NCBI RefSeq assembly: GCF_015627175.1
Contig: NZ_VTDQ01000006.1
Span: 1-64,000 of the forward strand
DNA length: 64,000 nucleotides
Direction: 5' to 3'
Origin: Acinetobacter pollinis
GTDB lineage: Bacteria > Pseudomonadota > Gammaproteobacteria > Pseudomonadales > Moraxellaceae
In this document: in pieces, positions 1 to 64,000 of the stretch
Numbering within the stretch: position 1 is the stretch's first letter
Layout of the letters: every line of letters starts with the position of its first letter
The notes under the pieces: generated by a model
What the model was told of the DNA's origin: nothing
Seen by the model: only the letters and a program-made list of their open reading frames with translations
The model's database searches: none
Translations under genes and position numbers: made by a program

Positions 1-1307
1 GTGTAGGAATGCCACTTACTCAAAATCAAAAAGATGTTGCATGGCCGTGCAATAAAGAAAAGTACATTGTCCACTACCCTGAAACACGAGAAATCTGGTC
101 TTTTGGTTCTGGCTATGGTGGAAATGCATTACTTGGCAAAAAATGTCTTGCATTACGTATTGCATCCGTTATGGGGCGTGAACAAGGTTGGCTTGCAGAA
201 CATATGCTTATACTAGGCATCACCAACCCTCAAGGTAAAAAGCATTATATTGCAGCAGCTTTTCCATCTGCTTGTGGTAAAACAAACTTTGCGATGCTTA
301 TTCCACCAAAAGAATATAATGGCTGGAAAATAGAAACCGTTGGGGATGATATTGCTTGGATTAAACCAAGTGAAGATGGTCAACTCTACGCGATTAATCC
401 TGAAGCGGGTTTCTTTGGCGTTGCACCAGGTACAAATACAAAAACTAATCCAAACTGTATGGCAACCTTACATAAGGATGTGATTTATACCAATGTTGCT
501 GTATCTGATATAGGTGAAGTATGGTGGGAAGGTCTTACCAAAGAAGCACCTAATAATCTAACAAATTGGAAAGGTCAACCACATCAAGACGGTGAAAAAG
601 CCGCACATCCAAATGCTCGTTTTACAGTTTCTGCATCGCAATGCCCATCCATTGATGCCGACTGGGAAAATCCAGCGGGTGTACCAATTTCTGCCTTTAT
701 TTTTGGTGGCCGTAGAGCTGATACCATTCCTTTAGTTTCAGAGGCATTTGACTGGGTTGATGGTGTATACAAAGCAGCCACTATGGGTTCTGAAACAACT
801 GCAGCAGCCGTCGGACAACAAGGTGTTGTACGTCGTGACCCATTTGCTATGTTGCCATTTACAGGATACAACATGGCGGATTACTTTGACCACTGGTTAC
901 AAATCGGCGATCAACTAGAAAAACAAACGAAAATTCATGGGACGAAAGTTCCAAAAATATTTAATGTAAACTGGTTCCGTCGTGATGATCAAGGCAATTT
1001 CATCTGGCCTGGTTTTGGTCAAAACATGCGTGTACTCGAATGGATTATTCAACGTTGTGAAGGTCAAGCGAATGCAACTGAAACACCAATTGGACTAGTT
1101 CCAGAATACGAAGATCTAAATTGGACTGGAAGCAACTTTTCTGAAGAACAATTTGAACAAGTGACCGATCTTGATCAAGCGCTTTGGATTCAAGAAGTTG
1201 AAAGCCATCATGCGCTTTTTGAGAAGCTAGGTCATAAACTTCCACAAGCTTTAATCAAAAGACAGCAAACTTTGTTAGAAAAATTAAAAGAAAATATATA
1301 TGCTTAA
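1..1307 (+). CDS. pckG: Phosphoenolpyruvate carboxykinase, GTP-dependent (3' part)
   Basis: GTP-dependent PEP carboxykinase converts oxaloacetate to phosphoenolpyruvate, the first committed step of gluconeogenesis, in the cytoplasm. The frame is open to the left edge of the window, so the gene starts upstream; about 430 of the usual roughly 600 residues are present. Counting from the first visible Met (position 9), the phosphate-binding loop with the active-site cysteine reads ACGKTN at residues 88-93. It is followed by GDDIAWI (metal/nucleotide site) and further on [18 protein letters not shown] and NWFRRD, all typical of the GTP class and not of the ATP class. A hairpin terminator follows. 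The identity is certain; only the N-terminus is missing. Confidence 0.96.
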
Positions 1308-1332
1308 TATTTTAAACATATAGCAGTAAATT

Positions 1333-1359
1333 ATGGCCACATTATCGTGGCCATTTTTA
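1333..1359 (+). terminator. Rho-independent terminator of pckG
   Basis: An 8-bp stem, ATGGCCAC with GTGGCCAT, encloses a 6-base loop and is followed by a T-rich tract, 25 bases after the pckG stop codon. Confidence 0.8.
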
Positions 1360-1435
1360 TAATATCTCTATAGAAAATTTAAATATTTAAGCTTAATATG
1401 CTTTCACGTCCTACAACAATAGATATGGAAAACTT

Positions 1436-1864
1436 ATGATGAAAAAATTAATATTTACAACTTCATCAATTGCCTTACTCTCTCTTACAGCTTGCCAAAA
1501 TGTACCTCAAAAATACAATGGTAATGCAGGCTATCAATTAGAGAGCAAAACAAATAATAGTGCGATTATTAGCTACACTTTAGCGGTACAACCAAATCAT
1601 GCATTTAATCAAACTAAACTTGAAAATGCGTGTAAGAAAACTTTAGGTCAAAACCAAAGCTACAATGTAAAAATTCTAAGTACAGATGAAATTATTAACC
1701 CTGCCAATACAAACCCATCTAACGGTATTAATATTGGACATAGCAAAACAACTTTTGGACTTGCTAACACCAATACAGGCGACAACAATATGGCTTCACG
1801 CACAGCATTAGGTACACATCCTAATACCTTAACTGTCGTACGTTATCAATGTACTCCTAAATAA
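1436..1864 (+). CDS. Small predicted lipoprotein of unknown function
   Basis: The 142-residue product starts with a lipoprotein signal: basic MMKK, a hydrophobic stretch, then the lipobox LTAC with the lipidated cysteine at residue 20. It should therefore be anchored in the envelope. The rest is Asn/Thr-rich, with two further cysteines (KLENACKKTL and RYQC near the C-terminus) that could form a disulfide. Two adjacent ATG codons (1436 and 1439) are possible starts; the second gives the usual MKK beginning. It is a single gene between pckG and folD, with which it converges over a shared terminator. I do not recognise a named family. Confidence 0.75.
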   Translation: MMKKLIFTTSSIALLSLTACQNVPQKYNGNAGYQLESKTNNSAIISYTLAVQPNHAFNQTKLENACKKTLGQNQSYNVKILSTDEIINPANTNPSNGINIGHSKTTFGLANTNTGDNNMASRTALGTHPNTLTVVRYQCTPK

Positions 1865-1889
1865 AAAGCACAGCTTTGCTGTGCTTTTT
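1864..1889. terminator. Bidirectional terminator between the lipoprotein gene and folD
   Basis: A perfect 11-bp stem, AAAAGCACAGC with GCTGTGCTTTT, around a TTT loop. It has A/T tracts on both sides, so it can end transcription from both convergent genes. It begins inside the lipoprotein stop codon. Confidence 0.85.
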
Positions 1890-1903
1890 ATGAAATCAAC
1901 CGT

Positions 1904-2752
1904 TTAAGCCAATGCTTTCTCAGCAGCTTCTACAGTTTGACGGATCAATGTAGTAATCGTCATTGGTCCAACACCACCAGGTACTGGAGTGTAAGCAGAA
2001 GCGATCTCTTCGATACCAGCCAACTGAATATCACCTACACCACCATTTTCACGAGGATGGAATCCAGCGTCAACTACAACAGCACCTTGCTTAATCCAGT
2101 CTTTCTGAATAAGCTCTGCTTTACCTACAGCACCTACAATAATGTCTGCTTGTTTTACAAGTTCAGCTAAATTCTGAGTACGAGAATGACAGATTGTAAC
2201 AGTTGCATTGGCCTGTAAAAGCATCATTGCCATAGGCTTACCCAAAATAGCAGAACGACCAACCACTACCGCATGCTTTCCTGAAATCTCAATATTATTT
2301 TCTTGAAGAATTGTCATAATTCCTGCAGGTGTAGCAGAACCATATGCAGACTCTCCCATTGCCATACGACCAAAACCGAGACAAGTCACGCCATCGACAT
2401 CTTTTTCTAAACGAATAGCATCAAAGCATGCACGCTCATCAATTTGTGCAGGCACGGGATGTTGCAATAAAATACCATGAACATCTGGATTAGCATTTAA
2501 TTTTTCAATTTCAGCAAGTAACTCTTCAGTCGTTGTACTTTCAGGAAGCTCAATTTTTAATGAGTCCATTCCAACACGACGACATGCATTTCCCTTCATA
2601 CGTACATATGTTGCAGATGCGCCATCATCACCAACTAAAATTGTTGCTAATATTGGAGTACGCCCAGTTTTTGCCTTAAGTACCTCTACTCGTTGAAGTA
2701 AGTTACTCTCAATTGTTTTTGCTAATGCCTTTCCATCTAGAACCAGTGCCAC
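1904..2752 (-). CDS. folD: Bifunctional methylenetetrahydrofolate dehydrogenase / methenyltetrahydrofolate cyclohydrolase
   Basis: FolD interconverts 5,10-methylene-, 5,10-methenyl- and 10-formyl-tetrahydrofolate with NADP and feeds one-carbon units to purine and formyl-Met synthesis. At 282 residues it has the full family length. The substrate-site signature YVRMK with the catalytic lysine is at residues 49-53. LLQHPVP, the [11 protein letters not shown] dinucleotide-binding segment and the C-terminal [12 protein letters not shown] signature are all present. It is a single gene that converges on the small lipoprotein gene. The tRNA-Cys/tRNA-Leu unit on the opposite strand begins about 100 bases upstream of its start. 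Confidence 0.97.
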
Positions 2753-2860
2753 GGCGCATCTCCACAGATCATTTTTAAACTAATAACGCAATAATACATG
2801 ATTATTTTAGCAATTTTATTTTATATGCTGATTTTATGAACATATATCCACAATTATCTA

Positions 2861-2888
2861 TTGTGTTTTTTCAAAAGGTTGCTAATAT
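2861..2888 (+). promoter_or_regulatory. Sigma-70-type promoter of the tRNA-Cys/tRNA-Leu unit
   Basis: A -35 box TTGTGT (2861-2866), a 16-base spacer and a -10 box TAATAT (2883-2888) lie 17 bases before the tRNA-Cys gene. Found by eye; no start site has been mapped. Confidence 0.55.
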
Positions 2889-2905
2889 GTGCATCACCAA
2901 GACAT

Positions 2906-2979
2906 GGCGGGGTGGCAGAGTGGTCATGCAGCGGACTGCAACTCCGTGTACGCCGGTTCGATTCCGACCTCCGCCTCCA
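2906..2979 (+). tRNA. tRNA-Cys (anticodon GCA)
   Basis: 74 bases with an encoded CCA end. The 7-bp acceptor stem GGCGGGG/CTCCGCC closes with one G-U pair. The anticodon loop CTGCAAC carries GCA at 2938-2940, and the T arm contains GGTTCGATTCC. It is followed after 11 bases by tRNA-Leu and is probably co-transcribed with it. Confidence 0.96.
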
Positions 2980-2990
2980 ATCTTGGTAAA

Positions 2991-3076
2991 GCCCGGGTGG
3001 TGAAATAGGTAGACACAGGGGATTTAAAATCCCCCGCCCACAAAGCGTGCCGGTTCGAGTCCGGCCCCGGGCACCA
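2991..3076 (+). tRNA. tRNA-Leu (anticodon UAA), copy 1
   Basis: 86 bases with a long variable arm, as expected for a class II tRNA, and an encoded CCA. The acceptor stem GCCCGGG pairs with CCCGGGC. The anticodon loop TTTAAAA carries UAA at 3025-3027. It is identical in sequence to two more copies at 4221 and 7458. This copy lies in a unit with tRNA-Cys; the other two have their own promoters. Confidence 0.97.
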
Positions 3077-3100
3077 TTTTAAAACACTTAAAATGGTGCC
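3070..3100 (+). repeat. Perfect 13-bp inverted repeat spanning the tRNA-Leu 3' end (copy 1)
   Basis: GGCACCATTTTAA is followed by the 5-base loop AACAC and then TTAAAATGGTGCC. The left arm begins inside the acceptor stem and contains the encoded CCA. A hairpin here would compete with the tRNA acceptor stem in the precursor. It could mark 3' processing or slow the polymerase before the terminator. Confidence 0.8.
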
Positions 3101-3106
3101 AAAATT

Positions 3107-3130
3107 AACCAGCTATAAGCTGGTTTTTTT
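3107..3130 (+). terminator. Terminator of the tRNA-Cys/tRNA-Leu unit
   Basis: An 8-bp stem AACCAGCT/AGCTGGTT with a 3-base loop and a following run of T. The same hairpin follows the other two tRNA-Leu copies. Confidence 0.85.
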
Positions 3131-3188
3131 GTATCTTATTTTTATAATTTAATGGGCTATGTGATGATAGCCCACTTAAAATATATTG

Positions 3189-4022
3189 TTAGGTTAATGC
3201 CAATACAACAACTGCAAAACACATACAATAAATTCCAAACAAATGCCAACGTCCACTTTCTAACCATGAAGATAGCCATTTTAATGCGGCTAAGCCTGCA
3301 ATAAAACTTGCCACCATTCCTACTAAACTAGGCACAATGAACTGACTCATATGTACATGCATTCCAGCTTGTGTATGTAATAAACGTACAAATTCTTTAA
3401 GAATAATGACTGGTGTAAGCACAACAGCTAAGGCAAAACTAAATTCTTCAACTTTCTGACGAGATAATCCAAGCAATAATCCTGTAGATATGGTAGCACC
3501 TGAACGTGAAAAACCACGGAACGGTAAACAAAGCGCTTGGACTGCTCCAATAATAGAAGCCTTTTTTAGATCTAATTCATATTTTTGATCTTGCTTTAAA
3601 CGAGATGACAAAATGATAATAATACCTGAAGCAAATAATGCTGTTGCCATGAGTTTAGAGTTACTAAAAAGGTGTTCAATTTCAAAACTTTCTGCATTAC
3701 CAAAAAATACATGTTTAATAAACGATTGTAATGCCAATCCTAAGCATCCAGTTACTGCAGTCGCAGCAATAATATAAAATGCTTGCTTTTTAAAGTTCTG
3801 TACCGATGAAAAATATGTTTTCTTCCATGAACTCCAAAAATAAACAATAACTGCAAACATCGTTCCTGTATGTAACATAACCAATAAGAATGTCATTTCA
3901 GGTGCCGAAGGATCAAAACCCATCAATTTTTCAGCTAAAATCACGTGAGATGAACTTGAAACTGGAAGTAACTCTGCAAGCCCTTGAATAATTGCCAGTA
4001 TAATGACATGGAATAAATTCAT
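3189..4022 (-). CDS. uppP: Undecaprenyl-diphosphatase
   Basis: UppP (BacA) removes one phosphate from undecaprenyl diphosphate at the inner membrane. This recycles the lipid carrier for peptidoglycan and other surface polymers, and overexpression gives bacitracin resistance. The 277-residue protein is hydrophobic throughout. It carries the two family signatures: the N-terminal GLAELLPVSSSSH (glutamate and serine catalytic region) and RGFSRSGATIS, with the conserved arginine, in the middle. It is a single gene on the opposite strand from the flanking tRNA-Leu copies 1 and 2. The neighbourhood is not an operon, so the gene may have been inserted between, or bracketed by, the duplicated tRNA units. 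Confidence 0.93.
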   Translation of the reverse strand: MNLFHVIILAIIQGLAELLPVSSSSHVILAEKLMGFDPSAPEMTFLLVMLHTGTMFAVIVYFWSSWKKTYFSSVQNFKKQAFYIIAATAVTGCLGLALQSFIKHVFFGNAESFEIEHLFSNSKLMATALFASGIIIILSSRLKQDQKYELDLKKASIIGAVQALCLPFRGFSRSGATISTGLLLGLSRQKVEEFSFALAVVLTPVIILKEFVRLLHTQAGMHVHMSQFIVPSLVGMVASFIAGLAALKWLSSWLESGRWHLFGIYCMCFAVVVLALT

Positions 4023-4180
4023 TAAAATACTCTTTTTAAAATTCTTGGGGGCTTTATACGAACCATTTCTTATAAAGACATTAAAAAAAACAATTCATTT
4101 ACTATCTTATTAATTTTGATTTTATTTTATACACCTATTTTCGATTTGAATAAAACATCAGCAACAAAAGAAATAATCTC

Positions 4181-4209
4181 TTGCTATTAGTTATATAATT
4201 CTCTAAGAT
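4181..4209 (+). promoter_or_regulatory. Putative promoter of tRNA-Leu copy 2
   Basis: TTGCTA (4181-4186), a 17-base spacer and TAAGAT (4204-4209) end 11 bases before the tRNA. The predicted start of transcription is only a few bases upstream of the mature tRNA, as in copy 3. Confidence 0.5.
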
Positions 4210-4220
4210 TCATCACACAT

Positions 4221-4306
4221 GCCCGGGTGGTGAAATAGGTAGACACAGGGGATTTAAAATCCCCCGCCCACAAAGCGTGCCGGTTCGAGTCCGGCCCCGG
4301 GCACCA
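4221..4306 (+). tRNA. tRNA-Leu (anticodon UAA), copy 2
   Basis: Identical to copies 1 and 3 over all 86 bases, including the encoded CCA and the UAA anticodon. It stands alone between uppP and the exported-protein gene (both on the other strand), with its own likely promoter and a terminator hairpin. It is therefore an independent transcription unit. Confidence 0.97.
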
Positions 4307-4336
4307 TTTTAAAACACTTAAAATGGTGCCAAAATT

Positions 4337-4360
4337 AACCAGCTTATAGCTGGTTTTTTT
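4337..4360 (+). terminator. Terminator of tRNA-Leu copy 2
   Basis: AACCAGCT/AGCTGGTT stem with loop TAT and an 8-T run. The T run abuts the stop codon of the minus-strand gene at 4360. Confidence 0.85.
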
Positions 4361-5037
4361 TATTTTTCTAGCATCCAATCTATAGCTGCATCAAATAAAA
4401 CATAACCTTCATTAGATAAATTATTAAATGTATCATTGCTTAGAAAGAACATTAAACGACGTGCAGGCGCTAGACTTTCATAATCCATAGTACTCCCCTT
4501 TTCATAACCCCAAATCGCAGGTTTTTCAGGCTGTCCATAAATTGTAGCAATAATTATTGCACCTAATCCTGGCTTTCCCCAACTCATAGGTGCTTGAGCC
4601 TTATAGACATTCACTACACCAGCATTTAGATGAGCAGACAATGAATGTGGTTGGTTTACCAACCAAAGATATCTTTCTTTCTCTACTTCACCAAAATCTG
4701 AATGAATACGTTTACCAGTCATCGCTAAATCATCAAGATAATCGTTTTCCCAAGTCATTAAAGGAATAGGCAACGTCTTCCATCCCATCTTTAAATTCTT
4801 AGCTGCAACTGTAGAATAAATAAGCACTAAGTCTATATTTTCAATTTTTGATGGATCAATTGACTGATCGACTAGATCAACCGTATTTCCCTTTTTCTGT
4901 AAATATGCTTGAATCGTACGATCGGACTTTATATCAACACCATTCATCTGAGAAACCAGCATAATATGTGCAGCGTGGGCTTGTGATATAAAAACAACCA
5001 TAAATGTTAAAAAAATATAACGTAATAATGAGAGCAT
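4360..5037 (-). CDS. Exported ThuA-like protein downstream of a TonB receptor
   Basis: The longest frame begins at a TTG at 5064. The ATG at 5037 has AGGA 8 bases upstream and starts a clean signal peptide (MLSLLRYIF... cleavage after AHA, residue 22), so I use it, giving 225 residues. The mature protein looks like a Rossmann-type fold: an initial HIMLVSQMNG strand, LVLIYSTV in the middle, and a C-terminal segment APARRLMFFLSNDTF...GYVLFDAAIDWML. That last part resembles the end of ThuA-like proteins with a glutamine-amidotransferase-like fold. This is pattern memory rather than a search. The gene is 65 bases downstream of the TonB receptor, on the same strand and probably co-transcribed. This suggests an exported role linked to the receptor's ligand, which is unknown. 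Confidence 0.8.
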   Translation of the reverse strand: MLSLLRYIFLTFMVVFISQAHAAHIMLVSQMNGVDIKSDRTIQAYLQKKGNTVDLVDQSIDPSKIENIDLVLIYSTVAAKNLKMGWKTLPIPLMTWENDYLDDLAMTGKRIHSDFGEVEKERYLWLVNQPHSLSAHLNAGVVNVYKAQAPMSWGKPGLGAIIIATIYGQPEKPAIWGYEKGSTMDYESLAPARRLMFFLSNDTFNNLSNEGYVLFDAAIDWMLEK

Positions 5038-5102
5038 ATATATTCCTATATAGAAATAAACCAAGAATAGGGAGAAATTCTTGGTTTATGATTAGGTATA
5101 AG

Positions 5103-7256
5103 TTAAAACTTCATGGTTGCTCTGAGTGCAAATTCTCTCGCATCGCCTCGAGATACATTTAAGTAAGCAGCTCCATCTAAACCTGTAGTAGAGGTAAAAT
5201 AATCTTTATCAAATAAATTATTTACATTGAACTTCAGATTCAAATTCTTTCCAGCAAGCAATGTGTCATAACTAATAAATGCATTTACTAAAGTATAGTC
5301 TGGAAGTTTAAAATTATTTGACTGATCACCTGGACGATTGCCCACATAATTGCTACTTGCACCAAATCTTAACTGTCCATTTGCAAATTGGCCATAATCG
5401 TAAGACAACGACAATGATGCAGTATTTTTTGCAACATTTGGCAAGTATTTCCCGATCGCAGTCACATTCGTAGAGTCTGTTACTTTTGCATGTGTATAAG
5501 CATAAGTTAGAACAGCATCAACTTTATCCGTCAAACGCCCTGAAATATCTAGTTCTACCCCTTTAGATCTGGCATCTTGTGCAGTTGAAATATTCAAAGA
5601 AGTATCATTATCAATGATATTGGTCTTCTTAATATCATACAGTGCTAAATTGGCAGTAAGACGGTCATCCATCTCATACTTGAGACCAATTTCATAAGAT
5701 TTTGCTTGTTCAGGCGGGGTTGCATTGTTTAATTGCGTTTTATATCCTGCAATCGTCCAACTTGGCTTCAATGATTCAGTGTAGCTAGCATAAGTAGAGA
5801 TTTGGTCATTAAATTTATAAACCAAACCTGCTCTTGGTAACCATTTACCATCGTTAGTATCAGTGTTTACATTAAACGGGCGACCTTTCCCAGCAGTTTG
5901 TTGCCAGTGTGTATAACGTGCGCCCAACACTGCAATCCATTGATCAGTTAGATATAAAGAATCTTGTAGGTAAAAGCCATAAGTGTGTAAGTTATTGGTT
6001 TGATCACTTGCTGTAGCATCAATTGTAGATGGTAAGACAACATTTGAACCAGATAGCGTCTCGTAATTGATACTTTTCTGATTAGCAGCAACAGTACGCC
6101 ATAAATCTTTACGATAATACTGTACATAAGATGCTTCAGTACCTATCTGAATATCATGGCGTAAACCAAAAATTGAGGCTTTACCATTAAGATAAATATT
6201 TCCAAAACTCGAAATACTTTCTGCACCTGTCGTGGCATCATTACTGCGTTTTAATGTATGGGTTGTGGTATTTAAAGAACCTGGTACGGCTCTCATTTGT
6301 CCCGCATCATATAATTCTTTATTATAGCTATAACCTGCATGTAGCATCCAATCTGCATTCAAATAATGATCTAAAGTCAATTGAGCAAGGTGATCCTCAC
6401 CTTTCATTTGATTAGAAGCTGTATCTAAACGCGTATATTTTGAGATAGGAAGTACCTTACCTGTTCCAAAACGGTCAATAATAGTAGAACGATCAAAAGG
6501 TACATCGAACTTATGATATTGATAACTTGCATTTATCTTTGTTTGACCATTATCCCATTGAACACTTGGTGCAATAAGCTGCTGATTATTATATCCAAAG
6601 TTTCTCCAATAATCTTTTCTCGATTGGTCAGCGATCAGACGATAAGAAAACTGACTTGTTCCAATTTGCCCTGTCGTATCTACACTTGCACCTACCCCAT
6701 TTTTTCCACGTGCATAACTCGAGCCATAAATAGAAACCTCTGTACTTTGTTTCTGTTGGGGCTGTTTAGTTACAACATTCACAACCCCACCCGGATCCAT
6801 AATCCCATATAACAATGTTGCAGGTCCTTTCAACACCTCAATTTTACTGACCGCCGCATTCATGATACGCCCTTGAACAATTGGCATACCATTTACCATA
6901 ATTGAACCGTCACGGTTATCCCCAAAGCCTCTTTTCATAACCGTATCTTGTGTACCTGCCAAGGTGTTTCCTTGCGTAATACCGCTCACCTGTGTGAGTG
7001 CATTATCCAAATTTTCTGGCTCGTAGTCTCTAATATACTGAGGTGGTACAACATTCACCGTTTGCGGTGTATCAAGATTCTTTTGTGTACTACGTAAAGT
7101 CGACATATCACTTTTTGCGACATAATGCTGTGCATTTTCATCTTGTGAAGACGAAGTAATTGTAGGAAGCATTAAAGAATCATTTGCATGCGCATATGTA
7201 ATACTAAGTAAAGAAACTGACAGAAGAGTCTTTGAGAATCGAGAAGTGTTTTTCAT
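5103..7256 (-). CDS. TonB-dependent siderophore receptor (first of three)
   Basis: Outer-membrane, TonB-energised transporter of the ferric-siderophore receptor family; the ligand cannot be told from sequence. It is 717 residues with a signal peptide cleaved after AHA (residue 24) and a plug domain from about residue 55 (TPQTVNVVPPQYI, the MKRGFGDNRDGSIMVNG region, KIEVLKGPATLLYG and GGVVNVVTK). The 22-strand barrel ends in the typical terminal phenylalanine (ATMKF). A good Fur-box match lies 38 bases upstream, so iron repression is likely. A small exported protein follows on the same strand. The pair sits between tRNA-Leu copies 2 and 3. Confidence 0.93.
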   Translation of the reverse strand: MKNTSRFSKTLLSVSLLSITYAHANDSLMLPTITSSSQDENAQHYVAKSDMSTLRSTQKNLDTPQTVNVVPPQYIRDYEPENLDNALTQVSGITQGNTLAGTQDTVMKRGFGDNRDGSIMVNGMPIVQGRIMNAAVSKIEVLKGPATLLYGIMDPGGVVNVVTKQPQQKQSTEVSIYGSSYARGKNGVGASVDTTGQIGTSQFSYRLIADQSRKDYWRNFGYNNQQLIAPSVQWDNGQTKINASYQYHKFDVPFDRSTIIDRFGTGKVLPISKYTRLDTASNQMKGEDHLAQLTLDHYLNADWMLHAGYSYNKELYDAGQMRAVPGSLNTTTHTLKRSNDATTGAESISSFGNIYLNGKASIFGLRHDIQIGTEASYVQYYRKDLWRTVAANQKSINYETLSGSNVVLPSTIDATASDQTNNLHTYGFYLQDSLYLTDQWIAVLGARYTHWQQTAGKGRPFNVNTDTNDGKWLPRAGLVYKFNDQISTYASYTESLKPSWTIAGYKTQLNNATPPEQAKSYEIGLKYEMDDRLTANLALYDIKKTNIIDNDTSLNISTAQDARSKGVELDISGRLTDKVDAVLTYAYTHAKVTDSTNVTAIGKYLPNVAKNTASLSLSYDYGQFANGQLRFGASSNYVGNRPGDQSNNFKLPDYTLVNAFISYDTLLAGKNLNLKFNVNNLFDKDYFTSTTGLDGAAYLNVSRGDAREFALRATMKF

Positions 7257-7293
7257 ATAACTAAAAGCAACAAAATTTAAACTAAACGATACA

Positions 7294-7312
7294 TATAATA
7301 ATTCTCATTTTC
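7294..7312 (-). promoter_or_regulatory. Fur box upstream of the first TonB receptor
   Basis: On the minus strand GAAAATGAGAATTATTATA matches the 19-base Fur consensus GATAATGATAATCATTATC at 15 positions by my count. It lies 38-56 bases upstream of the receptor start, where it would cover the promoter. Confidence 0.65.
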
Positions 7313-7419
7313 AATAAATATAAGCGATTTTTATATAGGAAAATTCTATTAATTATTTTTTGAGAAAGATTTATCTTATAAAAATTGTATAAAATACCTA
7401 CATTTAAGCACCAAATTAC

Positions 7420-7448
7420 TTGCATTCCTCATTCATTTTATCTATTAT
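7420..7448 (+). promoter_or_regulatory. Putative promoter of tRNA-Leu copy 3
   Basis: TTGCAT (7420-7425), a 17-base spacer and TATTAT (7443-7448) end 9 bases before the tRNA. The predicted leader is therefore only a few bases long. Confidence 0.55.
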
Positions 7449-7457
7449 CTGCCACAT

Positions 7458-7543
7458 GCCCGGGTGGTGAAATAGGTAGACACAGGGGATTTAAAATCCC
7501 CCGCCCACAAAGCGTGCCGGTTCGAGTCCGGCCCCGGGCACCA
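7458..7543 (+). tRNA. tRNA-Leu (anticodon UAA), copy 3
   Basis: Third identical 86-base copy, with the UAA anticodon and encoded CCA. The downstream inverted repeat has decayed here: only ACCATTT/AAATGGT remains. The terminator hairpin is kept. The copy is flanked by the Fur-controlled receptor on the left and a lipoprotein gene on the right. Confidence 0.97.
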
Positions 7544-7574
7544 TTTTAATATTTTTGAAATGGTATCTAAATTA

Positions 7575-7598
7575 AACCAGCTTAAAGCTGGTTTTTTT
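7575..7598 (+). terminator. Terminator of tRNA-Leu copy 3
   Basis: The same 8-bp stem as after the other copies, followed by seven T. Confidence 0.85.
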
Positions 7599-7736
7599 AT
7601 TGGTGCTGTTAACAAATCAATACAACAGAATATATTTCTTCATAAAAATAAATGAAATCCCAAAATACAAGCACTTATCATCATGAAGGTGAAAGTGCTA
7701 TATTGTCGCGTATTAAAATTATGGAATAGATGAATC

Positions 7737-8312
7737 ATGAAAAAATTAATGCTTGCTACACTTTGTGCTTCTACTCTTGTACTTGGTGCATGTGCAAAAA
7801 AACCAGAATCAGCTCAACACAATGATTCTCAAGCACAACAACAAAGTGCTCCAGCAACACCAACATATAGCCAAGACAATGTTGCAGATATCAAAGCAGA
7901 TTTAAAAGCACTTCAAGAACTGTCTAATAAAAAAGCTCAAGAAGGTGTAAAATTCCAAGAAGAAGCTGTGGAAGCAGAAAAATCTGGTAAAGAAGACCAA
8001 ATTCAAGCCATAGTTGGAAAAATGAAAAGTTTTGTTGATGGCTTTAATACGGAACTGACTTCACTTACGCTCAAAAGTGCTGAAGTAAATAGCTTACGCA
8101 TTAAAATGGTAGAATCAAACAATTATGGTCTAGAGCTTGCTCAAGAAAGTATTGCAAAAACACCTGATGAAAAGAAAATGACCGATCTTCAGAAAAAGGT
8201 CAATGATGTACAACAACAAATGTTAGACATCATGCAAAAACTTCAAGCAAAAGTAGGTAACTTACAGCAAGCTGCCTCTGAAGCTCATACAACACCAAAA
8301 ACTGAGAAATAA
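7737..8312 (+). CDS. Predicted coiled-coil lipoprotein of unknown function
   Basis: 191 residues. MKKLMLATLCASTLVLGAC is a lipoprotein signal with the lipidated cysteine at residue 19. A Gln/Ser/Pro-rich linker follows. From about residue 48 to 180 comes a charged helical region (DIKADLKALQELSNKK, KKMTDLQKKVNDVQQQMLD) that reads as coiled coil. There are no catalytic motifs. It is probably anchored to a membrane as a structural or accessory component. It is a single gene with its own hairpin downstream. I do not recognise a named family. Confidence 0.8.
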   Translation: MKKLMLATLCASTLVLGACAKKPESAQHNDSQAQQQSAPATPTYSQDNVADIKADLKALQELSNKKAQEGVKFQEEAVEAEKSGKEDQIQAIVGKMKSFVDGFNTELTSLTLKSAEVNSLRIKMVESNNYGLELAQESIAKTPDEKKMTDLQKKVNDVQQQMLDIMQKLQAKVGNLQQAASEAHTTPKTEK

Positions 8313-8332
8313 TTTATATTCTACAATATGAG

Positions 8333-8361
8333 CAGATGAGTTTATTGTATAAACTTATCTG
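8333..8361 (+). terminator. Hairpin after the coiled-coil lipoprotein gene
   Basis: A 12-bp stem CAGATGAGTTTA/TAAACTTATCTG (one G-U pair) with a 5-base loop. There is no long T run after it, so it may be a weak terminator or an mRNA-stabilising hairpin. Confidence 0.5.
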
Positions 8362-8387
8362 TTCACTATGTCATAGCGTCTCTTTCT

Positions 8388-8984
8388 ATGTCTTCTCTGC
8401 ATTCCATACGACAGCAACTTAGAAAACAAAGAAAATTGCTTACCTCTTTTCAGCAAAAACAAGCAGCATATGCATGTTTCTCTAAAATCATGCACCTCAG
8501 TCAATTCCAACACGCAAAGCATATTGGTTTATATCTAGATGCCTTTGGAGAAATTGAAACTCGTCTCTTTTTTTTATACTGTTTTAAGCTTAAAAAAACA
8601 GTGTATCTTCCAAAAATATGTGAAATGAACCAACGCTTAACATGGGTGAAAGTTACAAAGAATCAATACCTCAACTATCGATTTAGCAAGCATCAACTTG
8701 GCATGTATCAACCACAAAATCATAGAGGTATTCACACACAAAACTTAGATTTATTGTTTATGCCACTGCTTGGATGCGATGCTTATGGGACCCGACTCGG
8801 CATGGGTGGTGGGTTTTATGATCGAACCTTAGCTGATTGCCCAACCACGCCTTATAGAGTAGGTTTGGCACATGATTTTCAGTTGATCTCTACACCATTA
8901 GTACGTAGAGCATGGGATCAGCCGATTGACGCTTTATGTACCCCATCTCATTATCATAAGTTTAACTCAAAGAGGTACAATTAG
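8388..8984 (+). CDS. fau: 5-formyltetrahydrofolate cyclo-ligase
   Basis: Converts 5-formyl-THF (folinate) to 5,10-methenyl-THF using ATP, returning a storage/inhibitory folate to the one-carbon pool that FolD also serves. The 198-residue length fits the family. The N-terminal RQQLRKQRKLL helix, the IGLYLDAFGEIETR segment and the C-terminal signature LGMGGGFYDRTLAD (nucleotide/magnesium binding) are clear. No Shine-Dalgarno sequence is obvious before the ATG, so the start is taken from the family alignment. In many gammaproteobacteria 6S RNA precedes this gene. Only 75 bases separate it from the upstream gene here, so 6S RNA is not at this locus. Confidence 0.93.
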   Translation: MSSLHSIRQQLRKQRKLLTSFQQKQAAYACFSKIMHLSQFQHAKHIGLYLDAFGEIETRLFFLYCFKLKKTVYLPKICEMNQRLTWVKVTKNQYLNYRFSKHQLGMYQPQNHRGIHTQNLDLLFMPLLGCDAYGTRLGMGGGFYDRTLADCPTTPYRVGLAHDFQLISTPLVRRAWDQPIDALCTPSHYHKFNSKRYN

Positions 8985-9107
8985 TTGTTTTTTTCGACGA
9001 ATCCCGAGTTTTTTAGTCTTTTTTAATATATTCCCCTTGTAATTTAAAAAAAGTGCATCACTATAAAAATATATGGCAACAATGTTGTCACTCATTAGGA
9101 GTGCCCC

Positions 9108-11537
9108 ATGACTGAACAAATTATGAATAATGAAAGTTCTCATGAACTTAAAAATATTCCAAACGAATTACCTCTTTTAGCGTTACGAGATGTGGTGGTT
9201 TATCCTCACATGCAAATCGCACTTTTTGTTGGTCGTGAAAAATCGATTAAAGCTGTTGATGTGGCGCGTAACAGTGACAATTTAGTATTTGTAGTTGCGC
9301 AAAAAGATTCCCTAACAGAAGATATCGACCAAGAAAACTTATATCAATACGGTACAGTTGCAAAAATTGTTCAAGTTGTTAATCACGAGAATGATGAAAA
9401 CTGTATTAAAGTATTAATTGAAGGTTTATATCGCTCAAAATTAGAAAGTATTTCAGAGCAAGAAAGCCACTTTACTGCACAGCATAATCCAAGCCCAATT
9501 CATGTTGGCTTAGATGAAGAAGCGCAATCAGATCGCCTACAAGAGCTTAAAGGTCTATTTGCCCAATATGCAGAAGCAAAACTGCGTAATGCACGTGAAC
9601 TTATTGCAGCAGCAAATAAAATAGATGACCTACTACAACTTCTATTTTTTGTAGCAACACGTGTACCGCTGAACATTGCTGTAAAACAGAACTTTTTAGA
9701 AGAAGACCTATTTGAAGCTCACTTAAAAGAGCTGATGACTTACCTTCTTCAACAGTCTGAAGAACAGCAAATTGAGCAAAACTTACATGAAAATGTAAAA
9801 CGCCAAATGGAAAAGAACCAACGTGAATACTTTCTAAATGAGAAAATGAAAGTTATTCAACGTGAACTTTCAGACATGAATGGCGGTGCAGACGATGAAG
9901 TTGCTGAGTTAGAAAAACGTCTTAGTGAGGCAGACCTGCCAGAACATGTTCGTAAAAAGGCAGAAGTTGAATTTCGTAAGCTCAAGGCAATGCAACCTGC
10001 GTCAAGTGAAGCTGCTGTCGTTCGTAATTATCTAGATGTTATTTTAGATACGCCTTGGAACAAGGCGAGCAAAGTTAGTATTAACTTGAACAAAGCACAA
10101 GAAATTTTAGATAAAGACCATTACGGCTTAGATGAAGTTAAAGCTCGTATTGTCGAATATCTAGCTGTTCAATCGCGTGTGAAAAAATTACGTGGCCCTA
10201 TACTCTGTCTAGTAGGTCCTCCTGGTGTGGGTAAAACCTCTCTTGGTGAATCTATCGCTAAAGCTACAGGCCGTGAATTTATTCGTATGGCATTAGGTGG
10301 CGTGCGTGACGAAGCAGAAATACGTGGGCACCGTCGTACATATATTGGTGCGATGCCAGGAAAAATTGTGCAATCTTTAACAAAATCAGGTGTGAAGAAT
10401 CCTCTCTTCTTACTCGATGAAATTGATAAGATGGCTCAAGACTACCGTGGTGATCCTGCTTCTGCACTTCTTGAAGTACTTGATCCATCACAAAACAGTA
10501 AGTTTAACGACCACTATTTAGATCTAGACTTAGACCTATCTGAAGTCATGTTTATTTGTACTGCAAATAGTATGAATATTCCCGAAGCCTTACTAGACCG
10601 TATGGAAGTTATTCGTCTACCAGGTTATACAGAAGAGGAAAAAGTAAATATTGCTTCTCGCTATTTGGTTCCAAAAGCAGTGAAAGATAATGGCTTACGT
10701 CCAAAAGAACTCACTGTACATGAAGAAGCGATTAGAGATATTGTACGTCGTTATACACGTGAAGCTGGTGTTCGTAGCCTCGAGCGAGAAGTTTCTAAGA
10801 TTGCACGAAAAGTGGTCAAAGAAGCAGTTAGTAAAAAGGCGAAAAACCTGCATATTGATGTAACAGAGTCAAACTTACCTGAGTTTTTAGGTGTACACAA
10901 ATTTGACTACGGCGTTGCAGAAGAAGAAGCTCAAATTGGCCGTGTAAATGGCTTAGCTTGGACATCTGTTGGTGGTGAGCTATTAACCATTGAAGTCGCT
11001 GCAGTTAAAGGAAAAGGAAAATTTGTTACAACAGGTTCTCTCGGCGATGTAATGAAAGAATCTATTACTGCAGCAATGACTGTTGTAAGAACACGTGCAG
11101 ACGAACTCGGTATTGAATCAACACGTTTTGAAGAAACAGACGTGCATGTGCATTTACCAGAAGGCGCTACGCCTAAAGATGGACCATCAGCAGGTTTAGC
11201 TTTAACAACAGCACTTGTGTCTGCCTTTACAGGTATACCAATTCGTGCAGATATCGCAATGACAGGTGAAACCTCACTACGTGGACACGCGCTACGTATT
11301 GGAGGATTAAAAGAGAAATTACTAGCGGCTCATCGTGGCGGTATTAAGCTCGTATTTATTCCTCAGGACAATGTAAGAGACTTGGCTGAGATCCCTGATA
11401 ATGTTAAAGAAGGACTAGAAATCAAAGCTGTGAAAACAATTGATGATGTTCTTCCATTTGCATTGACAGAGATGCCAAAGCCTTTACCTACCCCTTTGGC
11501 AAAACCTGTTACCGAAAACAAAGTGACTAGACACTAG
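9108..11537 (+). CDS. lon: ATP-dependent protease Lon
   Basis: Lon is a homohexameric cytoplasmic AAA+ serine protease that degrades misfolded and regulatory proteins. The 809-residue protein has the N-terminal substrate-binding domain (LPLLALRDVVVYPHMQIALFVG), Walker A GPPGVGKT at 370-377 and Walker B FLLDEIDKM. The protease domain has the catalytic serine in PKDGPSAG (Ser694) and the lysine in GGLKEK (about 737). It is therefore a complete, active-looking enzyme. AGGAG lies 8 bases before the ATG. It is transcribed alone and ended by a strong terminator shared with the convergent RcnB-like gene. Confidence 0.97.
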   Translation: MTEQIMNNESSHELKNIPNELPLLALRDVVVYPHMQIALFVGREKSIKAVDVARNSDNLVFVVAQKDSLTEDIDQENLYQYGTVAKIVQVVNHENDENCIKVLIEGLYRSKLESISEQESHFTAQHNPSPIHVGLDEEAQSDRLQELKGLFAQYAEAKLRNARELIAAANKIDDLLQLLFFVATRVPLNIAVKQNFLEEDLFEAHLKELMTYLLQQSEEQQIEQNLHENVKRQMEKNQREYFLNEKMKVIQRELSDMNGGADDEVAELEKRLSEADLPEHVRKKAEVEFRKLKAMQPASSEAAVVRNYLDVILDTPWNKASKVSINLNKAQEILDKDHYGLDEVKARIVEYLAVQSRVKKLRGPILCLVGPPGVGKTSLGESIAKATGREFIRMALGGVRDEAEIRGHRRTYIGAMPGKIVQSLTKSGVKNPLFLLDEIDKMAQDYRGDPASALLEVLDPSQNSKFNDHYLDLDLDLSEVMFICTANSMNIPEALLDRMEVIRLPGYTEEEKVNIASRYLVPKAVKDNGLRPKELTVHEEAIRDIVRRYTREAGVRSLEREVSKIARKVVKEAVSKKAKNLHIDVTESNLPEFLGVHKFDYGVAEEEAQIGRVNGLAWTSVGGELLTIEVAAVKGKGKFVTTGSLGDVMKESITAAMTVVRTRADELGIESTRFEETDVHVHLPEGATPKDGPSAGLALTTALVSAFTGIPIRADIAMTGETSLRGHALRIGGLKEKLLAAHRGGIKLVFIPQDNVRDLAEIPDNVKEGLEIKAVKTIDDVLPFALTEMPKPLPTPLAKPVTENKVTRH

Positions 11538-11550
11538 TCACTCAAGAATA

Positions 11551-11579
11551 AAAAGCCACTCTTATGAGTGGCTTTTTAT
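11551..11579. terminator. Bidirectional terminator between lon and the RcnB-like gene
   Basis: An 11-bp stem AAAAGCCACTC/GAGTGGCTTTT with loop TTAT and T/A tracts on both sides, between two convergent genes. Confidence 0.85.
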
Positions 11580-11592
11580 TCTCATCTATAAA

Positions 11593-12021
11593 TTAATGGT
11601 GTAGTAAAATACTTGCTATAACACCTGTTGCTGCTGCAACTAAAATATATTGACCATCTACATGTAACCAACGATGTCCGCTTGGTGGTGGTGGTAAACC
11701 GTTATCACGCCAATTGTCTACGCGATAGTTTCTTCCCCGATATGATTTAGGTATATGACCACCCTGTTGCCATTGACCACCTGAAGGCGCATGGTAGTAA
11801 TTTGGATATCCACGCATATCTTGTTGTTCATTACGTCCAACATCTCGGTCTCTATGACCACCATGACGCTCTTGATTCTGCATTGGAGCTTGACGACCTT
11901 CTGGTCCTGGTCCTCGATCGTCTCCGCCACGATCCCATGGATCTGCAGAAGCCAATCCGCTCATGAGTGTCGCACCACAAAGTAAAGTGACAGTGAAAAA
12001 ACGTTTTTTAAATTTCAACAT
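11593..12021 (-). CDS. RcnB-family periplasmic protein
   Basis: 142 residues with a signal peptide ending near SGLASA (residue 26), so it is exported to the periplasm. The middle is low-complexity, rich in Gly, Asp, Arg, Gln and His. The C-terminal 50 residues match the RcnB/YohN domain: YRGRNYRVDNWRDNGLPPPPSGHRWLHVDGQYILVAAATGVIASIL. E. coli RcnB helps maintain nickel/cobalt homeostasis. Many Acinetobacter paralogues have no known role, so the domain assignment is firm and the metal role is only a possibility. Its promoter region shares the 228-base gap with divergent rlmH. Confidence 0.85.
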   Translation of the reverse strand: MLKFKKRFFTVTLLCGATLMSGLASADPWDRGGDDRGPGPEGRQAPMQNQERHGGHRDRDVGRNEQQDMRGYPNYYHAPSGGQWQQGGHIPKSYRGRNYRVDNWRDNGLPPPPSGHRWLHVDGQYILVAAATGVIASILLHH

Positions 12022-12249
12022 GTTAAAGCCTTGTCTAACTCTTTAGATCTACTTTAACCTTCAATATGAGAGCTTCAATGAATAATCATGTTATAGGCTG
12101 TAAACAATTAAGTAAGAAATGTATAATATGCATATATTTTATAAAAAGCTTGTAGATCGTGTAATTGATCTATCTTCGGTCTAAATATTTAAGATTCTCT
12201 ATTTCTCACGTTATAATTATCAGCTTTTAGTCAAACTGTCTTTCTCTCT

Positions 12250-12729
12250 ATGAAAATTAGAATCCTTACTATTGGACAAAAAATGCCTTTGTGGGTACTT
12301 ACAGGTGTAAATGATTATCTCAAACGTATTCAACCTTTTGTACAAACCCAATTTGTAGAATTACCTATGGCAAAACGAGGAAAAAATGACTCAGATGCAG
12401 ATATCTTTAAATACTGTCAAATCGAAGGCGAAGCCATTTTAGGGGCATTAAAGCCCAATGAAATTTTGATTGCACTTGAGGTCAATGGCAAGGAATTAAG
12501 TACTGAAAAATTGGCTCAAACAATGGAAGATTGGATGCTAGAAGGTCAAGATATTGCTTTAGCGATAGGCGGCCCCGATGGATTAAGCGATCAAGTCCGT
12601 CAAGCAGCAAAATGGCATTGGTCATTATCAAAACTTACTTTGCCTCACCCACTTGTTCGTGTCATGCTCATCGAACAGCTTTATCGTGCAATGAGTATTA
12701 ATCACAACCACCCATATCATCGTGCTTAA
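12250..12729 (+). CDS. rlmH: 23S rRNA (pseudouridine1915-N3)-methyltransferase
   Basis: RlmH is a SPOUT-class methyltransferase that methylates pseudouridine 1915 in helix 69 of 23S rRNA on the 70S ribosome. The protein is 159 residues, close to the usual 155-160. The N-terminus is MKIRILTIGQKMP. The AdoMet-binding knot is visible in IALAIGGPDGL and the C-terminal LTLPHPLVRVMLIEQLYRA, followed by the family ending HPYHRA. The DODA-type gene starts 39 bases downstream on the same strand and may be co-transcribed. Confidence 0.96.
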   Translation: MKIRILTIGQKMPLWVLTGVNDYLKRIQPFVQTQFVELPMAKRGKNDSDADIFKYCQIEGEAILGALKPNEILIALEVNGKELSTEKLAQTMEDWMLEGQDIALAIGGPDGLSDQVRQAAKWHWSLSKLTLPHPLVRVMLIEQLYRAMSINHNHPYHRA

Positions 12730-12768
12730 ACAATTTGCTTATGGGTGTATTTATTTTTAAGGATACGC

Positions 12769-13545
12769 ATGAACCGACAAACACTTCCAGGTTTATTTAT
12801 TTCACATGGTTCCCCAATGTTGGCACTTGACCCTGAACAAGTTGGTCCTGCATTACATCGCTTAAGTATAAACCTTCCCCAACCTGTGGCAATTATTGTG
12901 ATGTCAGCACACTGGGAAAGCGAAACACTTGAAGTAAGCACTGCAACTCGTCCTGAAACTTGGCATGATTTTCGTGGTTTTCCCAAAGAACTATATGATA
13001 TTCGCTATCCTGCACCTGGTGCAATTGAGCTTTCAGAGTGCTTACTGACTCGTTTTGCGGATGCAGATATTCATGCGAATGCAAATAGTACAAGACCCCG
13101 AGATCACGGGGTATGGATGCCTTTATTGCATATGTACCCTGATGCAGATATTCCTGTTATTGAAATTTCTCTACCAATGACAGGAAGTGCACATGACATA
13201 TACACCATTGGCCAAATCCTTGCAGAATTACGCCAAGAACAAATCTTATTAATTGGTTCGGGTAGCATCACGCATAACCTATCAGAATTGTCTTGGCAAA
13301 AACAACATTTAGATACACCGCTTTGGGCCTCTAAATTTAGAAACTATATTGTTCAAAAACTACAGCAACAAGATTTTGAAGCAGTCTTGAATTGGGAAAG
13401 CTTACCTCATTTAGAGAGAAACCATCCCACATTAGAACATCTTGCACCATTATTTTTTGCTATGGGTACAGGGCATCGCTTTAGTATTGTACACAGTAGC
13501 TTTTCTATGGGCACTTTAGGAATGGATATTTATCGTTTTGACTAA
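12769..13545 (+). CDS. DODA-type extradiol ring-opening dioxygenase (paralogue 1)
   Basis: Member of the class III extradiol dioxygenase family that includes plant 4,5-DOPA dioxygenase and E. coli YgiD. These are non-haem metal enzymes that open catechol rings. The physiological substrate in Acinetobacter is unknown. The longest frame starts at a GTG (12745). The ATG at 12769 has AAGGA 7 bases upstream and begins at the family start MNRQTLPGLFISHGSP, giving 258 residues. Metal-binding histidines are expected in ISHGSPM (His14), MSAHWES and RDHGVWMPL, all present. Its stop codon abuts that of a convergent paralogue on the other strand. Confidence 0.88.
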   Translation: MNRQTLPGLFISHGSPMLALDPEQVGPALHRLSINLPQPVAIIVMSAHWESETLEVSTATRPETWHDFRGFPKELYDIRYPAPGAIELSECLLTRFADADIHANANSTRPRDHGVWMPLLHMYPDADIPVIEISLPMTGSAHDIYTIGQILAELRQEQILLIGSGSITHNLSELSWQKQHLDTPLWASKFRNYIVQKLQQQDFEAVLNWESLPHLERNHPTLEHLAPLFFAMGTGHRFSIVHSSFSMGTLGMDIYRFD

Positions 13546-14361
13546 TCATAAGTGACCAAATTGAAAGCCTGATACAGATATTCCACCAAGAAATTTGGAT
13601 TCATGATAATTCCTGATAGCCTGTTCATTTTCTGCTGCACCTACCGCAACCATAATTGGAAGTAAATGTTCTTCTCTGGGGTGAGCAAATCGTGCAGCAG
13701 GGGCATTTTCCCAATGAATTAAGCGTTGATTCCGTATATCCGTATCATAATTCACCAAAGTTTCATTCAACCAAGTGTCGAATAAACCTGATTCTTTTTC
13801 TGCTGTTGCATTAAACTGAGATAAATTATGGTAGGTCAAACCACTTGCAATAATAAGAATATTTTCTTCACGTAATTTTGCCAACTGCCGACCCAATATA
13901 ATATGTATCATTGGATCCAAACCTTTTTTTAATGAAAGTTGAACCACAGGAATATCCGCTTTGGGGTTAATAACTTGCATAGGTGCAAACATGCCATGAT
14001 CATAGCCACGTGAGTTATCAATAGAAATATCGATATTTGCAGCTTGTAATTGTTCGACAACACGTTTCGTAAGCTCGGCGTGACCTGAAGAAGGATAATC
14101 AATTGCATAGGTTTCTTGAGGAAAGCCATAATAGTCGTACAACATCGTTGGATGTTGTGCACCTTGAACAGTGAAAATACGCTCTTCCCAATGTGCAGAA
14201 ACCATTAAGATAGCCTGAGGTTGTTGCGTTAGACCTTTCAGAATCTGAGAAAGTGACTGCTCGAGTTGCATATATTGTTTTCTTAATGCTGGCATCCATG
14301 GCCATGGCCCTCCCCCATGTGAAACAAAGAAGACAGGTTGCCGTATTGAATGACTCTTCAT
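13546..14361 (-). CDS. DODA-type extradiol ring-opening dioxygenase (paralogue 2)
   Basis: Second member of the same class III extradiol dioxygenase family, 271 residues from the ATG at 14361. That codon has AGGG 8 bases upstream; the longer open frame to 14442 has no support. The metal-site motifs FVSHGGGPW, VSAHWEE and YDHGMFAPM are kept, and it ends ISVSGFQFG. It differs considerably from its convergent neighbour, so the pair is an old duplication or two separately acquired paralogues. The two stop codons are directly adjacent (TAA at 13543-13545, then TGA on the other strand from 13548), leaving no room for a terminator between them. Confidence 0.87.
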   Translation of the reverse strand: MKSHSIRQPVFFVSHGGGPWPWMPALRKQYMQLEQSLSQILKGLTQQPQAILMVSAHWEERIFTVQGAQHPTMLYDYYGFPQETYAIDYPSSGHAELTKRVVEQLQAANIDISIDNSRGYDHGMFAPMQVINPKADIPVVQLSLKKGLDPMIHIILGRQLAKLREENILIIASGLTYHNLSQFNATAEKESGLFDTWLNETLVNYDTDIRNQRLIHWENAPAARFAHPREEHLLPIMVAVGAAENEQAIRNYHESKFLGGISVSGFQFGHL

Positions 14362-14555
14362 TTTATGTACCCTAAAATTTCTATTACTTAGTAAAAAGTA
14401 TGAAACTTTGAAATACATAGAACAATTCAACAAATAGAACACTCCAATGAATGATTAGAACGATCAAATTAAATTCCGACAAATTTACTAGGTTGAGTCT
14501 ATACTTCAGAGGCAATAAAATAATCCCCTATTTTTTTTAAGACTTTATTTTAACC

Positions 14556-15884
14556 ATGAAAACAGAGCTTTTATCTCCTGCCGGCTCACTTAAAAATATG
14601 CGCTATGCCTTCGCTTATGGTGCCGATGCAGTATATGCAGGACAGCCCCGCTATAGCCTTCGTGTTAGAAATAATGAGTTCGACCATGAAACATTAAAGA
14701 TTGGTATTCAGGAGGCACATACCTTAGGCAAAAAATTCTATGTCGTGGTTAATATCCAGCCCCACAACAGTAAATTAAAAAACTTTCTTGGCGACCTAAA
14801 GCCAGTTATCGATATGAAACCAGATGCTCTCATCATGTCTGATCCTGGTTTAATTATGCTTGTACGTGAAAATTTTCCCACTATAGATATACACTTATCT
14901 GTACAAGCCAATGCTATGAATTGGGCGACTGTTAAGTTCTGGAAAAACTACGGACTAACACGCGTTATTTTATCTCGTGAATTATCTATAGAAGAAATTG
15001 AAGAAATAAAAAAATATGTTCCTGATATCGAGTTAGAAATATTTGTACATGGCGCACTTTGCATGGCCTATTCTGGACGCTGCATGCTTTCAGGATATAT
15101 GAACAAGCGTGATGCAAATCAAGGAGCTTGTACGAATGCTTGTCGTTGGGAATATAAAGTATTGGATGTTCAAGAAGATCACCTAGGCGACATCATTCCT
15201 ACAAAAGAAATTCAAAATACACAATCTATTTTATTACAACGTAACAATGAAGATGCTTTTGCAGCAGAAGAAGATGAGCATGGAACATATTTTATGAACT
15301 CTAAAGACCTACGTGCAGTCCAACATGTAGAGCGTTTAACAAAAATTGGAGTGACTTCATTAAAAATTGAGGGTCGTACTAAATCTTATTTTTATTGCGC
15401 GCGAACAGCTCAAATTTATCGAAAAGCGATCGATGATGCTTTAAATGCTAAACCATTTGATACACAGCTTATGTATCAGCTCGATGGGCTTGCAAATAGA
15501 GGATATACAGAAGGTTTTTTAAGACGTCATGTGCATAGTGAATATCAAAACTACACTCATGGTTCTTCAAAATTTGATTATCAACAATTTTGCGGTGAAG
15601 TCATTCAACATGAAGATGGATATCTCACGATTGATGTCAAGAATCGTTTTACGATTGGCGATACATTAGAGCTTATGACACCAAAAGGCAATATATCCTT
15701 TACACTCAAAGAAATGCTAAATAGGAAACATGAAGCGATCGAAAGTGCAAAGGGCTCAGGACATGTTGTAAAAATACCAAGTCCACTAAAAACATTAGAC
15801 TGTCAGTTTGCACTTCTCATTCGAAATTTGCCCCATCGTGTAAATGATATACCTTCATCATCATTGGCATACAACATTCAATAG
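14556..15884 (+). CDS. trhP: tRNA 5-hydroxyuridine synthesis protein TrhP (peptidase U32 family)
   Basis: TrhP (YegQ) belongs to the U32 family, formerly thought to be proteases. It is needed for prephenate-dependent hydroxylation of uridine 34 of certain tRNAs, the first step towards cmo5U/mo5U wobble bases. The protein has 442 residues and starts MKTELLSPAGSLKNMRYAFAYGADAVYAGQ. The U32 signature EIFVHGALCMAYSGRCMLSGYM comes next, followed by further cysteines in GACTNACRWEY. These cysteines are proposed cluster ligands in the family. The 4Fe-4S ferredoxin gene yfhL begins 2 bases after its stop, so the two are translated together. A terminator follows yfhL. Confidence 0.92.
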   Translation: MKTELLSPAGSLKNMRYAFAYGADAVYAGQPRYSLRVRNNEFDHETLKIGIQEAHTLGKKFYVVVNIQPHNSKLKNFLGDLKPVIDMKPDALIMSDPGLIMLVRENFPTIDIHLSVQANAMNWATVKFWKNYGLTRVILSRELSIEEIEEIKKYVPDIELEIFVHGALCMAYSGRCMLSGYMNKRDANQGACTNACRWEYKVLDVQEDHLGDIIPTKEIQNTQSILLQRNNEDAFAAEEDEHGTYFMNSKDLRAVQHVERLTKIGVTSLKIEGRTKSYFYCARTAQIYRKAIDDALNAKPFDTQLMYQLDGLANRGYTEGFLRRHVHSEYQNYTHGSSKFDYQQFCGEVIQHEDGYLTIDVKNRFTIGDTLELMTPKGNISFTLKEMLNRKHEAIESAKGSGHVVKIPSPLKTLDCQFALLIRNLPHRVNDIPSSSLAYNIQ

Positions 15885-15885
15885 C

Positions 15886-16134
15886 ATGGCTTTAATCATT
15901 ACAACAGACTGTATTAATTGTGATATGTGCTTACCTGAATGTCCCAATACAGCAATATCAGAAGGTAAGAAAATTTACGAAATTGATCCTGTACGCTGCA
16001 CAGAATGCGTGGGATTTTACGATCATCCAACATGTATTGCAGTATGCCCGATTCACTGTATAGAACAGCATCCTTCATATTACGAAACAAAAGAAGCTTT
16101 ACTTGTTAAGTTTCAGGCACTCAATATTCTATAA
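15886..16134 (+). CDS. yfhL: YfhL-family 4Fe-4S dicluster ferredoxin
   Basis: 82-residue ferredoxin with two cluster motifs. The first is CINCDMCLPECP; the second is CTECVGFYDHPTCIAVCP, with the longer loop typical of the YfhL/Alvin type of 2[4Fe-4S] ferredoxins. The C-terminal extension is that of the family. The start is the ATG at 15886, two bases after the trhP stop. The longer frame from 15844 would only add out-of-family residues inside trhP. The tight coupling to trhP suggests it donates electrons to, or helps supply clusters for, tRNA hydroxylation. That link is an inference from position. Confidence 0.93.
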   Translation: MALIITTDCINCDMCLPECPNTAISEGKKIYEIDPVRCTECVGFYDHPTCIAVCPIHCIEQHPSYYETKEALLVKFQALNIL

Positions 16135-16139
16135 ATCTC

Positions 16140-16175
16140 TAGCCTATCATCATACGTGATAGGCTAGAATTTTTT
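16140..16175 (+). terminator. Terminator of trhP-yfhL
   Basis: A perfect 10-bp stem TAGCCTATCA/TGATAGGCTA, loop TCATACG, followed by GAATTTTTT, six bases after the yfhL stop. Confidence 0.8.
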
Positions 16176-16211
16176 AAAATATATCGAATTATTTGTATTA
16201 AGATATTTTAA

Positions 16212-16250
16212 ATAAAAAAAAGAGCTAAAGAATAACTCCTTAGCTCTTCT
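16212..16250 (-). terminator. Terminator of ahpF
   Basis: On the minus strand a stem AGAGCTAA/TTAGCTCT, extended by further pairs towards a short loop, is followed by a run of eight T. Confidence 0.8.
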
Positions 16251-16262
16251 AGCAACACAGAA

Positions 16263-17828
16263 TTAGTTTCCTGAGCGAATAATATAATCAAATGCAGATA
16301 GCGCTGCTTTAGCACCTTCACCTGTTGCTATAATAATTTGCTTATAAGGCACAGTTGTACAATCGCCTGCTGCAAAAACACCTTTTACATTGGTTTCATT
16401 GCGTTCATTAATTACAATTTCCCCACGTTTAGACAGTTCTACAGCACTATTTTTAAGGAAGTCTGTATTTGGTAATAAACCAATTTGGACAAAAATACCT
16501 GCCAGTTCAACGGAATGTACTGCTTCAGTTGTACGATCTTTATATTTTAGACCTGTAACTTGAGCACCGTCACCTAAAACTTCAGTTGTCTGAGCACTCA
16601 TAATGACTGTTGAATTAGGTAAGCTGTGCAATTTATCTTGTAGTACTTGGTCTGCAAGTAAATGGTCACTAAATTCGATCAGTGTTACATGCTCAACAAT
16701 ACCTGCTAAATCAATTGCAGCTTCTACACCCGAGTTACCACCACCAATAACAGCAACATGTTTGCCTTTAAACAAAGGGCCATCACAGTGTGGACAATAT
16801 GCAACACCACGTGTACGGTATTCTTTCTCACCAGGAACGTTTAGCTCTCTCCAACGTGCACCTGTAGAAAGAATTACAGATTTCGATTCAAGTTTTGCAC
16901 CATTTTCTAGCTCTACAGATACCAGTCCATTTTCTGTTTGATCTGCACCAATAATTTGGCTTACACGCTGTAAATTCATAATATCAACATTATATTCACG
17001 AACGTGTTTTTCCATGTCACTCGTAAATTGAGGCCCAACTGTACGCTGTACCGTTGTAAAGTTCTCAATATCCATCGTATCCATTACCTGACCGCCAAAG
17101 CGCTCAGCAACAATACCTGTGTTAATTCCCTTACGAGCTGCATAGATTGCAGATGTACCGCCGGCAGGCCCCCCACCTACGACGAGTACATCAAACGCTT
17201 CTTTCGCATTTAATTTCTCAGCTTCTTTTTCAACAGAGTGAGTATCCAATTTAGCAACGATCTCTTCAAGAGTCATACGACCTTGACCAATGTGTTGATT
17301 GTCTTGAAAAACCATTGGTACGGCCATAATTTTTCTTTCTTCAACTTCATCTTGGAAGAAAGAGCCATCAATCATCGTTGCTGTAGTATTTGGATTATAA
17401 ATGGCGATTAAATTCAGTGCCTGAACAACGTCAGGACAGTTATGACATGTTAAAGATACAAACACATCAAAGTTGGCTTTTAAATTTAAACCTTTAATTT
17501 GATTTAGAATTTCATCTGAAACCTTTGGAGCATAACCAGAAACTTGGAGTAATGCCAAAATGAGAGATGTAAATTCATGTCCCATTGGAAGACCTGCAAA
17601 ATATACACGTGGTTCTTCACCTGCTTTTGCAATACCAAAACTTGGACGACGAACATTTTGACCATCTAAACGAACAGTAACTTGATCAGACAACTCTGCA
17701 ATCTCAGTTACTAGCTCTTTAATTTTAATTGCTTTATCAGATTCATCTAAAGATGCAACGAGCTCAACAGGGCTTTCTAAACGTTCTAAATAAGCTTTTA
17801 ACTGTGCTTTAATATTTTGGTCTAACAT
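16263..17828 (-). CDS. ahpF: Alkyl hydroperoxide reductase subunit F
   Basis: AhpF is the NADH-dependent flavoprotein disulfide reductase that recycles the peroxiredoxin AhpC during peroxide defence in the cytoplasm. At 521 residues it has exactly the family length. It has an N-terminal double-thioredoxin-fold domain with the redox pair CHNC (Cys128/Cys131), then the FAD site [18 protein letters not shown]. The second redox pair is in [10 protein letters not shown] (near residue 347), followed by the NADH site [13 protein letters not shown] and the closing GVFAAGDCT. No ahpC lies beside it. An OxyR-like site upstream suggests peroxide induction. A hairpin terminator follows. Confidence 0.97.
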
Positions 17829-17886
17829 TATTTAGTCTCCAATGGAGTAATTTTTTAACTAAGCAAATCATACATAAATTAGACCT

Positions 17887-17923
17887 ATAGTTAAAACAGA
17901 ATATTTTTATAGCTACAATCGTT
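17887..17923. promoter_or_regulatory. OxyR-like operator upstream of ahpF
   Basis: Two copies of the OxyR half-motif ATAGnTnnnA start exactly 22 bases apart (17887 and 17909). That is the spacing in the consensus ATAG-N-T-NNN-A-N-CTAT repeated after 7 bases. The CTAT parts are poorly kept. By my count 15 of 20 fixed positions match. On the minus strand TTAACT and TATGAT, 16 bases apart, form a plausible promoter just downstream. Confidence 0.5.
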
Positions 17924-17970
17924 TTTTCAAATTAAGTCTTATATTACAACTATAAATATATACTTTTTAT

Positions 17971-18009
17971 AAAATAAAAAGCCAAGCATTATGGCAATAC
18001 TTGGCTTTT
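17971..18009 (-). terminator. Terminator of the nitroreductase gene
   Basis: On the minus strand a 10-bp stem AAAAGCCAAG/CTTGGCTTTT with a 13-base loop is followed by TTATTTT. T/A tracts on both sides mean it may also act in the other direction. Confidence 0.75.
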
Positions 18010-18024
18010 ATTAACTAAAAAATT

Positions 18025-18618
18025 CTATTTAAATGTCTTGAAGCGTGCATCATCTTCCATGAATTCTTTTTCACCAGCAGGTGCTTCAATAGAACCAAAG
18101 ACCAATTGTGCACGTAGTTTCCAAGTTTCAGGCACACCAAACGCTTTTGCTGTTTCTGCATCTGCTATCGGATTATAATGCTGTAATGAAGCACCAACAT
18201 TAACTTCAGAAAGTGCAGTCCAGACAGCAAATTGGGCAATCGCACTTGAATGTTCTGACCAAATTGGAAAATTGTCGGCATAAGCTGCAAATTGCTCTTG
18301 AAGGCCTTTTACAATATCTTGGTCTTCATAAAATAAAACCGTTCCTTTGCCTGCTGCAAAACTGCTAATCTTATTGTTTGTTCCCTCAAAAGCAGATTCA
18401 GGAACAATTTGACGTAAGGTTTCTCTTACAATTTCCCAAAACTTCTTATGTGAGTCATCAAATAAAATAACGGCTCTAGAAGATTGTGAATTAAAAGCAG
18501 AAGGACTCAAACGAATAGCTTTTTTAATAAGTACTTCTAATTCTTCGTTAGAATGTTGAACATTACTTCCAATAGCATAAATCGTACGGCGTTTTTCAAT
18601 TTCTTGAATAAATGACAT
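18025..18618 (-). CDS. Nitroreductase-family flavoprotein (HBN1/FRM2-like)
   Basis: FMN-dependent oxidoreductase of the nitroreductase fold, 197 residues from the ATG at 18618. GGAG lies 7 bases upstream; the GTG four codons earlier overlaps that ribosome-binding site. Family features are the start FIQEIEKRRTIYAIG, the flavin-binding SPSAFNSQSSRAVIL, AVWTALSEVNVGASLQHYNP, and the C-terminal WKLRAQLVFGSIEAP. This pattern fits the HBN1/FRM2 subgroup, first described in yeast in relation to fatty-acid signalling and nitro-compound stress. The true substrate is unknown. It is a single gene with its own terminator, next to ahpF on the same strand. Confidence 0.88.
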   Translation of the reverse strand: MSFIQEIEKRRTIYAIGSNVQHSNEELEVLIKKAIRLSPSAFNSQSSRAVILFDDSHKKFWEIVRETLRQIVPESAFEGTNNKISSFAAGKGTVLFYEDQDIVKGLQEQFAAYADNFPIWSEHSSAIAQFAVWTALSEVNVGASLQHYNPIADAETAKAFGVPETWKLRAQLVFGSIEAPAGEKEFMEDDARFKTFK

Positions 18619-18744
18619 TTTCTTCTCCACACTATAATATTATGTCGTTAAACGAACCTATTTCTTAGAAACTATTTTATAGAGAACGTCTATCATAAAT
18701 ATATGATATTCAATCAACGCAGTGTCCTATTTTTGCAATAATAA

Positions 18745-18776
18745 AATAAAAAAGCGCCAATTTATTATTGACGCTT
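18745..18776 (-). terminator. Terminator of ftsY
   Basis: On the minus strand AAGCGTCAAT pairs with ATTGGCGCTT (one mismatch) and a TTTTTTATTTTAT tract follows, 27 bases after the ftsY stop. Confidence 0.75.
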
Positions 18777-18802
18777 ATCGACTAATCAGTTACTACAGTG
18801 AA

Positions 18803-19915
18803 CTATTTCTCTGTTTCAAACAATGCAGCAACAAATGATTTTGCAGAAAATGGACGTAGGTCATCAATTTTTTCACCAACACCAATAAATCGAATTGGCA
18901 CATGTGTTCTACTCGCGATATTAAACAATACGCCACCTTTGGCAGTACCATCTAATTTTGTAATCGTAATACCTGTTAATCCTACAGCCTGATCAAACTC
19001 TTGCACCTGATTGATCGCATTTTGACCTGTACCCGCATCTACAACGAGCATAATTTCATGCGGTGCCGTTGGGTCAACTTTCTGCATTACACGTTTTACT
19101 TTTTTCAGTTCTTCCATTAAATTGCTTTTATTATGCAAACGCCCTGCTGTATCTGCAATAAGCACATCTACACCTTTAGCACGTGCACTTTCAAAAGCAT
19201 CATAAATAACAGATGCGCTGTCTGCACCGTGTCCTTGGGCAACAACAGGGATCTCATTACGCTCGCCCCATATTTGAAGTTGCTCTGTTGCTGCTGCACG
19301 GAATGTATCACCTGCGGCAAGCATGACCTTTTTACCTTCACCTTGTAACTTTTTGGCAAGCTTACCAATGGTTGTCGTTTTACCTACACCATTTACACCT
19401 ACCATTAAAATAACATAAGGATTTTTTTGGCTGTCAATTTGAAGTGCTTCAACGCGTGGCGCCAATAGGTTCACAAGTTCTTCTTGTAACGCTTTATATA
19501 AAGCATGCGAGTAAATCAGATCACCACGTGCTGTACGCTCAGTCAGATTCGCAATAATCGTTTTTGTTGCATCTACACCAATATCTGCAACTAATAATTG
19601 TTCTTCAACTTCTTCTAGCAGTTCATCATCAATCTCTTTACCACCAATAAGAATATTCACCATTCCATCAGTGAAACTCTTTCTAGTTTTGGTCAAACCT
19701 TCTTTCATACGGCTGAAGAAACCACCTTTTGGCTTATCTTCATTCTCTGAATCTATAGGTTCAGGAGATCGTGTTTCAGATACTTGAACAGGCTCGGTTT
19801 TTTTTGTATCTACAATTGGGACATCAACAGCAGGTAAATTGGGTAATGTGACATCATCATCACCAATTTCTTCATCAATTAGAAACTTATGAGATACATT
19901 ATTTTGCTCTTGCAT
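18803..19915 (-). CDS. ftsY: Signal recognition particle receptor FtsY
   Basis: FtsY is the membrane-associated SRP receptor GTPase that docks Ffh-ribosome complexes for co-translational insertion of inner-membrane proteins. It has 370 residues: an acidic N-terminal region (about 1-60), the NG-domain helical bundle, then G1 GVNGVGKT at 173-180, DTFRAAATEQL, G3 DTAGR and G4 TKLD followed by GTAKGG. AAGGGA lies 6 bases before the ATG. The ftsE/ftsX genes often found downstream are absent here. A small membrane protein gene lies upstream on the same strand. Confidence 0.97.
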   Translation of the reverse strand: MQEQNNVSHKFLIDEEIGDDDVTLPNLPAVDVPIVDTKKTEPVQVSETRSPEPIDSENEDKPKGGFFSRMKEGLTKTRKSFTDGMVNILIGGKEIDDELLEEVEEQLLVADIGVDATKTIIANLTERTARGDLIYSHALYKALQEELVNLLAPRVEALQIDSQKNPYVILMVGVNGVGKTTTIGKLAKKLQGEGKKVMLAAGDTFRAAATEQLQIWGERNEIPVVAQGHGADSASVIYDAFESARAKGVDVLIADTAGRLHNKSNLMEELKKVKRVMQKVDPTAPHEIMLVVDAGTGQNAINQVQEFDQAVGLTGITITKLDGTAKGGVLFNIASRTHVPIRFIGVGEKIDDLRPFSAKSFVAALFETEK

Positions 19916-20005
19916 GCTGATCCCTTGAAAAACAGTGCATAATTTAAAAGATTAATTTTAACATAAATTTAATATGATCACTTAAATAGGTCATATAAAT
20001 CAGAC

Positions 20006-20332
20006 TTAACGCCCTTCTGGTGGATAGACTTTTATATTTTTAGTTTCAAACTGATAAGCTCTTACTAAACGAAAATAGTCATTTTTACGAATAACTTCAT
20101 TGGTAAGTAAGTGATAAGCCATTGTCTGCGTTTGTGGATAGTCGATTTGCTTTGCCATCGTCTGAATTTCACGGTATTGCTCTTGTGTGACATCACTTGA
20201 AAGTAAAATACCTGAAAAAATAAGAAATATGCCAATAATAAAACATACTCCAACAGCAGGGAGTAATTGTATAGAAAGATTAAAATTCGTTTTTTGCCGA
20301 CAAATGTGAAAAAAGTTCTGGATTCTGTGCAT
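20006..20332 (-). CDS. Small membrane protein of unknown function next to ftsY
   Basis: 108 residues from the ATG at 20332, which has AGAGG 8 bases upstream; the frame extends to a TTG at 20338. One transmembrane segment is seen at about residues 22-45 (LSIQLLPAVGVCFIIGIFLIFSGILL). A charged, soluble C-terminal part of about 60 residues follows, with alternating hydrophilic helices and the ending KVYPPEGR. It would be a single-pass inner-membrane protein. It is 90 bases upstream of ftsY on the same strand and could share its transcript. I do not recognise the family. Confidence 0.65.
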   Translation of the reverse strand: MHRIQNFFHICRQKTNFNLSIQLLPAVGVCFIIGIFLIFSGILLSSDVTQEQYREIQTMAKQIDYPQTQTMAYHLLTNEVIRKNDYFRLVRAYQFETKNIKVYPPEGR

Positions 20333-20412
20333 GACCAACCTCTACTCACGTCAGTGTAAGTCGATCATGCACGTAGTACAATACTTAAAATTATATAATG
20401 ATGTTAAAAAAA

Positions 20413-20787
20413 TCAGGTTGTTGGTGTGATATGAGCAACAAAGGCAAAATACAGAACTACGGCTACAATAGCGAGCCCCACAAATAAAATAAATGGATTC
20501 ATTTCTTTCTCATGTGAATGACTGTCTGCAGGGGTATCATCGAATCCCGCGAGACCTTTTAGTTCGTTATTATAAGTGTCGTAAAAATGAGAACGGCTTT
20601 GTGAATCTAGAGAAGTTAAGAATGCCGCGATCTTTGCGCGCTGTGAAATACCAACGCTACCAATTTGCTCATTTTCATGATATACTGCGTTATGCAATTG
20701 CTCTCTGTGAAACTTCGCAAGCGCTTTGATCTGTTCTGTATTTAAAGGCAAATCAAAGTTGAATCCATCAATTGTATAAGTACTCAT
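20413..20787 (-). CDS. Tail-anchored small protein of unknown function
   Basis: 124 residues. The soluble N-terminal part (1-95) has charged helices (TEQIKALAKFHREQLHNAVYHEN, SQRAKIAAFLTSLDSQSRSHF). A single hydrophobic segment at about 97-118 sits near the C-terminus and ends AHITPTT, so the protein is probably tail-anchored in the inner membrane. The histidine-rich linker SHSHEKE precedes the membrane segment. It lies 80 bases upstream of the preceding small membrane gene, on the same strand. I cannot assign a family or function. Confidence 0.7.
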   Translation of the reverse strand: MSTYTIDGFNFDLPLNTEQIKALAKFHREQLHNAVYHENEQIGSVGISQRAKIAAFLTSLDSQSRSHFYDTYNNELKGLAGFDDTPADSHSHEKEMNPFILFVGLAIVAVVLYFAFVAHITPTT

Positions 20788-21021
20788 TATTATATACCCT
20801 CTGTTGTTAGTTAAATTTTTTTAATCTTTATATTTTTACTATACACCTTTTTATTCTATTTAGTAATGAGTCAAATAAACTTAAAAATACTTACATAAAC
20901 TTATTTTTCTAGTTGACAAATTCTTTCAAATGTAATATTTGTTTAACAAACTGAAGTTAAAATTGTAAGTACATAGGGCTCATGAGATGCCCTAAATCAT
21001 AATTAAAATAAGGAGCTTAAT

Positions 21022-21255
21022 ATGATTCAACAACTTTCTCAACACGACTTAGAGAATGTATACGCAACTGCGGTACATACTATTCAATCGCAAATGAACT
21101 TTTCAGATGCGGTTACCGACTTAGAAAATGCTGCACGTGCAGGTCATGGGAAGGCTGCTTTATTCTTAGCAGAGTTATATAACCAAGGTTTCCGTGTAGA
21201 ACGTGATAGCTACAAAGCACAGTATTGGCAAAAGATGGCAACTATGGTTGCTTAA
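21022..21255 (+). CDS. Small Sel1-like repeat protein
   Basis: 77 residues with one Sel1-like (tetratricopeptide-related) repeat: AARAGHGKAALFLAELYNQGFRVERDSYKAQYWQKMA, residues about 38-74. AGGAG lies 6 bases before the ATG, and a strong terminator starts within two bases of the stop, so this is a well-defined single gene. Sel1 repeats mediate protein-protein contacts. A one-repeat protein may be an adaptor, but there is no direct indication of a partner. Confidence 0.85.
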   Translation: MIQQLSQHDLENVYATAVHTIQSQMNFSDAVTDLENAARAGHGKAALFLAELYNQGFRVERDSYKAQYWQKMATMVA

Positions 21256-21256
21256 T

Positions 21257-21283
21257 AAAACGTCACCTAGGTGGCGTTTTTTT
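21257..21283. terminator. Terminator between the Sel1-like gene and the convergent membrane gene
   Basis: Stem AAAACGTCACC/GGTGGCGTTTT (one G-U pair) around a TA centre, followed by a T run. It overlaps the 3' end of the minus-strand gene by two bases. Confidence 0.8.
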
Positions 21284-21659
21284 ATGTGTTTTTATTCTGT
21301 AAGAATTTTAATAAGAAGAATCCGACAACTAAGCCCAAACCAACAACAAACAAAATTGAAGCCGAATTTACCCAAATTAATGCCTGATCCTTTGTTACCA
21401 CACCAAAAAGCAAACCAAATATTGCTGGCGATAGCAATGCATTTGTACCTTCAGAAATTGTAGGCGTAAAGAAACATGCAAACAAAACTAAGGTGGAAAT
21501 AGAACAAAACTTTGAATAAGGTTTTGTCATTAAATACCAACACAGTAAAATAATAAATGCGCCTACACCATATACGGCGATCGCTATTGTTTCCTCTGGA
21601 AATACATCAAGTACAGAAAGTACCTGATGTAAAATCCCTATATTTTCATTAGGCACCAC
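21282..21659 (-). CDS. Integral membrane protein translated with ycgL
   Basis: Hydrophobic protein with about four membrane segments ([66 protein letters not shown]). The frame is open to an ATG at 21683, 35 bases inside ycgL. The GTG at 21659 has AGAGGG five bases upstream and overlaps the ycgL stop by 11 bases, so I prefer it (125 residues). This layout implies translational coupling to ycgL. Order on the strand: rnd, ycgL, this gene. I do not recognise a named family. Confidence 0.75.
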
Positions 21660-21954
21660 GTAAGCCCTCTGGTGCAACAGCATTCGGATTAATTAAACCT
21701 TCAGGAGGCATTTGAAGAAAAAATCCTTTCGTCTCCAGTGAATCTATTACATGTAATACATTTGCACGTGCTAACTTACGCCCTTCATGTAACTCAAGAT
21801 GCATTACAAATGTTGCACGACCAAATGCCTGACGAACAGCATCTGGTACATTTTCGAGTGGATCGCTATCTTCTGACTTCGTTTCATTCATATTTGATGT
21901 CACATAAATGTACATTTCATCTTTTTTACTTGAACGATAAATATCACAATGCAT
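21649..21954 (-). CDS. ycgL: YcgL-domain protein
   Basis: 101 residues matching the YcgL family: [18 protein letters not shown] at the start, then [27 protein letters not shown] and [16 protein letters not shown]. Structures of the family show a small alpha/beta fold without a known catalytic site, and the function is still unsettled. It follows rnd on the same strand (59 bases), the same pairing as in other gammaproteobacteria. That suggests a role connected with RNA turnover. The last bases overlap the downstream membrane gene. Confidence 0.93.
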
Positions 21955-22013
21955 AAATAGTGCTCTTCATATTTTTAACTTTGAATCTAGTATTTATTGT
22001 AGCTGAAATTTCT

Positions 22014-23159
22014 TTATTTGCGTATTTTCATTTGCTGTGCCAAATTGTGTTTATCAGCTTTTAAAACTTCTAATAATGGCTGAACCAATAGTGGATAGCG
22101 CCACCCTTTCAAATAGCAAGATAAATGGTTAATATCTTGATGATAAAAAACTACATGATGATACAACTCATTCAACCATTTTTTTCTCATAAGTACTGCT
22201 CGAGGAATACCTGTTTCAAAAGAAACTCTCTCGATAATGGTTTCCACTTGCTCGGCAATATCTTTAGAAATTTGTTTTACAGGCCTTGCCAAATTTAAAG
22301 GCCACTCTTCTTTTTCTGGTAAGAACTGTAAAAGATCTAAGATAACTTTACCATATTCTCGAATAATATTCGGACGCATGCCTTTAATGTGAGAAAGTTG
22401 AAATTGATTCCTTGGATTTTTCTCTACCAGTTCAATCATTACATTATTTTTAAGCACAAAACTGCGAGGAATATTCAGTGCTTTCACTAATTGTTCTCGC
22501 CATACACTCAGTTGTTGTAATTGCATTAACTGTTTACGAGAGTGACGATAGTTTCCTACATCCCGATAGAGTTCTTCGGTAGGTGTTTCTAAACTAATTT
22601 CATAAGCCAAGCTTTGGCAGTCTTCTTCAACATAAGCCAACAAGTTTTTATGTTGCAACTCTTGTTTAATTTTTTCTGCTAAATGAGGTAAAAACTCTAC
22701 ATCATTTGCAGCATAGCACAGTTGTGCTTGACTCAGCGGTCTGGCTGTCCAATCCGAACGTGTATGATCTTTTTCTATGTCTACACCCAAATACATTTGC
22801 AAAGCATTTTGATAACTTACCTGTAAACCATGTCCTAAAAATGACATCGCAAGCTGAGTATCAAAAATATTCTTGAGTGGTTTAATTTTAGAATAGCAAT
22901 AGAAAAGATCGACATCTTCACTACAAGCATGAAAAATATTTTGTTTTGCTTGAATCAATTTTTGCCAAAATAGACTTAAATCTAAATGAACACCATCAAG
23001 CAAATATACTTCACCATCTAAATTTATCTGAAATAAACCCAATTTAGGCCAAAGTGTATCCACCTTTACAAACTCAGTATCTAAGGCATATATAGATGTG
23101 GGTTTCATCTTATCTAAAATAGAAAGAAGCTCACTTTGATGTTGAATAAGTTGATACAT
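22014..23159 (-). CDS. rnd: Ribonuclease D
   Basis: RNase D is a 3'-5' exoribonuclease that trims tRNA precursors and other small stable RNAs. The 381-residue protein has the DEDD exonuclease domain: YALDTEFVKVDTLWP (first Asp/Glu pair), HACSEDVDLF and the Exo III motif YAANDVEFLPHL. Two HRDC-like helical domains follow (RDVGNYRHSRKQLMQLQQLSVWREQ and the region from about 300). It is first in a three-gene set with ycgL and a small membrane gene. The 210 bases upstream contain no gene and presumably hold its promoter. Confidence 0.95.
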   Translation of the reverse strand: MYQLIQHQSELLSILDKMKPTSIYALDTEFVKVDTLWPKLGLFQINLDGEVYLLDGVHLDLSLFWQKLIQAKQNIFHACSEDVDLFYCYSKIKPLKNIFDTQLAMSFLGHGLQVSYQNALQMYLGVDIEKDHTRSDWTARPLSQAQLCYAANDVEFLPHLAEKIKQELQHKNLLAYVEEDCQSLAYEISLETPTEELYRDVGNYRHSRKQLMQLQQLSVWREQLVKALNIPRSFVLKNNVMIELVEKNPRNQFQLSHIKGMRPNIIREYGKVILDLLQFLPEKEEWPLNLARPVKQISKDIAEQVETIIERVSFETGIPRAVLMRKKWLNELYHHVVFYHQDINHLSCYLKGWRYPLLVQPLLEVLKADKHNLAQQMKIRK

Positions 23160-23370
23160 GCCTTATTGATTACCTAGCTATTAATGAAAATTCTTAATCT
23201 CACCACAGGCATGCTTATTCAGGCGAATAGATCATGTTGGGGTATTTTAGTAATTGTAATGAAATTGTGCCTAATTTTATTCAATTGCATCTTAAAATTT
23301 GCTTTTTATTACGTCAATATACAAAAAAAGAGATGCTTTTGTATATTTTTATATCAATAATTAAAGTTAA

Positions 23371-23967
23371 CTATTTAAATTGCATTCTTTGATGCACAGC
23401 TTGGCTAAGTGTATGACTATCTACGTATTCAAGCTCCCCTCCTTGCGGCACACCTTGAGCAATTCGTGACATACGAATTGGCAAATGTTTACAAGCTTCT
23501 AATAAGTAGTGTGCTGTAGCCTGCCCTTCTACAGTTGCATTGGTTGCCAAAATTACTTCTTCAATAACACCTTCTTTAAGACGTGCAAGAAAACGAGGAA
23601 TACCTATTTCTTCTGGCCCAATTCCATCTAATGGCGATAAATGGCCACCAAGTACATGATACTTACCATTAAAACTTCCTGTTTGCTCAATTGCCATAAC
23701 ATCAGCAGGCGATTCAACAACACAAATTAATGAATCATCTCTATTATGGGCAGTACAAATATCACAAATATCATTTTCTGTAAGTGAGTTGCAAACCGAA
23801 CAACTATGAATATGCTGAGCAGCTTCACTTAAAGCGTTTGCAAGTACCATTGCACCTTCACGATTTTTCATCATCAAATGAAGTGCCATGCGCTGAGCCG
23901 ATTTTGGCCCAACGCTTGGCAAACGGCGTAATGCGTGTACTAAGTCATCAAATTTGTGACTAAACAT
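23371..23967 (-). CDS. recR: Recombination mediator RecR
   Basis: RecR acts with RecF and RecO in loading RecA at single-strand gaps. 198 residues: N-terminal helix-hairpin-helix (LVHALRRLPSVGPKSAQRMALHL), the zinc finger CSVCNSLTENDICDIC, the Toprim domain (ICVVESPADVMAIEQTG), and the C-terminal Walker-B-like region with GGELEYVD. AAAGGGG precedes the ATG. It is 17 bases downstream of ybaB, the widespread ybaB-recR operon (dnaX is not in this window). Confidence 0.97.
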   Translation of the reverse strand: MFSHKFDDLVHALRRLPSVGPKSAQRMALHLMMKNREGAMVLANALSEAAQHIHSCSVCNSLTENDICDICTAHNRDDSLICVVESPADVMAIEQTGSFNGKYHVLGGHLSPLDGIGPEEIGIPRFLARLKEGVIEEVILATNATVEGQATAHYLLEACKHLPIRMSRIAQGVPQGGELEYVDSHTLSQAVHQRMQFK

Positions 23968-23983
23968 GCATAACCCCTTTCAA

Positions 23984-24313
23984 TTAGAATAAACCTGCTA
24001 AACCAGGAGGAAGTCCCATACCTGAATTGGCATCTTTCATTTTCGCTTCAGAAATTTCTTCTGCTTGACGAGCAGCATCATTCATTGCAGCAGCAATCAG
24101 ATCCTCAACCATATCCGCATCATCCTGTAATAATTCAGGATTAATTTCAATACGCTTTACCACATGACGACATGTCATGGTTACTTTTACTAAACCGCCA
24201 CCTGCTTCTGCATGAACTTCAGTTTGTGCTAGCTCTTCTTTTGCCTTTTTAGCATTCGCTTCCACATCTTTTTGCATGCGCTGCGCTTGTTGCATCAGCA
24301 TATTAATATTCAT
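23984..24313 (-). CDS. ybaB: Nucleoid-associated protein YbaB/EbfC
   Basis: Small homodimeric DNA-binding protein of 109 residues. It starts [28 protein letters not shown] (long helix), has the central strand [25 protein letters not shown], and ends with LPPGLAGLF. YbaB homologues bind DNA with tweezer-like dimers and influence nucleoid structure and gene expression. GGAG lies 8 bases before the ATG. It lies between metZ (upstream, 17 bases) and recR (downstream, 16 bases), so all three may be one transcript. Confidence 0.96.
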
Positions 24314-24330
24314 ACCAAAAGCTCCAACTT

Positions 24331-25518
24331 TTAAATCAAATCTAAACCACGAGATAAGTCACGAATAATATCATGAATATCTTCTAAACCAACAGAAAGT
24401 CGAATTAAGCCCTCGCTAATCCCTGCTGCTGCTTGTGCTTCTTTAGATAGTTTTCCATGCGTTGTTGTTGCAGGATGTGTAATTGTCGATTTTACATCAC
24501 CTAAATTTCCTGTAATAGAAATAAATTGTGTACTATCGATAACTTTCCATGCTGCATCTTTTCCACCCTTGACTTCAAAGGAAACAATGCCACCAAAGCC
24601 AGATTGTTGCGATTTTGCCAAAGCATGCCCTGGATGGCTTTCAAGGCCCGAATAGTAAACACGCTCTACTTTGTCATGACTTTCTAACCAATCTGCAACT
24701 TGTTGTGCACCTTCACAGTGAGCTTTCATACGTAACTTTAACGTTTCTAAACCTTTCAAAAAGACCCATGCATTAAATGGACTCATTGATGGACCTAATG
24801 TCCGAACTACACCAAAAACTTCTTCAAGCAAATCATGTTTTCCAACGACTGCACCACCTAACGCTCTCCCTTGACCATCAATATATTTGGTTGCTGAATA
24901 AACCACGAGATCTGCACCAAATTTAATTGGTTGCTGTAGTACAGGTGTACAGAATGTATTATCTACAACTAATAGGGCATGATGTGCATGGGCAAGTTTT
25001 GCTACAGCCGAAATATCCCCAATCATCGCTAATGGGTTTGAAGGCGATTCTAAAAAGAAAAGCTTTGTATTAGCACGTACTGCATTTTCCCACTGAGATA
25101 GATCTGTTAAATCAACATACGTAATTTCTACGCCAAATTTTGCAATATAACGATCAAATAACCCTACAATTGAACCAAAAATATCTCTAGAACATACGAC
25201 ATGATCACCTGCTTTTAAATACGCCATCATGATCGCTAAAATGGCTCCCATACCAGAACCTGTCGCCACTGCTCGTTCACCGCCATCTAATGCAGCCAGT
25301 CTTTTTTCAAACATACTCACTGTTGGATTGGTAAAACGAGAATAAATATTTCCTTTCTCTCTACCTTGAAATTTATCAGCAGCTTCTTGTGCATTTTTAT
25401 AGACGAATGATGAGGTTAAAAAGATAGGTTCGCCATGTTCACCTTCGTGTGTACGAGTGTGTCCTGTTCTAATGGCTAAAGTATCTATTTGAAATTGGTC
25501 GTATTCTTCTTGATTCAT
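24331..25518 (-). CDS. metZ: O-succinylhomoserine sulfhydrylase
   Basis: PLP enzyme of the Cys/Met-metabolism family that makes homocysteine directly from O-succinylhomoserine and sulfide, in the cytoplasm. 395 residues. The cofactor lysine is in [14 protein letters not shown] (Lys211); TGSGMGA binds the phosphate of PLP, and [14 protein letters not shown] is the other cofactor segment. The start [28 protein letters not shown] is characteristic of MetZ rather than MetB or MetC. It is first in the apparent metZ-ybaB-recR transcript. The upstream 230 bases show no obvious riboswitch. Confidence 0.93.
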
Positions 25519-25749
25519 ACACTTTTACTCATGCGTTCTTCACTTACATTCTTTTCATTGTGAGTGCCAACTTACAAGCTGGTCAAGTAAAAAAGAATAA
25601 AGGTTTTACTAATTTAGAAAAATTCATGTTTAAGTGTATAAAAATGAAATAAATTATAAATATAACTTAATGATTGTTGAAAAACACTCAATTCATTAGA
25701 CTGAAAATATAATATTCAAATAACCTAAAACCAATTACTAGAGATAATT

Positions 25750-26622
25750 ATGACCCAAACTCTTTCTTTCATTGGACTTGGTGCAATGGGCTACCGAATG
25801 GCAGCACACCTACCAAAAAATTTTACACAAGTCCTCGTATGGAACAGAACTTCGAATAAAGCACAAGCGCATGCAAAACAATATGGTACACAAGTAGCAA
25901 CATTAGAAGAGGCTGTTCAAGCCGATATTATTTTTTCTTGCTTACCTACCAGTGCAGATGTAGAAGCCTTAATTAAACCACTCTCCATTAAATCTGGTGC
26001 AATTTGGGTAGACTGTACAAGCGGTGTCCCTGAAAGTGCAAAAAAACTAAAAATCGAGCTGCAAGAAAAAGGAGTTTCATATCTAGATGCACCTGTTAGT
26101 GGTCAAACTATTGGGGCAGAAAATGCAACACTTACGTTTATGGTAGGTGGAGATCCTACTGCTTTTAAACAAGCACTACCTGCTATGCAAGTACTTGGAA
26201 AGCTCATTAAACATGTCGGTGACTCAGGTTCAGGGTTTGCTGTAAAAGCTGTGAACAATATGCTTATGGCTGTCCATTTATGTGCAGCATGCGAAGGAGC
26301 ATCTACACTCAAATCACATGGTGTAAATCTGCAAGAAGCATTTGAATGTATTAATGCTTCGAGCGGACAAAGCACGGTTACTTCTGCTGTATTGCCTCAA
26401 CGTATTTTTAACCGTAGTTTTCCAGATACTTTTGCCCTTTCTCTTTTGGCAAAAGATACAGGAATTGCTTTAGATCTTGTCCAAAGCGCGAAGCTTTCTG
26501 CACCCGTCATCGCAGCATCACAAAGCCTTATACAAGCAGCAAGCAATTTGGTAGAGCACCAAAGTGATTTTTCTAACGTTGCAAAAATGTATGAAATGTT
26601 CAACAAAGTGACTATTGAATAA
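25750..26622 (+). CDS. 3-hydroxyisobutyrate dehydrogenase-type NAD(P) oxidoreductase
   Basis: 290-residue beta-hydroxyacid dehydrogenase. The N-terminal nucleotide-binding motif is [15 protein letters not shown]. The substrate signature [25 protein letters not shown] and the catalytic lysine in VKAVNNML are present. The family includes 3-hydroxyisobutyrate, tartronate-semialdehyde and succinic-semialdehyde reductases, and the exact substrate cannot be read from sequence. It is a single gene, divergent from metZ across a 230-base gap. It is not beside valine-degradation genes, so mmsB is not a safe name. Confidence 0.88.
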
Positions 26623-26703
26623 ACAGCTTGATTTTACGTATTCTTTCCCCATATAAAGAGTACGTGTTATAAAAACACAATTCATTTGTTTGAGGAAACG
26701 CTT

Positions 26704-26973
26704 ATGAAAAAGTTATCTGCTGTCATCATTGCAACTGTGCTTGGCTCATTCGGCACATACGCAGTAGCAGCACCTGCAACTCAGGCGTGTCAAAAACTGG
26801 AAGATGACTATAACCTTATTTATGCAGCTAAAGGCTTTTGTTTCAAAGATGCAGAAGCTAAAGCTAAATACGGCAATGACAACTGCTACACGACAAAACC
26901 TAAATTTTCTGAACGTGAGCAAGAACGTTTAGATCAGATTAAGGCACAACAAAAATCGCTAAACTGCGATTAA
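26704..26973 (+). CDS. Exported YARHG-domain protein
   Basis: 89 residues from the ATG at 26704, which has GAGGA 8 bases upstream; an upstream ATG at 26686 lacks one. Signal peptide with cleavage after AVAA (about residue 23). The mature part, DDYNLIYAAKGFCFKDAEAKAKYG then CYTTKPKFSEREQERLDQIK, matches the YARHG extracellular domain, with four cysteines that may form two disulfides. The domain is common in Moraxellaceae and Bacteroidetes and has no assigned function. A GC-containing hairpin follows at about 26987-27010. Confidence 0.85.
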   Translation: MKKLSAVIIATVLGSFGTYAVAAPATQACQKLEDDYNLIYAAKGFCFKDAEAKAKYGNDNCYTTKPKFSEREQERLDQIKAQQKSLNCD

Positions 26974-27077
26974 TACTATTTTGTAAGGTTCACTGCAAAT
27001 GCGGTGAGCCTAGACTTCCCTCTTCCCCCTTACATCATATACTCTATTGTTTTAACCTTATAAACTAGTGCTAAAAC

Positions 27078-27506
27078 ATGTCTATACATTACGATACTCA
27101 AAATATTTTTGCCAAAATACTTCGTGGTGAAATTCCTGCAATTAAAGTCTATGAAGACGATCGAACTTTGGCATTCATGGATATTATGCCTCAAGCACAA
27201 GGGCATACGCTCGTTATCCCAAAAGCAGAAGCAGTGACTTTATTAGATTTATCTGCCGATGATGCTGCTTATACCATACAAATTGTACAAAAAGTTGCGC
27301 GTGCGATTGAAAAAGCTTTAGATGCCTCAGGTATTGTACTTATGCAGCTTTCGGGAGAAACTGCAGGTCAAACAGTACCGCATGTACATTTTCATCTTAT
27401 TCCAAGTTCTATACATGAACTACGCAAACATGCTGCTGAAATGGGAGATCAAGAAGAAATTAAGGCAACAGCTGAAAAAATTAAACTTGCTTTAGAACAA
27501 CTATAA
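27078..27506 (+). CDS. HIT-family nucleotide-binding protein
   Basis: 142-residue histidine-triad protein. It starts with the family pattern IFAKILRGEIPAIKVYEDD, continues with AFMDIMPQAQGHTLVIPK, and has the triad HVHFHLIPS near the C-terminus. Members hydrolyse nucleoside phosphoramidates or AMP adducts; bacterial HinT-type proteins are general cytosolic hydrolases. It is a single gene that converges on an alkaline phosphatase gene over a 10-bp hairpin. Confidence 0.92.
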   Translation: MSIHYDTQNIFAKILRGEIPAIKVYEDDRTLAFMDIMPQAQGHTLVIPKAEAVTLLDLSADDAAYTIQIVQKVARAIEKALDASGIVLMQLSGETAGQTVPHVHFHLIPSSIHELRKHAAEMGDQEEIKATAEKIKLALEQL

Positions 27507-27514
27507 TGAGGTAA

Positions 27515-27540
27515 CGGCTAGGTAATTTCATACCTAGCCG
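27515..27540. terminator. Hairpin between the HIT gene and the phosphatase gene
   Basis: A perfect 10-bp stem CGGCTAGGTA/TACCTAGCCG, loop ATTTCA. T-poor flanks make it an imperfect Rho-independent terminator, but its position between convergent genes supports the role. Confidence 0.65.
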
Positions 27541-27547
27541 AATTGGC

Positions 27548-29104
27548 TTATTTTCCTATAAGTGCTTCGTTAATAACTTGGAAAACATCCGTATTATCAA
27601 TATAACGACCATCGTTCATTTTTGTATATTTGGCATACCCAGCATCAATACCTTTTACATGACTTGTAAATCGTTCCGATCCTGCACCTTTAGCCCATAA
27701 TGGCACCAATGCATTTGAATGATCGCCTGTAGGTCTAAAAGTAAATTGTGGTACTTTTCCTTTGCCTTTATTCTCAATTAATTGAAACGGTTGGGTATTC
27801 GCTTGCGCACCCATTGGCATACCATTGTCATGATCCGTTGTCACAATCACTAAAGTTTCATCCCAACTGCTATTTTTCTCGACCCAATCAATTGTTGCTT
27901 TAACGGCATCATTAAAATCTTTCGTTTCTTCCATGAGTCGACCATACTCAGGCTCATTGGTACATGTGCCATAATTCCATTGCGAACTACATGAGCTGGT
28001 ATGCGCAGACCAATCTGTTGCCCCACCTTCAACCATTAAAAAGAAACCCGCAGGATTCTTACTTAATTGATGAATAGCACCTTTAGTCATAATACTCAGT
28101 GTAGGTACAGTTTTAATATAGGCATCACCCGACGGGTTCTTCATATCTTTACCAACAATATTCGCTTGTCGAGCCTGCTGAAGTGTATTAGCAACTTTTG
28201 GAGAGGCAAAAACAGGCCCATTATATGTTTTTGTTTTATTCGCTAAAGCATTAAAGTCTTCCACATCACGAATGACATTCCACGCCACATTACTATTTTG
28301 TGGAATAATTTGACCATGACTTAACTTATTCCAGTCATCGGCAGAAATATACATAGATTTAGATTTTTCATCACATCCTGCTGTGGATTCATTGGTTACC
28401 ACTTGACTGCATGGTGTACCGTTCACATTATAATCAGGTGCACCCGTTCCCATAATCAGGTCTAAATGACCTTGATAAAGCATTTGATGTGCAATAGCAT
28501 GGTAATTATTTCTTGAAATGTTTTGTGCACCAAAAGCAGCTGGTGTCGCATGTGAAAAGGGTACTGTTGTAATCACACCTGTCGATCTACCCTCTTTCTT
28601 TGCAGTTAAAGTAATAAAATCTATAGGATTCCCATAATTATCATAGTTAATTGCATTATTAAATGTCTTTTTACCCGATGCGAGTGCTGTACCTGCTGCC
28701 GCACTATCTGTTGGATTTTTTGACAAATACTCATAGCCTTTAAATGGCAACTTTATAGACTGTGTAGGCGTAACATCCCATGCCTGTTTTGCATCGTAAT
28801 TAACCAGTGAATCTGCATTATTCGTTGGACTTTTTGATGTATTTAATGGGTACGTTGTCATGGCATATTTTGCAGGGAAATTTGCATAAGGTGTTTTGTC
28901 TCTGCCCCCATATTGCCAATTTGCTGTTGCATCCCATGTTCCTACACCTGCACCATCATTAATAAGAACAATAATATTTTTTGGTTTTTTAGGCTCACTG
29001 ACATTCGTTTTACTGCTATTTACTAAGTGTTGCTGCCCACAACCCACCATCATTATAGACAGCGTTAATAATGTAAGGGAAAGTGCTTTTTTATTCATTA
29101 ACAT
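27548..29104 (-). CDS. Alkaline phosphatase, lipoprotein form
   Basis: 518 residues. The lipoprotein signal ends MMVGC (Cys22), so the enzyme is anchored in the envelope and faces the periplasm. Alkaline phosphatase core: IIVLINDGAGVGTWDA (first metal aspartate), then the nucleophile serine in NPTDSAAAGTALASGKKT. EGGATDWSAHT and VIVTTDHDNG are metal ligands, with a terminal ligand in PTGDHSN. It frees phosphate from organic esters. It is larger than E. coli PhoA, with an unassigned insertion around residues 190-290. No clear Pho box is seen upstream; the start could also be the ATG two codons later. Confidence 0.92.
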   Translation of the reverse strand: MLMNKKALSLTLLTLSIMMVGCGQQHLVNSSKTNVSEPKKPKNIIVLINDGAGVGTWDATANWQYGGRDKTPYANFPAKYAMTTYPLNTSKSPTNNADSLVNYDAKQAWDVTPTQSIKLPFKGYEYLSKNPTDSAAAGTALASGKKTFNNAINYDNYGNPIDFITLTAKKEGRSTGVITTVPFSHATPAAFGAQNISRNNYHAIAHQMLYQGHLDLIMGTGAPDYNVNGTPCSQVVTNESTAGCDEKSKSMYISADDWNKLSHGQIIPQNSNVAWNVIRDVEDFNALANKTKTYNGPVFASPKVANTLQQARQANIVGKDMKNPSGDAYIKTVPTLSIMTKGAIHQLSKNPAGFFLMVEGGATDWSAHTSSCSSQWNYGTCTNEPEYGRLMEETKDFNDAVKATIDWVEKNSSWDETLVIVTTDHDNGMPMGAQANTQPFQLIENKGKGKVPQFTFRPTGDHSNALVPLWAKGAGSERFTSHVKGIDAGYAKYTKMNDGRYIDNTDVFQVINEALIGK

Positions 29105-29230
29105 GATCTATTTTCTTAAAAATAATACTTACCTTTAAATAATATTAATTTTACGTTTAACTTTTGTGAAAAATAGATTTATTTGCATTGAGCTTTGCCT
29201 TCATAATTAAAAGCAAAGCCCTAAAATAAT

Positions 29231-31357
29231 TTAATACTTAAATTTAAGTGTAAAATTAATTTGACGTGGACTACCTAATGCAACCAATCGGTTCGTATTA
29301 TCTTTATTTGCAATACTGCCCGCATAGTATTCCTTATCAAACATGTTCAATACAGACAATTGAGCCCCCCAATGTTGAGCCTCATATCCAGCCTCAGCAT
29401 CAAATACTGTGTATGCAGGTACATCTATTGAAGCATCACCCGTAATTGGTTTTGCACTTTCACCACGCACTCCAGTTCCAAGATACCATCCTAAAGAATC
29501 ACTCACTGGGTAATAACGCATAGATAGACTATATGTATTCTCGGGGGTGTTTTCTAAACGCTGTCCAATTTTATTTCTATTCGTATCTTTGCTAATTTTT
29601 GCTTCGTACATATGACTAAACGAAGCATTTAAACGAAGCCGATCAGAAAGATTCGCTGTTAATTCAGCTTCTACTCCTTTCGTTTTCTGCTGTCCATCTT
29701 GTACCTGAAAACTAGCATTATTTGGATCTGTGACCAAGACATTATCTAATACAAGGTTATACCAAGACAGTGTTGCTTGTATATTCTGAGCTTCATTCTG
29801 GAATTTAAAACCTGCTTCTAACTGTTTTCCTGTTTGAGGATCAAATGCTTGACCTTGACGATCTGTACCCGATGTCGGTGTAAACGATGTCGAATAGCTT
29901 ACATAAGGTGCAACCCAATGATTAATGTTATATAAAGCAGATGCACTTCCAGTAAATGCATGATGATTCTGACTTGTACTTTTTCCCGTAATTAAATTAT
30001 CTGTAGCTGTTTTTGCCCAATCGTGTCGACCCGCAAGATTTAGAATTAGATTATCTTGAATTGTAAGTTGATCTCTAAGATAAACACCAACATATTCAGT
30101 TTTGGAAACTGTCGATTTAGGCGACAACTGTTTACTACAGTCTACATACGTATTATAAATCGGTTTATAAAAGTTAAAGTTATCTATTTTACAATTAAAG
30201 TTACTTTGCTCACTGCGATCTTTCATTGCATCAACACCCATTAAGATGTTGTGTTCCATACCATAAAATCGAAATGTATTTTTTAACTGGTTGTCGATGG
30301 TATAGTTCAAATTATTATAATGTTGTACATTCGCTTGGCGTGTGATGGTTGTAAAGTTAGAGGTTGGTACCCATTGCACCATTGAAACAAAGCGACCATC
30401 CATAATTGCCTTGCGCACTGCTGCATTTTGTTCAAAATTCCATCCATTTTTAAAGGCATAGTTAAATGTATAACCTAAACGATAAACATCGCCTTTATAT
30501 GGGCCAAATGATGGCTCTCCAAAGAATGTAGAACTTGCCAACTGCCCATTTGGATTCGGCTTAAGCGTACCAATGACAGGTAGTCCTTGCATACGCAAGT
30601 ATTCACGATGCTGATAGCTAGCAACTGTAGATAGTTTTGCCTGATCTCCTAAGTCAAAATTATAAGATGGAGAAATCGAAAAGTTTTTAAAATAAACTTG
30701 ATCTACAGGATCGTTCTGGTCTGCAATACGCCCAGCTAATCGAAAAGCACCTTCTTTAGTTTCATTCGGACTATAATTAAGATCGAATTGAGCTTGTCGA
30801 AAAGCATAACTTCCATAAGTTACATCTACATTTGCAAAGCTCTTCGCCTCTGGACGTTTAGATACTAAATTTACAATACCGCCTGGAAGTGCCTGACCAA
30901 AATTCACCGATGCAGGTCCTTTAATTACCTGTACCTGATCCATTCCAGATAAATCAATCGCAACATCTGAGCTTGTACCCTGACGTAAACCATCTATAAA
31001 GACTTGGTTTGAAGCACTTTGCCCACGAATGATAATGTCATCCCACCCTCTTCGGCTACGATTACCAGCTGACACTCCAGCAATTCCTTTTATTGCATCT
31101 GTTAGTGTAAAAGCTTGTTTTTGATTTAACTGTTCACTTGTCACAACACTTACTGATTGTGCTGTTTGAAACAAGGGAGTATCTGACTTTAGGCCTGATA
31201 CTGCTTTTTTTGCGATATGCTCTTCTTTCTCCTCAGATTTCAACTGAATTGTTGGAAGATTTTGTGCATTATTAGAATTTGCATATACTGAAGAGACTGA
31301 CAATAAAATAGAGGACACAACAGAAAAATATAAGATGTTATAGCGCAGTTGAATCAT
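29231..31357 (-). CDS. TonB-dependent siderophore receptor (second of three)
   Basis: Outer-membrane receptor for a ferric siderophore or related iron chelate, 708 residues. Signal peptide cut after VYA (residue 26), then the possible TonB-box segment LPTIQLKSEE. The plug contains QTAQSVSVVTSEQL, RGWDDIIIRGQSASNQVFIDGLRQG, QVQVIKGPASVNFGQALPGG and IVNLVSKRPE. The beta-barrel ends in an aromatic residue (TLKFKY). A Fur-like site lies 9 bases upstream of the start. The nearest genes are the phosphatase and a symporter. No siderophore synthesis genes are nearby, so it may import foreign siderophores. Confidence 0.93.
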   Translation of the reverse strand: MIQLRYNILYFSVVSSILLSVSSVYANSNNAQNLPTIQLKSEEKEEHIAKKAVSGLKSDTPLFQTAQSVSVVTSEQLNQKQAFTLTDAIKGIAGVSAGNRSRRGWDDIIIRGQSASNQVFIDGLRQGTSSDVAIDLSGMDQVQVIKGPASVNFGQALPGGIVNLVSKRPEAKSFANVDVTYGSYAFRQAQFDLNYSPNETKEGAFRLAGRIADQNDPVDQVYFKNFSISPSYNFDLGDQAKLSTVASYQHREYLRMQGLPVIGTLKPNPNGQLASSTFFGEPSFGPYKGDVYRLGYTFNYAFKNGWNFEQNAAVRKAIMDGRFVSMVQWVPTSNFTTITRQANVQHYNNLNYTIDNQLKNTFRFYGMEHNILMGVDAMKDRSEQSNFNCKIDNFNFYKPIYNTYVDCSKQLSPKSTVSKTEYVGVYLRDQLTIQDNLILNLAGRHDWAKTATDNLITGKSTSQNHHAFTGSASALYNINHWVAPYVSYSTSFTPTSGTDRQGQAFDPQTGKQLEAGFKFQNEAQNIQATLSWYNLVLDNVLVTDPNNASFQVQDGQQKTKGVEAELTANLSDRLRLNASFSHMYEAKISKDTNRNKIGQRLENTPENTYSLSMRYYPVSDSLGWYLGTGVRGESAKPITGDASIDVPAYTVFDAEAGYEAQHWGAQLSVLNMFDKEYYAGSIANKDNTNRLVALGSPRQINFTLKFKY

Positions 31358-31365
31358 AGTTATAT

Positions 31366-31384
31366 CTTAATGATAATAAGAATT
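31366..31384 (-). promoter_or_regulatory. Fur-box-like site upstream of the second TonB receptor
   Basis: CTTAATGATAATAAGAATT matches the 19-base Fur consensus at 13 positions with an intact AATGATAAT core. It lies 9-27 bases upstream of the receptor start. It is weaker than the sites at the other two receptors. Confidence 0.45.
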
Positions 31385-31789
31385 CATCACATTACCATAT
31401 AATATATATTTAATTTATATTTAATATATATCTAATTTTCAACAGACTTTTAAAGCACCATCCTTGATCTAACTCTTTTAAGCATTACACATAGACCTAT
31501 TTTTCATATTTATTTTTTCCAAAAAATATAATATTAATTATAAAAATAAACGATTAATTGAAAAATATAATCAGTTTTTTTAATGAAATTTTAATCTTTA
31601 TAATTAGGGAGAAATTTAATCATGTATTACCTAGTAGGGAAGTTCATAATTTATTTAACATAAATATGAAAACCAATCTTCATTCCAATATTATATTTCA
31701 CAAAAAATAATTAAATCATAAAGTCACCTATATCTTGGAACAATTATTGCATCTATAAAATAAATAATAATGGCATATTGAGAATAACC
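31385..31789. other. AT-rich intergenic region between a TonB receptor and a symporter
   Basis: About 400 bases between two divergent genes. It is extremely AT-rich and has no open frame I would call a gene. It must hold the promoters of both neighbours. A weak candidate for the symporter is TTGGAA at 31735 followed by TATAAA or AAATAA. No convincing hairpin was seen. Confidence 0.6.
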
Positions 31790-33082
31790 ATGTTTCGATT
31801 ACTCAGAAAAAACTTATTTTTACAAGTGGTCATTGCACTAGTGGTTGGTATTGGTCTTGGTGTAACAACACATCAATTCGCACTTAACCTAAAACCGCTT
31901 GGTGATGGTTTTATCTCTCTTATTAAAATGCTCATTGCACCTATTGTTTTTTGCGTCATTACTTTGGGTATTTATGGTGCTGGCGATATTAAAAAGATGG
32001 GACGTGTCGGTTCAAAAACAATTCTTTATTTTGAAATTGTTTCAACGATTGCATTGGTGCTCGGCATTGCAGTGGCTTATATTTTCAAGCCTGGCGCAAA
32101 TATGAATATCCAACTAAGTAGTTTGCATAGTAATGATTTAACAACGTATGTACAGCGTGCAGAACACCTTCAATCTATTCCCGATTTTTTCCTACACCTC
32201 ATTCCAAGTACTATTTTCGATGCTTTTACTAAAGGAGATATCTTACAGGTTCTAATTATTGCAATCTTATTCGGTGTAAGCATGCTCTTAGTCCCTAAAA
32301 ATATCGCAACGCCAACCAAAGCATTTCTCGAATCTATTTCAGAAATTCTTTTTAAAATGATGGGATTAATTATTCGTTTAGCACCATTAGGTGTACTCGG
32401 CTCTGTTGCCTACACCACGGCGCAATTTGGTCTAGGTTCATTATTTAAATTAAGTTACCTCATTATTTTATTCTACCTCACTTGCGTAGTATTTGTAGTT
32501 TGTATTCTTGGTTCTATTTTAAAACTTTCAGGACTAAATATTTTTAAATTCTTACAATATTTCAAGGAAGAATTATTAATAGTTTTAGGCACAGCTTCTT
32601 CCGATGCTGTGCTTCCACAAATTATGCAAAAATTAAAGAATTTAGGTGTAAAAGACAGTACAGTTGGTCTAGTTATACCAACAGGATATTCTTTTAATCT
32701 TGATGGTTTTTCTATTTACCTTACTTTAGGTGTTATTTTTATTGCTCAAGCTTGTAATATCGATTTAAGTCTTTCGCACTTATTATTAATCCTTTTTGTT
32801 TCGCTTTTGACCTCTAAAGGTGCACATGGTGTTCCAGGATCAGCCATTGTTATTCTAGCTGCAACACTTTCAATCATTCCAGACATTCCAACCATCGGCC
32901 TAGTACTACTTTTATCAATTGATTGGTTTATTGGAATTGTTAGAGCAATGACAAACCTTATTGGAAATTGTGTTGCAACTGTATTTATTGCAACATGGGA
33001 AAAAGATATCGACCTTGTAAAAGCAAAAGAGATATTAAAATCTCCACAAAAAGCCTCTCCTATTCCTATAGTACAGAAATAA
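31790..33082 (+). CDS. Dicarboxylate/amino acid:cation symporter (DctA/GltP family)
   Basis: Inner-membrane secondary transporter of the DAACS family, 430 residues from the ATG at 31790. The open frame starts at a TTG four codons earlier. Many membrane helices are seen. The substrate/cation site motifs are FIKLIKMLIAPIVF-like (here FISLIKMLIAPIVFCVIT), the serine-containing TASSDAVLPQIM hairpin, VIPTGYSFNLDGFSIYLT and TSKGAHGVPGSAIVIL, ending with NLIGNCVATVFIATWEKD. The sequence looks closest to C4-dicarboxylate carriers (DctA), but a glutamate/aspartate carrier cannot be excluded. It has its own terminator. Confidence 0.9.
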   Translation: MFRLLRKNLFLQVVIALVVGIGLGVTTHQFALNLKPLGDGFISLIKMLIAPIVFCVITLGIYGAGDIKKMGRVGSKTILYFEIVSTIALVLGIAVAYIFKPGANMNIQLSSLHSNDLTTYVQRAEHLQSIPDFFLHLIPSTIFDAFTKGDILQVLIIAILFGVSMLLVPKNIATPTKAFLESISEILFKMMGLIIRLAPLGVLGSVAYTTAQFGLGSLFKLSYLIILFYLTCVVFVVCILGSILKLSGLNIFKFLQYFKEELLIVLGTASSDAVLPQIMQKLKNLGVKDSTVGLVIPTGYSFNLDGFSIYLTLGVIFIAQACNIDLSLSHLLLILFVSLLTSKGAHGVPGSAIVILAATLSIIPDIPTIGLVLLLSIDWFIGIVRAMTNLIGNCVATVFIATWEKDIDLVKAKEILKSPQKASPIPIVQK

Positions 33083-33112
33083 AAAAAGGTGGCGTAAAGC
33101 CACCTTTTTTTT
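33082..33112. terminator. Terminator of the symporter gene
   Basis: Stem AAAAAAGGTGGC/GCCACCTTTTTT around loop GTAAA, at the stop codon. A/T tracts on both sides also serve the convergent YidB-like gene. Confidence 0.9.
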
Positions 33113-33122
33113 ATTTTGAAAA

Positions 33123-33731
33123 CTATTTTAAAAAGCCTGAAACCATGCCTAAAACTTTCTGGATATCATCATTTGCTTCTTGACTATTGGTTTGTTCACC
33201 TTTTGGTGTTAAGGCATTAATAATTTGTGGAAGGACTGTACCGATTGCACCATATACATCTTGCTTTTGTGTTTGCGTTTTTTCGGCCACTTGTTCAACA
33301 TCCTGATCATTAAATAAGTTTTGAACATGATCATTCGCTACATCATCATGGCTTGAAGTTGATGGATCAACCCAATTTTGTACCTGACTGGTTAAACCCG
33401 AACCACGCAATTTATCTAAAGCAGCTTGTAAACCACCTTGTTGCTGAATCCAAGATAAAATTAAAGGAACAACTGCAACAAGCAAAGACTGTGTACCTGA
33501 GCTAGAGTTTCCAGCTTGCTCACTTCCACTATTTGAGCTTCCACCAGTGAGCGACCCGAGTACACCACCAAGCATACCACCCAAACCACCTGAAGATGAG
33601 TTACTTTGTCCACTACCAAGTTGTCCCAATACTGAGCCAAGCATCCCCCCCAAACCTGAATTATTCTGGCTTGCCTGACCACCTAGTGCTTGTTTAGCTA
33701 AACTTTCTACAATACTTGTTAAGTCTGTCAT
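33123..33731 (-). CDS. YidB-like DUF937 protein
   Basis: 202 residues. The N-terminal 75 residues contain two similar glycine-rich blocks (SGLGGMLGSVLGQL and GGLGGMLGGVLGSL) separated by Ser/Asn/Gln-rich spacers. The C-terminal part (about 80-150) reads as the DUF937/YidB domain: LLVAVVPLILSWIQQQGGLQAALDKL, SQVQNWVD and LFNDQDVEQVAEKT. There is no signal peptide. Family members are abundant cytoplasmic or envelope-associated proteins of unknown function. It is a single gene that converges on the symporter gene. Confidence 0.85.
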   Translation of the reverse strand: MTDLTSIVESLAKQALGGQASQNNSGLGGMLGSVLGQLGSGQSNSSSGGLGGMLGGVLGSLTGGSSNSGSEQAGNSSSGTQSLLVAVVPLILSWIQQQGGLQAALDKLRGSGLTSQVQNWVDPSTSSHDDVANDHVQNLFNDQDVEQVAEKTQTQKQDVYGAIGTVLPQIINALTPKGEQTNSQEANDDIQKVLGMVSGFLK

Positions 33732-33919
33732 TTTATTAACCTCTATAATTTATATTTAAGTTAGATCTAAAAAACCTTATCTTATTTTATATCGCTCTTC
33801 TGTTCATTTTTGATAACATCAATGAATCAGTCAGATAAACCTCTACATAAGTATATTATATTGCACTATAAAGGATACAGTGCTCATAGCAGATTCTACT
33901 ATGATTATCTAAAGACTTA

Positions 33920-34393
33920 TTACCAACGAAATTTATTCCAATTCTCAGGATTTGCCCAGAATTTTGAATTAAGCCAATCTGGCGTACTTTTATAATCTAA
34001 AATATTAAACTGCCAGAGTTCAAGTATCGGACTATCTCCTTCTCCTTGTTCACGCAACATCTGAGAGAATCCCAATTCACGCATTAAATTGGTATATCGA
34101 CTTGAACACATGACCACCACATGTTTTGCCCATAAATCTCTCAGCTTTACAATTAAATGTGTCTGTTCCGATAGAGATAATCGTTCTACTTCATCATTAA
34201 AAACAACGAAACTCAAGTCATAACGCTGAGTAAATGGCAGATTTAATACCTCAATTACGTTAAAATGTTGCCATTGTATTTTTTTATTGACGTTGTATTG
34301 CGTCATATTTTGCCCAATACATATTGCAGTTCTAATCGACTGCGCTTGAGTCAAATCATCTAGCAAAGACGTAATGACGTTCTGCTCACTCAT
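33920..34393 (-). CDS. Conserved protein, probably DUF6231 family
   Basis: 157 residues without signal or membrane segments. The alternating pattern of hydrophobic strands (TAICIGQNM, YDLSFVVFND, KHVVVMCSSRY) and helices suggests a small Rossmann-like fold. The segment LRDLWAKHVVV followed by RELGF and the C-terminal WLNSKFWANPENWNKFRW is what I associate with DUF6231, a family without assigned function. It is divergent from the DUF2797 gene with a gap of only 34 bases, which suggests shared control. The small overlapping open frame on the other strand at 33810-33995 is judged spurious. Confidence 0.75.
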   Translation of the reverse strand: MSEQNVITSLLDDLTQAQSIRTAICIGQNMTQYNVNKKIQWQHFNVIEVLNLPFTQRYDLSFVVFNDEVERLSLSEQTHLIVKLRDLWAKHVVVMCSSRYTNLMRELGFSQMLREQGEGDSPILELWQFNILDYKSTPDWLNSKFWANPENWNKFRW

Positions 34394-34427
34394 AAACTAC
34401 ACCTTTAAGTCTTAGCGAGAATTTTGT

Positions 34428-35300
34428 ATGGAATTTCAAGGCGTTTGCCATAAAATGCATGCTAATTTAGCCAACCACAGTGTTACACCAAATCATACTG
34501 AGCAGGCAAATGTTGAATATACATTTATTTTAGATCGCTCAAAAGTAGATATTCCTTTTTCATTGGGTCAATCTATTGAAATTTCTTGGACAGGAAATAT
34601 TTATTGCACATCATGCGGAAAAAAAACACCTAAATCTTATTCACAAGGACATTGTTTTAAGTGTTTTAAAACAAAAGCTGAATGCGATATGTGTATTATG
34701 AAGCCAGAAACTTGTCATTACCATATGGGTACATGCCGAGAAGAAGATTTTGCACAGCGTGTATGCTTTCAGCCACATATTGTTTACCTTGCCAATTCGA
34801 GTGGACTAAAGGTCGGTATTACGCGTATCAGTCAAATGCCAACAAGATGGTTAGACCAAGGCGCTAGCCAAGCTTTACCAATAATGAAAGTCGGTTCACG
34901 CCGTTTATCAGGTCACTTAGAAACCATGTTCGCCGAACAAGTTGCCGATAAAACAGATTGGCGCAAGCTTTTGAAAGGCTCCCCTGAACCACTTGATCTT
35001 TTGGAAATTCGAGATGAGTTAATTGGAGAATTCCAAGATCAAATTGAAGAAATTAGTAATGAATTTTCACTGAATTTAGACTTTAATGAAGATGTAGAAC
35101 TTCTTTTATCTGAAAAGCCGAAATCATTTATTTATCCGATTGCACAATATCCTACCAAAATTAAGTCTTTAAACTTGGATAAAACACCAACTATACAAGG
35201 GATACTACAGGGGATTAAAGGCCAGTATCTCATGCTAGATACCGGCGTGATTAATATTCGCAAATATACAGGATACGAACTCATTATTCGCTTTCATTAA
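34428..35300 (+). CDS. DUF2797 protein with zinc-ribbon and GIY-YIG-like segment
   Basis: 290 residues, no signal peptide. A four-cysteine zinc ribbon (Cys60, 63, 76, 79) is followed by a second Cys/His cluster (Cys86, Cys89, Cys96, His98, Cys103). Then comes HIVYLANSSGLKVGITRI (about 117-134) with RWLDQGA. That part resembles the start of GIY-YIG/T5orf172-like nuclease domains (a tyrosine strand, then KVGIT, then an arginine). The C-terminal third is helical and acidic, ending in a beta-rich tail. The family name DUF2797 fits; the biochemical role is unknown. It is divergent from the DUF6231-like gene. Confidence 0.83.
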   Translation: MEFQGVCHKMHANLANHSVTPNHTEQANVEYTFILDRSKVDIPFSLGQSIEISWTGNIYCTSCGKKTPKSYSQGHCFKCFKTKAECDMCIMKPETCHYHMGTCREEDFAQRVCFQPHIVYLANSSGLKVGITRISQMPTRWLDQGASQALPIMKVGSRRLSGHLETMFAEQVADKTDWRKLLKGSPEPLDLLEIRDELIGEFQDQIEEISNEFSLNLDFNEDVELLLSEKPKSFIYPIAQYPTKIKSLNLDKTPTIQGILQGIKGQYLMLDTGVINIRKYTGYELIIRFH

Positions 35301-35313
35301 ATTTAACGCTATC

Positions 35314-36489
35314 TTACCGTGCCACTAATTTTAAAATAGCTTCAACTGGATTTTCAGTGTTTCCTGAAATCAATTGCTTATGTGCGGTAAGATGTTGCAT
35401 TTTTTGAATCTGCGCAGCCTCTTGATTCACTAATTTTTTTAGAGCTTGTGCAAGGGCTTCAGTCGTTGCATGGTCTTGTACAAGCTCATCAATTATTTTT
35501 TTACCAGCAATAATGTTAGGTAATGAAAAATAAGGAATTTTGACCATTCTTTTTGCAATCTGATAAGTAAACCAATTGAGCTTATAAAAAGTAACCATGG
35601 GTTTATGTAACAACATACCTTCTAACGTAGCCGTTCCAGAGGCGAGTGCGACAATATCACTCGCTGCCATAACTTGGCGACCTATTTTCGATTCAGTTTG
35701 TGTATTTTCTAAAATATGTACTTTACGCTGAAAATCTAAAGAATAGGATGACAATACTTCTTCAATCTGGATTTTTCTTTTTTCATTAATTGCAGGTACC
35801 AAGTATTCGTAATTCGGATAATCTTTTTGTAAAATTTCTGCCGCACCAAAAACCAAAGGTGCTAGACGCTCAACCTCTCCACGGCGACTACCTGGTAATA
35901 ACCCAATATAAGCCACATCTTTGTTTAGATTTAATTCTGTTTTCGCCTTTAAAGTATCATTTTCTAGTGGCATTTTTTTCGCAAGTGGGTGCCCAACAAA
36001 AATTGCAGGAACGGCATGTTTTGCATAAAACTGTTTTTCAAATGGGAATAAACATAATACGAGATCAATTGTTTTTTGAATTCCTAAAACACGTTTTTGT
36101 CTCCATGCCCACACAGATGGACTTACATATTGAACAGTTTTAATAGGAAGTTTTTTTTGCTTAATTTTTTTAGAGAGTCTCAAATTAAAGTCAGGTGCAT
36201 CAATACCAATAAATACATCTACAGGGTTTTTTGTCCACGTTTCAACTAAACCATCACGTATGGCAAACAGTGCCTTTAAATCTTTCAAAACTTCAACAAT
36301 ACCCATTACAGATAATGTTTCCATTGGATAAAAACTCTCGAATCCCTCTGCAATCATTTGTGGCCCACCTACTCCCTCAAAAATTGCATCAATACCTTGT
36401 GCTTTAAATTGACGTATAAGCTCTGCCCCAAGCGTGTCTCCAGAGACCTCACCAACGACCATACCAATTCTTAAGGGTTGTTTTTGCAC
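35314..36489 (-). CDS. lpxB: Lipid-A-disaccharide synthase
   Basis: LpxB joins UDP-2,3-diacylglucosamine and lipid X to form the lipid A disaccharide at the inner membrane (GT19 family). 391 residues. Signatures: the N-terminal RIGMVVGEVSGDTLGAELI, the FIGIDAPDFN strand, VQYVSPSVWAWRQKR, the GLLPGSRRGEVERLAP donor-site loop and SGTATLEGMLLHKPMV. The start is a GTG at 36489 with AAGGA 9 bases upstream. It is apart from the usual lpxD-fabZ-lpxA cluster and is a single gene, opposite to the neighbouring genes. Confidence 0.97.
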   Translation of the reverse strand: MQKQPLRIGMVVGEVSGDTLGAELIRQFKAQGIDAIFEGVGGPQMIAEGFESFYPMETLSVMGIVEVLKDLKALFAIRDGLVETWTKNPVDVFIGIDAPDFNLRLSKKIKQKKLPIKTVQYVSPSVWAWRQKRVLGIQKTIDLVLCLFPFEKQFYAKHAVPAIFVGHPLAKKMPLENDTLKAKTELNLNKDVAYIGLLPGSRRGEVERLAPLVFGAAEILQKDYPNYEYLVPAINEKRKIQIEEVLSSYSLDFQRKVHILENTQTESKIGRQVMAASDIVALASGTATLEGMLLHKPMVTFYKLNWFTYQIAKRMVKIPYFSLPNIIAGKKIIDELVQDHATTEALAQALKKLVNQEAAQIQKMQHLTAHKQLISGNTENPVEAILKLVAR

Positions 36490-36566
36490 AAATATAATTC
36501 CTTACTGTATTCAACTCCTATTATACGCATTCAGCATAAGACATAAAGTAAGTACATTTTTTAAAA

Positions 36567-36585
36567 GATACTGATAATCATTATT
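36567..36585 (+). promoter_or_regulatory. Strong Fur box upstream of the third TonB receptor
   Basis: GATACTGATAATCATTATT matches the 19-base Fur consensus GATAATGATAATCATTATC at 17 positions. It lies 52-71 bases upstream of the receptor start and is the best iron-box match in the window. Confidence 0.8.
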
Positions 36586-36637
36586 GATTAAGAGCAAGAT
36601 CTCTATATAATCACCCTTTATTTTTGGGGAAGTGATA

Positions 36638-38719
36638 ATGAACAAGCACTTACTTTATATTTGTATTTTTAGCTCTATATACCATACCGCTTTTGCGGAT
36701 GATCAGGTTCTTCCAACCATTTCTTTACAATCTCAGCCAAATACGCAAACATACTCAGACTATCAATCAAATACTTCAACACGAACACCAACATCTATTC
36801 AAGAAACACCACAAGAAGTAATCATCATCAATAAAAATATTTTGAATGATATTCAAGCAACACGATTGTCAGATGGTTTAGATATTGCGGGTATTGGCCG
36901 TGGTAATAACTTTGGGGGTCAAGGTTTAACCACATATACAGTTCGTGGTTTTACAAGTGGTGAATATTTTAAAAATGGTTTTCCAATTAATCGTGGTTAC
37001 CCTAATTCACCAGATAGCAATACCATTGAACATATTGATATTATTAAAGGGCCTGCTGCAACATTGTATGGTCGAACTGATCCTGGGGGAACATTCAATA
37101 TCGTAAGTAAAGCCCCTCAAAATAAGCAATCTACAGAGCTCGGTGCACTTATAGATAGCGAAGGATTATTTAGAAGCACTTTAGATACAACAGGCCCACT
37201 TAGTAAAACATTTAGTTATCGTTTAAATGCTATGTCTGAAACAGGTGACACCTATAGAGAGGGTGTTAGAACCAAAAGATGGGATATCTCCCCTGTCCTA
37301 CAATGGCAACCTTCTGATCAAACCAAGGTTATACTTGAAGCTGACTTCTTAAGGAATCAACACCCTTTAGATCGAGGCTTTACAAGATACACAGGACAAA
37401 GCAAGACAAATTTTGATTCAAGCACAAACTGGTGGGAATCAGGCAAAGATAGAAATGAGTTAACCAATAGTAACGACATGGTTCAACTACGCTTAGAGCA
37501 AACACTTAGTCCAAACTGGAAACTCAATATTGGTGGGCAATATTTAAAAGGTGACTTACAGGGCTATGCTGTAGAAGCTTATGGTTTAAAAGCCAACACC
37601 AGTGGTAATGTCATTACACGTAACTACAATTGGCGTCATTTGTCTTGGGAAGATAAAGACTTCCAAGTAAATATTACAGGTCAATTTGACTTATTTAATA
37701 TGCAACACACGCTTATTTCTGGAGTAGAGCTTGAAGAATATGACTATCGCTCCTTTATTATTCGCTCTCCTAAAAGTGCTAATTTTGACTTAAACATAAA
37801 TCAACCTACACTAGGGCAAACACTTCCTGCACTAACAAGTGTAACCACACATGATCATGAAACGTTAAAAAGCCAAGCATACTTTGTTCAAGATCAAATT
37901 GCCTTATCGTCACAGTTAAAGGCACTATTGGGTCTACGTTATGAAACGTATAAAGATAACTATACAGATTTTTTAGCTTCTTCGGGTTGGACAGCCAGTG
38001 AAGATGCGCTCATACCTCGATTTGGGCTTATTTTTACCCCAAACAATGATTTCAGCCTTTATACCAGTATAAGTAAATCATTTAAGCCAAATACAGGTGC
38101 AGATCGATTTGGTAAAGGTTTCTCACCTGAAACTGGCATGTCATATGAGCTTGGATCAAAGTGGCAGATTATTCCAAATCGCTTAAATGCAGATGTAGCA
38201 GTATATTATACCAAGAAAGAAAATGTACTTACTTTAGACCCACTAGATACAACCAAATCAATTGCAGCAGGTGAAGTATCTAGTAAAGGGCTTGATTTCA
38301 ATATTACTGGGCAAATTACAGACTCATTCAAAATTATTGGAAACTATGCCTATGTAGATGCTGCTGTGCTTAAAGATAATACTTTGAAGAAAGGGACTCA
38401 CCTTGCCAACATCCCAAAAAACAGCCTAAATATTTTAGCAATGTATGACATTCAATTAGGGCAACTCAATGGGTTAAGTTTGGGAATTAATCAACACTTT
38501 ATTGATCGAAGAAAAGGACTGACTTCAAATACAAGTTATGATATGCCTGCTTACGCCACTACAGACTTACTTGTGACATATAAAGCAACTGAGAATCTAA
38601 AATTTAGTTTAAACATCAGAAATCTTTTCGACAAAAACTATGATAGCAGTGCATTTAATATGTATGTTTATCCGGGACAAGGAAGAAATTCACAGTTTGG
38701 TGTAACCTACAAATTTTAA
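36638..38719 (+). CDS. TonB-dependent siderophore receptor (third of three)
   Basis: Outer-membrane ferric-siderophore receptor, 693 residues from the ATG at 36638, which has GGGGA 8 bases upstream; the open frame begins two codons earlier at a GTG. Signal peptide cut after AFA (residue 20), then the LPTISLQSQP segment. The plug contains IQETPQEVIIINKNIL, YTVRGFTSGEYFKNGFPINR, HIDIIKGPAATLYGRTDPGG and FNIVSKAPQ, and the barrel ends with VTYKF. It is close in type to FhuE/FpvA-like receptors. The best Fur box of the window lies upstream. A hairpin follows, and a TSUP exporter gene is 192 bases further on. Confidence 0.94.
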   Translation: MNKHLLYICIFSSIYHTAFADDQVLPTISLQSQPNTQTYSDYQSNTSTRTPTSIQETPQEVIIINKNILNDIQATRLSDGLDIAGIGRGNNFGGQGLTTYTVRGFTSGEYFKNGFPINRGYPNSPDSNTIEHIDIIKGPAATLYGRTDPGGTFNIVSKAPQNKQSTELGALIDSEGLFRSTLDTTGPLSKTFSYRLNAMSETGDTYREGVRTKRWDISPVLQWQPSDQTKVILEADFLRNQHPLDRGFTRYTGQSKTNFDSSTNWWESGKDRNELTNSNDMVQLRLEQTLSPNWKLNIGGQYLKGDLQGYAVEAYGLKANTSGNVITRNYNWRHLSWEDKDFQVNITGQFDLFNMQHTLISGVELEEYDYRSFIIRSPKSANFDLNINQPTLGQTLPALTSVTTHDHETLKSQAYFVQDQIALSSQLKALLGLRYETYKDNYTDFLASSGWTASEDALIPRFGLIFTPNNDFSLYTSISKSFKPNTGADRFGKGFSPETGMSYELGSKWQIIPNRLNADVAVYYTKKENVLTLDPLDTTKSIAAGEVSSKGLDFNITGQITDSFKIIGNYAYVDAAVLKDNTLKKGTHLANIPKNSLNILAMYDIQLGQLNGLSLGINQHFIDRRKGLTSNTSYDMPAYATTDLLVTYKATENLKFSLNIRNLFDKNYDSSAFNMYVYPGQGRNSQFGVTYKF

Positions 38720-38726
38720 TTTCATA

Positions 38727-38760
38727 GATACCTCATATACTTAAAACAATATGAGGTATC
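38727..38760 (+). terminator. Hairpin after the third TonB receptor gene
   Basis: A perfect 11-bp stem GATACCTCATA/TATGAGGTATC with a 12-base A-rich loop. Only a short T stretch follows, so termination may be partial. Confidence 0.6.
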
Positions 38761-38802
38761 TTAAAAGATAGATTAAAAAATCTTATCGCCTAATTATAAA
38801 TA

Positions 38803-38846
38803 ATTCTCATTTGCTTTTTATTTTTAAAGATAAGCAAATGAAGAAT
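38803..38846. repeat. Inverted repeat with weak Fur-like content before the TSUP gene
   Basis: ATTCTCATTTGCTT pairs with AAGCAAATGAAGAAT (one bulge) across a 15-base AT loop. The left arm resembles the Fur-box sequence at the first receptor (AATTCTCATTT), and the 19-base window there matches the Fur consensus at only 13 positions. It could be an operator for the exporter gene or a hairpin. Confidence 0.4.
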
Positions 38847-38911
38847 CAAGACAACTCTTTCGCAGAAAAAATCATAAGATATGCATATTTTAAGATATTG
38901 GCATAATCATC

Positions 38912-39775
38912 ATGTATGACGCGATTCAATTTATACTCGCAGGTATGCTCGTTGGCTTTTGTGTCGGCATTACAGGCGTTGGTGGTGGTTCACTTATGAC
39001 GCCTATGCTCATCAGTTTATTTAAAATTGAACCCCATATTGCCATTGGTACAGATCTCATTTATGCCTCTATCTCAAAGTTTTGTGGTTCTTTAGTCCAT
39101 GCAAAAAAATTAAATGTAGTATGGCCAATTGTACTTTGGTTATCTCTTGGCAGTATTCCTGCATCTTTTGCTACACATTGGGTTCTAGAAAACTATCTAA
39201 GCCAATCCAATACCTATAAGGCAGTCTTAACAATGGTACTGGGCTTTATGCTCACACTTACAGGTATCTCAATTATTTTTAGAAATAAGATTGAGCTCTT
39301 TTTTAAAAGATTTCATCGTCAAGATACATCTCATTTTGAAATTGGTCGTAAGAAACGCGTTTATATTATTCTTATGGGTATTATCTTGGGCGTATTTGTT
39401 ACCCTCTCTTCTGTAGGTGCTGGGGCTTTTGGGGTAATGGCACTCATTTTACTTTTCCCTAATTTGCCGATGATTCGTATCATTGGTTCAGATGTTGTGC
39501 ATGCCGTCTGTCTAACCTTTGTGGCGGGTTTAGCACATATGAGTTCAGGTAATGTCGACTTTAAACTATTGGGATGGCTTTTAGTGGGCTCAATTCCTTC
39601 AATTGTGATTGGGACACTCATTAGCAGTAAAATGCCAGAACAGTTTATTCGTAAAGTTTTAGGAATAACTCTATTTCTTCTCGGAATTAACTTTATGCTT
39701 CATCCAACCAAAACGAAGCCTGTGAAAGCACAACAGAATATAGAACTCTCACAACCTCAGACTAAAACAACTTAA
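38912..39775 (+). CDS. TSUP (TauE/SafE) family membrane transporter
   Basis: 287-residue inner-membrane protein with about eight membrane segments in two related halves. The start FILAGMLVGFCVGITGVGGGSLMTPMLI and the matching second-half segment LGVFVTLSSVGAGAFGVMALILLFP are TSUP hallmarks. The family exports sulfite, sulfoacetate or similar organic-sulfur anions, and the substrate here is unknown. It is downstream of the TonB receptor with its own intergenic region and is probably separately controlled. The hydrophilic tail of about 20 residues is not conserved. Confidence 0.88.
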   Translation: MYDAIQFILAGMLVGFCVGITGVGGGSLMTPMLISLFKIEPHIAIGTDLIYASISKFCGSLVHAKKLNVVWPIVLWLSLGSIPASFATHWVLENYLSQSNTYKAVLTMVLGFMLTLTGISIIFRNKIELFFKRFHRQDTSHFEIGRKKRVYIILMGIILGVFVTLSSVGAGAFGVMALILLFPNLPMIRIIGSDVVHAVCLTFVAGLAHMSSGNVDFKLLGWLLVGSIPSIVIGTLISSKMPEQFIRKVLGITLFLLGINFMLHPTKTKPVKAQQNIELSQPQTKTT

Positions 39776-39883
39776 CCATGAAAATGAATCGACATTCGCA
39801 CAACAATAATATTTGTTTTTTTCATACGCGCGCTTTATAGTCTAAAGCATTCTTAACCTTTTTAAATTAGATCATTAACGGCA

Positions 39884-40975
39884 ATGAATACTGAACAACA
39901 CAATTCGACCATTTCAAATGATATTGATGATGTCAATATTAGTAGCATGCAACCACTCATTACACCTGCACAACTCAAGGCAGAATTACCACTCTCGAAC
40001 AAAGCACACGAAACTGTTCTAAAAGGACGTGAACAAGTACGTAAAATTCTAGATGGTGAAGACAAGCGTATATTTGTGGTTATTGGTCCTTGTTCTATTC
40101 ACGACCCTCAAGCAGCACATGAATATGCAGACCGTTTAAAAGCATTAAGCGAAAAGGTCAAAGATACGCTATATATTATTATGCGCGTTTATTTTGAAAA
40201 ACCACGAACAACAGTCGGTTGGAAAGGTCTGATTAACGATCCAAATATGGATGACTCATTCGATATTGAAAAAGGCTTACGCATTGGCCGTAAACTGCTT
40301 TTAGATTTAAATGAAAAAGGATTACCTTGTGCAACTGAAGCACTTGATCCAAACTCGCCTCAATATTTACAAGATCTTATTTCATGGTCAGCTATTGGAG
40401 CGCGTACTACTGAAAGCCAAACACACCGTGAAATGTCTTCGGGACTATCATCACCTGTAGGTTTTAAAAATGGTACAGATGGAAGCTTTACCGTTGCGAT
40501 TAATGCAATGCAAGCTGTGAAACATGGCCATAATTTCTTAGGCCTAAATAATGATGGACAAGTATCTATTATTAAAACACGTGGTAACCAATACGGTCAT
40601 GTAGTTCTTCGTGGTGGTAATGGCAAACCAAACTACGATGCAACATCTGTTGCTGCTGCTGAAGATGCGTTAACTAAAGCCAAAGTTGCACATCATATTA
40701 TGATCGATGCGAGTCATGCCAATTCAAACAAAGACCCGTATTTACAGCCATTAGTGTTAAAAAATGTTACCGAACAAATTTTAAATGGTAACCGTTCTAT
40801 CATTGGTTTAATGATAGAAAGTCATCTAAAAGGTGGCAGACAAGATATTCCTGCGAACTTATGTGACCTTGAATATGGAAAATCTGTAACTGACGGCTGT
40901 ATCGATTGGGATACTACAGAAAAAGTGCTTTTAGAAATGCACCAAGCATTAAAAGATGTTTTACCAAAACGTTAA
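39884..40975 (+). CDS. 3-deoxy-7-phosphoheptulonate synthase (class I DAHP synthase)
   Basis: First enzyme of the shikimate pathway: condenses PEP with erythrose 4-phosphate. 363 residues. Typical AroF/G/H features: IFVVIGPCSIHDPQAAHEYA (PEP/metal cysteine), YIIMRVYFEKPRTTVGWKGLINDP, ATEALDPNSPQYLQDLISW, GFKNGTDG, HHIMIDASHANSNKDP and GLMIESHLKGG. An N-terminal extension of about 30 residues precedes the catalytic barrel. Which aromatic amino acid inhibits it cannot be judged from sequence by eye, so no isozyme letter is given. It is a single gene with its own terminator. Confidence 0.95.
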   Translation: MNTEQHNSTISNDIDDVNISSMQPLITPAQLKAELPLSNKAHETVLKGREQVRKILDGEDKRIFVVIGPCSIHDPQAAHEYADRLKALSEKVKDTLYIIMRVYFEKPRTTVGWKGLINDPNMDDSFDIEKGLRIGRKLLLDLNEKGLPCATEALDPNSPQYLQDLISWSAIGARTTESQTHREMSSGLSSPVGFKNGTDGSFTVAINAMQAVKHGHNFLGLNNDGQVSIIKTRGNQYGHVVLRGGNGKPNYDATSVAAAEDALTKAKVAHHIMIDASHANSNKDPYLQPLVLKNVTEQILNGNRSIIGLMIESHLKGGRQDIPANLCDLEYGKSVTDGCIDWDTTEKVLLEMHQALKDVLPKR

Positions 40976-40990
40976 TATAATGCACACTAT

Positions 40991-41015
40991 ACGCCATCTA
41001 TGATGGCGTTTTTTA
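40991..41015 (+). terminator. Terminator of the DAHP synthase gene
   Basis: Stem ACGCCATC/GATGGCGT with loop TAT and a following TTTTTAT tract. Confidence 0.8.
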
Positions 41016-41026
41016 TATAAATACTT

Positions 41027-41560
41027 ATGAATAATCTTGAAAATGCACTAAGTCAAATCCCCCAATTCCAGTATGTTCACGAACATCTATTTTCTTCGGG
41101 ACAACCTACAAAAGATCAACTACAACAAATTAAAGAATATGGAATTCATACCATTATTAATTTGGCCCTCAATAGTTCGACAGAACACTTAAATAATGAA
41201 GATCAAATTTGCTTAGATTTAGGATTAAATTACATGCAGTTTCCCATCTGTTGGGATACGCCAAATACAGACCAAGCATTATTTGCACTAGATACAATTA
41301 ACTTTCTTGTACAAGATCAGAAAGTTTGGTTGCATTGTGCCCAAAATAAACGTGCAAGTGCCTTAATATTTCTATATAGACAATATTATATGAACATTGA
41401 TATTGCAGTTGCACAGCAATACTTAGAAGAAGTGTGGGAACCCAATGAAACATGGACAGGTTTAATACATAGTGTTGCCTTGCAACTTAAAGGAAGAAAG
41501 GCAACACAAGAACTACAACAGGCGCTACAAAGTAGTGATGACTCTATTGTTGATGAATAA
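41027..41560 (+). CDS. Protein tyrosine phosphatase-like protein (DUF442 type)
   Basis: 177 residues. The start FQYVHEHLFSSGQPTKDQLQQIKEYGIHTIINLAL is typical of the DUF442 / beta-lactamase-hydrolase-like phosphatase group. The active-site loop reads WLHCAQNKRASALIF, i.e. a cysteine followed by an arginine after four residues, not the five of classical tyrosine phosphatases. I recall the HCAANxRxSA form as usual in this small family. The substrate is unknown. Its last 17 bases overlap the 3' end of ispF on the opposite strand. Confidence 0.8.
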   Translation: MNNLENALSQIPQFQYVHEHLFSSGQPTKDQLQQIKEYGIHTIINLALNSSTEHLNNEDQICLDLGLNYMQFPICWDTPNTDQALFALDTINFLVQDQKVWLHCAQNKRASALIFLYRQYYMNIDIAVAQQYLEEVWEPNETWTGLIHSVALQLKGRKATQELQQALQSSDDSIVDE

Positions 41561-42029
41561 GTACTGTTGCGGTTGCTAAGATACCTTCTTGGCGACCTGT
41601 AAAACCTAACGCTTCGGTTGTCGTTGCTTTAATACTAATTTGAGAAACATCTACACCTAGAACATTTGCAATACTTTGGCGCATTTCCAAATTATGCTTA
41701 GCAAGCTTAGGTCGTTCACAAGCTACTGTAATATCAGCATTACCCAATATATAACCTTGATTTACAATTAGCTCATACACATGCTTTAACAACACTCTAC
41801 TGTCAGCACCTTTAAATTCTGGATCAGTATCAGGGAAATGCTGTCCAATATCGCCTAAAGCCAATGCACCTAACAATGCATCACTTAACGCATGCAATAC
41901 AACATCACCATCTGAATGTGCTTTTAATCCCTGTGTATGTGGAATTTTTAGTCCAGCCAAAGTAACAAAATCACCTTCTTCGAATGCATGGACATCTATA
42001 CCCTGACCAATTCTAATTTTTGCAACCAA
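41544..42029 (-). CDS. ispF: 2-C-methyl-D-erythritol 2,4-cyclodiphosphate synthase
   Basis: Fifth enzyme of the MEP isoprenoid pathway; the trimer converts CDP-methylerythritol 2-phosphate to the cyclic diphosphate with release of CMP. Zinc/substrate motifs GIDVHAF (Asp/His), LKAHSDGDVVLHAL, HFPDTDPEFKGADSR and ATTTEALGFTGRQEGI are all present. The open frame starts at an ATG at 42047 with no ribosome-binding site. The TTG at 42029 has AAGGAAG seven bases upstream and gives the family start MVAKIRIGQG (161 residues), so I use it. It is separated from ispD by one unknown gene on the other strand. Confidence 0.94.
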   Translation of the reverse strand: MVAKIRIGQGIDVHAFEEGDFVTLAGLKIPHTQGLKAHSDGDVVLHALSDALLGALALGDIGQHFPDTDPEFKGADSRVLLKHVYELIVNQGYILGNADITVACERPKLAKHNLEMRQSIANVLGVDVSQISIKATTTEALGFTGRQEGILATATVLIHQQ

Positions 42030-42121
42030 TGTAAAACTTCCTTTCATATAAAATGATATCTTGTCTTTCTACTCAATCTTTCGCTATATTACCTTTAGTA
42101 CTACATAACCAAGTATAAGCG

Positions 42122-42769
42122 ATGATGTCGTTTCATAATTCAAATCTCATAAAGAATACTCTTTTTATCACACTTGCAATTGTGCCTACCATAACACTTG
42201 CCTATACCATAGCACCTGAAAAGATATGTGATACACACGCTAGAGCGCTCTTTTGTAAAGACAACTATAAAACACAAAGAGATCAGGTCTCGAGTTTATT
42301 AGATACCACCCAACAAACCACTAATGCGCCTCTACATTTAATTAGTGAAACACAGAATTTATGGTTACACCGTATTTATAAATGTAAAACCGACAAATGT
42401 ATTCAAAATGAATTATCGAGCCGAATAGATGAGTTAAATACTTATTCATCACTAAATCAAAGTTTAACGCAACATTTTTTCAAATATACTCAAGGTAAAG
42501 TCGCTACGCCAAACACCTATTTACAAATACATCAACTTGATCAAAAACGAATTAAGGTTGAAGGTTTGTCTTATACACACAAGCATCATGAAAAAGGTCA
42601 ACATTTTCTTATCGCCTATAGCAACAACACTACTAACGAATCTATTCAACTAAAAAATACAGATGATCAGTGTATTTATGAGTTAAAGCAATCAAAAGCA
42701 CTGCTTACATTAAAAAGCGATCAGCCAACATGTCAACATTTTAGTGGCGTTTATCGACTCTATGATTAA
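42122..42769 (+). CDS. Exported protein of unknown function
   Basis: 215 residues; two adjacent ATG codons can start it (42122, 42125). Signal peptide with cleavage near TLA (about residue 27). Cysteine pairs occur in the mature part (KICDTHARALFC, YKCKTDKC, QCIYEL...TCQHF). The segment LWLHRIYKCKTDKCIQNELSSRIDELN resembles the LprI/DUF1311 type of exported helical proteins, which include lysozyme inhibitors; the likeness is short and uncertain. Its stop codon shares the bases TTAA with the stop of ispD on the other strand. Divergent from ispF. Confidence 0.75.
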   Translation: MMSFHNSNLIKNTLFITLAIVPTITLAYTIAPEKICDTHARALFCKDNYKTQRDQVSSLLDTTQQTTNAPLHLISETQNLWLHRIYKCKTDKCIQNELSSRIDELNTYSSLNQSLTQHFFKYTQGKVATPNTYLQIHQLDQKRIKVEGLSYTHKHHEKGQHFLIAYSNNTTNESIQLKNTDDQCIYELKQSKALLTLKSDQPTCQHFSGVYRLYD

Positions 42770-43482
42770 GTGATCATAGATCTAGATTTTAAAACAAGTT
42801 GGGCAAATTCTAAATCTTCAGGATAAGTAATTTTAATATTATCTGAACGGCCTTGTACAATATGTACGGGCATCTGTGAAAGCTCTAAAGCACTCGCTTC
42901 GTCCGTAACAATAAGATTGTTTGCTAAGGCGTATTCTAATGCATCAATTAAATGCCCGATTTGTGCCATTTGAGGCGTTTGAGCCTGCCATAAATCTGTA
43001 CGATCTACAGTTTGTGTAATTTCTAAATTACACGCACGTTTTAGCGTATCTCGAACAGGAGTAGCTAAAATGGCGCTTACCTTATTTTTTGAAACATATT
43101 CGGTTAATGCTTTTAAGCTATCACTTGAAATACATGGTCTTGCTGCATCATGAACCAATACATAGTCTGTTTCAGCTGAAAACTGCCGAAGATAATAAAG
43201 TGCATTTAAAACAGAATGTACTCGCTCTTGCCCACCAAAACAGAAATGAACTTTGTCTTGCTTTTTAAATTTCTGAGATTGTATATGAGTATCATTTGGG
43301 CTTATTGCTAAAACACATCCATCAATACGAGATAAACTAAGAATCGCATTTACTGTATGTTCCAAGACAGTATTACGCTCAATCATCTGATATTGTTTAA
43401 GTGCTGTTTTAGAAAAGCGACTGCCTGAACCAGCCGCTGGCACAATTGCCCAAATTTTAGTGGAGGTCTGGGCTGTCTTCAT
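42766..43482 (-). CDS. ispD: 2-C-methyl-D-erythritol 4-phosphate cytidylyltransferase
   Basis: Third enzyme of the MEP isoprenoid pathway: transfers CMP from CTP to methylerythritol 4-phosphate. 238 residues. Nucleotide-binding loop IVPAAGSGSRFSKTALKQY at the N-terminus, VLVHDAARPCIS in the middle, then ATPVRDTLKR and LWQAQTPQ, and the C-terminal NIKITYPEDLEFA. The first 26 bases overlap the end of ftsB, so translation is coupled to the pyrG-kdsA-eno-ftsB transcript, of which this is the last gene. Confidence 0.96.
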   Translation of the reverse strand: MKTAQTSTKIWAIVPAAGSGSRFSKTALKQYQMIERNTVLEHTVNAILSLSRIDGCVLAISPNDTHIQSQKFKKQDKVHFCFGGQERVHSVLNALYYLRQFSAETDYVLVHDAARPCISSDSLKALTEYVSKNKVSAILATPVRDTLKRACNLEITQTVDRTDLWQAQTPQMAQIGHLIDALEYALANNLIVTDEASALELSQMPVHIVQGRSDNIKITYPEDLEFAQLVLKSRSMIT

Positions 43483-43855
43483 CTTCGCTATCTGTATTTT
43501 TACTTTCTACAGGTGAAATATAGTTTTCCTGCATTTGTGGTGATGTGAGTGTACTCATTTGAACAAATGTTTCATTTGGCTTAATTAAACCTAAATCCAG
43601 TCTGGCATGTTCTTCGACGGCTTCAGCACCATTTTTTAAATCATAAACTTCAGCGCCTAATATACGATTTCTTTCTTTTAAATCCTTATTCGTATCTTCT
43701 TGTTGTTGAATTTGTTGCATTAATTTTTGATGATCGTAATAACCACCTTCTCCAAACCAGTACATATATTGAAAGCCTGCTATCAAAATAATAGCAAGCC
43801 CCAATATAAGTCGACTTGAAAAAGAGTTAAAAGCCTCTTTTATAAAAGTCAGCAT
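43457..43855 (-). CDS. ftsB: Cell division protein FtsB
   Basis: FtsB is a single-pass inner-membrane protein of the FtsQLB complex that activates septal peptidoglycan synthesis. It has 132 residues: a short cytoplasmic N-terminus, a membrane segment at about 15-34 (RLILGLAIILIAGFQYMYWF) and the conserved GEGGYYDH just after it. A leucine/glutamine coiled coil follows (KLMQQIQQQEDTNKDLKERNRILGAEVYDLK), with the ARLDLGLIKPNETFVQ motif after that. The acidic C-terminal tail of about 30 residues is longer than in E. coli (103 residues). It sits 5 bases after eno and overlaps ispD. Confidence 0.94.
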   Translation of the reverse strand: MLTFIKEAFNSFSSRLILGLAIILIAGFQYMYWFGEGGYYDHQKLMQQIQQQEDTNKDLKERNRILGAEVYDLKNGAEAVEEHARLDLGLIKPNETFVQMSTLTSPQMQENYISPVESKNTDSEDEDSPDLH

Positions 43856-43860
43856 AAATT

Positions 43861-45165
<1,305 letters not shown>

Positions 45166-45190
45166 TTATAATGCTAATGCATTCAGTGCA

Positions 45191-46048
45191 TTAGTGCGTA
45201 TCTAATTTATCAAACCCTTTTACCAACGTATCTAATTCTTTAGTCTGTTCTAAAAATGGCTCTAACTGAGAAAGTCTTAATGCACATGGACCATCACAAC
45301 GCGCTTTATCTGGATTTGGATGTGCTTCTAAAAATAAACCAGCAAGACCAGTTGCCATACCTGCGCGTGCTAAAGTACTAATTTGAGCACGACGACCACC
45401 TGCAGAATCTGCACGCCCACCTGGTGTCTGAAGCGCATGAGTTACATCAAAAAATACAGGAACATTCATTTCCTTCATGATGTCTAAGCCAAGCATATCG
45501 ACCACAAGATTGTTATAGCCAAAAGCAGAACCACGTTCGCATAAGATGAGCTTATCATTACCTGCTTCTAAACATTTTTGCAAGATATGATCCATTTCTC
45601 TTGGTGCTAAGAACTGTGCTTTTTTAATATTGATGATCGCGCCTGTTTTTGCAATCGCTTCAACAAGATCTGTTTGACGACTTAAAAATGCAGGAAGTTG
45701 AACTATATCTGCGACTTCAGCAATGGGTGCTGCCTGATATGGCTCATGTACATCTGTAATAATAGGAATATTGAGTTGCTTTTTAAGCTCGCCCAACCAT
45801 TCGATACCCTTTTCTAGACCTGGTCCACGAAATGAGTGCAAGCTAGAACGGTTTGCTTTATCAAAACTTGCTTTAAAAACGTATGGAATTTCTAAACGTT
45901 TACAAATTTCGATATAAGATTCTGCAATTTCAAATGCTAAATCTTTAGATTCAAGTACATTCATTCCGCCGAATAGTACAAATGGCAAGTGATTTGCCAT
46001 TTGTATATCGCCTAAACGTACAATTTCCTGAGGTTTTAATTGTGACAT
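45191..46048 (-). CDS. kdsA: 2-dehydro-3-deoxyphosphooctonate aldolase (KDO-8-P synthase)
   Basis: Condenses PEP with arabinose 5-phosphate to make KDO 8-phosphate, the precursor of the lipopolysaccharide inner-core sugar. 285 residues. PEP-site segments: [61 protein letters not shown], the [15 protein letters not shown] loop, and [18 protein letters not shown] precedes the ATG. It lies between pyrG and eno on the same strand, 40 bases from eno. Confidence 0.97.
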
Positions 46049-46067
46049 TTAAACTTCCTAAGTAACC

Positions 46068-47771
<1,704 letters not shown>

Positions 47772-47930
47772 CTATAAAGCAAAGTCATTCAGCATCTATT
47801 CACATAACAATTCACAGTTGCGCATATTATCACCGATTTATTTTAATTTGAATGCGCAAACTGAATATTTGCAATCTCGTTTTTCTTGTTATAATAGTAA
47901 GTTCGTAATGTAAATTAGAAACGTATAAAC

Positions 47931-48455
47931 ATGAACAGAAAGCTTCTTATTTGTGGTGCTATCATGGTAGGTTTAGTTTTAACCGCCTGTTCTAAAAAAG
48001 AAGCACCCGAAAATAACGATAAACAATCTCCAGAGCAAACAACACAACAAAATGTCGCTTCGGAACAATTACAATCAATTAATAAAGATGGGGACAATGC
48101 ATCTGCACCTATGGCAGAGCCTGAGCATAAACATGCACATGATGTTCCACCAGAGCATCATAGTGAGATAAATGCAGAACAACCACCTAAAATGGTTGAA
48201 GTTGAACGCGAACAGACTGCAAATACAACCACTGAAATTCGCAGAGAATATAAATCTGAGACGCCTAAAAAGTCAGATAAAGATACAACACCTGCAACTT
48301 CTCCTGAAGTTCACGTAGAAAAAGTATCAACTGCTTCTGCGCCTGAAGTAGTGAAACCAAAACATCATCAAACAGCAAAACCACAAAGTGGCAACTTGTC
48401 AGAAGATGATGCCGTCGCTGCTGCAATGTCTGCTGCTAAACCAGCACTAAACTAA
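47931..48455 (+). CDS. Small lipoprotein of unknown function
   Basis: 174 residues. MNRKLLICGAIMVGLVLTAC is a lipoprotein signal with the lipidated Cys20. The remainder is low-complexity and hydrophilic, rich in Glu, Lys, Pro, Thr, His and Ala (AEPEHKHAHDVPPEHH and similar), without predicted domains, and ends SEDDAVAAAMSAAKPALN. It is likely an unstructured envelope lipoprotein. It is transcribed divergently from pyrG (225 bases) and ends at a strong terminator shared with the convergent aspA. I do not recognise a family. Confidence 0.78.
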   Translation: MNRKLLICGAIMVGLVLTACSKKEAPENNDKQSPEQTTQQNVASEQLQSINKDGDNASAPMAEPEHKHAHDVPPEHHSEINAEQPPKMVEVEREQTANTTTEIRREYKSETPKKSDKDTTPATSPEVHVEKVSTASAPEVVKPKHHQTAKPQSGNLSEDDAVAAAMSAAKPALN

Positions 48456-48470
48456 ACCTATAAGATAAAT

Positions 48471-48503
48471 AAAAAAGCCAAGTTAATAACTTGGCTTTTT
48501 TTG
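48471..48503. terminator. Bidirectional terminator between the lipoprotein gene and aspA
   Basis: A long near-perfect palindrome: AAAAAGCCAAGTTA and TAACTTGGCTTTTT around one central base, with A and T runs on the two sides. Confidence 0.85.
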
Positions 48504-48520
48504 TTTTCTCGTTCTTGAGC

Positions 48521-49966
48521 TTAGCTTACTTGTACCACTTCTTCATCTGGAATAATTGAAATTTCTGAAACTAAGTTTTCAAATTTAAAAATTTCATCAA
48601 GCTCATCTTTTGAAAGCAAACCACGCTCTAAAACAACTTCAGGAATTGTTTTATTTTCCGCGATACATTGTTTACCAATCTCATCACACAATGAATGACC
48701 CAATAAAGGATCAAGTAAAGTTACGATCCCCACACTACGCATTACTTCATCACGACATACTTCTTCATTGGCAGTAATGCCTTGAATACATTTCTCATCT
48801 AATGTACGAATTGCTTGTGTCAAAATTTGAATAGATTCGTGTGTTGAATAAGCAATTACAGGCTCCATTGCATTTAACTGCATTTGCCCTGCTTCAGCAC
48901 CAAAAGTAATTGTTAAATCATTACCAATCACTTTAAATGCAATTTGATTGACCACCTCAGGAATAACAGGATTCACTTTTGCAGGCATAATTGAAGAACC
49001 TGCTTGCATCTGAGGTAAATTAATTTCATTTAGACCCGCACGTGGACCAGAACTTAATAGACGTAAATCATTACTAATTTTTGAAAGTTTTACAGCTAAA
49101 CGTTTTAACGTACTCGAAACAATAATAAAGACACCACAGTCACTGGTTGCCTCGACATAGTCTGCAGATGGTTTAACATTTAAACCTGTGACTTGCTCTA
49201 AATGCTTAGTAACCAGTTTTGCATAACCAGGTACTGTATTTACACCTGTTCCAATAGCTGTTGCACCCAAATTGATTTCTAAAAGAAGCTCACGAGTTTG
49301 TTTAATTAAGCTCATATCTTCTTTGAGTAATGTTGCAAAGGCATGGAACTCTTGACCCAATGTCATCGGTACAGCATCTTGTAATTGAGTACGCCCCATT
49401 TTAATTACTGTTTTAAACTCAAGTGCCTTTTGGCTAAGAGATGCAATTAAATGTTGTAGCTTTTCAAAGAGCTCATCTAACACGCTGTAAGTTGCCAGAC
49501 GTAATGCTGTTGGATATACATCATTGGTCGACTGTGATTTGTTTACATGATCATTGGGATGAAGTACATCGTACTTACCTTTACGATGCCCCATCATTTC
49601 TAAAGCAATATTTGCGATGACTTCATTGGTATTCATATTAATTGATGTACCAGCCCCACCTTGGTATACATCTAATGGAAAAGATGCTTCCCAATTTTCA
49701 GGATGATCAATTAACAAGTCGCAGGCTTTTTGAATAAGTTCGCTTTGCTGTTCGCTCAGTCTTCCAACGGCTAAGTTTGCTCTTGCAGATGCTTTTTTAA
49801 CTTGCGCAAGGGCACGAATAAAATGTGTTTGCTGACCAATCGTTAAAGTTGAAATATTAAAGTTTTCTAACGCTCTTAACGTGTGGATACCATAATAACG
49901 ATCTGCTGGTACTTCTTTTGTTCCCAATAAATCCTTTTCGATACGAATCAATGGCGACGTATTCAT
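48521..49966 (-). CDS. aspA: Aspartate ammonia-lyase
   Basis: Deaminates L-aspartate to fumarate and ammonia, feeding the TCA cycle. 481 residues, fumarase/aspartase superfamily. Motifs: [22 protein letters not shown] at the N-terminus, [18 protein letters not shown], the [14 protein letters not shown] active-site segment, [17 protein letters not shown], and the flexible signature loop [12 protein letters not shown] with the catalytic serine. AspA rather than fumarase FumC is indicated by its N-terminus and [10 protein letters not shown] region. AAGGG precedes the ATG. A 290-base leader with hairpins separates it from the Lrp-type regulator upstream on the same strand. Confidence 0.94.
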
Positions 49967-50120
49967 AAATTACCCTTTTGGTATTGTACAGTCATAACAA
50001 CTCGAAATAGTTATCATGATATATGAAGCCCATAAACAATAAAGTGATTTTCTTCACTTTATGCAATAAATTCCATATTTTCATTGGTCTATGGGTATTT
50101 ATTTTAAAGAACTCCATTTC

Positions 50121-50146
50121 AAGGTAGTTAAAAAAACTACCTTTTT
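50121..50146 (+). terminator. Orphan terminator-like hairpin facing right in the aspA leader
   Basis: A 9-bp stem AAGGTAGTT/AACTACCTT with an all-A loop is followed by TTTTT on the plus strand. No plus-strand gene precedes it, since aspA and the regulator gene both run the other way. It either ends an unannotated plus-strand RNA or is structure in the aspA leader. Confidence 0.45.
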
Positions 50147-50170
50147 GATGTTTTTTTTCACTGAAATATA

Positions 50171-50196
50171 AAAAAAGAGGTTAAAACCTCTTTTTT
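50171..50196. terminator. Terminator of the Lrp-type regulator gene
   Basis: A 12-bp stem AAAAAAGAGGTT/AACCTCTTTTTT around AA, about 60 bases after the regulator stop codon. A/T tracts on both sides. Confidence 0.75.
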
Positions 50197-50256
50197 AGTC
50201 ATTTTTAGCTTGGCAAGTTCATCAAATTTAAATTAAAAATGAAGCTTTTTTATAGA

Positions 50257-50757
50257 CTATGGTCGTAATTTTTCAGCTTTTGTATTCAGTTTAAGTTGGT
50301 GAGTTTCCTTCACCATTTGCATGACAGGATAACTTCTTGTTTCCTTCACCCCGGGTAATTTCCAAAGCACTTGACCCGAAATACGGCGAAAGTCTTCCAT
50401 ATTTTTACTGCGTACTTTTAATACAAAATCAAAGCCACCACTGGTCATATGACACTCAAGAATTTCAGGAAAGCTTTTCACCGCTTCAACAAAATCATCC
50501 AAAACATAAGATGTTGTTTTATCTAGCAAAACCTCAACAAAAATCAAAAATCCTGCGTTTAATTTCTCTGGATTAAGATGTGCATGGTAGCCCAAAATAT
50601 ACTTTTCAGAAACCAGTCTTTGTACGCGTGCTAAAACTGCTGTTGCTGATAAATTTACCAATTCAGCAAGTTTAGTATTAGAAATACGACCATCTTTTTG
50701 TAGTAAGTCTAATATTTTCAAATCGATTCGATCTGGTTGGAAGTTAACTTCAGGCAT
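50257..50757 (-). CDS. Lrp/AsnC-family transcriptional regulator, probable PutA regulator
   Basis: 166 residues. The N-terminal winged helix-turn-helix is RIDLKILDLLQKDGRISNTKLAELVNLSATAVLARVQRL. The C-terminal RAM ligand-binding domain shows GFLIFVEVLLDK, ILECHMTSGGFDFVLKVR and LWKLPGVKETRSYPVM. Lrp-type proteins sense amino acids. It is divergent from putA with 114 bases between, the usual arrangement for a proline-responsive activator (PutR/BkdR type). Since the PutA here lacks its own DNA-binding domain, a separate regulator is expected. The proline ligand is an inference. Confidence 0.9.
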   Translation of the reverse strand: MPEVNFQPDRIDLKILDLLQKDGRISNTKLAELVNLSATAVLARVQRLVSEKYILGYHAHLNPEKLNAGFLIFVEVLLDKTTSYVLDDFVEAVKSFPEILECHMTSGGFDFVLKVRSKNMEDFRRISGQVLWKLPGVKETRSYPVMQMVKETHQLKLNTKAEKLRP

Positions 50758-50871
50758 AGCATAATTCTCTAAAAAGAGCCCAAAAAATAGTGAGTTATTC
50801 TGTCACGATTTTGCAATGATTCGGCTTATTAAGCAACGCCAATTTGTCACATATTTTTAGGACGTGATGAT

Positions 50872-53800
50872 ATGAGTACACAACGCCACAATGTATTTTT
50901 TCGCCCTGCAACTTTCGAAGATATTACCCCTCTTCATGGCAAAACATTGCTTGAAAATGCCATTAATTCAAATTGGCGTCGTACAGAGACTGAAGCCGTT
51001 GAAACATTATTAAATTTCACGCAAGTTTCGCCCGAACTCGATAAGAAAATCTATGATTTGGCTTTCCAACTTTCACAACACCTCCGTGAAAATAATAAAG
51101 CATCTGGAAAAGCAGGTATTGTTCAAGGACTACTACAAGAATTTTCGCTTTCTTCACAAGAAGGCATCGCACTTATGTGTCTTGCAGAAGCATTATTACG
51201 TATTCCCGATACAGCAACACGTGATCAGCTCATTCGTGACAAAATTAATCAAGGAAACTGGAAGTCTCATATAGGACAAAGTAGCCTTGTTTTTGTAAAT
51301 GCAGCTGCATGGGGTCTAATGCTTACAGGAAAACTGATGGCACCTCCTGCGCAAAAAAGTTTATCAGGTATGCTCACTTCTCTTCTTGCACGAAGTGGAC
51401 AAGGCATTATCCGTAAAGCTGTAGACGTTGCAATGCGTATGATGGGTGAACAGTTTGTTACTGGTGAAACCATTGGCGAAGCACTAGAAAAATCAAAAAT
51501 ACTTGAAAAAGAAGGCTTTCTTTATTCTTACGATATGCTTGGTGAAGCCGCACTTACAGATCATGATGCGAAGCGTTATATGGCAGATTATGTCAATGCT
51601 ATTCATGCAATCGGTAAAGCTTCTCAAAATAAAGGCGTTTACAAAAGTGCTGGCATCTCGATTAAACTTTCTGCAATTCACCCACGTTATTACCGTGCAC
51701 AGTACGATCGTGTACACGATGAACTGTACCCACGCATTGTTGAACTTGCAAAACTCGCAAAACAATACGATATTGGCTTAAATATTGATGCCGAAGAAAG
51801 TGAGCGATTAGAACTTTCACTAGAGCTTTTAGAACGTCTTTGCTTCGAACCTGAACTTGCAGGCTGGAATGGAGTTGGCTTTGTAATTCAAGCTTACCAA
51901 AAACGCTGTTTCCCACTTGTAGATTACATTGTTGATCTTGCAAAACGCAGTGAAAAACGCTTAATGATTCGTTTAGTGAAAGGTGCATACTGGGATAGCG
52001 AAATTAAAAAAGCACAAGTCGAAGGTTTATCTGACTACCCTGTGTTTACACGCAAAGTGCATACAGACCTTTCATATATTGCCTGTGCAAAAAAATTATT
52101 GGCTGAACCTGACTATATTTACCCTCAGTTTGCAACACACAACGCACAAACGCTTGCGACTATTTATGAACTGGCTGAACCCGAAAAATATGTCGCAGGA
52201 CAATATGAGTTTCAATGCCTACATGGTATGGGCGAACCTCTATACAAACGTGTTGTCAATAAACTCGGAATTCCGTGCCGTATCTATGCACCTGTAGGCA
52301 ATCACGAAACGTTATTGGCTTATTTAGTACGCCGTTTACTTGAAAATGGCGCAAACACGTCGTTTGTCAACCGTATTGCAGACAAGACCATTCAAATTGA
52401 TGAATTAATTCAATCCCCAACTGATGATATTCAGCGTCAAGCAATGCAAGAAAAAGTCATTGGTGCAAAACATCCTAATATTCCTTTACCACAAGATTTA
52501 TATGGTCAGGACAGACTCAATTCGGCAGGTACAGACTTAGCAAACGACCATTGTCTATTTGAACTGAATGAAGTTGCAAAAGCTTTATACGAACATCAAT
52601 GGCTCAGCAAACCGCTAATTGCAAATGTAGAGATTGAAAAAGTTACGCAAGGAAAACCTGTCGTTAATCCTGCTCAACATAACGATGTTGTTGGATCAGT
52701 GATTGAAGCAGATGAAAACGATGTTGAACATGCTTTAGTTCAAGCTGAAGCTATGCAGTCTACTTGGGCACATATGTCTGTGTTAGCACGTGCAAAACAT
52801 TTAGAAACCGCAGCAGATGCGATGCAAGCTCAACTTCTTGAGCTGATGGTTTTACTTTGCCGTGAAAGTGGAAAAACTTACATGAATGCAATTGCAGAAG
52901 TACGTGAAGCAATTGATTTCTTACGCTACTACGCAAAACAAGCAGAAACATTCTCTGCGACACAACCAATTAAACCATTAGGTACGATTTTATGTATTAG
53001 TCCATGGAATTTCCCATTGGCTATTTTTACAGGTCAAATTGCTGCTGCACTGGTTACAGGAAACTGTGTCATTGCAAAACCTGCTGAACAAACGCCACTT
53101 GTTGCATACGAAGCTGTTAAAATTTTACACGAAGCTGGTATTCCTGAAGCTGCTTTGCAATTTTTACCAGGACAAGGTGAAACTGTAGGGGCAAAACTCA
53201 GCGGAGATTCACGCGTTCAAGGAATTATGTTTACAGGCTCGACAGAAGTTGCAAAAATTCTTCAAAAAACAGTGGCTAAGCGTCTTACCCCTGAAGGTAA
53301 TCCAGTCACGCTTATTGCAGAAACTGGTGGACAGAATGCCATGATTGTCGACTCATCTGCACTTACAGAGCAAGTCGTGCTTGATGTCGTTAGCTCTGCA
53401 TTTGACAGCGCAGGACAACGCTGTTCAGCTTTACGTATTCTCTGTGTACAAGAAGATTGTGCAGAGAGTGTCATGACGATGCTTAAAGGTGCAATGAAAC
53501 AACTTCGCCTAGGTAACCCACATTATCTAAAAACAGATATTGGCCCTGTAATTGACGTTGAAGCGCAAGAAAACATTGAACGCCATATTGCAAAAATGAA
53601 ATCTAAAGGTTATGCAATCCATCAACTTACTTTAGATGAACCATTGCAAAAACAAGCAATTGAACAAGGCACATTCATACCACCGACAATGATTGAATTG
53701 CCAAACTTAGATGATTTAGAGCGTGAAGTTTTTGGACCTGTTTTACACGTCATTACTTACAAACAAAATGAGCTTGAACAACTTATTGGCCGTATTAACG

Positions 53801-54624
53801 ATAAAGGTTATGGGCTTACCATGGGTGTTCATACACGTATTGATGAAACCATCCAAAAAGTGATTGACCTTTCAGAAGTGGGGAACTTATACGTTAATCG
53901 CAACATTGTAGGTGCTGTTGTTGGTGTGCAACCATTTGGTGGCGAAGGACTCTCAGGCACTGGCCCCAAAGCAGGTGGCCCACTCTATGCATATCGCCTA
54001 ACACAAGGTCATGCATTTAAAAATGTTCAAACACCTTTTGCAGTAAAACGTGAAATGACCGAAATACCAAAAGAGTATTTTAATCATTTCCATACGTTTA
54101 AAGCATGGGTAGAAAAAACATTCCCTACATTAGACATTCAACAGCATCAGCCATTTATGGTTGGCCGTACATATGAGCTTCAAGGGCCTACAGGTGAAAG
54201 TAACCATTACACCATGCAACCACGTGAAAGAGTTTTGAGCTTAGCAAACACAGATCAAGAATTTGTAGATCAACTACTTAGCATCTTTGCTGTAAATGCA
54301 CAGCCTGTAATGAAAAAAGGAACTCCTTTTTTTGAAAAATATCAGGCCCAAATGCCAAAAGAAATTGTTTCACGTATTGCAGTCATTTCATCACTCCATG
54401 AAGAAGCTTTCGATGCCGTTCTACATCACGGCGATGAAGAGCAATTGATGCAAACACAACAAGCGATTGCCTCACATCAAGGTGCGATTGTTTCGATTCA
54501 TCATCTAGCATCAGAGAGTCGCGATATTCCTGTAGAGCGTCTCGTCATAGAACATGCAGTCAGTATTAATACGACAGCTGCAGGTGGTAATGCGAGTCTA
54601 ATGACCATGGAGGAGTCTGCTTAA
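50872..54624 (+). CDS. putA: Bifunctional proline dehydrogenase / glutamate-semialdehyde dehydrogenase
   Basis: PutA oxidises proline to glutamate in two steps with substrate channelling, passing electrons to the quinone pool. 1,250 residues. PRODH barrel: GISIKLSAIHPRY, GLNIDAEESERLELSLEL, RLVKGAYWDSEIK. ALDH domain: LCISPWNFPLAIFTG, the glutamate in ETGGQNAMIVD, the catalytic cysteine in SAGQRCSALRI, and GGEGLSGTGPKAGGP. The C-terminal domain runs beyond residue 1060. The N-terminal ribbon-helix-helix repressor domain of E. coli PutA (1,320 residues) is absent: the protein starts directly with the helical arm. Control probably comes from the divergent Lrp-type regulator. Confidence 0.97.
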   Translation: MSTQRHNVFFRPATFEDITPLHGKTLLENAINSNWRRTETEAVETLLNFTQVSPELDKKIYDLAFQLSQHLRENNKASGKAGIVQGLLQEFSLSSQEGIALMCLAEALLRIPDTATRDQLIRDKINQGNWKSHIGQSSLVFVNAAAWGLMLTGKLMAPPAQKSLSGMLTSLLARSGQGIIRKAVDVAMRMMGEQFVTGETIGEALEKSKILEKEGFLYSYDMLGEAALTDHDAKRYMADYVNAIHAIGKASQNKGVYKSAGISIKLSAIHPRYYRAQYDRVHDELYPRIVELAKLAKQYDIGLNIDAEESERLELSLELLERLCFEPELAGWNGVGFVIQAYQKRCFPLVDYIVDLAKRSEKRLMIRLVKGAYWDSEIKKAQVEGLSDYPVFTRKVHTDLSYIACAKKLLAEPDYIYPQFATHNAQTLATIYELAEPEKYVAGQYEFQCLHGMGEPLYKRVVNKLGIPCRIYAPVGNHETLLAYLVRRLLENGANTSFVNRIADKTIQIDELIQSPTDDIQRQAMQEKVIGAKHPNIPLPQDLYGQDRLNSAGTDLANDHCLFELNEVAKALYEHQWLSKPLIANVEIEKVTQGKPVVNPAQHNDVVGSVIEADENDVEHALVQAEAMQSTWAHMSVLARAKHLETAADAMQAQLLELMVLLCRESGKTYMNAIAEVREAIDFLRYYAKQAETFSATQPIKPLGTILCISPWNFPLAIFTGQIAAALVTGNCVIAKPAEQTPLVAYEAVKILHEAGIPEAALQFLPGQGETVGAKLSGDSRVQGIMFTGSTEVAKILQKTVAKRLTPEGNPVTLIAETGGQNAMIVDSSALTEQVVLDVVSSAFDSAGQRCSALRILCVQEDCAESVMTMLKGAMKQLRLGNPHYLKTDIGPVIDVEAQENIERHIAKMKSKGYAIHQLTLDEPLQKQAIEQGTFIPPTMIELPNLDDLEREVFGPVLHVITYKQNELEQLIGRINDKGYGLTMGVHTRIDETIQKVIDLSEVGNLYVNRNIVGAVVGVQPFGGEGLSGTGPKAGGPLYAYRLTQGHAFKNVQTPFAVKREMTEIPKEYFNHFHTFKAWVEKTFPTLDIQQHQPFMVGRTYELQGPTGESNHYTMQPRERVLSLANTDQEFVDQLLSIFAVNAQPVMKKGTPFFEKYQAQMPKEIVSRIAVISSLHEEAFDAVLHHGDEEQLMQTQQAIASHQGAIVSIHHLASESRDIPVERLVIEHAVSINTTAAGGNASLMTMEESA

Positions 54625-54641
54625 CTTAAGTTTTACTCCTT

Positions 54642-54714
54642 GGAGGCAATGTTTTCAAACGATAGATGACTAGGCGTAGTTCACGTTGTTTGTTAAGATT
54701 GCCTCTCTTTTTTT
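54642..54714 (+). terminator. Terminator-like structure after putA
   Basis: GGAGGCAAT (54642-54650) can pair with ATTGCCTCTC (54698-54707) across a 47-base insert, with a seven-T run after the right arm. It is an unusually long-looped terminator; the insert may fold separately. Confidence 0.5.
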
Positions 54715-54735
54715 CTAGCATGTAATCATCCATTT

Positions 54736-55821
54736 ATGACATCTGCATATCAGCAACAACTGCAAGCCAAAATTGAGCGTATTACAGCCCAGTTTGAAGC
54801 ATTTAATCCGCCAAAATTAGAAGTTTTTGACTCTCCTAGTGACTACTTTAGAATGCGTGCAGAATTTCGTATCTGGCATACAGATGACGATATGTTCTAT
54901 GCAATGTTTGAACGCGATGAAACAGGAAAGAATAAAAAAGCCGTTCGTGTCGATCATTTCCCTATTGCCTGTCATGCAATTAATGACCTTATGCCGAAGC
55001 TCCTAGACGCACTCAAGGGGCAGAAAAATTTACACCATAGACTCTTTGAAATCGACTTTTTGGCAAGCTTAAGTGGTGAAATGCTCGTCAGCCTTATTTA
55101 CCATCGTAAACTTGATGAAGACTGGCAAAACCTTGCACAAGCCCTTTCAAAACAGCTGAATATTAAAATTATTGGTCGCAGTCGTGGTCAAAAACTCGTT
55201 TTAAGTGACGATTTTGTGGTTGAAAAATTAGATGTAGACCATCGAACATACTTCTATAAACAAATCGAAAATGGCTTTACTCAGCCAAATGCAATTGTTT
55301 GCCAAAAGATGTTGCAATGGGCATCGGATGTTGCAGACACATGTCAAGGTGACCTACTTGAACTTTACTGTGGTAACGGAAACTTTACATTGCCATTATC
55401 TACAAAATTTAACCGTGTTTTGGCAACAGAACTTGCAAAATCTTCTGTACATGCTGCCGAATGGAATATTAATAAAAATGCTATTCATAATATTCAAATT
55501 GCACGACTTGCTGCGGAAGAGTTTACGCAAGCTTTCCACGGTGAACGCGAATTTAGACGCCTCCAAGAAGCAAGCATCGATATTTCTAGTTATGACTTTG
55601 GTACAGTTTTCGTCGATCCACCACGTGCAGGTATAGATCTCGACACATTAAAGCTATTACAAAACTTCAAACACATTATCTATATTTCATGTAACCCAGA
55701 CACATTGGTAGAAAATTTAGACATACTCTGCCAAACACATCATATTCAACGCTTTGCATTATTTGATCAATTTCCGCACACACATCATGTAGAAAGCGGC
55801 TTACTATTGACTAAAAAGTAA
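54736..55821 (+). CDS. trmA: tRNA (uracil-54-C5)-methyltransferase
   Basis: TrmA makes ribothymidine at position 54 of the T loop in nearly all tRNAs, using AdoMet. 361 residues. Motifs: [15 protein letters not shown] near the N-terminus, the AdoMet site [25 protein letters not shown], and the catalytic cysteine in [10 protein letters not shown]. It lacks the N-terminal TRAM domain of RlmD/RlmC paralogues, which supports TrmA. It is a single gene after putA, with its own terminator. Confidence 0.95.
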
Positions 55822-55829
55822 TGCTAACT

Positions 55830-55865
55830 GGAGAGAGTATAAAAATAAGTACTCTCTCTTTCTCC
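55830..55865 (+). terminator. Terminator of trmA
   Basis: GAGAGAGTA (55831-55839) pairs with TACTCTCTC (55850-55858) around an A-rich loop, followed by TTTCTCC. Confidence 0.65.
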
Positions 55866-56127
55866 TTGATATATCAACTTTTCTGATCATCATCAAATCT
55901 ATTTATCTAAATTACTTTTAATTGAAAATTACGATAATTTTTTGATTTTATTAAATTGTTTCAAAATATGAATAAAAAGACATCATTTTAAATCATTAAT
56001 TACTTGTTTTTACGATAGTTAAACTTTTGGACCCATTTTAAATAGAAATAATGTACATTTGTATAAGAAAACAGGCTTCTTGTATTTTTATTTTTTTTAT
56101 TTATATTTCAAGAAATGTTAGGTTGCA
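55866..56127. other. AT-rich region upstream of a small Cys-containing gene
   Basis: Together with the trmA terminator this is a 306-base stretch without a gene, made largely of A and T. Apart from the promoter candidate listed at 56027 I see no hairpin or open frame that I can support. Confidence 0.6.
56027..56054 (+). promoter_or_regulatory. Putative promoter of the small Cys-containing gene
   Basis: TTGGAC (56027-56032), a 16-base spacer and TAATGT (56049-56054), about 70 bases before the start codon at 56128. Confidence 0.4.
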
Positions 56128-56367
56128 ATGAACGCTCTTATGAGTATTTGGCAAAAATTATTTAATTCGAAACATGAGCAAAACAGTCAGAAAAACAATA
56201 TGGCCTGTATTGAAAATGACTGCTCATGTAAAAGTAATGAACAGTTGATTCAAGCCTTAAAAGCTGCACATGATGAATATGTGGTAAGGGGTATTAAACG
56301 TGTTCTTATGTCTAGAGGCTTTAGTCGTAAAGAGTTAGATCAATTTAAGCAGCATACTATCCATTAA
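56128..56367 (+). CDS. Small Cys-containing protein of unknown function
   Basis: 79 residues, no signal peptide. The first 25 residues are polar. Then comes a short cysteine cluster MACIENDCSCKS (three Cys at spacing 5 and 2). A helical C-terminal half follows: NEQLIQALKAAHDEYVVRGIKRVLMSRGFSRKELDQFKQH. The clustered cysteines could hold a metal ion or an Fe-S cluster, but three ligands are not enough in a monomer. It is a single gene with a promoter-like sequence upstream, between trmA and prmA. No family recognised. Confidence 0.65.
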   Translation: MNALMSIWQKLFNSKHEQNSQKNNMACIENDCSCKSNEQLIQALKAAHDEYVVRGIKRVLMSRGFSRKELDQFKQHTIH

Positions 56368-56485
56368 ACAAAGATAAGCGGTCTAAAATAGATCGCTTAT
56401 TAAAATCTACTTTTCACCACTCCCTATATATCCCAATTTTCGTTACAATAGATTGAATTAACTCCCAAACAATTAGGTTATTTGC

Positions 56486-57388
56486 GTGAAGTGGCTACAA
56501 ATCCATATTACTGTTGATCAAGCAGATGTTGAATCAACAGAAACACTCCTACTTTCTTTAGGTGCTGTCAGTGTCACACTAGATGATGCAGAAGACCAAG
56601 CTTTGCTTGAACCTTTACCAGGTGAAACGCCTTTATGGAATAAAGTAATCGTTACAGGCATCTATCAACAAAATGATGAAGCACCTATTGACGTCAACTC
56701 ATTAGTTGCATTTGCTCAATTACAACTTCCAGCAAATACTCAGATTTCACACGATGAGCTAGAAGACCAAGTTTGGGAACGTGCTTGGATGGATTACTAT
56801 GAACCTATCCAAATTGCTGAAAACTTCTGGATTGTTCCTGAATGGTTAGAACCACCAGAAAAAAATGCAGTTAATTTAAAGCTAGACCCAGGATTAGCAT
56901 TTGGTACAGGAAACCATGCCAGTACATTCTTATGTCTACAATGGCTAGGTAAAACCGATTTAAAAGACAAAGTCGTTATTGATTATGGCTGTGGTTCAGG
57001 TATTTTAGGTGTCGCAGCTTTGCTTCTTGGTGCAAAACAAGTTTATGCAACAGATATAGATCCACAAGCGGTATTGGCAACAAAACAAAATGCAGAACTC
57101 AATGGCGTGGTCGATAAACTATTTGTAGACTTACCAGATGCATTTAACCAAACAGTTCAGCAAGAAGCGGATGTACTTATTGCCAATATACTTGCTGCAC
57201 CATTAATTGCACTTGCACCAGAATTTAGCCGCCTTATTAAACAAGGTGGCGAGTTTGCTTTAGCTGGTGTAATTGAAGAACAAGTGGAAGAAGTGAGCGA
57301 AACATATCAAGCGTTTTTTAATATTACAGAAATAGAAAAACGTGAAGAATGTTGGTGCAGAATTTCAGGATATCGTCATCACAATTAA
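56486..57388 (+). CDS. prmA: Ribosomal protein L11 methyltransferase
   Basis: PrmA trimethylates several amino groups of ribosomal protein L11. 300 residues. The N-terminal substrate-recognition domain starts [38 protein letters not shown]. The catalytic domain has [22 protein letters not shown] and the AdoMet motif [21 protein letters not shown], then [14 protein letters not shown] and [13 protein letters not shown]. The start is a GTG. The zinc-ribbon membrane protein gene begins 8 bases after its stop; the pair is probably an operon, with fis further downstream. Confidence 0.96.
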
Positions 57389-57396
57389 GTTTTCTC

Positions 57397-58206
57397 ATGG
57401 AACATATAAAGACCACTTGCCCAACATGTCAAACAAAGTATCTTGTTTCTATGATGCATTTGTCTGTTGCACAAGGAAAAGTGTGTTGTAGTCATTGCCG
57501 TTCCACATTTAATGCCTACCATCATATGATGCGTGGGCATCTCAATGAAAAAGAACTTTCACAGTCAAACTTTTTAAACATTGCGAAATATTCTGCTTTA
57601 GAAGTATTTCATACACGTAATGCATCTTCTAGCATTAACTTACTCACTCATCTCAATCATACACGTCACAGTGAAGTAAATATTCGGGCGACAACATCGC
57701 GTACACCACATAAAAGACGACCTAAATGGGCATCTCTATTGCTGATTGCACTCGGTAGTGTACTTATTCTCATTCTTCTTTTTAATATTCTCACACACAA
57801 TACAAAGGTTTTACATCAATTTCCATTTTGGAAATCTATCACAGCAAATAACTGCGCAAAAAAATCATGTTCATCAACCACGCAAGATATGGTTCAAATT
57901 CAAGTCTTAAAGGTTGAAGAAAGCTCGCCTTATGTCACAACAGTTACAGGATTCATTCAAAATCTGAGTCCAGATGTACAACAGTTACCACAAATTGAGC
58001 TGAACGTGCATTTAACAAAGACAAGAATTAAACCTTTCCAATTCTCTCCAGAAATGTATTTACCCTACTATTTTAGACATAAAAATGTATTGCTAAAAAA
58101 ACAAAGAGTAGATTTTAGACTTGATGTTCCCTTTTCTTACAACAATGTTCATTCTTTAGAAATTAAGCAGTCGATGAAATCTGATGCTATTACTTTATCT
58201 AAATAA
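57397..58206 (+). CDS. Zinc-ribbon (MJ0042-type) DUF3426 membrane protein
   Basis: 269 residues from the ATG at 57397, 8 bases after prmA; the open frame reaches into prmA but is not needed. The N-terminal zinc ribbon is TTCPTCQTKYLV...KVCCSHCRSTFNA (Cys8, 11, 31, 34). A basic linker (TPHKRRPK) precedes a membrane segment at about 111-132 (WASLLLIALGSVLILILLFNIL). The rest is a periplasmic beta-rich DUF3426 domain (VTTVTGFIQNLSPDVQQLPQIELNVHLTK). The family often sits with prmA and fis in gammaproteobacteria. Function unknown. Confidence 0.88.
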   Translation: MEHIKTTCPTCQTKYLVSMMHLSVAQGKVCCSHCRSTFNAYHHMMRGHLNEKELSQSNFLNIAKYSALEVFHTRNASSSINLLTHLNHTRHSEVNIRATTSRTPHKRRPKWASLLLIALGSVLILILLFNILTHNTKVLHQFPFWKSITANNCAKKSCSSTTQDMVQIQVLKVEESSPYVTTVTGFIQNLSPDVQQLPQIELNVHLTKTRIKPFQFSPEMYLPYYFRHKNVLLKKQRVDFRLDVPFSYNNVHSLEIKQSMKSDAITLSK

Positions 58207-58672
58207 TTTTTTTCATCATTCTTAAACATATCTCGCTATATAATATCAATCAAATAATATCTTTTATTTTTATACAAAAACAAAAACAATAAAAAATTAA
58301 ATTTAATTCAAAAAAACGATTAAAAAAATAAAAAAAATTGCCTCATATTTACTCACTTTTCTGTCGAGAGTGTTATTATACGCGCCACTAATGCTTGACC
58401 AAACATATATCTCGTATAATTCCCATAACTAAAGAAATTTCTAAATGTGCATTTTTTATTGCGCATTGAGTATTTTTTTTGTTTCTGAAAATTCTTGCTG
58501 TAACAAATTCTAAATATTTGTTACGCTTATTTTTCAACCAAAACGAGTAGAATATGCCAAGCTGTATTGAATTTTATAAGTACATCACCTTGTGTGATTC
58601 TTATACTTTACCCCTTTAAATATAACCACTCTCCCACCCGAAGTGGTTTAGATTAATTTCGGATTAAAACGC
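58207..58672. other. AT-rich intergenic region before fis with hairpins
   Basis: 466 bases without a gene. Contents: a -10-like TATAAT at 58415-58420 with upstream TTGACC (spacing 14, or 16 from GCTTGA). A hairpin at 58444-58467 (AATGTGCA/TGCGCATT) comes before a run of eight T, and a perfect 9-bp hairpin at 58500-58524 (GTAACAAAT/ATTTGTTAC) before another T-rich tract. There is also an ACCACT/AGTGGT hairpin in the last 50 bases before the fis start. The region therefore looks like a layered leader for fis, or holds a short RNA. Confidence 0.55.
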
Positions 58673-58942
58673 ATGAATAGCAAATCTCCTATTTTTACTG
58701 CACAATCTGATGTAGCGCTTCGCATCCATGTGGACCGCGCGGTTCGTCACTATTTTGCATCTTTGCAAGGTGAGCAACCATCTCAGGTGTATGACATGGT
58801 GCTAGCAGAAATGGAGAAACCTCTTTTGTCTGTAGTTCTCGAATACACCCGTGGCAACCAAACACGTGCAGCGGAAATTTTAGGACTAAACCGTGGTACT
58901 TTACGTAAAAAGTTAAAAGCTCACGGTTTAATGAGTGAATAA
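58673..58942 (+). CDS. fis: Nucleoid-associated regulator Fis
   Basis: Fis is a homodimeric DNA-bending protein that activates rRNA/tRNA promoters and shapes the nucleoid during fast growth. 89 residues. The N-terminal region is followed by a dimerisation helix pair and the C-terminal helix-turn-helix in YTRGNQTRAAEILGLNRGTLRKKLKAHGL, nearly the canonical Fis sequence. Here fis is not behind dusB as in enterics. It follows prmA and the zinc-ribbon gene across a 466-base leader, and is closed by a strong terminator. Confidence 0.95.
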   Translation: MNSKSPIFTAQSDVALRIHVDRAVRHYFASLQGEQPSQVYDMVLAEMEKPLLSVVLEYTRGNQTRAAEILGLNRGTLRKKLKAHGLMSE

Positions 58943-58948
58943 ATGATA

Positions 58949-58982
58949 AAATGCTCACGTCTTCGTGGGCATTTTTTTTGCC
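58949..58982 (+). terminator. Terminator of fis
   Basis: Stem AAATGCTCACG/CGTGGGCATTT (G-U included) with loop TCTT, then eight T. It sits 7 bases after the fis stop and ends 34 bases before purH. Confidence 0.88.
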
Positions 58983-59015
58983 TTTTGTTTTCTAACTTCA
59001 AAGACTAAATATATC

Positions 59016-60593
59016 ATGACAATCAAACGCGCTTTAATTTCCGTTTCCGACAAAACCGGTATTGTTGAATTTGCACAAAATCTTTCCAATTTAGGGATTG
59101 AAATTTTATCTACGGGTGGAACGTATAAACTATTAAAAGAAAACAACATCGCTGTTGTTGAGGTTTCTGAACATACAGGTTTCCCTGAAATGATGGATGG
59201 CCGTGTAAAAACACTACATCCTAAAATTCATGGTGGAATTTTAGCACGCCGTGGTATCGATGAAGATGTTATGCAAGCACACAATATTGCTGCTATCGAT
59301 TTTGTCGTTGTGAATCTCTACCCATTTGCAGCAACTGTGGCTAAGCCAAATTGCTCGCTTGAAGATGCTATAGAAAACATCGATATTGGTGGCCCAACTA
59401 TGGTACGTGCAGCAGCGAAAAACCATGCTTCTGTAGGTATTATTGTAAATGCTTCAGACTACACTGATGTCGTAAACGAACTCAAAACCTCAGGTGCTTT
59501 ATCACAAGCAACTCGCTTTGACTTAGCTGTAAAAGCATTTGAACATACAGCTCAATATGACGGTATGATTGCGTCATATCTTGGTGCACGTGTTGGTAAA
59601 AATGAGGGTGAAACAGCAGATACGTTCCCTCGTACCTTTAATACACAACTTAATAAAGCACAAGATTTACGCTATGGCGAAAACCCACATCAAGCAGCAG
59701 CATTTTATGTAGAGTCAACAGCAACTGAAGCTTCAGTATCTACATCTAAACAATTGCAAGGTAAAGCGCTTTCGTACAACAACATCGCAGATACAGATGC
59801 TGCACTAGAGTGCGTGAAATCTTTTGTTAAACCAGCATGTGTTATTGTTAAGCACGCAAACCCTTGTGGTGTGGCTGTTTCATTAGATGGTATTCAAGCA
59901 GCATACGATCTTGCTTATGCAACTGATCCAGAGTCAGCATTTGGCGGTATTATTGCATTTAACCGTGAGTTAGATGTAGACACTGCAAAAGCAATTGTTT
60001 CACGTCAATTCGTTGAAGTGATTATTGCACCAAGTATTGCAGATGGCGTATTAGATGTTACAGGTGCGAAGAAAAATGTCCGCGTACTTACATGTGGCGA
60101 ACTTCCTGCAATCGATGCGCGCGTGCAACAGTTAGACTATAAGCGTGTAAACGGTGGCTTGCTTGTTCAAGATCAAGATTTAGGCATGATTACAGCAGAT
60201 GAGCTTAAAGTTGTTACAAAGCGTGCACCGTCAGAACAAGAAATTGAAGATCTGATCTTTGCATGGAAAGTTGCAAAATACGTGAAATCAAACGCAATTG
60301 TTTATGCAAAAAATCGTCAAACGATTGGCGTAGGTGCAGGTCAAATGAGTCGCGTGAACTCGGCACGTATTGCAGCAATTAAAGCAGAGCATGCAGGTCT
60401 TGTGGTTGAAGGTGCTGTTATGGCATCAGATGCTTTCTTCCCATTCCGTGATGGTATTGATAATGCTGCTAAAGCAGGTATTAAATGCATCATTCAACCG
60501 GGTGGTTCTATGCGTGATGAAGAAGTTATTGCAGCTGCAGACGAAGCTGGTATTGCAATGGTATTTACTGGTATGCGCCACTTCCGTCATTAA
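59016..60593 (+). CDS. purH: Bifunctional AICAR transformylase / IMP cyclohydrolase
   Basis: PurH carries out the last two steps of IMP synthesis, using 10-formyl-THF. 525 residues from the ATG at 59016 ([15 protein letters not shown]); the longer frame starts inside the fis terminator. IMP cyclohydrolase domain: [48 protein letters not shown]. Transformylase domain: [15 protein letters not shown], the lysine-histidine pair in [24 protein letters not shown] and [15 protein letters not shown]. purD follows 81 bases later on the same strand. Confidence 0.97.
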
Positions 60594-60621
60594 TAACAAC
60601 AATTAACACTCATACTTAAGA

Positions 60622-60656
60622 GAAACATCCTCATATTCATACATTGAGGATGTTTC
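60622..60656 (+). terminator. Hairpin between purH and purD
   Basis: A perfect 12-bp stem GAAACATCCTCA/TGAGGATGTTTC with an 11-base loop but only ATTTA after it. It is likely a partial terminator or processing/stability hairpin within a purH-purD transcript. Confidence 0.5.
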
Positions 60657-60674
60657 ATTTATGGAGATTCATCT

Positions 60675-61964
60675 ATGAATATTTTAGTTTTAGGTAGTGG
60701 CGGACGTGAGCATGCACTTGCATGGAAAATTGCTCAAGATAGCCAAGTCAGTCAAGTATTTGTAGCACCTGGCAATGCGGGTACTGCAACAGAGTCAAAA
60801 TGCAAAAATATACAACTAGATATTTTAAACAACAACGCAATTATTGATTTTGCAAAAGCAAATAATGTTGATCTCGTTGTGGTTGGTCCTGAAGCACCAC
60901 TTGTTAACGGTGTTGTCAATGCTGTACAAGATGCTGGCTTAAAAATTTGGGGACCTACTCAGTACGCAGCTCAATTGGAAGGATCAAAAGCATTTGCAAA
61001 AGATTTTCTAAAAAAACACAACATCCCAACTGCATTTTATGAAGTATTTACAGAAATTGCTCCTGCAAAAGCATATGTAGAAAAACATGGTGCGCCTATT
61101 GTAATTAAAGCAGATGGGCTTGCAGCAGGCAAAGGTGTAATTGTGGCAATGAACAATGACGAAGCTTTTGCAGCAATTGATGATATGCTTTCTAGTAACA
61201 AATTTGGCGACGCAGGTAGTCGTGTTGTTATTGAACAATTCTTAGCAGGCGAAGAAGCAAGTTTCATCTGTATGGTCGATGGTAAAAATATCTTACCAAT
61301 GGCAACATCACAAGATCACAAACGTATTTTTGAGGGTGATCAAGGGCCAAACACAGGTGGTATGGGTGCTTACTCCCCTGCTCCAGTCGTTACACCTGAA
61401 ATTTTTGAGCGTGTAATGAATGAAATTATGCGTCCAACTGTTGAAGGTATGGCAAAAGATGGTCATACATACACAGGCTTCTTATACGCAGGACTCATGA
61501 TTGATGAACAAGGGCAACCACGTGTCATCGAATTTAACTGTCGTTTTGGTGACCCTGAAACACAACCAATTATGATGCGTTTACAGTCTTCTCTTGTAGA
61601 CCTTATTCTTGCAGGTGTTGAAGGAAACTTACCAAGTGAAGCTCAGTGGGATGAGCGTAAATCAATTGGTATTGTTCTTGCTTCGGAAGGTTATCCCGAA
61701 ACAGCACGTAAAGGTGATGTTATCTCAGGTTTAGGCCAATCTCCAGAAGGAACAAAAATATTCCATGCAGGTACATCAACCACAGCAGATGGTCATGTAG
61801 TAACCGCAGGTGGCCGTGTTCTTTGTGTGACTGCATTAGGTGATACTGTTTTAGAAGCACAAGTTAATGCACTTGAAGTATGTGGTCAGGTCACATTCGA
61901 TGGTATGCAATATCGTACCGATATCGGATATCGTGCAATCGCACGTGAAAATAATATTCAGTAA
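60675..61964 (+). CDS. purD: Phosphoribosylamine-glycine ligase (GAR synthetase)
   Basis: Second step of purine synthesis: ATP-dependent joining of phosphoribosylamine and glycine. The 429-residue length is typical. MNILVLGSGGREHALAWKIAQ at the N-terminus, VVGPEAPLVNGVVNA, the ATP-grasp loop VIKADGLAAGKGVIVA, SQDHKRIFEGDQGPNTGGMGAY, and the metal/ATP site RVIEFNCRFGDPETQ. GGAG precedes the ATG. It ends with a strong hairpin and may share the purH promoter. Confidence 0.97.
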   Translation: MNILVLGSGGREHALAWKIAQDSQVSQVFVAPGNAGTATESKCKNIQLDILNNNAIIDFAKANNVDLVVVGPEAPLVNGVVNAVQDAGLKIWGPTQYAAQLEGSKAFAKDFLKKHNIPTAFYEVFTEIAPAKAYVEKHGAPIVIKADGLAAGKGVIVAMNNDEAFAAIDDMLSSNKFGDAGSRVVIEQFLAGEEASFICMVDGKNILPMATSQDHKRIFEGDQGPNTGGMGAYSPAPVVTPEIFERVMNEIMRPTVEGMAKDGHTYTGFLYAGLMIDEQGQPRVIEFNCRFGDPETQPIMMRLQSSLVDLILAGVEGNLPSEAQWDERKSIGIVLASEGYPETARKGDVISGLGQSPEGTKIFHAGTSTTADGHVVTAGGRVLCVTALGDTVLEAQVNALEVCGQVTFDGMQYRTDIGYRAIARENNIQ

Positions 61965-61976
61965 TTTGTAATAAAA

Positions 61977-62002
61977 GAATAGCTTTCACAAGAAAGCTAT
62001 TC
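61977..62002 (+). terminator. Terminator of purD
   Basis: A perfect 11-bp stem GAATAGCTTTC/GAAAGCTATTC with loop ACAA, 13 bases after the purD stop. The T tract is short. Confidence 0.65.
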
Positions 62003-62397
62003 TCGCAAACTGCCTATCTAAATGAAAAAAATTCATAAGTATTGTGAATTTTATTGTTTTGACTTATATAACAAACACTTTATACTCCGCCTTATTAAGA
62101 AATTTTTAACACACAGAAATGCTCCTCAAAAGGAATAGATTTGCTTAACTTGTACAACGCAAAGTACAATCATCTCTATATTGCATGAAGATTTCTTGGT
62201 ATGATAACGGCAACTTTATACTGATTTCGCACTATACTTGTTATTTATTGATATTCATCTAGGATGCTAGATATTCATTGTCTAATATACTCAAACTATT
62301 GAGATACAGACATGAACAAAATATTAAAGAAATAGCTTGCTTTACTCAGTCATTATTTTTGTACTTACAAACATTTTTATCAGGATTATTACCCCTC
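62003..62397. other. Long region upstream of metQ
   Basis: About 400 bases without a convincing gene. It contains a good promoter (62059-62086) and an inverted repeat TTGTAC...GTACAA (62150-62155, 62164-62169). Short frames of 9-26 codons without ribosome-binding sites are also present. If the promoter serves metQ, the mRNA leader is about 300 bases long. Confidence 0.55.
62059..62086 (+). promoter_or_regulatory. Sigma-70-type promoter upstream of metQ
   Basis: TTGACT (62059-62064), a 16-base spacer and TATACT (62081-62086), the closest match to the consensus that I noticed in the window. It lies about 310 bases before the metQ start. Confidence 0.6.
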
Positions 62398-63276
62398 ATG
62401 AAAAAATTATTGGGTGTTGTATTATTAGGTGCAGGTCTTACTCTTGCTGCAGGTTGCAGTAAAACTCCATCAGACCAAGCTGAAAATAAAACAGCAGATG
62501 GCAAAGAATTAAAAACAATTGTTCTAGGTTCAGATGGTTCAGATACAGATGTATGGCGTTATATCGCGACACTTCCTGCAACAAAAGACGCTGGTATCAA
62601 GCTTGACGTAAAAAATATGCCTGACTACGTTGCAATGAATAAAGCAACGGCTGGAGGTGAAATTGACGTAAATGCATTTCAGTCTTACAACTACCTTGTT
62701 GCTTATAATACGCAAAGTAAAGAAAAGCTTGTTCCTATTGCGACAACGTACATTGAACCAATGGGAATCTACTCAAGCAAATACAAGAAAATAGATCAAA
62801 TTCCGAATAACGCAACTATTGCTATTCCAAACGATACCTCAAATGAAGCACGTTCACTCTCTTTATTAAAAGCTGCAGGTCTTATTCAGCTTAAAGAAGG
62901 ATTCGATCCAATCCATGGCGACCTGAAAGATATTACAGCTAACCCAAAAAACTTACAGCTTAAGCCAATTCCAATGGCAACTGCTGTACGCGTAATGGGC
63001 GATGTAGATGCTATTGCTCTAGGCAATACATTGGCAATGGAAGGTGGACTAAACGTACTTAAAGATGCTTTATTTTACGAACCTGTTAACCAATCTACAA
63101 AATTAAATATTAATTTACTTGTAACTTCTGAAGCGAAAAAAGATGATCCGACCCTGCAAAAACTTGCACCGATCTATCATAGTGAAGAAGTGAAAAAATT
63201 CATTGCTGAACGCTTTGGTGGTACTAAAATTGACGTTAGTAAACCAATTAGCTATTTAACTGAAAATCAGCAGTAA
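62398..63276 (+). CDS. metQ: Methionine-binding lipoprotein of the MetNIQ ABC transporter
   Basis: Periplasmic-side solute-binding lipoprotein (NlpA/MetQ family) for D/L-methionine uptake. 292 residues from the ATG at 62398. The signal MKKLLGVVLLGAGLTLAAGC ends at the lipidated Cys20; the longer open frame has no such signal at its start. Family motifs: IVLGSDGSDTDVWRYI, the binding-site region EIDVNAFQSYNYL, ATTYIEPMGIYS, IAIPNDTSNEARSLSLL and the C-terminal VKKFIAERFGG. metN follows after 71 bases; the order metQ-metN differs from E. coli metN-metI-metQ. Confidence 0.95.
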   Translation: MKKLLGVVLLGAGLTLAAGCSKTPSDQAENKTADGKELKTIVLGSDGSDTDVWRYIATLPATKDAGIKLDVKNMPDYVAMNKATAGGEIDVNAFQSYNYLVAYNTQSKEKLVPIATTYIEPMGIYSSKYKKIDQIPNNATIAIPNDTSNEARSLSLLKAAGLIQLKEGFDPIHGDLKDITANPKNLQLKPIPMATAVRVMGDVDAIALGNTLAMEGGLNVLKDALFYEPVNQSTKLNINLLVTSEAKKDDPTLQKLAPIYHSEEVKKFIAERFGGTKIDVSKPISYLTENQQ

Positions 63277-63288
63277 TCATATTCCACT

Positions 63289-63326
63289 AAAACAGGTAAG
63301 GTATTTCTACTTTACCTGTTTTTATT
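63289..63326 (+). terminator. Terminator-like hairpin between metQ and metN
   Basis: AAAACAGGTAA (63289-63299) pairs with TTACCTGTTTT (63312-63322) and is followed by TTATTTTT. Because metN follows on the same strand, it may reduce rather than stop transcription, giving more binding protein than ATPase. Confidence 0.7.
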
Positions 63327-63347
63327 TTTAGCATAGTTTTTAACCAA

Positions 63348-64000
63348 ATGATTCAATTTAAAAACATCTCAAAGCACTATAAGCTGAAAGGACAAACTGT
63401 TCATGCGCTTAAACAAATTAATCTCGAAATTCCTGAAGGGAGTATATTCGGGATCATTGGTTATAGTGGTGCAGGAAAAAGTACATTAATCCGCTTAATT
63501 AATTTACTTGAACGTCCAAGCGAAGGTCAGATCATTATTAACCAAAAAGATTTTACCGCTTTAGATGCAAAATCATTGCGTCAAGAACGCGCTAATATTG
63601 GTATGATTTTCCAACATTTTAATTTACTGCAAACAAAAACCGTTGCAGAAAATATTGAAATGCCTATGCGTTTACTTGGCTATAGCAAAACAGAACGTGA
63701 AAAGCGTTTAAACGAACTGTTGCAGTTTATCGATCTCGAACACAAAAAAAATGCTTACCCCGATGAACTTTCAGGTGGTCAAAAACAACGTGTAGGCATT
63801 GCGCGTGCACTTGCTAATCATCCTAAAATCTTACTTTGCGATGAAGCAACATCTGCTTTAGACCCACAAACGACTCAATCTGTTCTAGATCTACTAAAAA
63901 AAATTAATAAAGAACAAAACATTACTATTGTTATGGTCACCCATGAAATGGATGTTATTGAGAAAGTTTGTGACCATATTGCAGTGATGGAGGCAGGTCA
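63348..64000 (+). CDS. metN: Methionine ABC transporter ATP-binding protein MetN (5' part)
   Basis: The reading frame from the ATG at 63348 (MIQFKNISKHYKLKGQTVHALKQ) stays open to the end of the window, so only the first 217 residues of about 340 are visible. Walker A GYSGAGKST at 38-46, Q-loop MIFQHFNLL, the ABC signature ELSGGQKQRVGIARAL, Walker B ILLCDEATSALDP and the switch histidine in VTHEMDVI are all present, and the sequence is clearly MetN type. The C-terminal methionine-sensing domain and metI would lie beyond the window. Confidence 0.95.
   Translation, partial: MIQFKNISKHYKLKGQTVHALKQINLEIPEGSIFGIIGYSGAGKSTLIRLINLLERPSEGQIIINQKDFTALDAKSLRQERANIGMIFQHFNLLQTKTVAENIEMPMRLLGYSKTEREKRLNELLQFIDLEHKKNAYPDELSGGQKQRVGIARALANHPKILLCDEATSALDPQTTQSVLDLLKKINKEQNITIVMVTHEMDVIEKVCDHIAVMEAG

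Follow-up and report, generated by a model that had tools for sequence, protein, structure and literature searches.

A divergently transcribed DUF6231–DUF2797 gene pair in Acinetobacter and a probable GIY-YIG superfamily assignment for DUF2797

Two divergent genes are separated by a 34-base gap

The window (the whole 64,000-nucleotide stretch of DNA that we analysed) carries two divergent genes whose products belong to the DUF6231 and DUF2797 families. Open reading frames, Pfam E values and coordinates all confirm this arrangement, which an earlier note on the sequence had described together with the length of the gap:

33920–34393, minus strand: DUF6231 gene, 157 aa, encoding a small alpha/beta (Rossmann-like) protein (open reading frame; Pfam PF19742, E = 7.7e-37)
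34394–34427, no strand: gap between the divergent start codons, 34 bases, read from the sequence
34428–35300, plus strand: DUF2797 gene, 290 aa, encoding a predicted GIY-YIG-fold nuclease with a Cys-rich module and terminal beta strands (PF10977, E = 3.8e-98)

The nearest DUF2797 loci in named genomes are those of Acinetobacter, with 72–76% identity to the window protein, and in all 14 Acinetobacter loci among the best 80 of 586 DUF2797 relatives the genes are divergent and the gap measures 32–37 bases. The base composition of the pair is native to the window (G+C of 36.1% versus 36.9%). The suggestion that the gap is too short for fully separate promoters could not be established: a consensus scan of positions 33700–35500 was uninformative, returning three promoter-like sites where chance predicts 7.0 and three terminator-like sites where it predicts 0.9, all three of the latter within coding regions. 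Promoters could possibly lie within the coding region of either gene.

DUF2797 joins a cysteine-rich module to a core with invariant residues

The four-Cys ribbon, the second Cys/His cluster and the VYLANSSGLKVGITR segment (residues 119–133) that had been noticed in the DUF2797 protein are all present. Along the gene, the protein can be divided as follows:

34431–34604, plus strand: N-terminal strands, residues 2–59 (DSSP of the AlphaFold model)
34605–34664, plus strand: four-cysteine ribbon, C60, C63, C76 and C79 (complete in 81 of 81 rows of alignment A3)
34683–34778, plus strand: second Cys/His cluster, C86, C89, C96, H97, C103, C113 and H117 (81 of 81 rows of A3)
34776–34976, plus strand: GIY-YIG-like core, residues 117–183, with Y120, K128-V129-G130, R140 and E165 (model, Slx1 and UvrC matches, invariance, profile comparison)
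35190–35294, plus strand: C-terminal strands, residues 255–289, with G262 and G265 invariant (DSSP of the model; alignment A5)

The Cys-rich module precedes the core, the last cysteine being residue 113. In the model, the N-terminal strands perhaps form one beta region jointly with the C-terminal strands; the VIA-align matches that span model residues 1..290 are weak, with a Z of 3.0 for a phage endosialidase and of 2.1–2.5 for Upf1, Ighmbp2 and Sen1 chains.

Conservation was read from several alignments. A1 contains the window DUF2797 and 20 phylum-sample proteins found by HMM, representing 21 of the 38 genomes having the family (12 loci judged redundant by eye were left out, and five genomes were not extracted). 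A3 contains the window protein and 80 loci of named genomes (the best 80 of 586 confirmed), chosen by two peptide patterns including PTRW and CH..GTCR; because these patterns selected the loci, invariance in A3 is partly forced at the pattern places, including the second Cys/His cluster. A1 and A5 are free of this bias. A5 has eight rows: the window protein, three proteins shared with A1, and four from plasmid records of Acaryochloris, Alteromonas and two haloarchaea; these four came from a BLAST search and are 24–49% identical to the window DUF2797.

At a mean column identity of 41%, the eight rows of A5 retain 20 invariant columns, the first being the start Met. Ten of the 20 make up the GIY-YIG-like signature (Tyr120, Lys128-Val129-Gly130, Thr132, Arg140, Gln144-Gly145-Ala146 and Glu165), and A149 is also invariant. 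The earlier note had held that missing catalytic Tyr, Arg and Glu residues would speak against kinship with GIY-YIG proteins; all three are present, and all 25 rows of A1 and A5, two of them archaeal, keep Tyr120, Lys128-Val-Gly130, Arg140 and Glu165. Y120 is also kept in 81 of 81 rows of A3. The only Cys/His residues common to all eight A5 rows are C60, C79, C103 and H117. Most ribbon cysteines are missing from the Natronorubrum row and C113 from the Alteromonas row, so zinc is not universal in the family, in which the accessible text of PMC9425974 notes a zinc ribbon.

The predicted structure contains a GIY-YIG-like core

An AlphaFold2 model of DUF2797, computed from the window's protein together with 80 relatives, has a pLDDT of 89.5 and a pTM of 0.87. 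DSSP assigns strands at residues 117–123, 127–133 and 148–155 and helices at 139–143, 158–169 and 178–183, giving the order strand, strand, helix, strand, helix, helix over residues 117–183. The strand-strand-helix-strand-helix layout of a GIY-YIG core is thus present in the predicted structure, with Tyr120 on strand 1, Lys128–Gly130 on strand 2, Arg140 in helix 1 and Glu165 in helix 2. In Slx1, according to the consulted part of PMC8599992, GIY lies on strand 1 and YIG on strand 2, followed by an Arg helix and a Glu helix.

Foldseek returned no match to the model at E ≤ 0.001 (0 of 67 in the PDB, 0 of 168 in the viral library). Among the 20 VIA-align matches listed, which come without residue pairs, the top five are all Slx1 (Z 5.5, 5.3, 5.1, 4.7 and 4.6 over 91–95 residues), the next rows are the yeast mitochondrial ribosome chains 3j6b_d (Z 3.8) and 9hlz_dd (Z 3.2), and the UvrC GIY-YIG domain 1yd6_A follows with a Z of 3.2 and an rmsd of 2.8 over 60 residues; all of these Z values are below 8, a range in which the tool warns that they may mean only a common arrangement. 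We favour a GIY-YIG reading because the leading rows belong to one superfamily and cover the expected residues. Seven of the 50 matches listed from the viral structure library are named as GIY-YIG, CapR-type or Hef-like nucleases, none of them significant. That T5orf172 chains are missing from the structural match list is not evidence.

Profile comparison points to T5orf172 and MUG113 as probable relatives of DUF2797

GIY-YIG Pfam models gave no match at E ≤ 5 among 81 + 8 DUF2797 members, in a search whose filters drop most matches above 0.1. A PDB sequence search with the DUF2797 and DUF6231 profiles produced nothing meaningful, and a PHROGs scan produced weak matches only (best E 0.019). 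We also compared profiles of the DUF2797 core with GIY-YIG families by hhalign, a comparison that the earlier note had proposed and for which T5orf172 against PF01541 served as positive control (91.5%). With the broad core profile of A1 and A5, scores reached 29.6 for T5orf172, 30.1 for MUG113 and 21.6 for PF01541 (probabilities of 59%, 64% and 12%), and the best of 43 decoys scored 16.0. With the narrower A3 core, the scores were 23.9, 25.6 and 19.1, respectively, with probabilities of 20–33% for T5orf172 and MUG113 and 5.5% for PF01541; column shuffles (30 per family) reached 14.5, 15.9 and 17.6. The A3 core does not separate PF01541, because the best of the 43 decoy families scores equally (19.1). 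T5orf172 and MUG113 therefore stand above the decoys with either profile, and PF01541 with the broad profile only.

At the level of single columns, we aligned the 25 DUF2797 rows jointly with 16 T5orf172 domains, drawn from 25 loci of the same phylum (two were dropped at contig ends, and seven weak or partial loci were unused). All 41 rows agree at the Tyr, Lys and Gly columns. Glu is found in 25 of 25 DUF2797 and 15 of 16 T5orf172 rows, and Arg in 25 of 25 and 9 of 16, respectively. A His four residues past the Glu occurs in 15 of 16 T5orf172 rows and in none of the 25 DUF2797 rows (A169 column). The predicted fold, the invariant Tyr, Lys-Val-Gly, Arg and Glu, and the profile comparison all support the original observation that this segment of DUF2797 is like GIY-YIG/T5orf172 domains.

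DUF2797 as a predicted nuclease

T5orf172 (PF10544) and MUG113 (PF13455) share with DUF2797 the signature VY...K[IV]G.T...R...E, including the Lys in the second half-motif. In DUF2797, the half-motif [Y or K]-[IV]-G takes the form K128-V129-G130, and the classical YIG Tyr itself is absent. A further likeness is the attachment of zinc fingers, which is common in T5orf172/MUG113: T5orf172 is described, in the section consulted of PMC10448857, as a GIY-YIG subfamily that in phages is usually joined to zinc fingers (CapR, DUF723, DUF4397). DUF2797 differs in having no Pfam match to either model and no His after the Glu, in carrying its Cys-rich module before the core, and in being encoded mostly by ordinary chromosomal genes with no sign of homing. 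The restriction enzyme R.Hpy188I likewise has Lys in place of the YIG Tyr, although we liken DUF2797 to it through its published description rather than by sequence comparison. It was assigned to the GIY-YIG superfamily despite the Lys, and its authors suggested that the Lys, or one of two Tyr residues, may act as general base (PMC2630997, in part). Slx1 provides the best VIA-align matches and has the same arrangement of Arg helix and Glu helix as the DUF2797 model. However, Slx1 carries a RING domain and requires Slx4 (PMC8599992, same part), and a RING-type zinc domain after the core is absent from DUF2797, which has no Cys past residue 113. The N-terminal GIY-YIG domain of UvrC resembles DUF2797 in fold (1yd6_A, above), but no UvrC-type domains occur among the DUF2797 Pfam matches.

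The fold and the invariant residues of DUF2797 are supported by computation, and the protein is probably a member of the GIY-YIG superfamily; we file it neither as T5orf172, because it lacks the Pfam score and the His, nor as Slx1, because it lacks the RING domain. The gene is most likely one for a GIY-YIG-type enzyme that would cut DNA or RNA. In full, we consider it likely that DUF2797 is a mostly chromosomal, probably zinc-binding GIY-YIG superfamily endonuclease with a Lys-type active site as in T5orf172/MUG113 and R.Hpy188I. By analogy with these relatives, Glu165 would bind one divalent metal for one-metal hydrolysis, Tyr120 (or Lys128) would activate water, and Arg140 would hold the phosphate, while the Cys-rich module and the terminal beta strands may grip the substrate. 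Kinship would further point to a branched or otherwise structured nucleic acid as substrate, a guess that extends to the pathway, and to a housekeeping role rather than defence or homing.

DUF2797 might instead keep the GIY-YIG fold without a nuclease role, as a nucleic-acid-binding or structural protein. The replacement of the second Tyr by Lys, the ribosomal chains among the VIA-align matches, and the accessible text of two papers that name DUF2797 without a nuclease label (PMC9425974, PMC12804078) are consistent with such a protein. We think this unlikely: few residues survive in the most divergent rows, yet the catalytic Tyr, Arg and Glu do, whereas their loss is what one would expect in dead relatives, and Lys at the place of the second Tyr has its precedent in R.Hpy188I (PMC2630997, as consulted).

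DUF2797 was not found described as a GIY-YIG protein or a nuclease in the literature searched (preprints and most subscription journals aside, and some sources in part), and the portion consulted of a 2006 survey of the GIY-YIG superfamily names no DUF2797 family; databases may already place it there. The predicted nuclease fold and four named active-site residues turn the open annotation of DUF2797 into a simple test. Should the protein prove active, this nuclease superfamily, whose best-known members act in repair, homing and restriction, would gain a core family that is mostly non-mobile.

DUF2797 is mostly chromosomal, with lineage-specific neighbours outside the pepN row

A search of 299 genomes from the window's phylum found DUF2797 in 38, with one copy each; among the 14 control genomes it was found in that of Haloferax volcanii. 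One of the phylum copies (genome G050) is split in two pieces with a stop. The view that these are house genes rather than mobile ones holds for most of what we found, but not throughout, since some DUF2797 relatives lie on plasmids. The plasmid collection has 15 records with a relative; three, of 3.7–4.1 Mb, are evident chromosomes, and the remaining twelve are plasmid or second-chromosome records of 0.2–2.1 Mb, so that DUF2797 is not always chromosomal. The plasmids include a conjugative one of Acaryochloris and two haloarchaeal ones. A mobile or phage origin was considered and rejected: 15 stretches of viral contigs matched a pattern and none encodes a relative. DUF2797 occurs in only two "phage" records, both apparently mislabelled; the record that we inspected has chromosomal genes, lpxB and porB among them.

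In many Gammaproteobacteria, DUF2797 lies in the gene row nadK – metallophosphoesterase – rhomboid – DUF1315 – DUF2797 – pepN. Among the best 80 of 586 loci, relatives of nadK are found within 6 kb in 30, of the metallophosphoesterase in 26, of the rhomboid gene in 30, of DUF1315 in 29 and of pepN in 21, pepN being the next gene in 20. The accessible text of a language-model study notes the same association with rhomboid and M1-peptidase genes (PMC12804078). Beyond the pepN row, neighbour clusters comprise only 4–7 loci (among the 66 non-Acinetobacter loci of these best 80 of 586), and the recurring neighbours elsewhere are lineage-specific.

In Flavobacteriales, DUF2797 is reported as an uncharacterised family of low variability (50 genomes, 50 proteins, variability 0.45), and slowly changing uncharacterised families, DUF2797 included, are expected to be important there (PMC9425974, in the part accessible). 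As a predicted nuclease, DUF2797 probably serves a housekeeping task in bacteria and some archaea, and the gene is old, probably core and directly testable.

DUF6231 has a conserved C-terminal tail and an ambiguous fold

The name DUF6231 was not found in the literature searched (preprints and most subscription journals aside). We aligned 17 of 21 DUF6231 loci, the other four being judged redundant by eye. Only eight residues are invariant in the 17 rows; seven of these lie in the last 24 residues, and the protein ends in Trp in 17 of 17:

33923–33994, minus strand: DUF6231 C-terminal tail, residues 134–157 (YKxxPDWLN...WANPEN...W-stop; 7 invariant columns, 17 rows)

When 115 genomes of the order were searched with one such tail, 25 gave a single hit each, and these hits lie in open frames of 106–317 aa that are candidate members. 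DUF6231 may act by docking through this tail.

The earlier note took DUF6231 for a Rossmann-type protein, perhaps a degenerate methyltransferase. Both parts are plausible but weak: the AlphaFold2 model (15 Acinetobacter rows) has a pLDDT of 70.7, with blocks of 44–50 at the tail, and methyltransferase, acetyltransferase and Nudix folds tie. None of the 924 Foldseek matches reached E ≤ 0.001, and they include both acetyltransferases and methyltransferases. In VIA-align, the NodS methyltransferase (Z 6.9) and a Nudix protein (Z 6.8) are followed by numerous methyltransferases and acetyltransferases with Z values of about 6. Pfam matches to Methyltransf_12 occur in 3 of 17 members (weak, best E 0.065) and to Methyltransf_25 in one of 17 (E 0.0091); by hhalign, Methyltransf_12 scores 19.4 at a probability of 1.7%, and 30 shuffles reach 14.9. 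DUF6231 resembles class I SAM methyltransferases in strand order, in the NodS match and in a D-x-L-E-H-like stretch. It differs in having its own C-terminal tail and in lacking the glycine-rich SAM motif GxGxG, of which one Gly in the loop is kept in 13 of 17 rows, and Nudix proteins and acetyltransferases match equally well. A degenerate methyltransferase is a fair lead and no more, and the predicted structure would fit, weakly, what is perhaps a cofactor-less methyltransferase fold.

Adjacency of the two genes is conserved in one family

The idea that the genes form a two-protein system is not supported in general. The phylum sample contains 17 genomes with both families, 21 with DUF2797 only and four with DUF6231 only (a further DUF6231 match, in G284, fell below the cut-off and was dropped). 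Of the 17, three, all from the window's family, have the genes side by side; in the other 14 they are apart, by at least 49 kb on one contig in eight and on different contigs in six; elsewhere DUF6231 has other neighbours. Among 149 genomes of the window's family, which we take to be Moraxellaceae, DUF2797 occurs in 80, DUF6231 in 110 and both in 71. In 70 of these 71 the genes are adjacent and divergent, with 128–607 bases between profile matches, an arrangement that exceeds chance within the family. The exception, G367, does not allow a judgement, since its genome is 59% complete and both genes are no more than 200 bases from a contig start. DUF2797 alone is found in nine family genomes and DUF6231 alone in 39 (34 in genus g3 and five in g158). 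In G074, the sole g3 genome inspected, DUF6231 lies directly beside a pepN-like gene, the place that DUF2797 has in the related genome G078.

Co-occurrence, which the earlier note had proposed to analyse, links the families within the window's family (71 with both, 9 with DUF2797 only, 39 with DUF6231 only, 30 with neither; p = 1.1e-5), but the pattern follows genus boundaries and its points are not independent. In the order it gives no link (17, 6, 2 and 1 in 26 genomes; Fisher p = 1.0), and we rejected it as evidence of partnership. Among the genomes examined, adjacency is conserved in one family only, and each gene can do without the other. A fixed partnership of DUF6231 with DUF2797 is improbable; adjacency in Moraxellaceae is perhaps kept through the shared start region, by which the two genes may be co-regulated with no obligate partnership between them.

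A genuine two-protein unit confined to Moraxellaceae, in which DUF6231 binds and regulates DUF2797, would account for adjacency in 70 of 71 genomes, for its persistence in the 14 Acinetobacter loci even though no pepN, yeaC or nadK was detected within 6 kb of them, and for a conserved tail that resembles a docking element. The tail, however, is no less conserved in genomes that keep the genes apart, 39 genomes of g3 and g158 have DUF6231 but no DUF2797, and shared regulation alone would explain the adjacency, all of which makes such a unit distinctly unlikely. Divergent adjacency could also be read as the relic of a restriction-modification system, with DUF2797 as nuclease and DUF6231 as degenerate methyltransferase, in line with T5orf172-type genes beside methyltransferases such as B. 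subtilis dnmA-yeeB-yeeC (PMC9973331, in part). This is very improbable in view of the separation of the genes in 14 of 17 phylum-sample genomes, the 39 family genomes with DUF6231 alone, the lack of a target-recognition domain among Pfam matches and the lack of a conserved SAM motif in DUF6231. A search for restriction-modification or other defence systems with PADLOC matched 0 of 5 proteins at E ≤ 1.

Alternatively, DUF6231 might act with YchJ, its place beside DUF2797 being an accident of Moraxellaceae gene order. ychJ lies within 1.5 kb in 10 of 21 DUF6231 loci, directly downstream on the same strand in nine (Pseudomonas-like genomes), and in an annotated P. aeruginosa record the gap is 2 bases. 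Against this, the other 11 loci have no ychJ within 1.5 kb, in one of them (G062) an insert separates the two, and ychJ is on another contig in the window's genome; we regard the proposal as conceivable, if on balance somewhat unlikely. Among the literature listed, we found no report on the function of YchJ. The most far-reaching proposal, which we offer as speculation and hold to be quite improbable, is that DUF2797 is the prokaryotic equivalent of Slx1 in function, an unrecognised structure-specific housekeeping nuclease of Gammaproteobacteria, Flavobacteriales and haloarchaea, and that in Moraxellaceae it would be checked or recruited, via the conserved tail, by a cofactor-less methyltransferase-fold protein. 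We also observed that G062, which lies outside the 115-genome sample, has a second copy of the DUF6231 tail end upstream of ychJ.

Genomic surroundings of the two genes

In the window, DUF6231 adjoins a gene for a YidB-like protein, and two long open reading frames that appear by eye to encode TonB-dependent receptors lie on either side of the region:

33123-33731, YidB-like protein, N-terminal half rich in Gly, Ser and Gln
29231-31357, minus strand, apparent TonB-dependent receptor
36632-38719, plus strand, apparent TonB-dependent receptor

The two apparent receptor frames are alike and fall into one BLAST cluster.

In the sampled genome G062 (locus L054), DUF6231 and ychJ are parted by a 3-kb insert, which by eye appears to encode an amino-acid permease and a regulator of the Lrp type. 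At both ends of the insert (L054 4793-4837 and about 7896-7938) stand ~42 bases from the 3′ end of DUF6231, repeated exactly and in direct orientation. The insert with its flanking repeat resembles an integration site. In another genome (G050:C1:2872124-2872821), DUF2797 is present as two overlapping pieces, one of which contains an in-frame stop, and is possibly a pseudogene.

DUF2797 in plasmid and phage records

A haloarchaeal DUF2797 gene on a Halocatena salina plasmid (L228 4824-8464) is followed about 540 bases downstream, on the same strand, by a Piwi-domain gene. The conjugative cyanobacterial plasmid pREC4 of Acaryochloris (L231 2967-5768) also carries DUF2797, with 50% identity and an RNB-domain ribonuclease gene immediately upstream. 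The three A. baumannii “plasmids” matched in the plasmid collection (H1-H3) are 3.7-4.1 Mb in length and are evidently chromosomes. DUF2797 is also present in two records named “Acinetobacter phage MD-2021a” (L232, CAKLQH020000018.1, and database hit H17); the one inspected holds ordinary chromosomal genes (lpxB, porB), and its phage label looks wrong.
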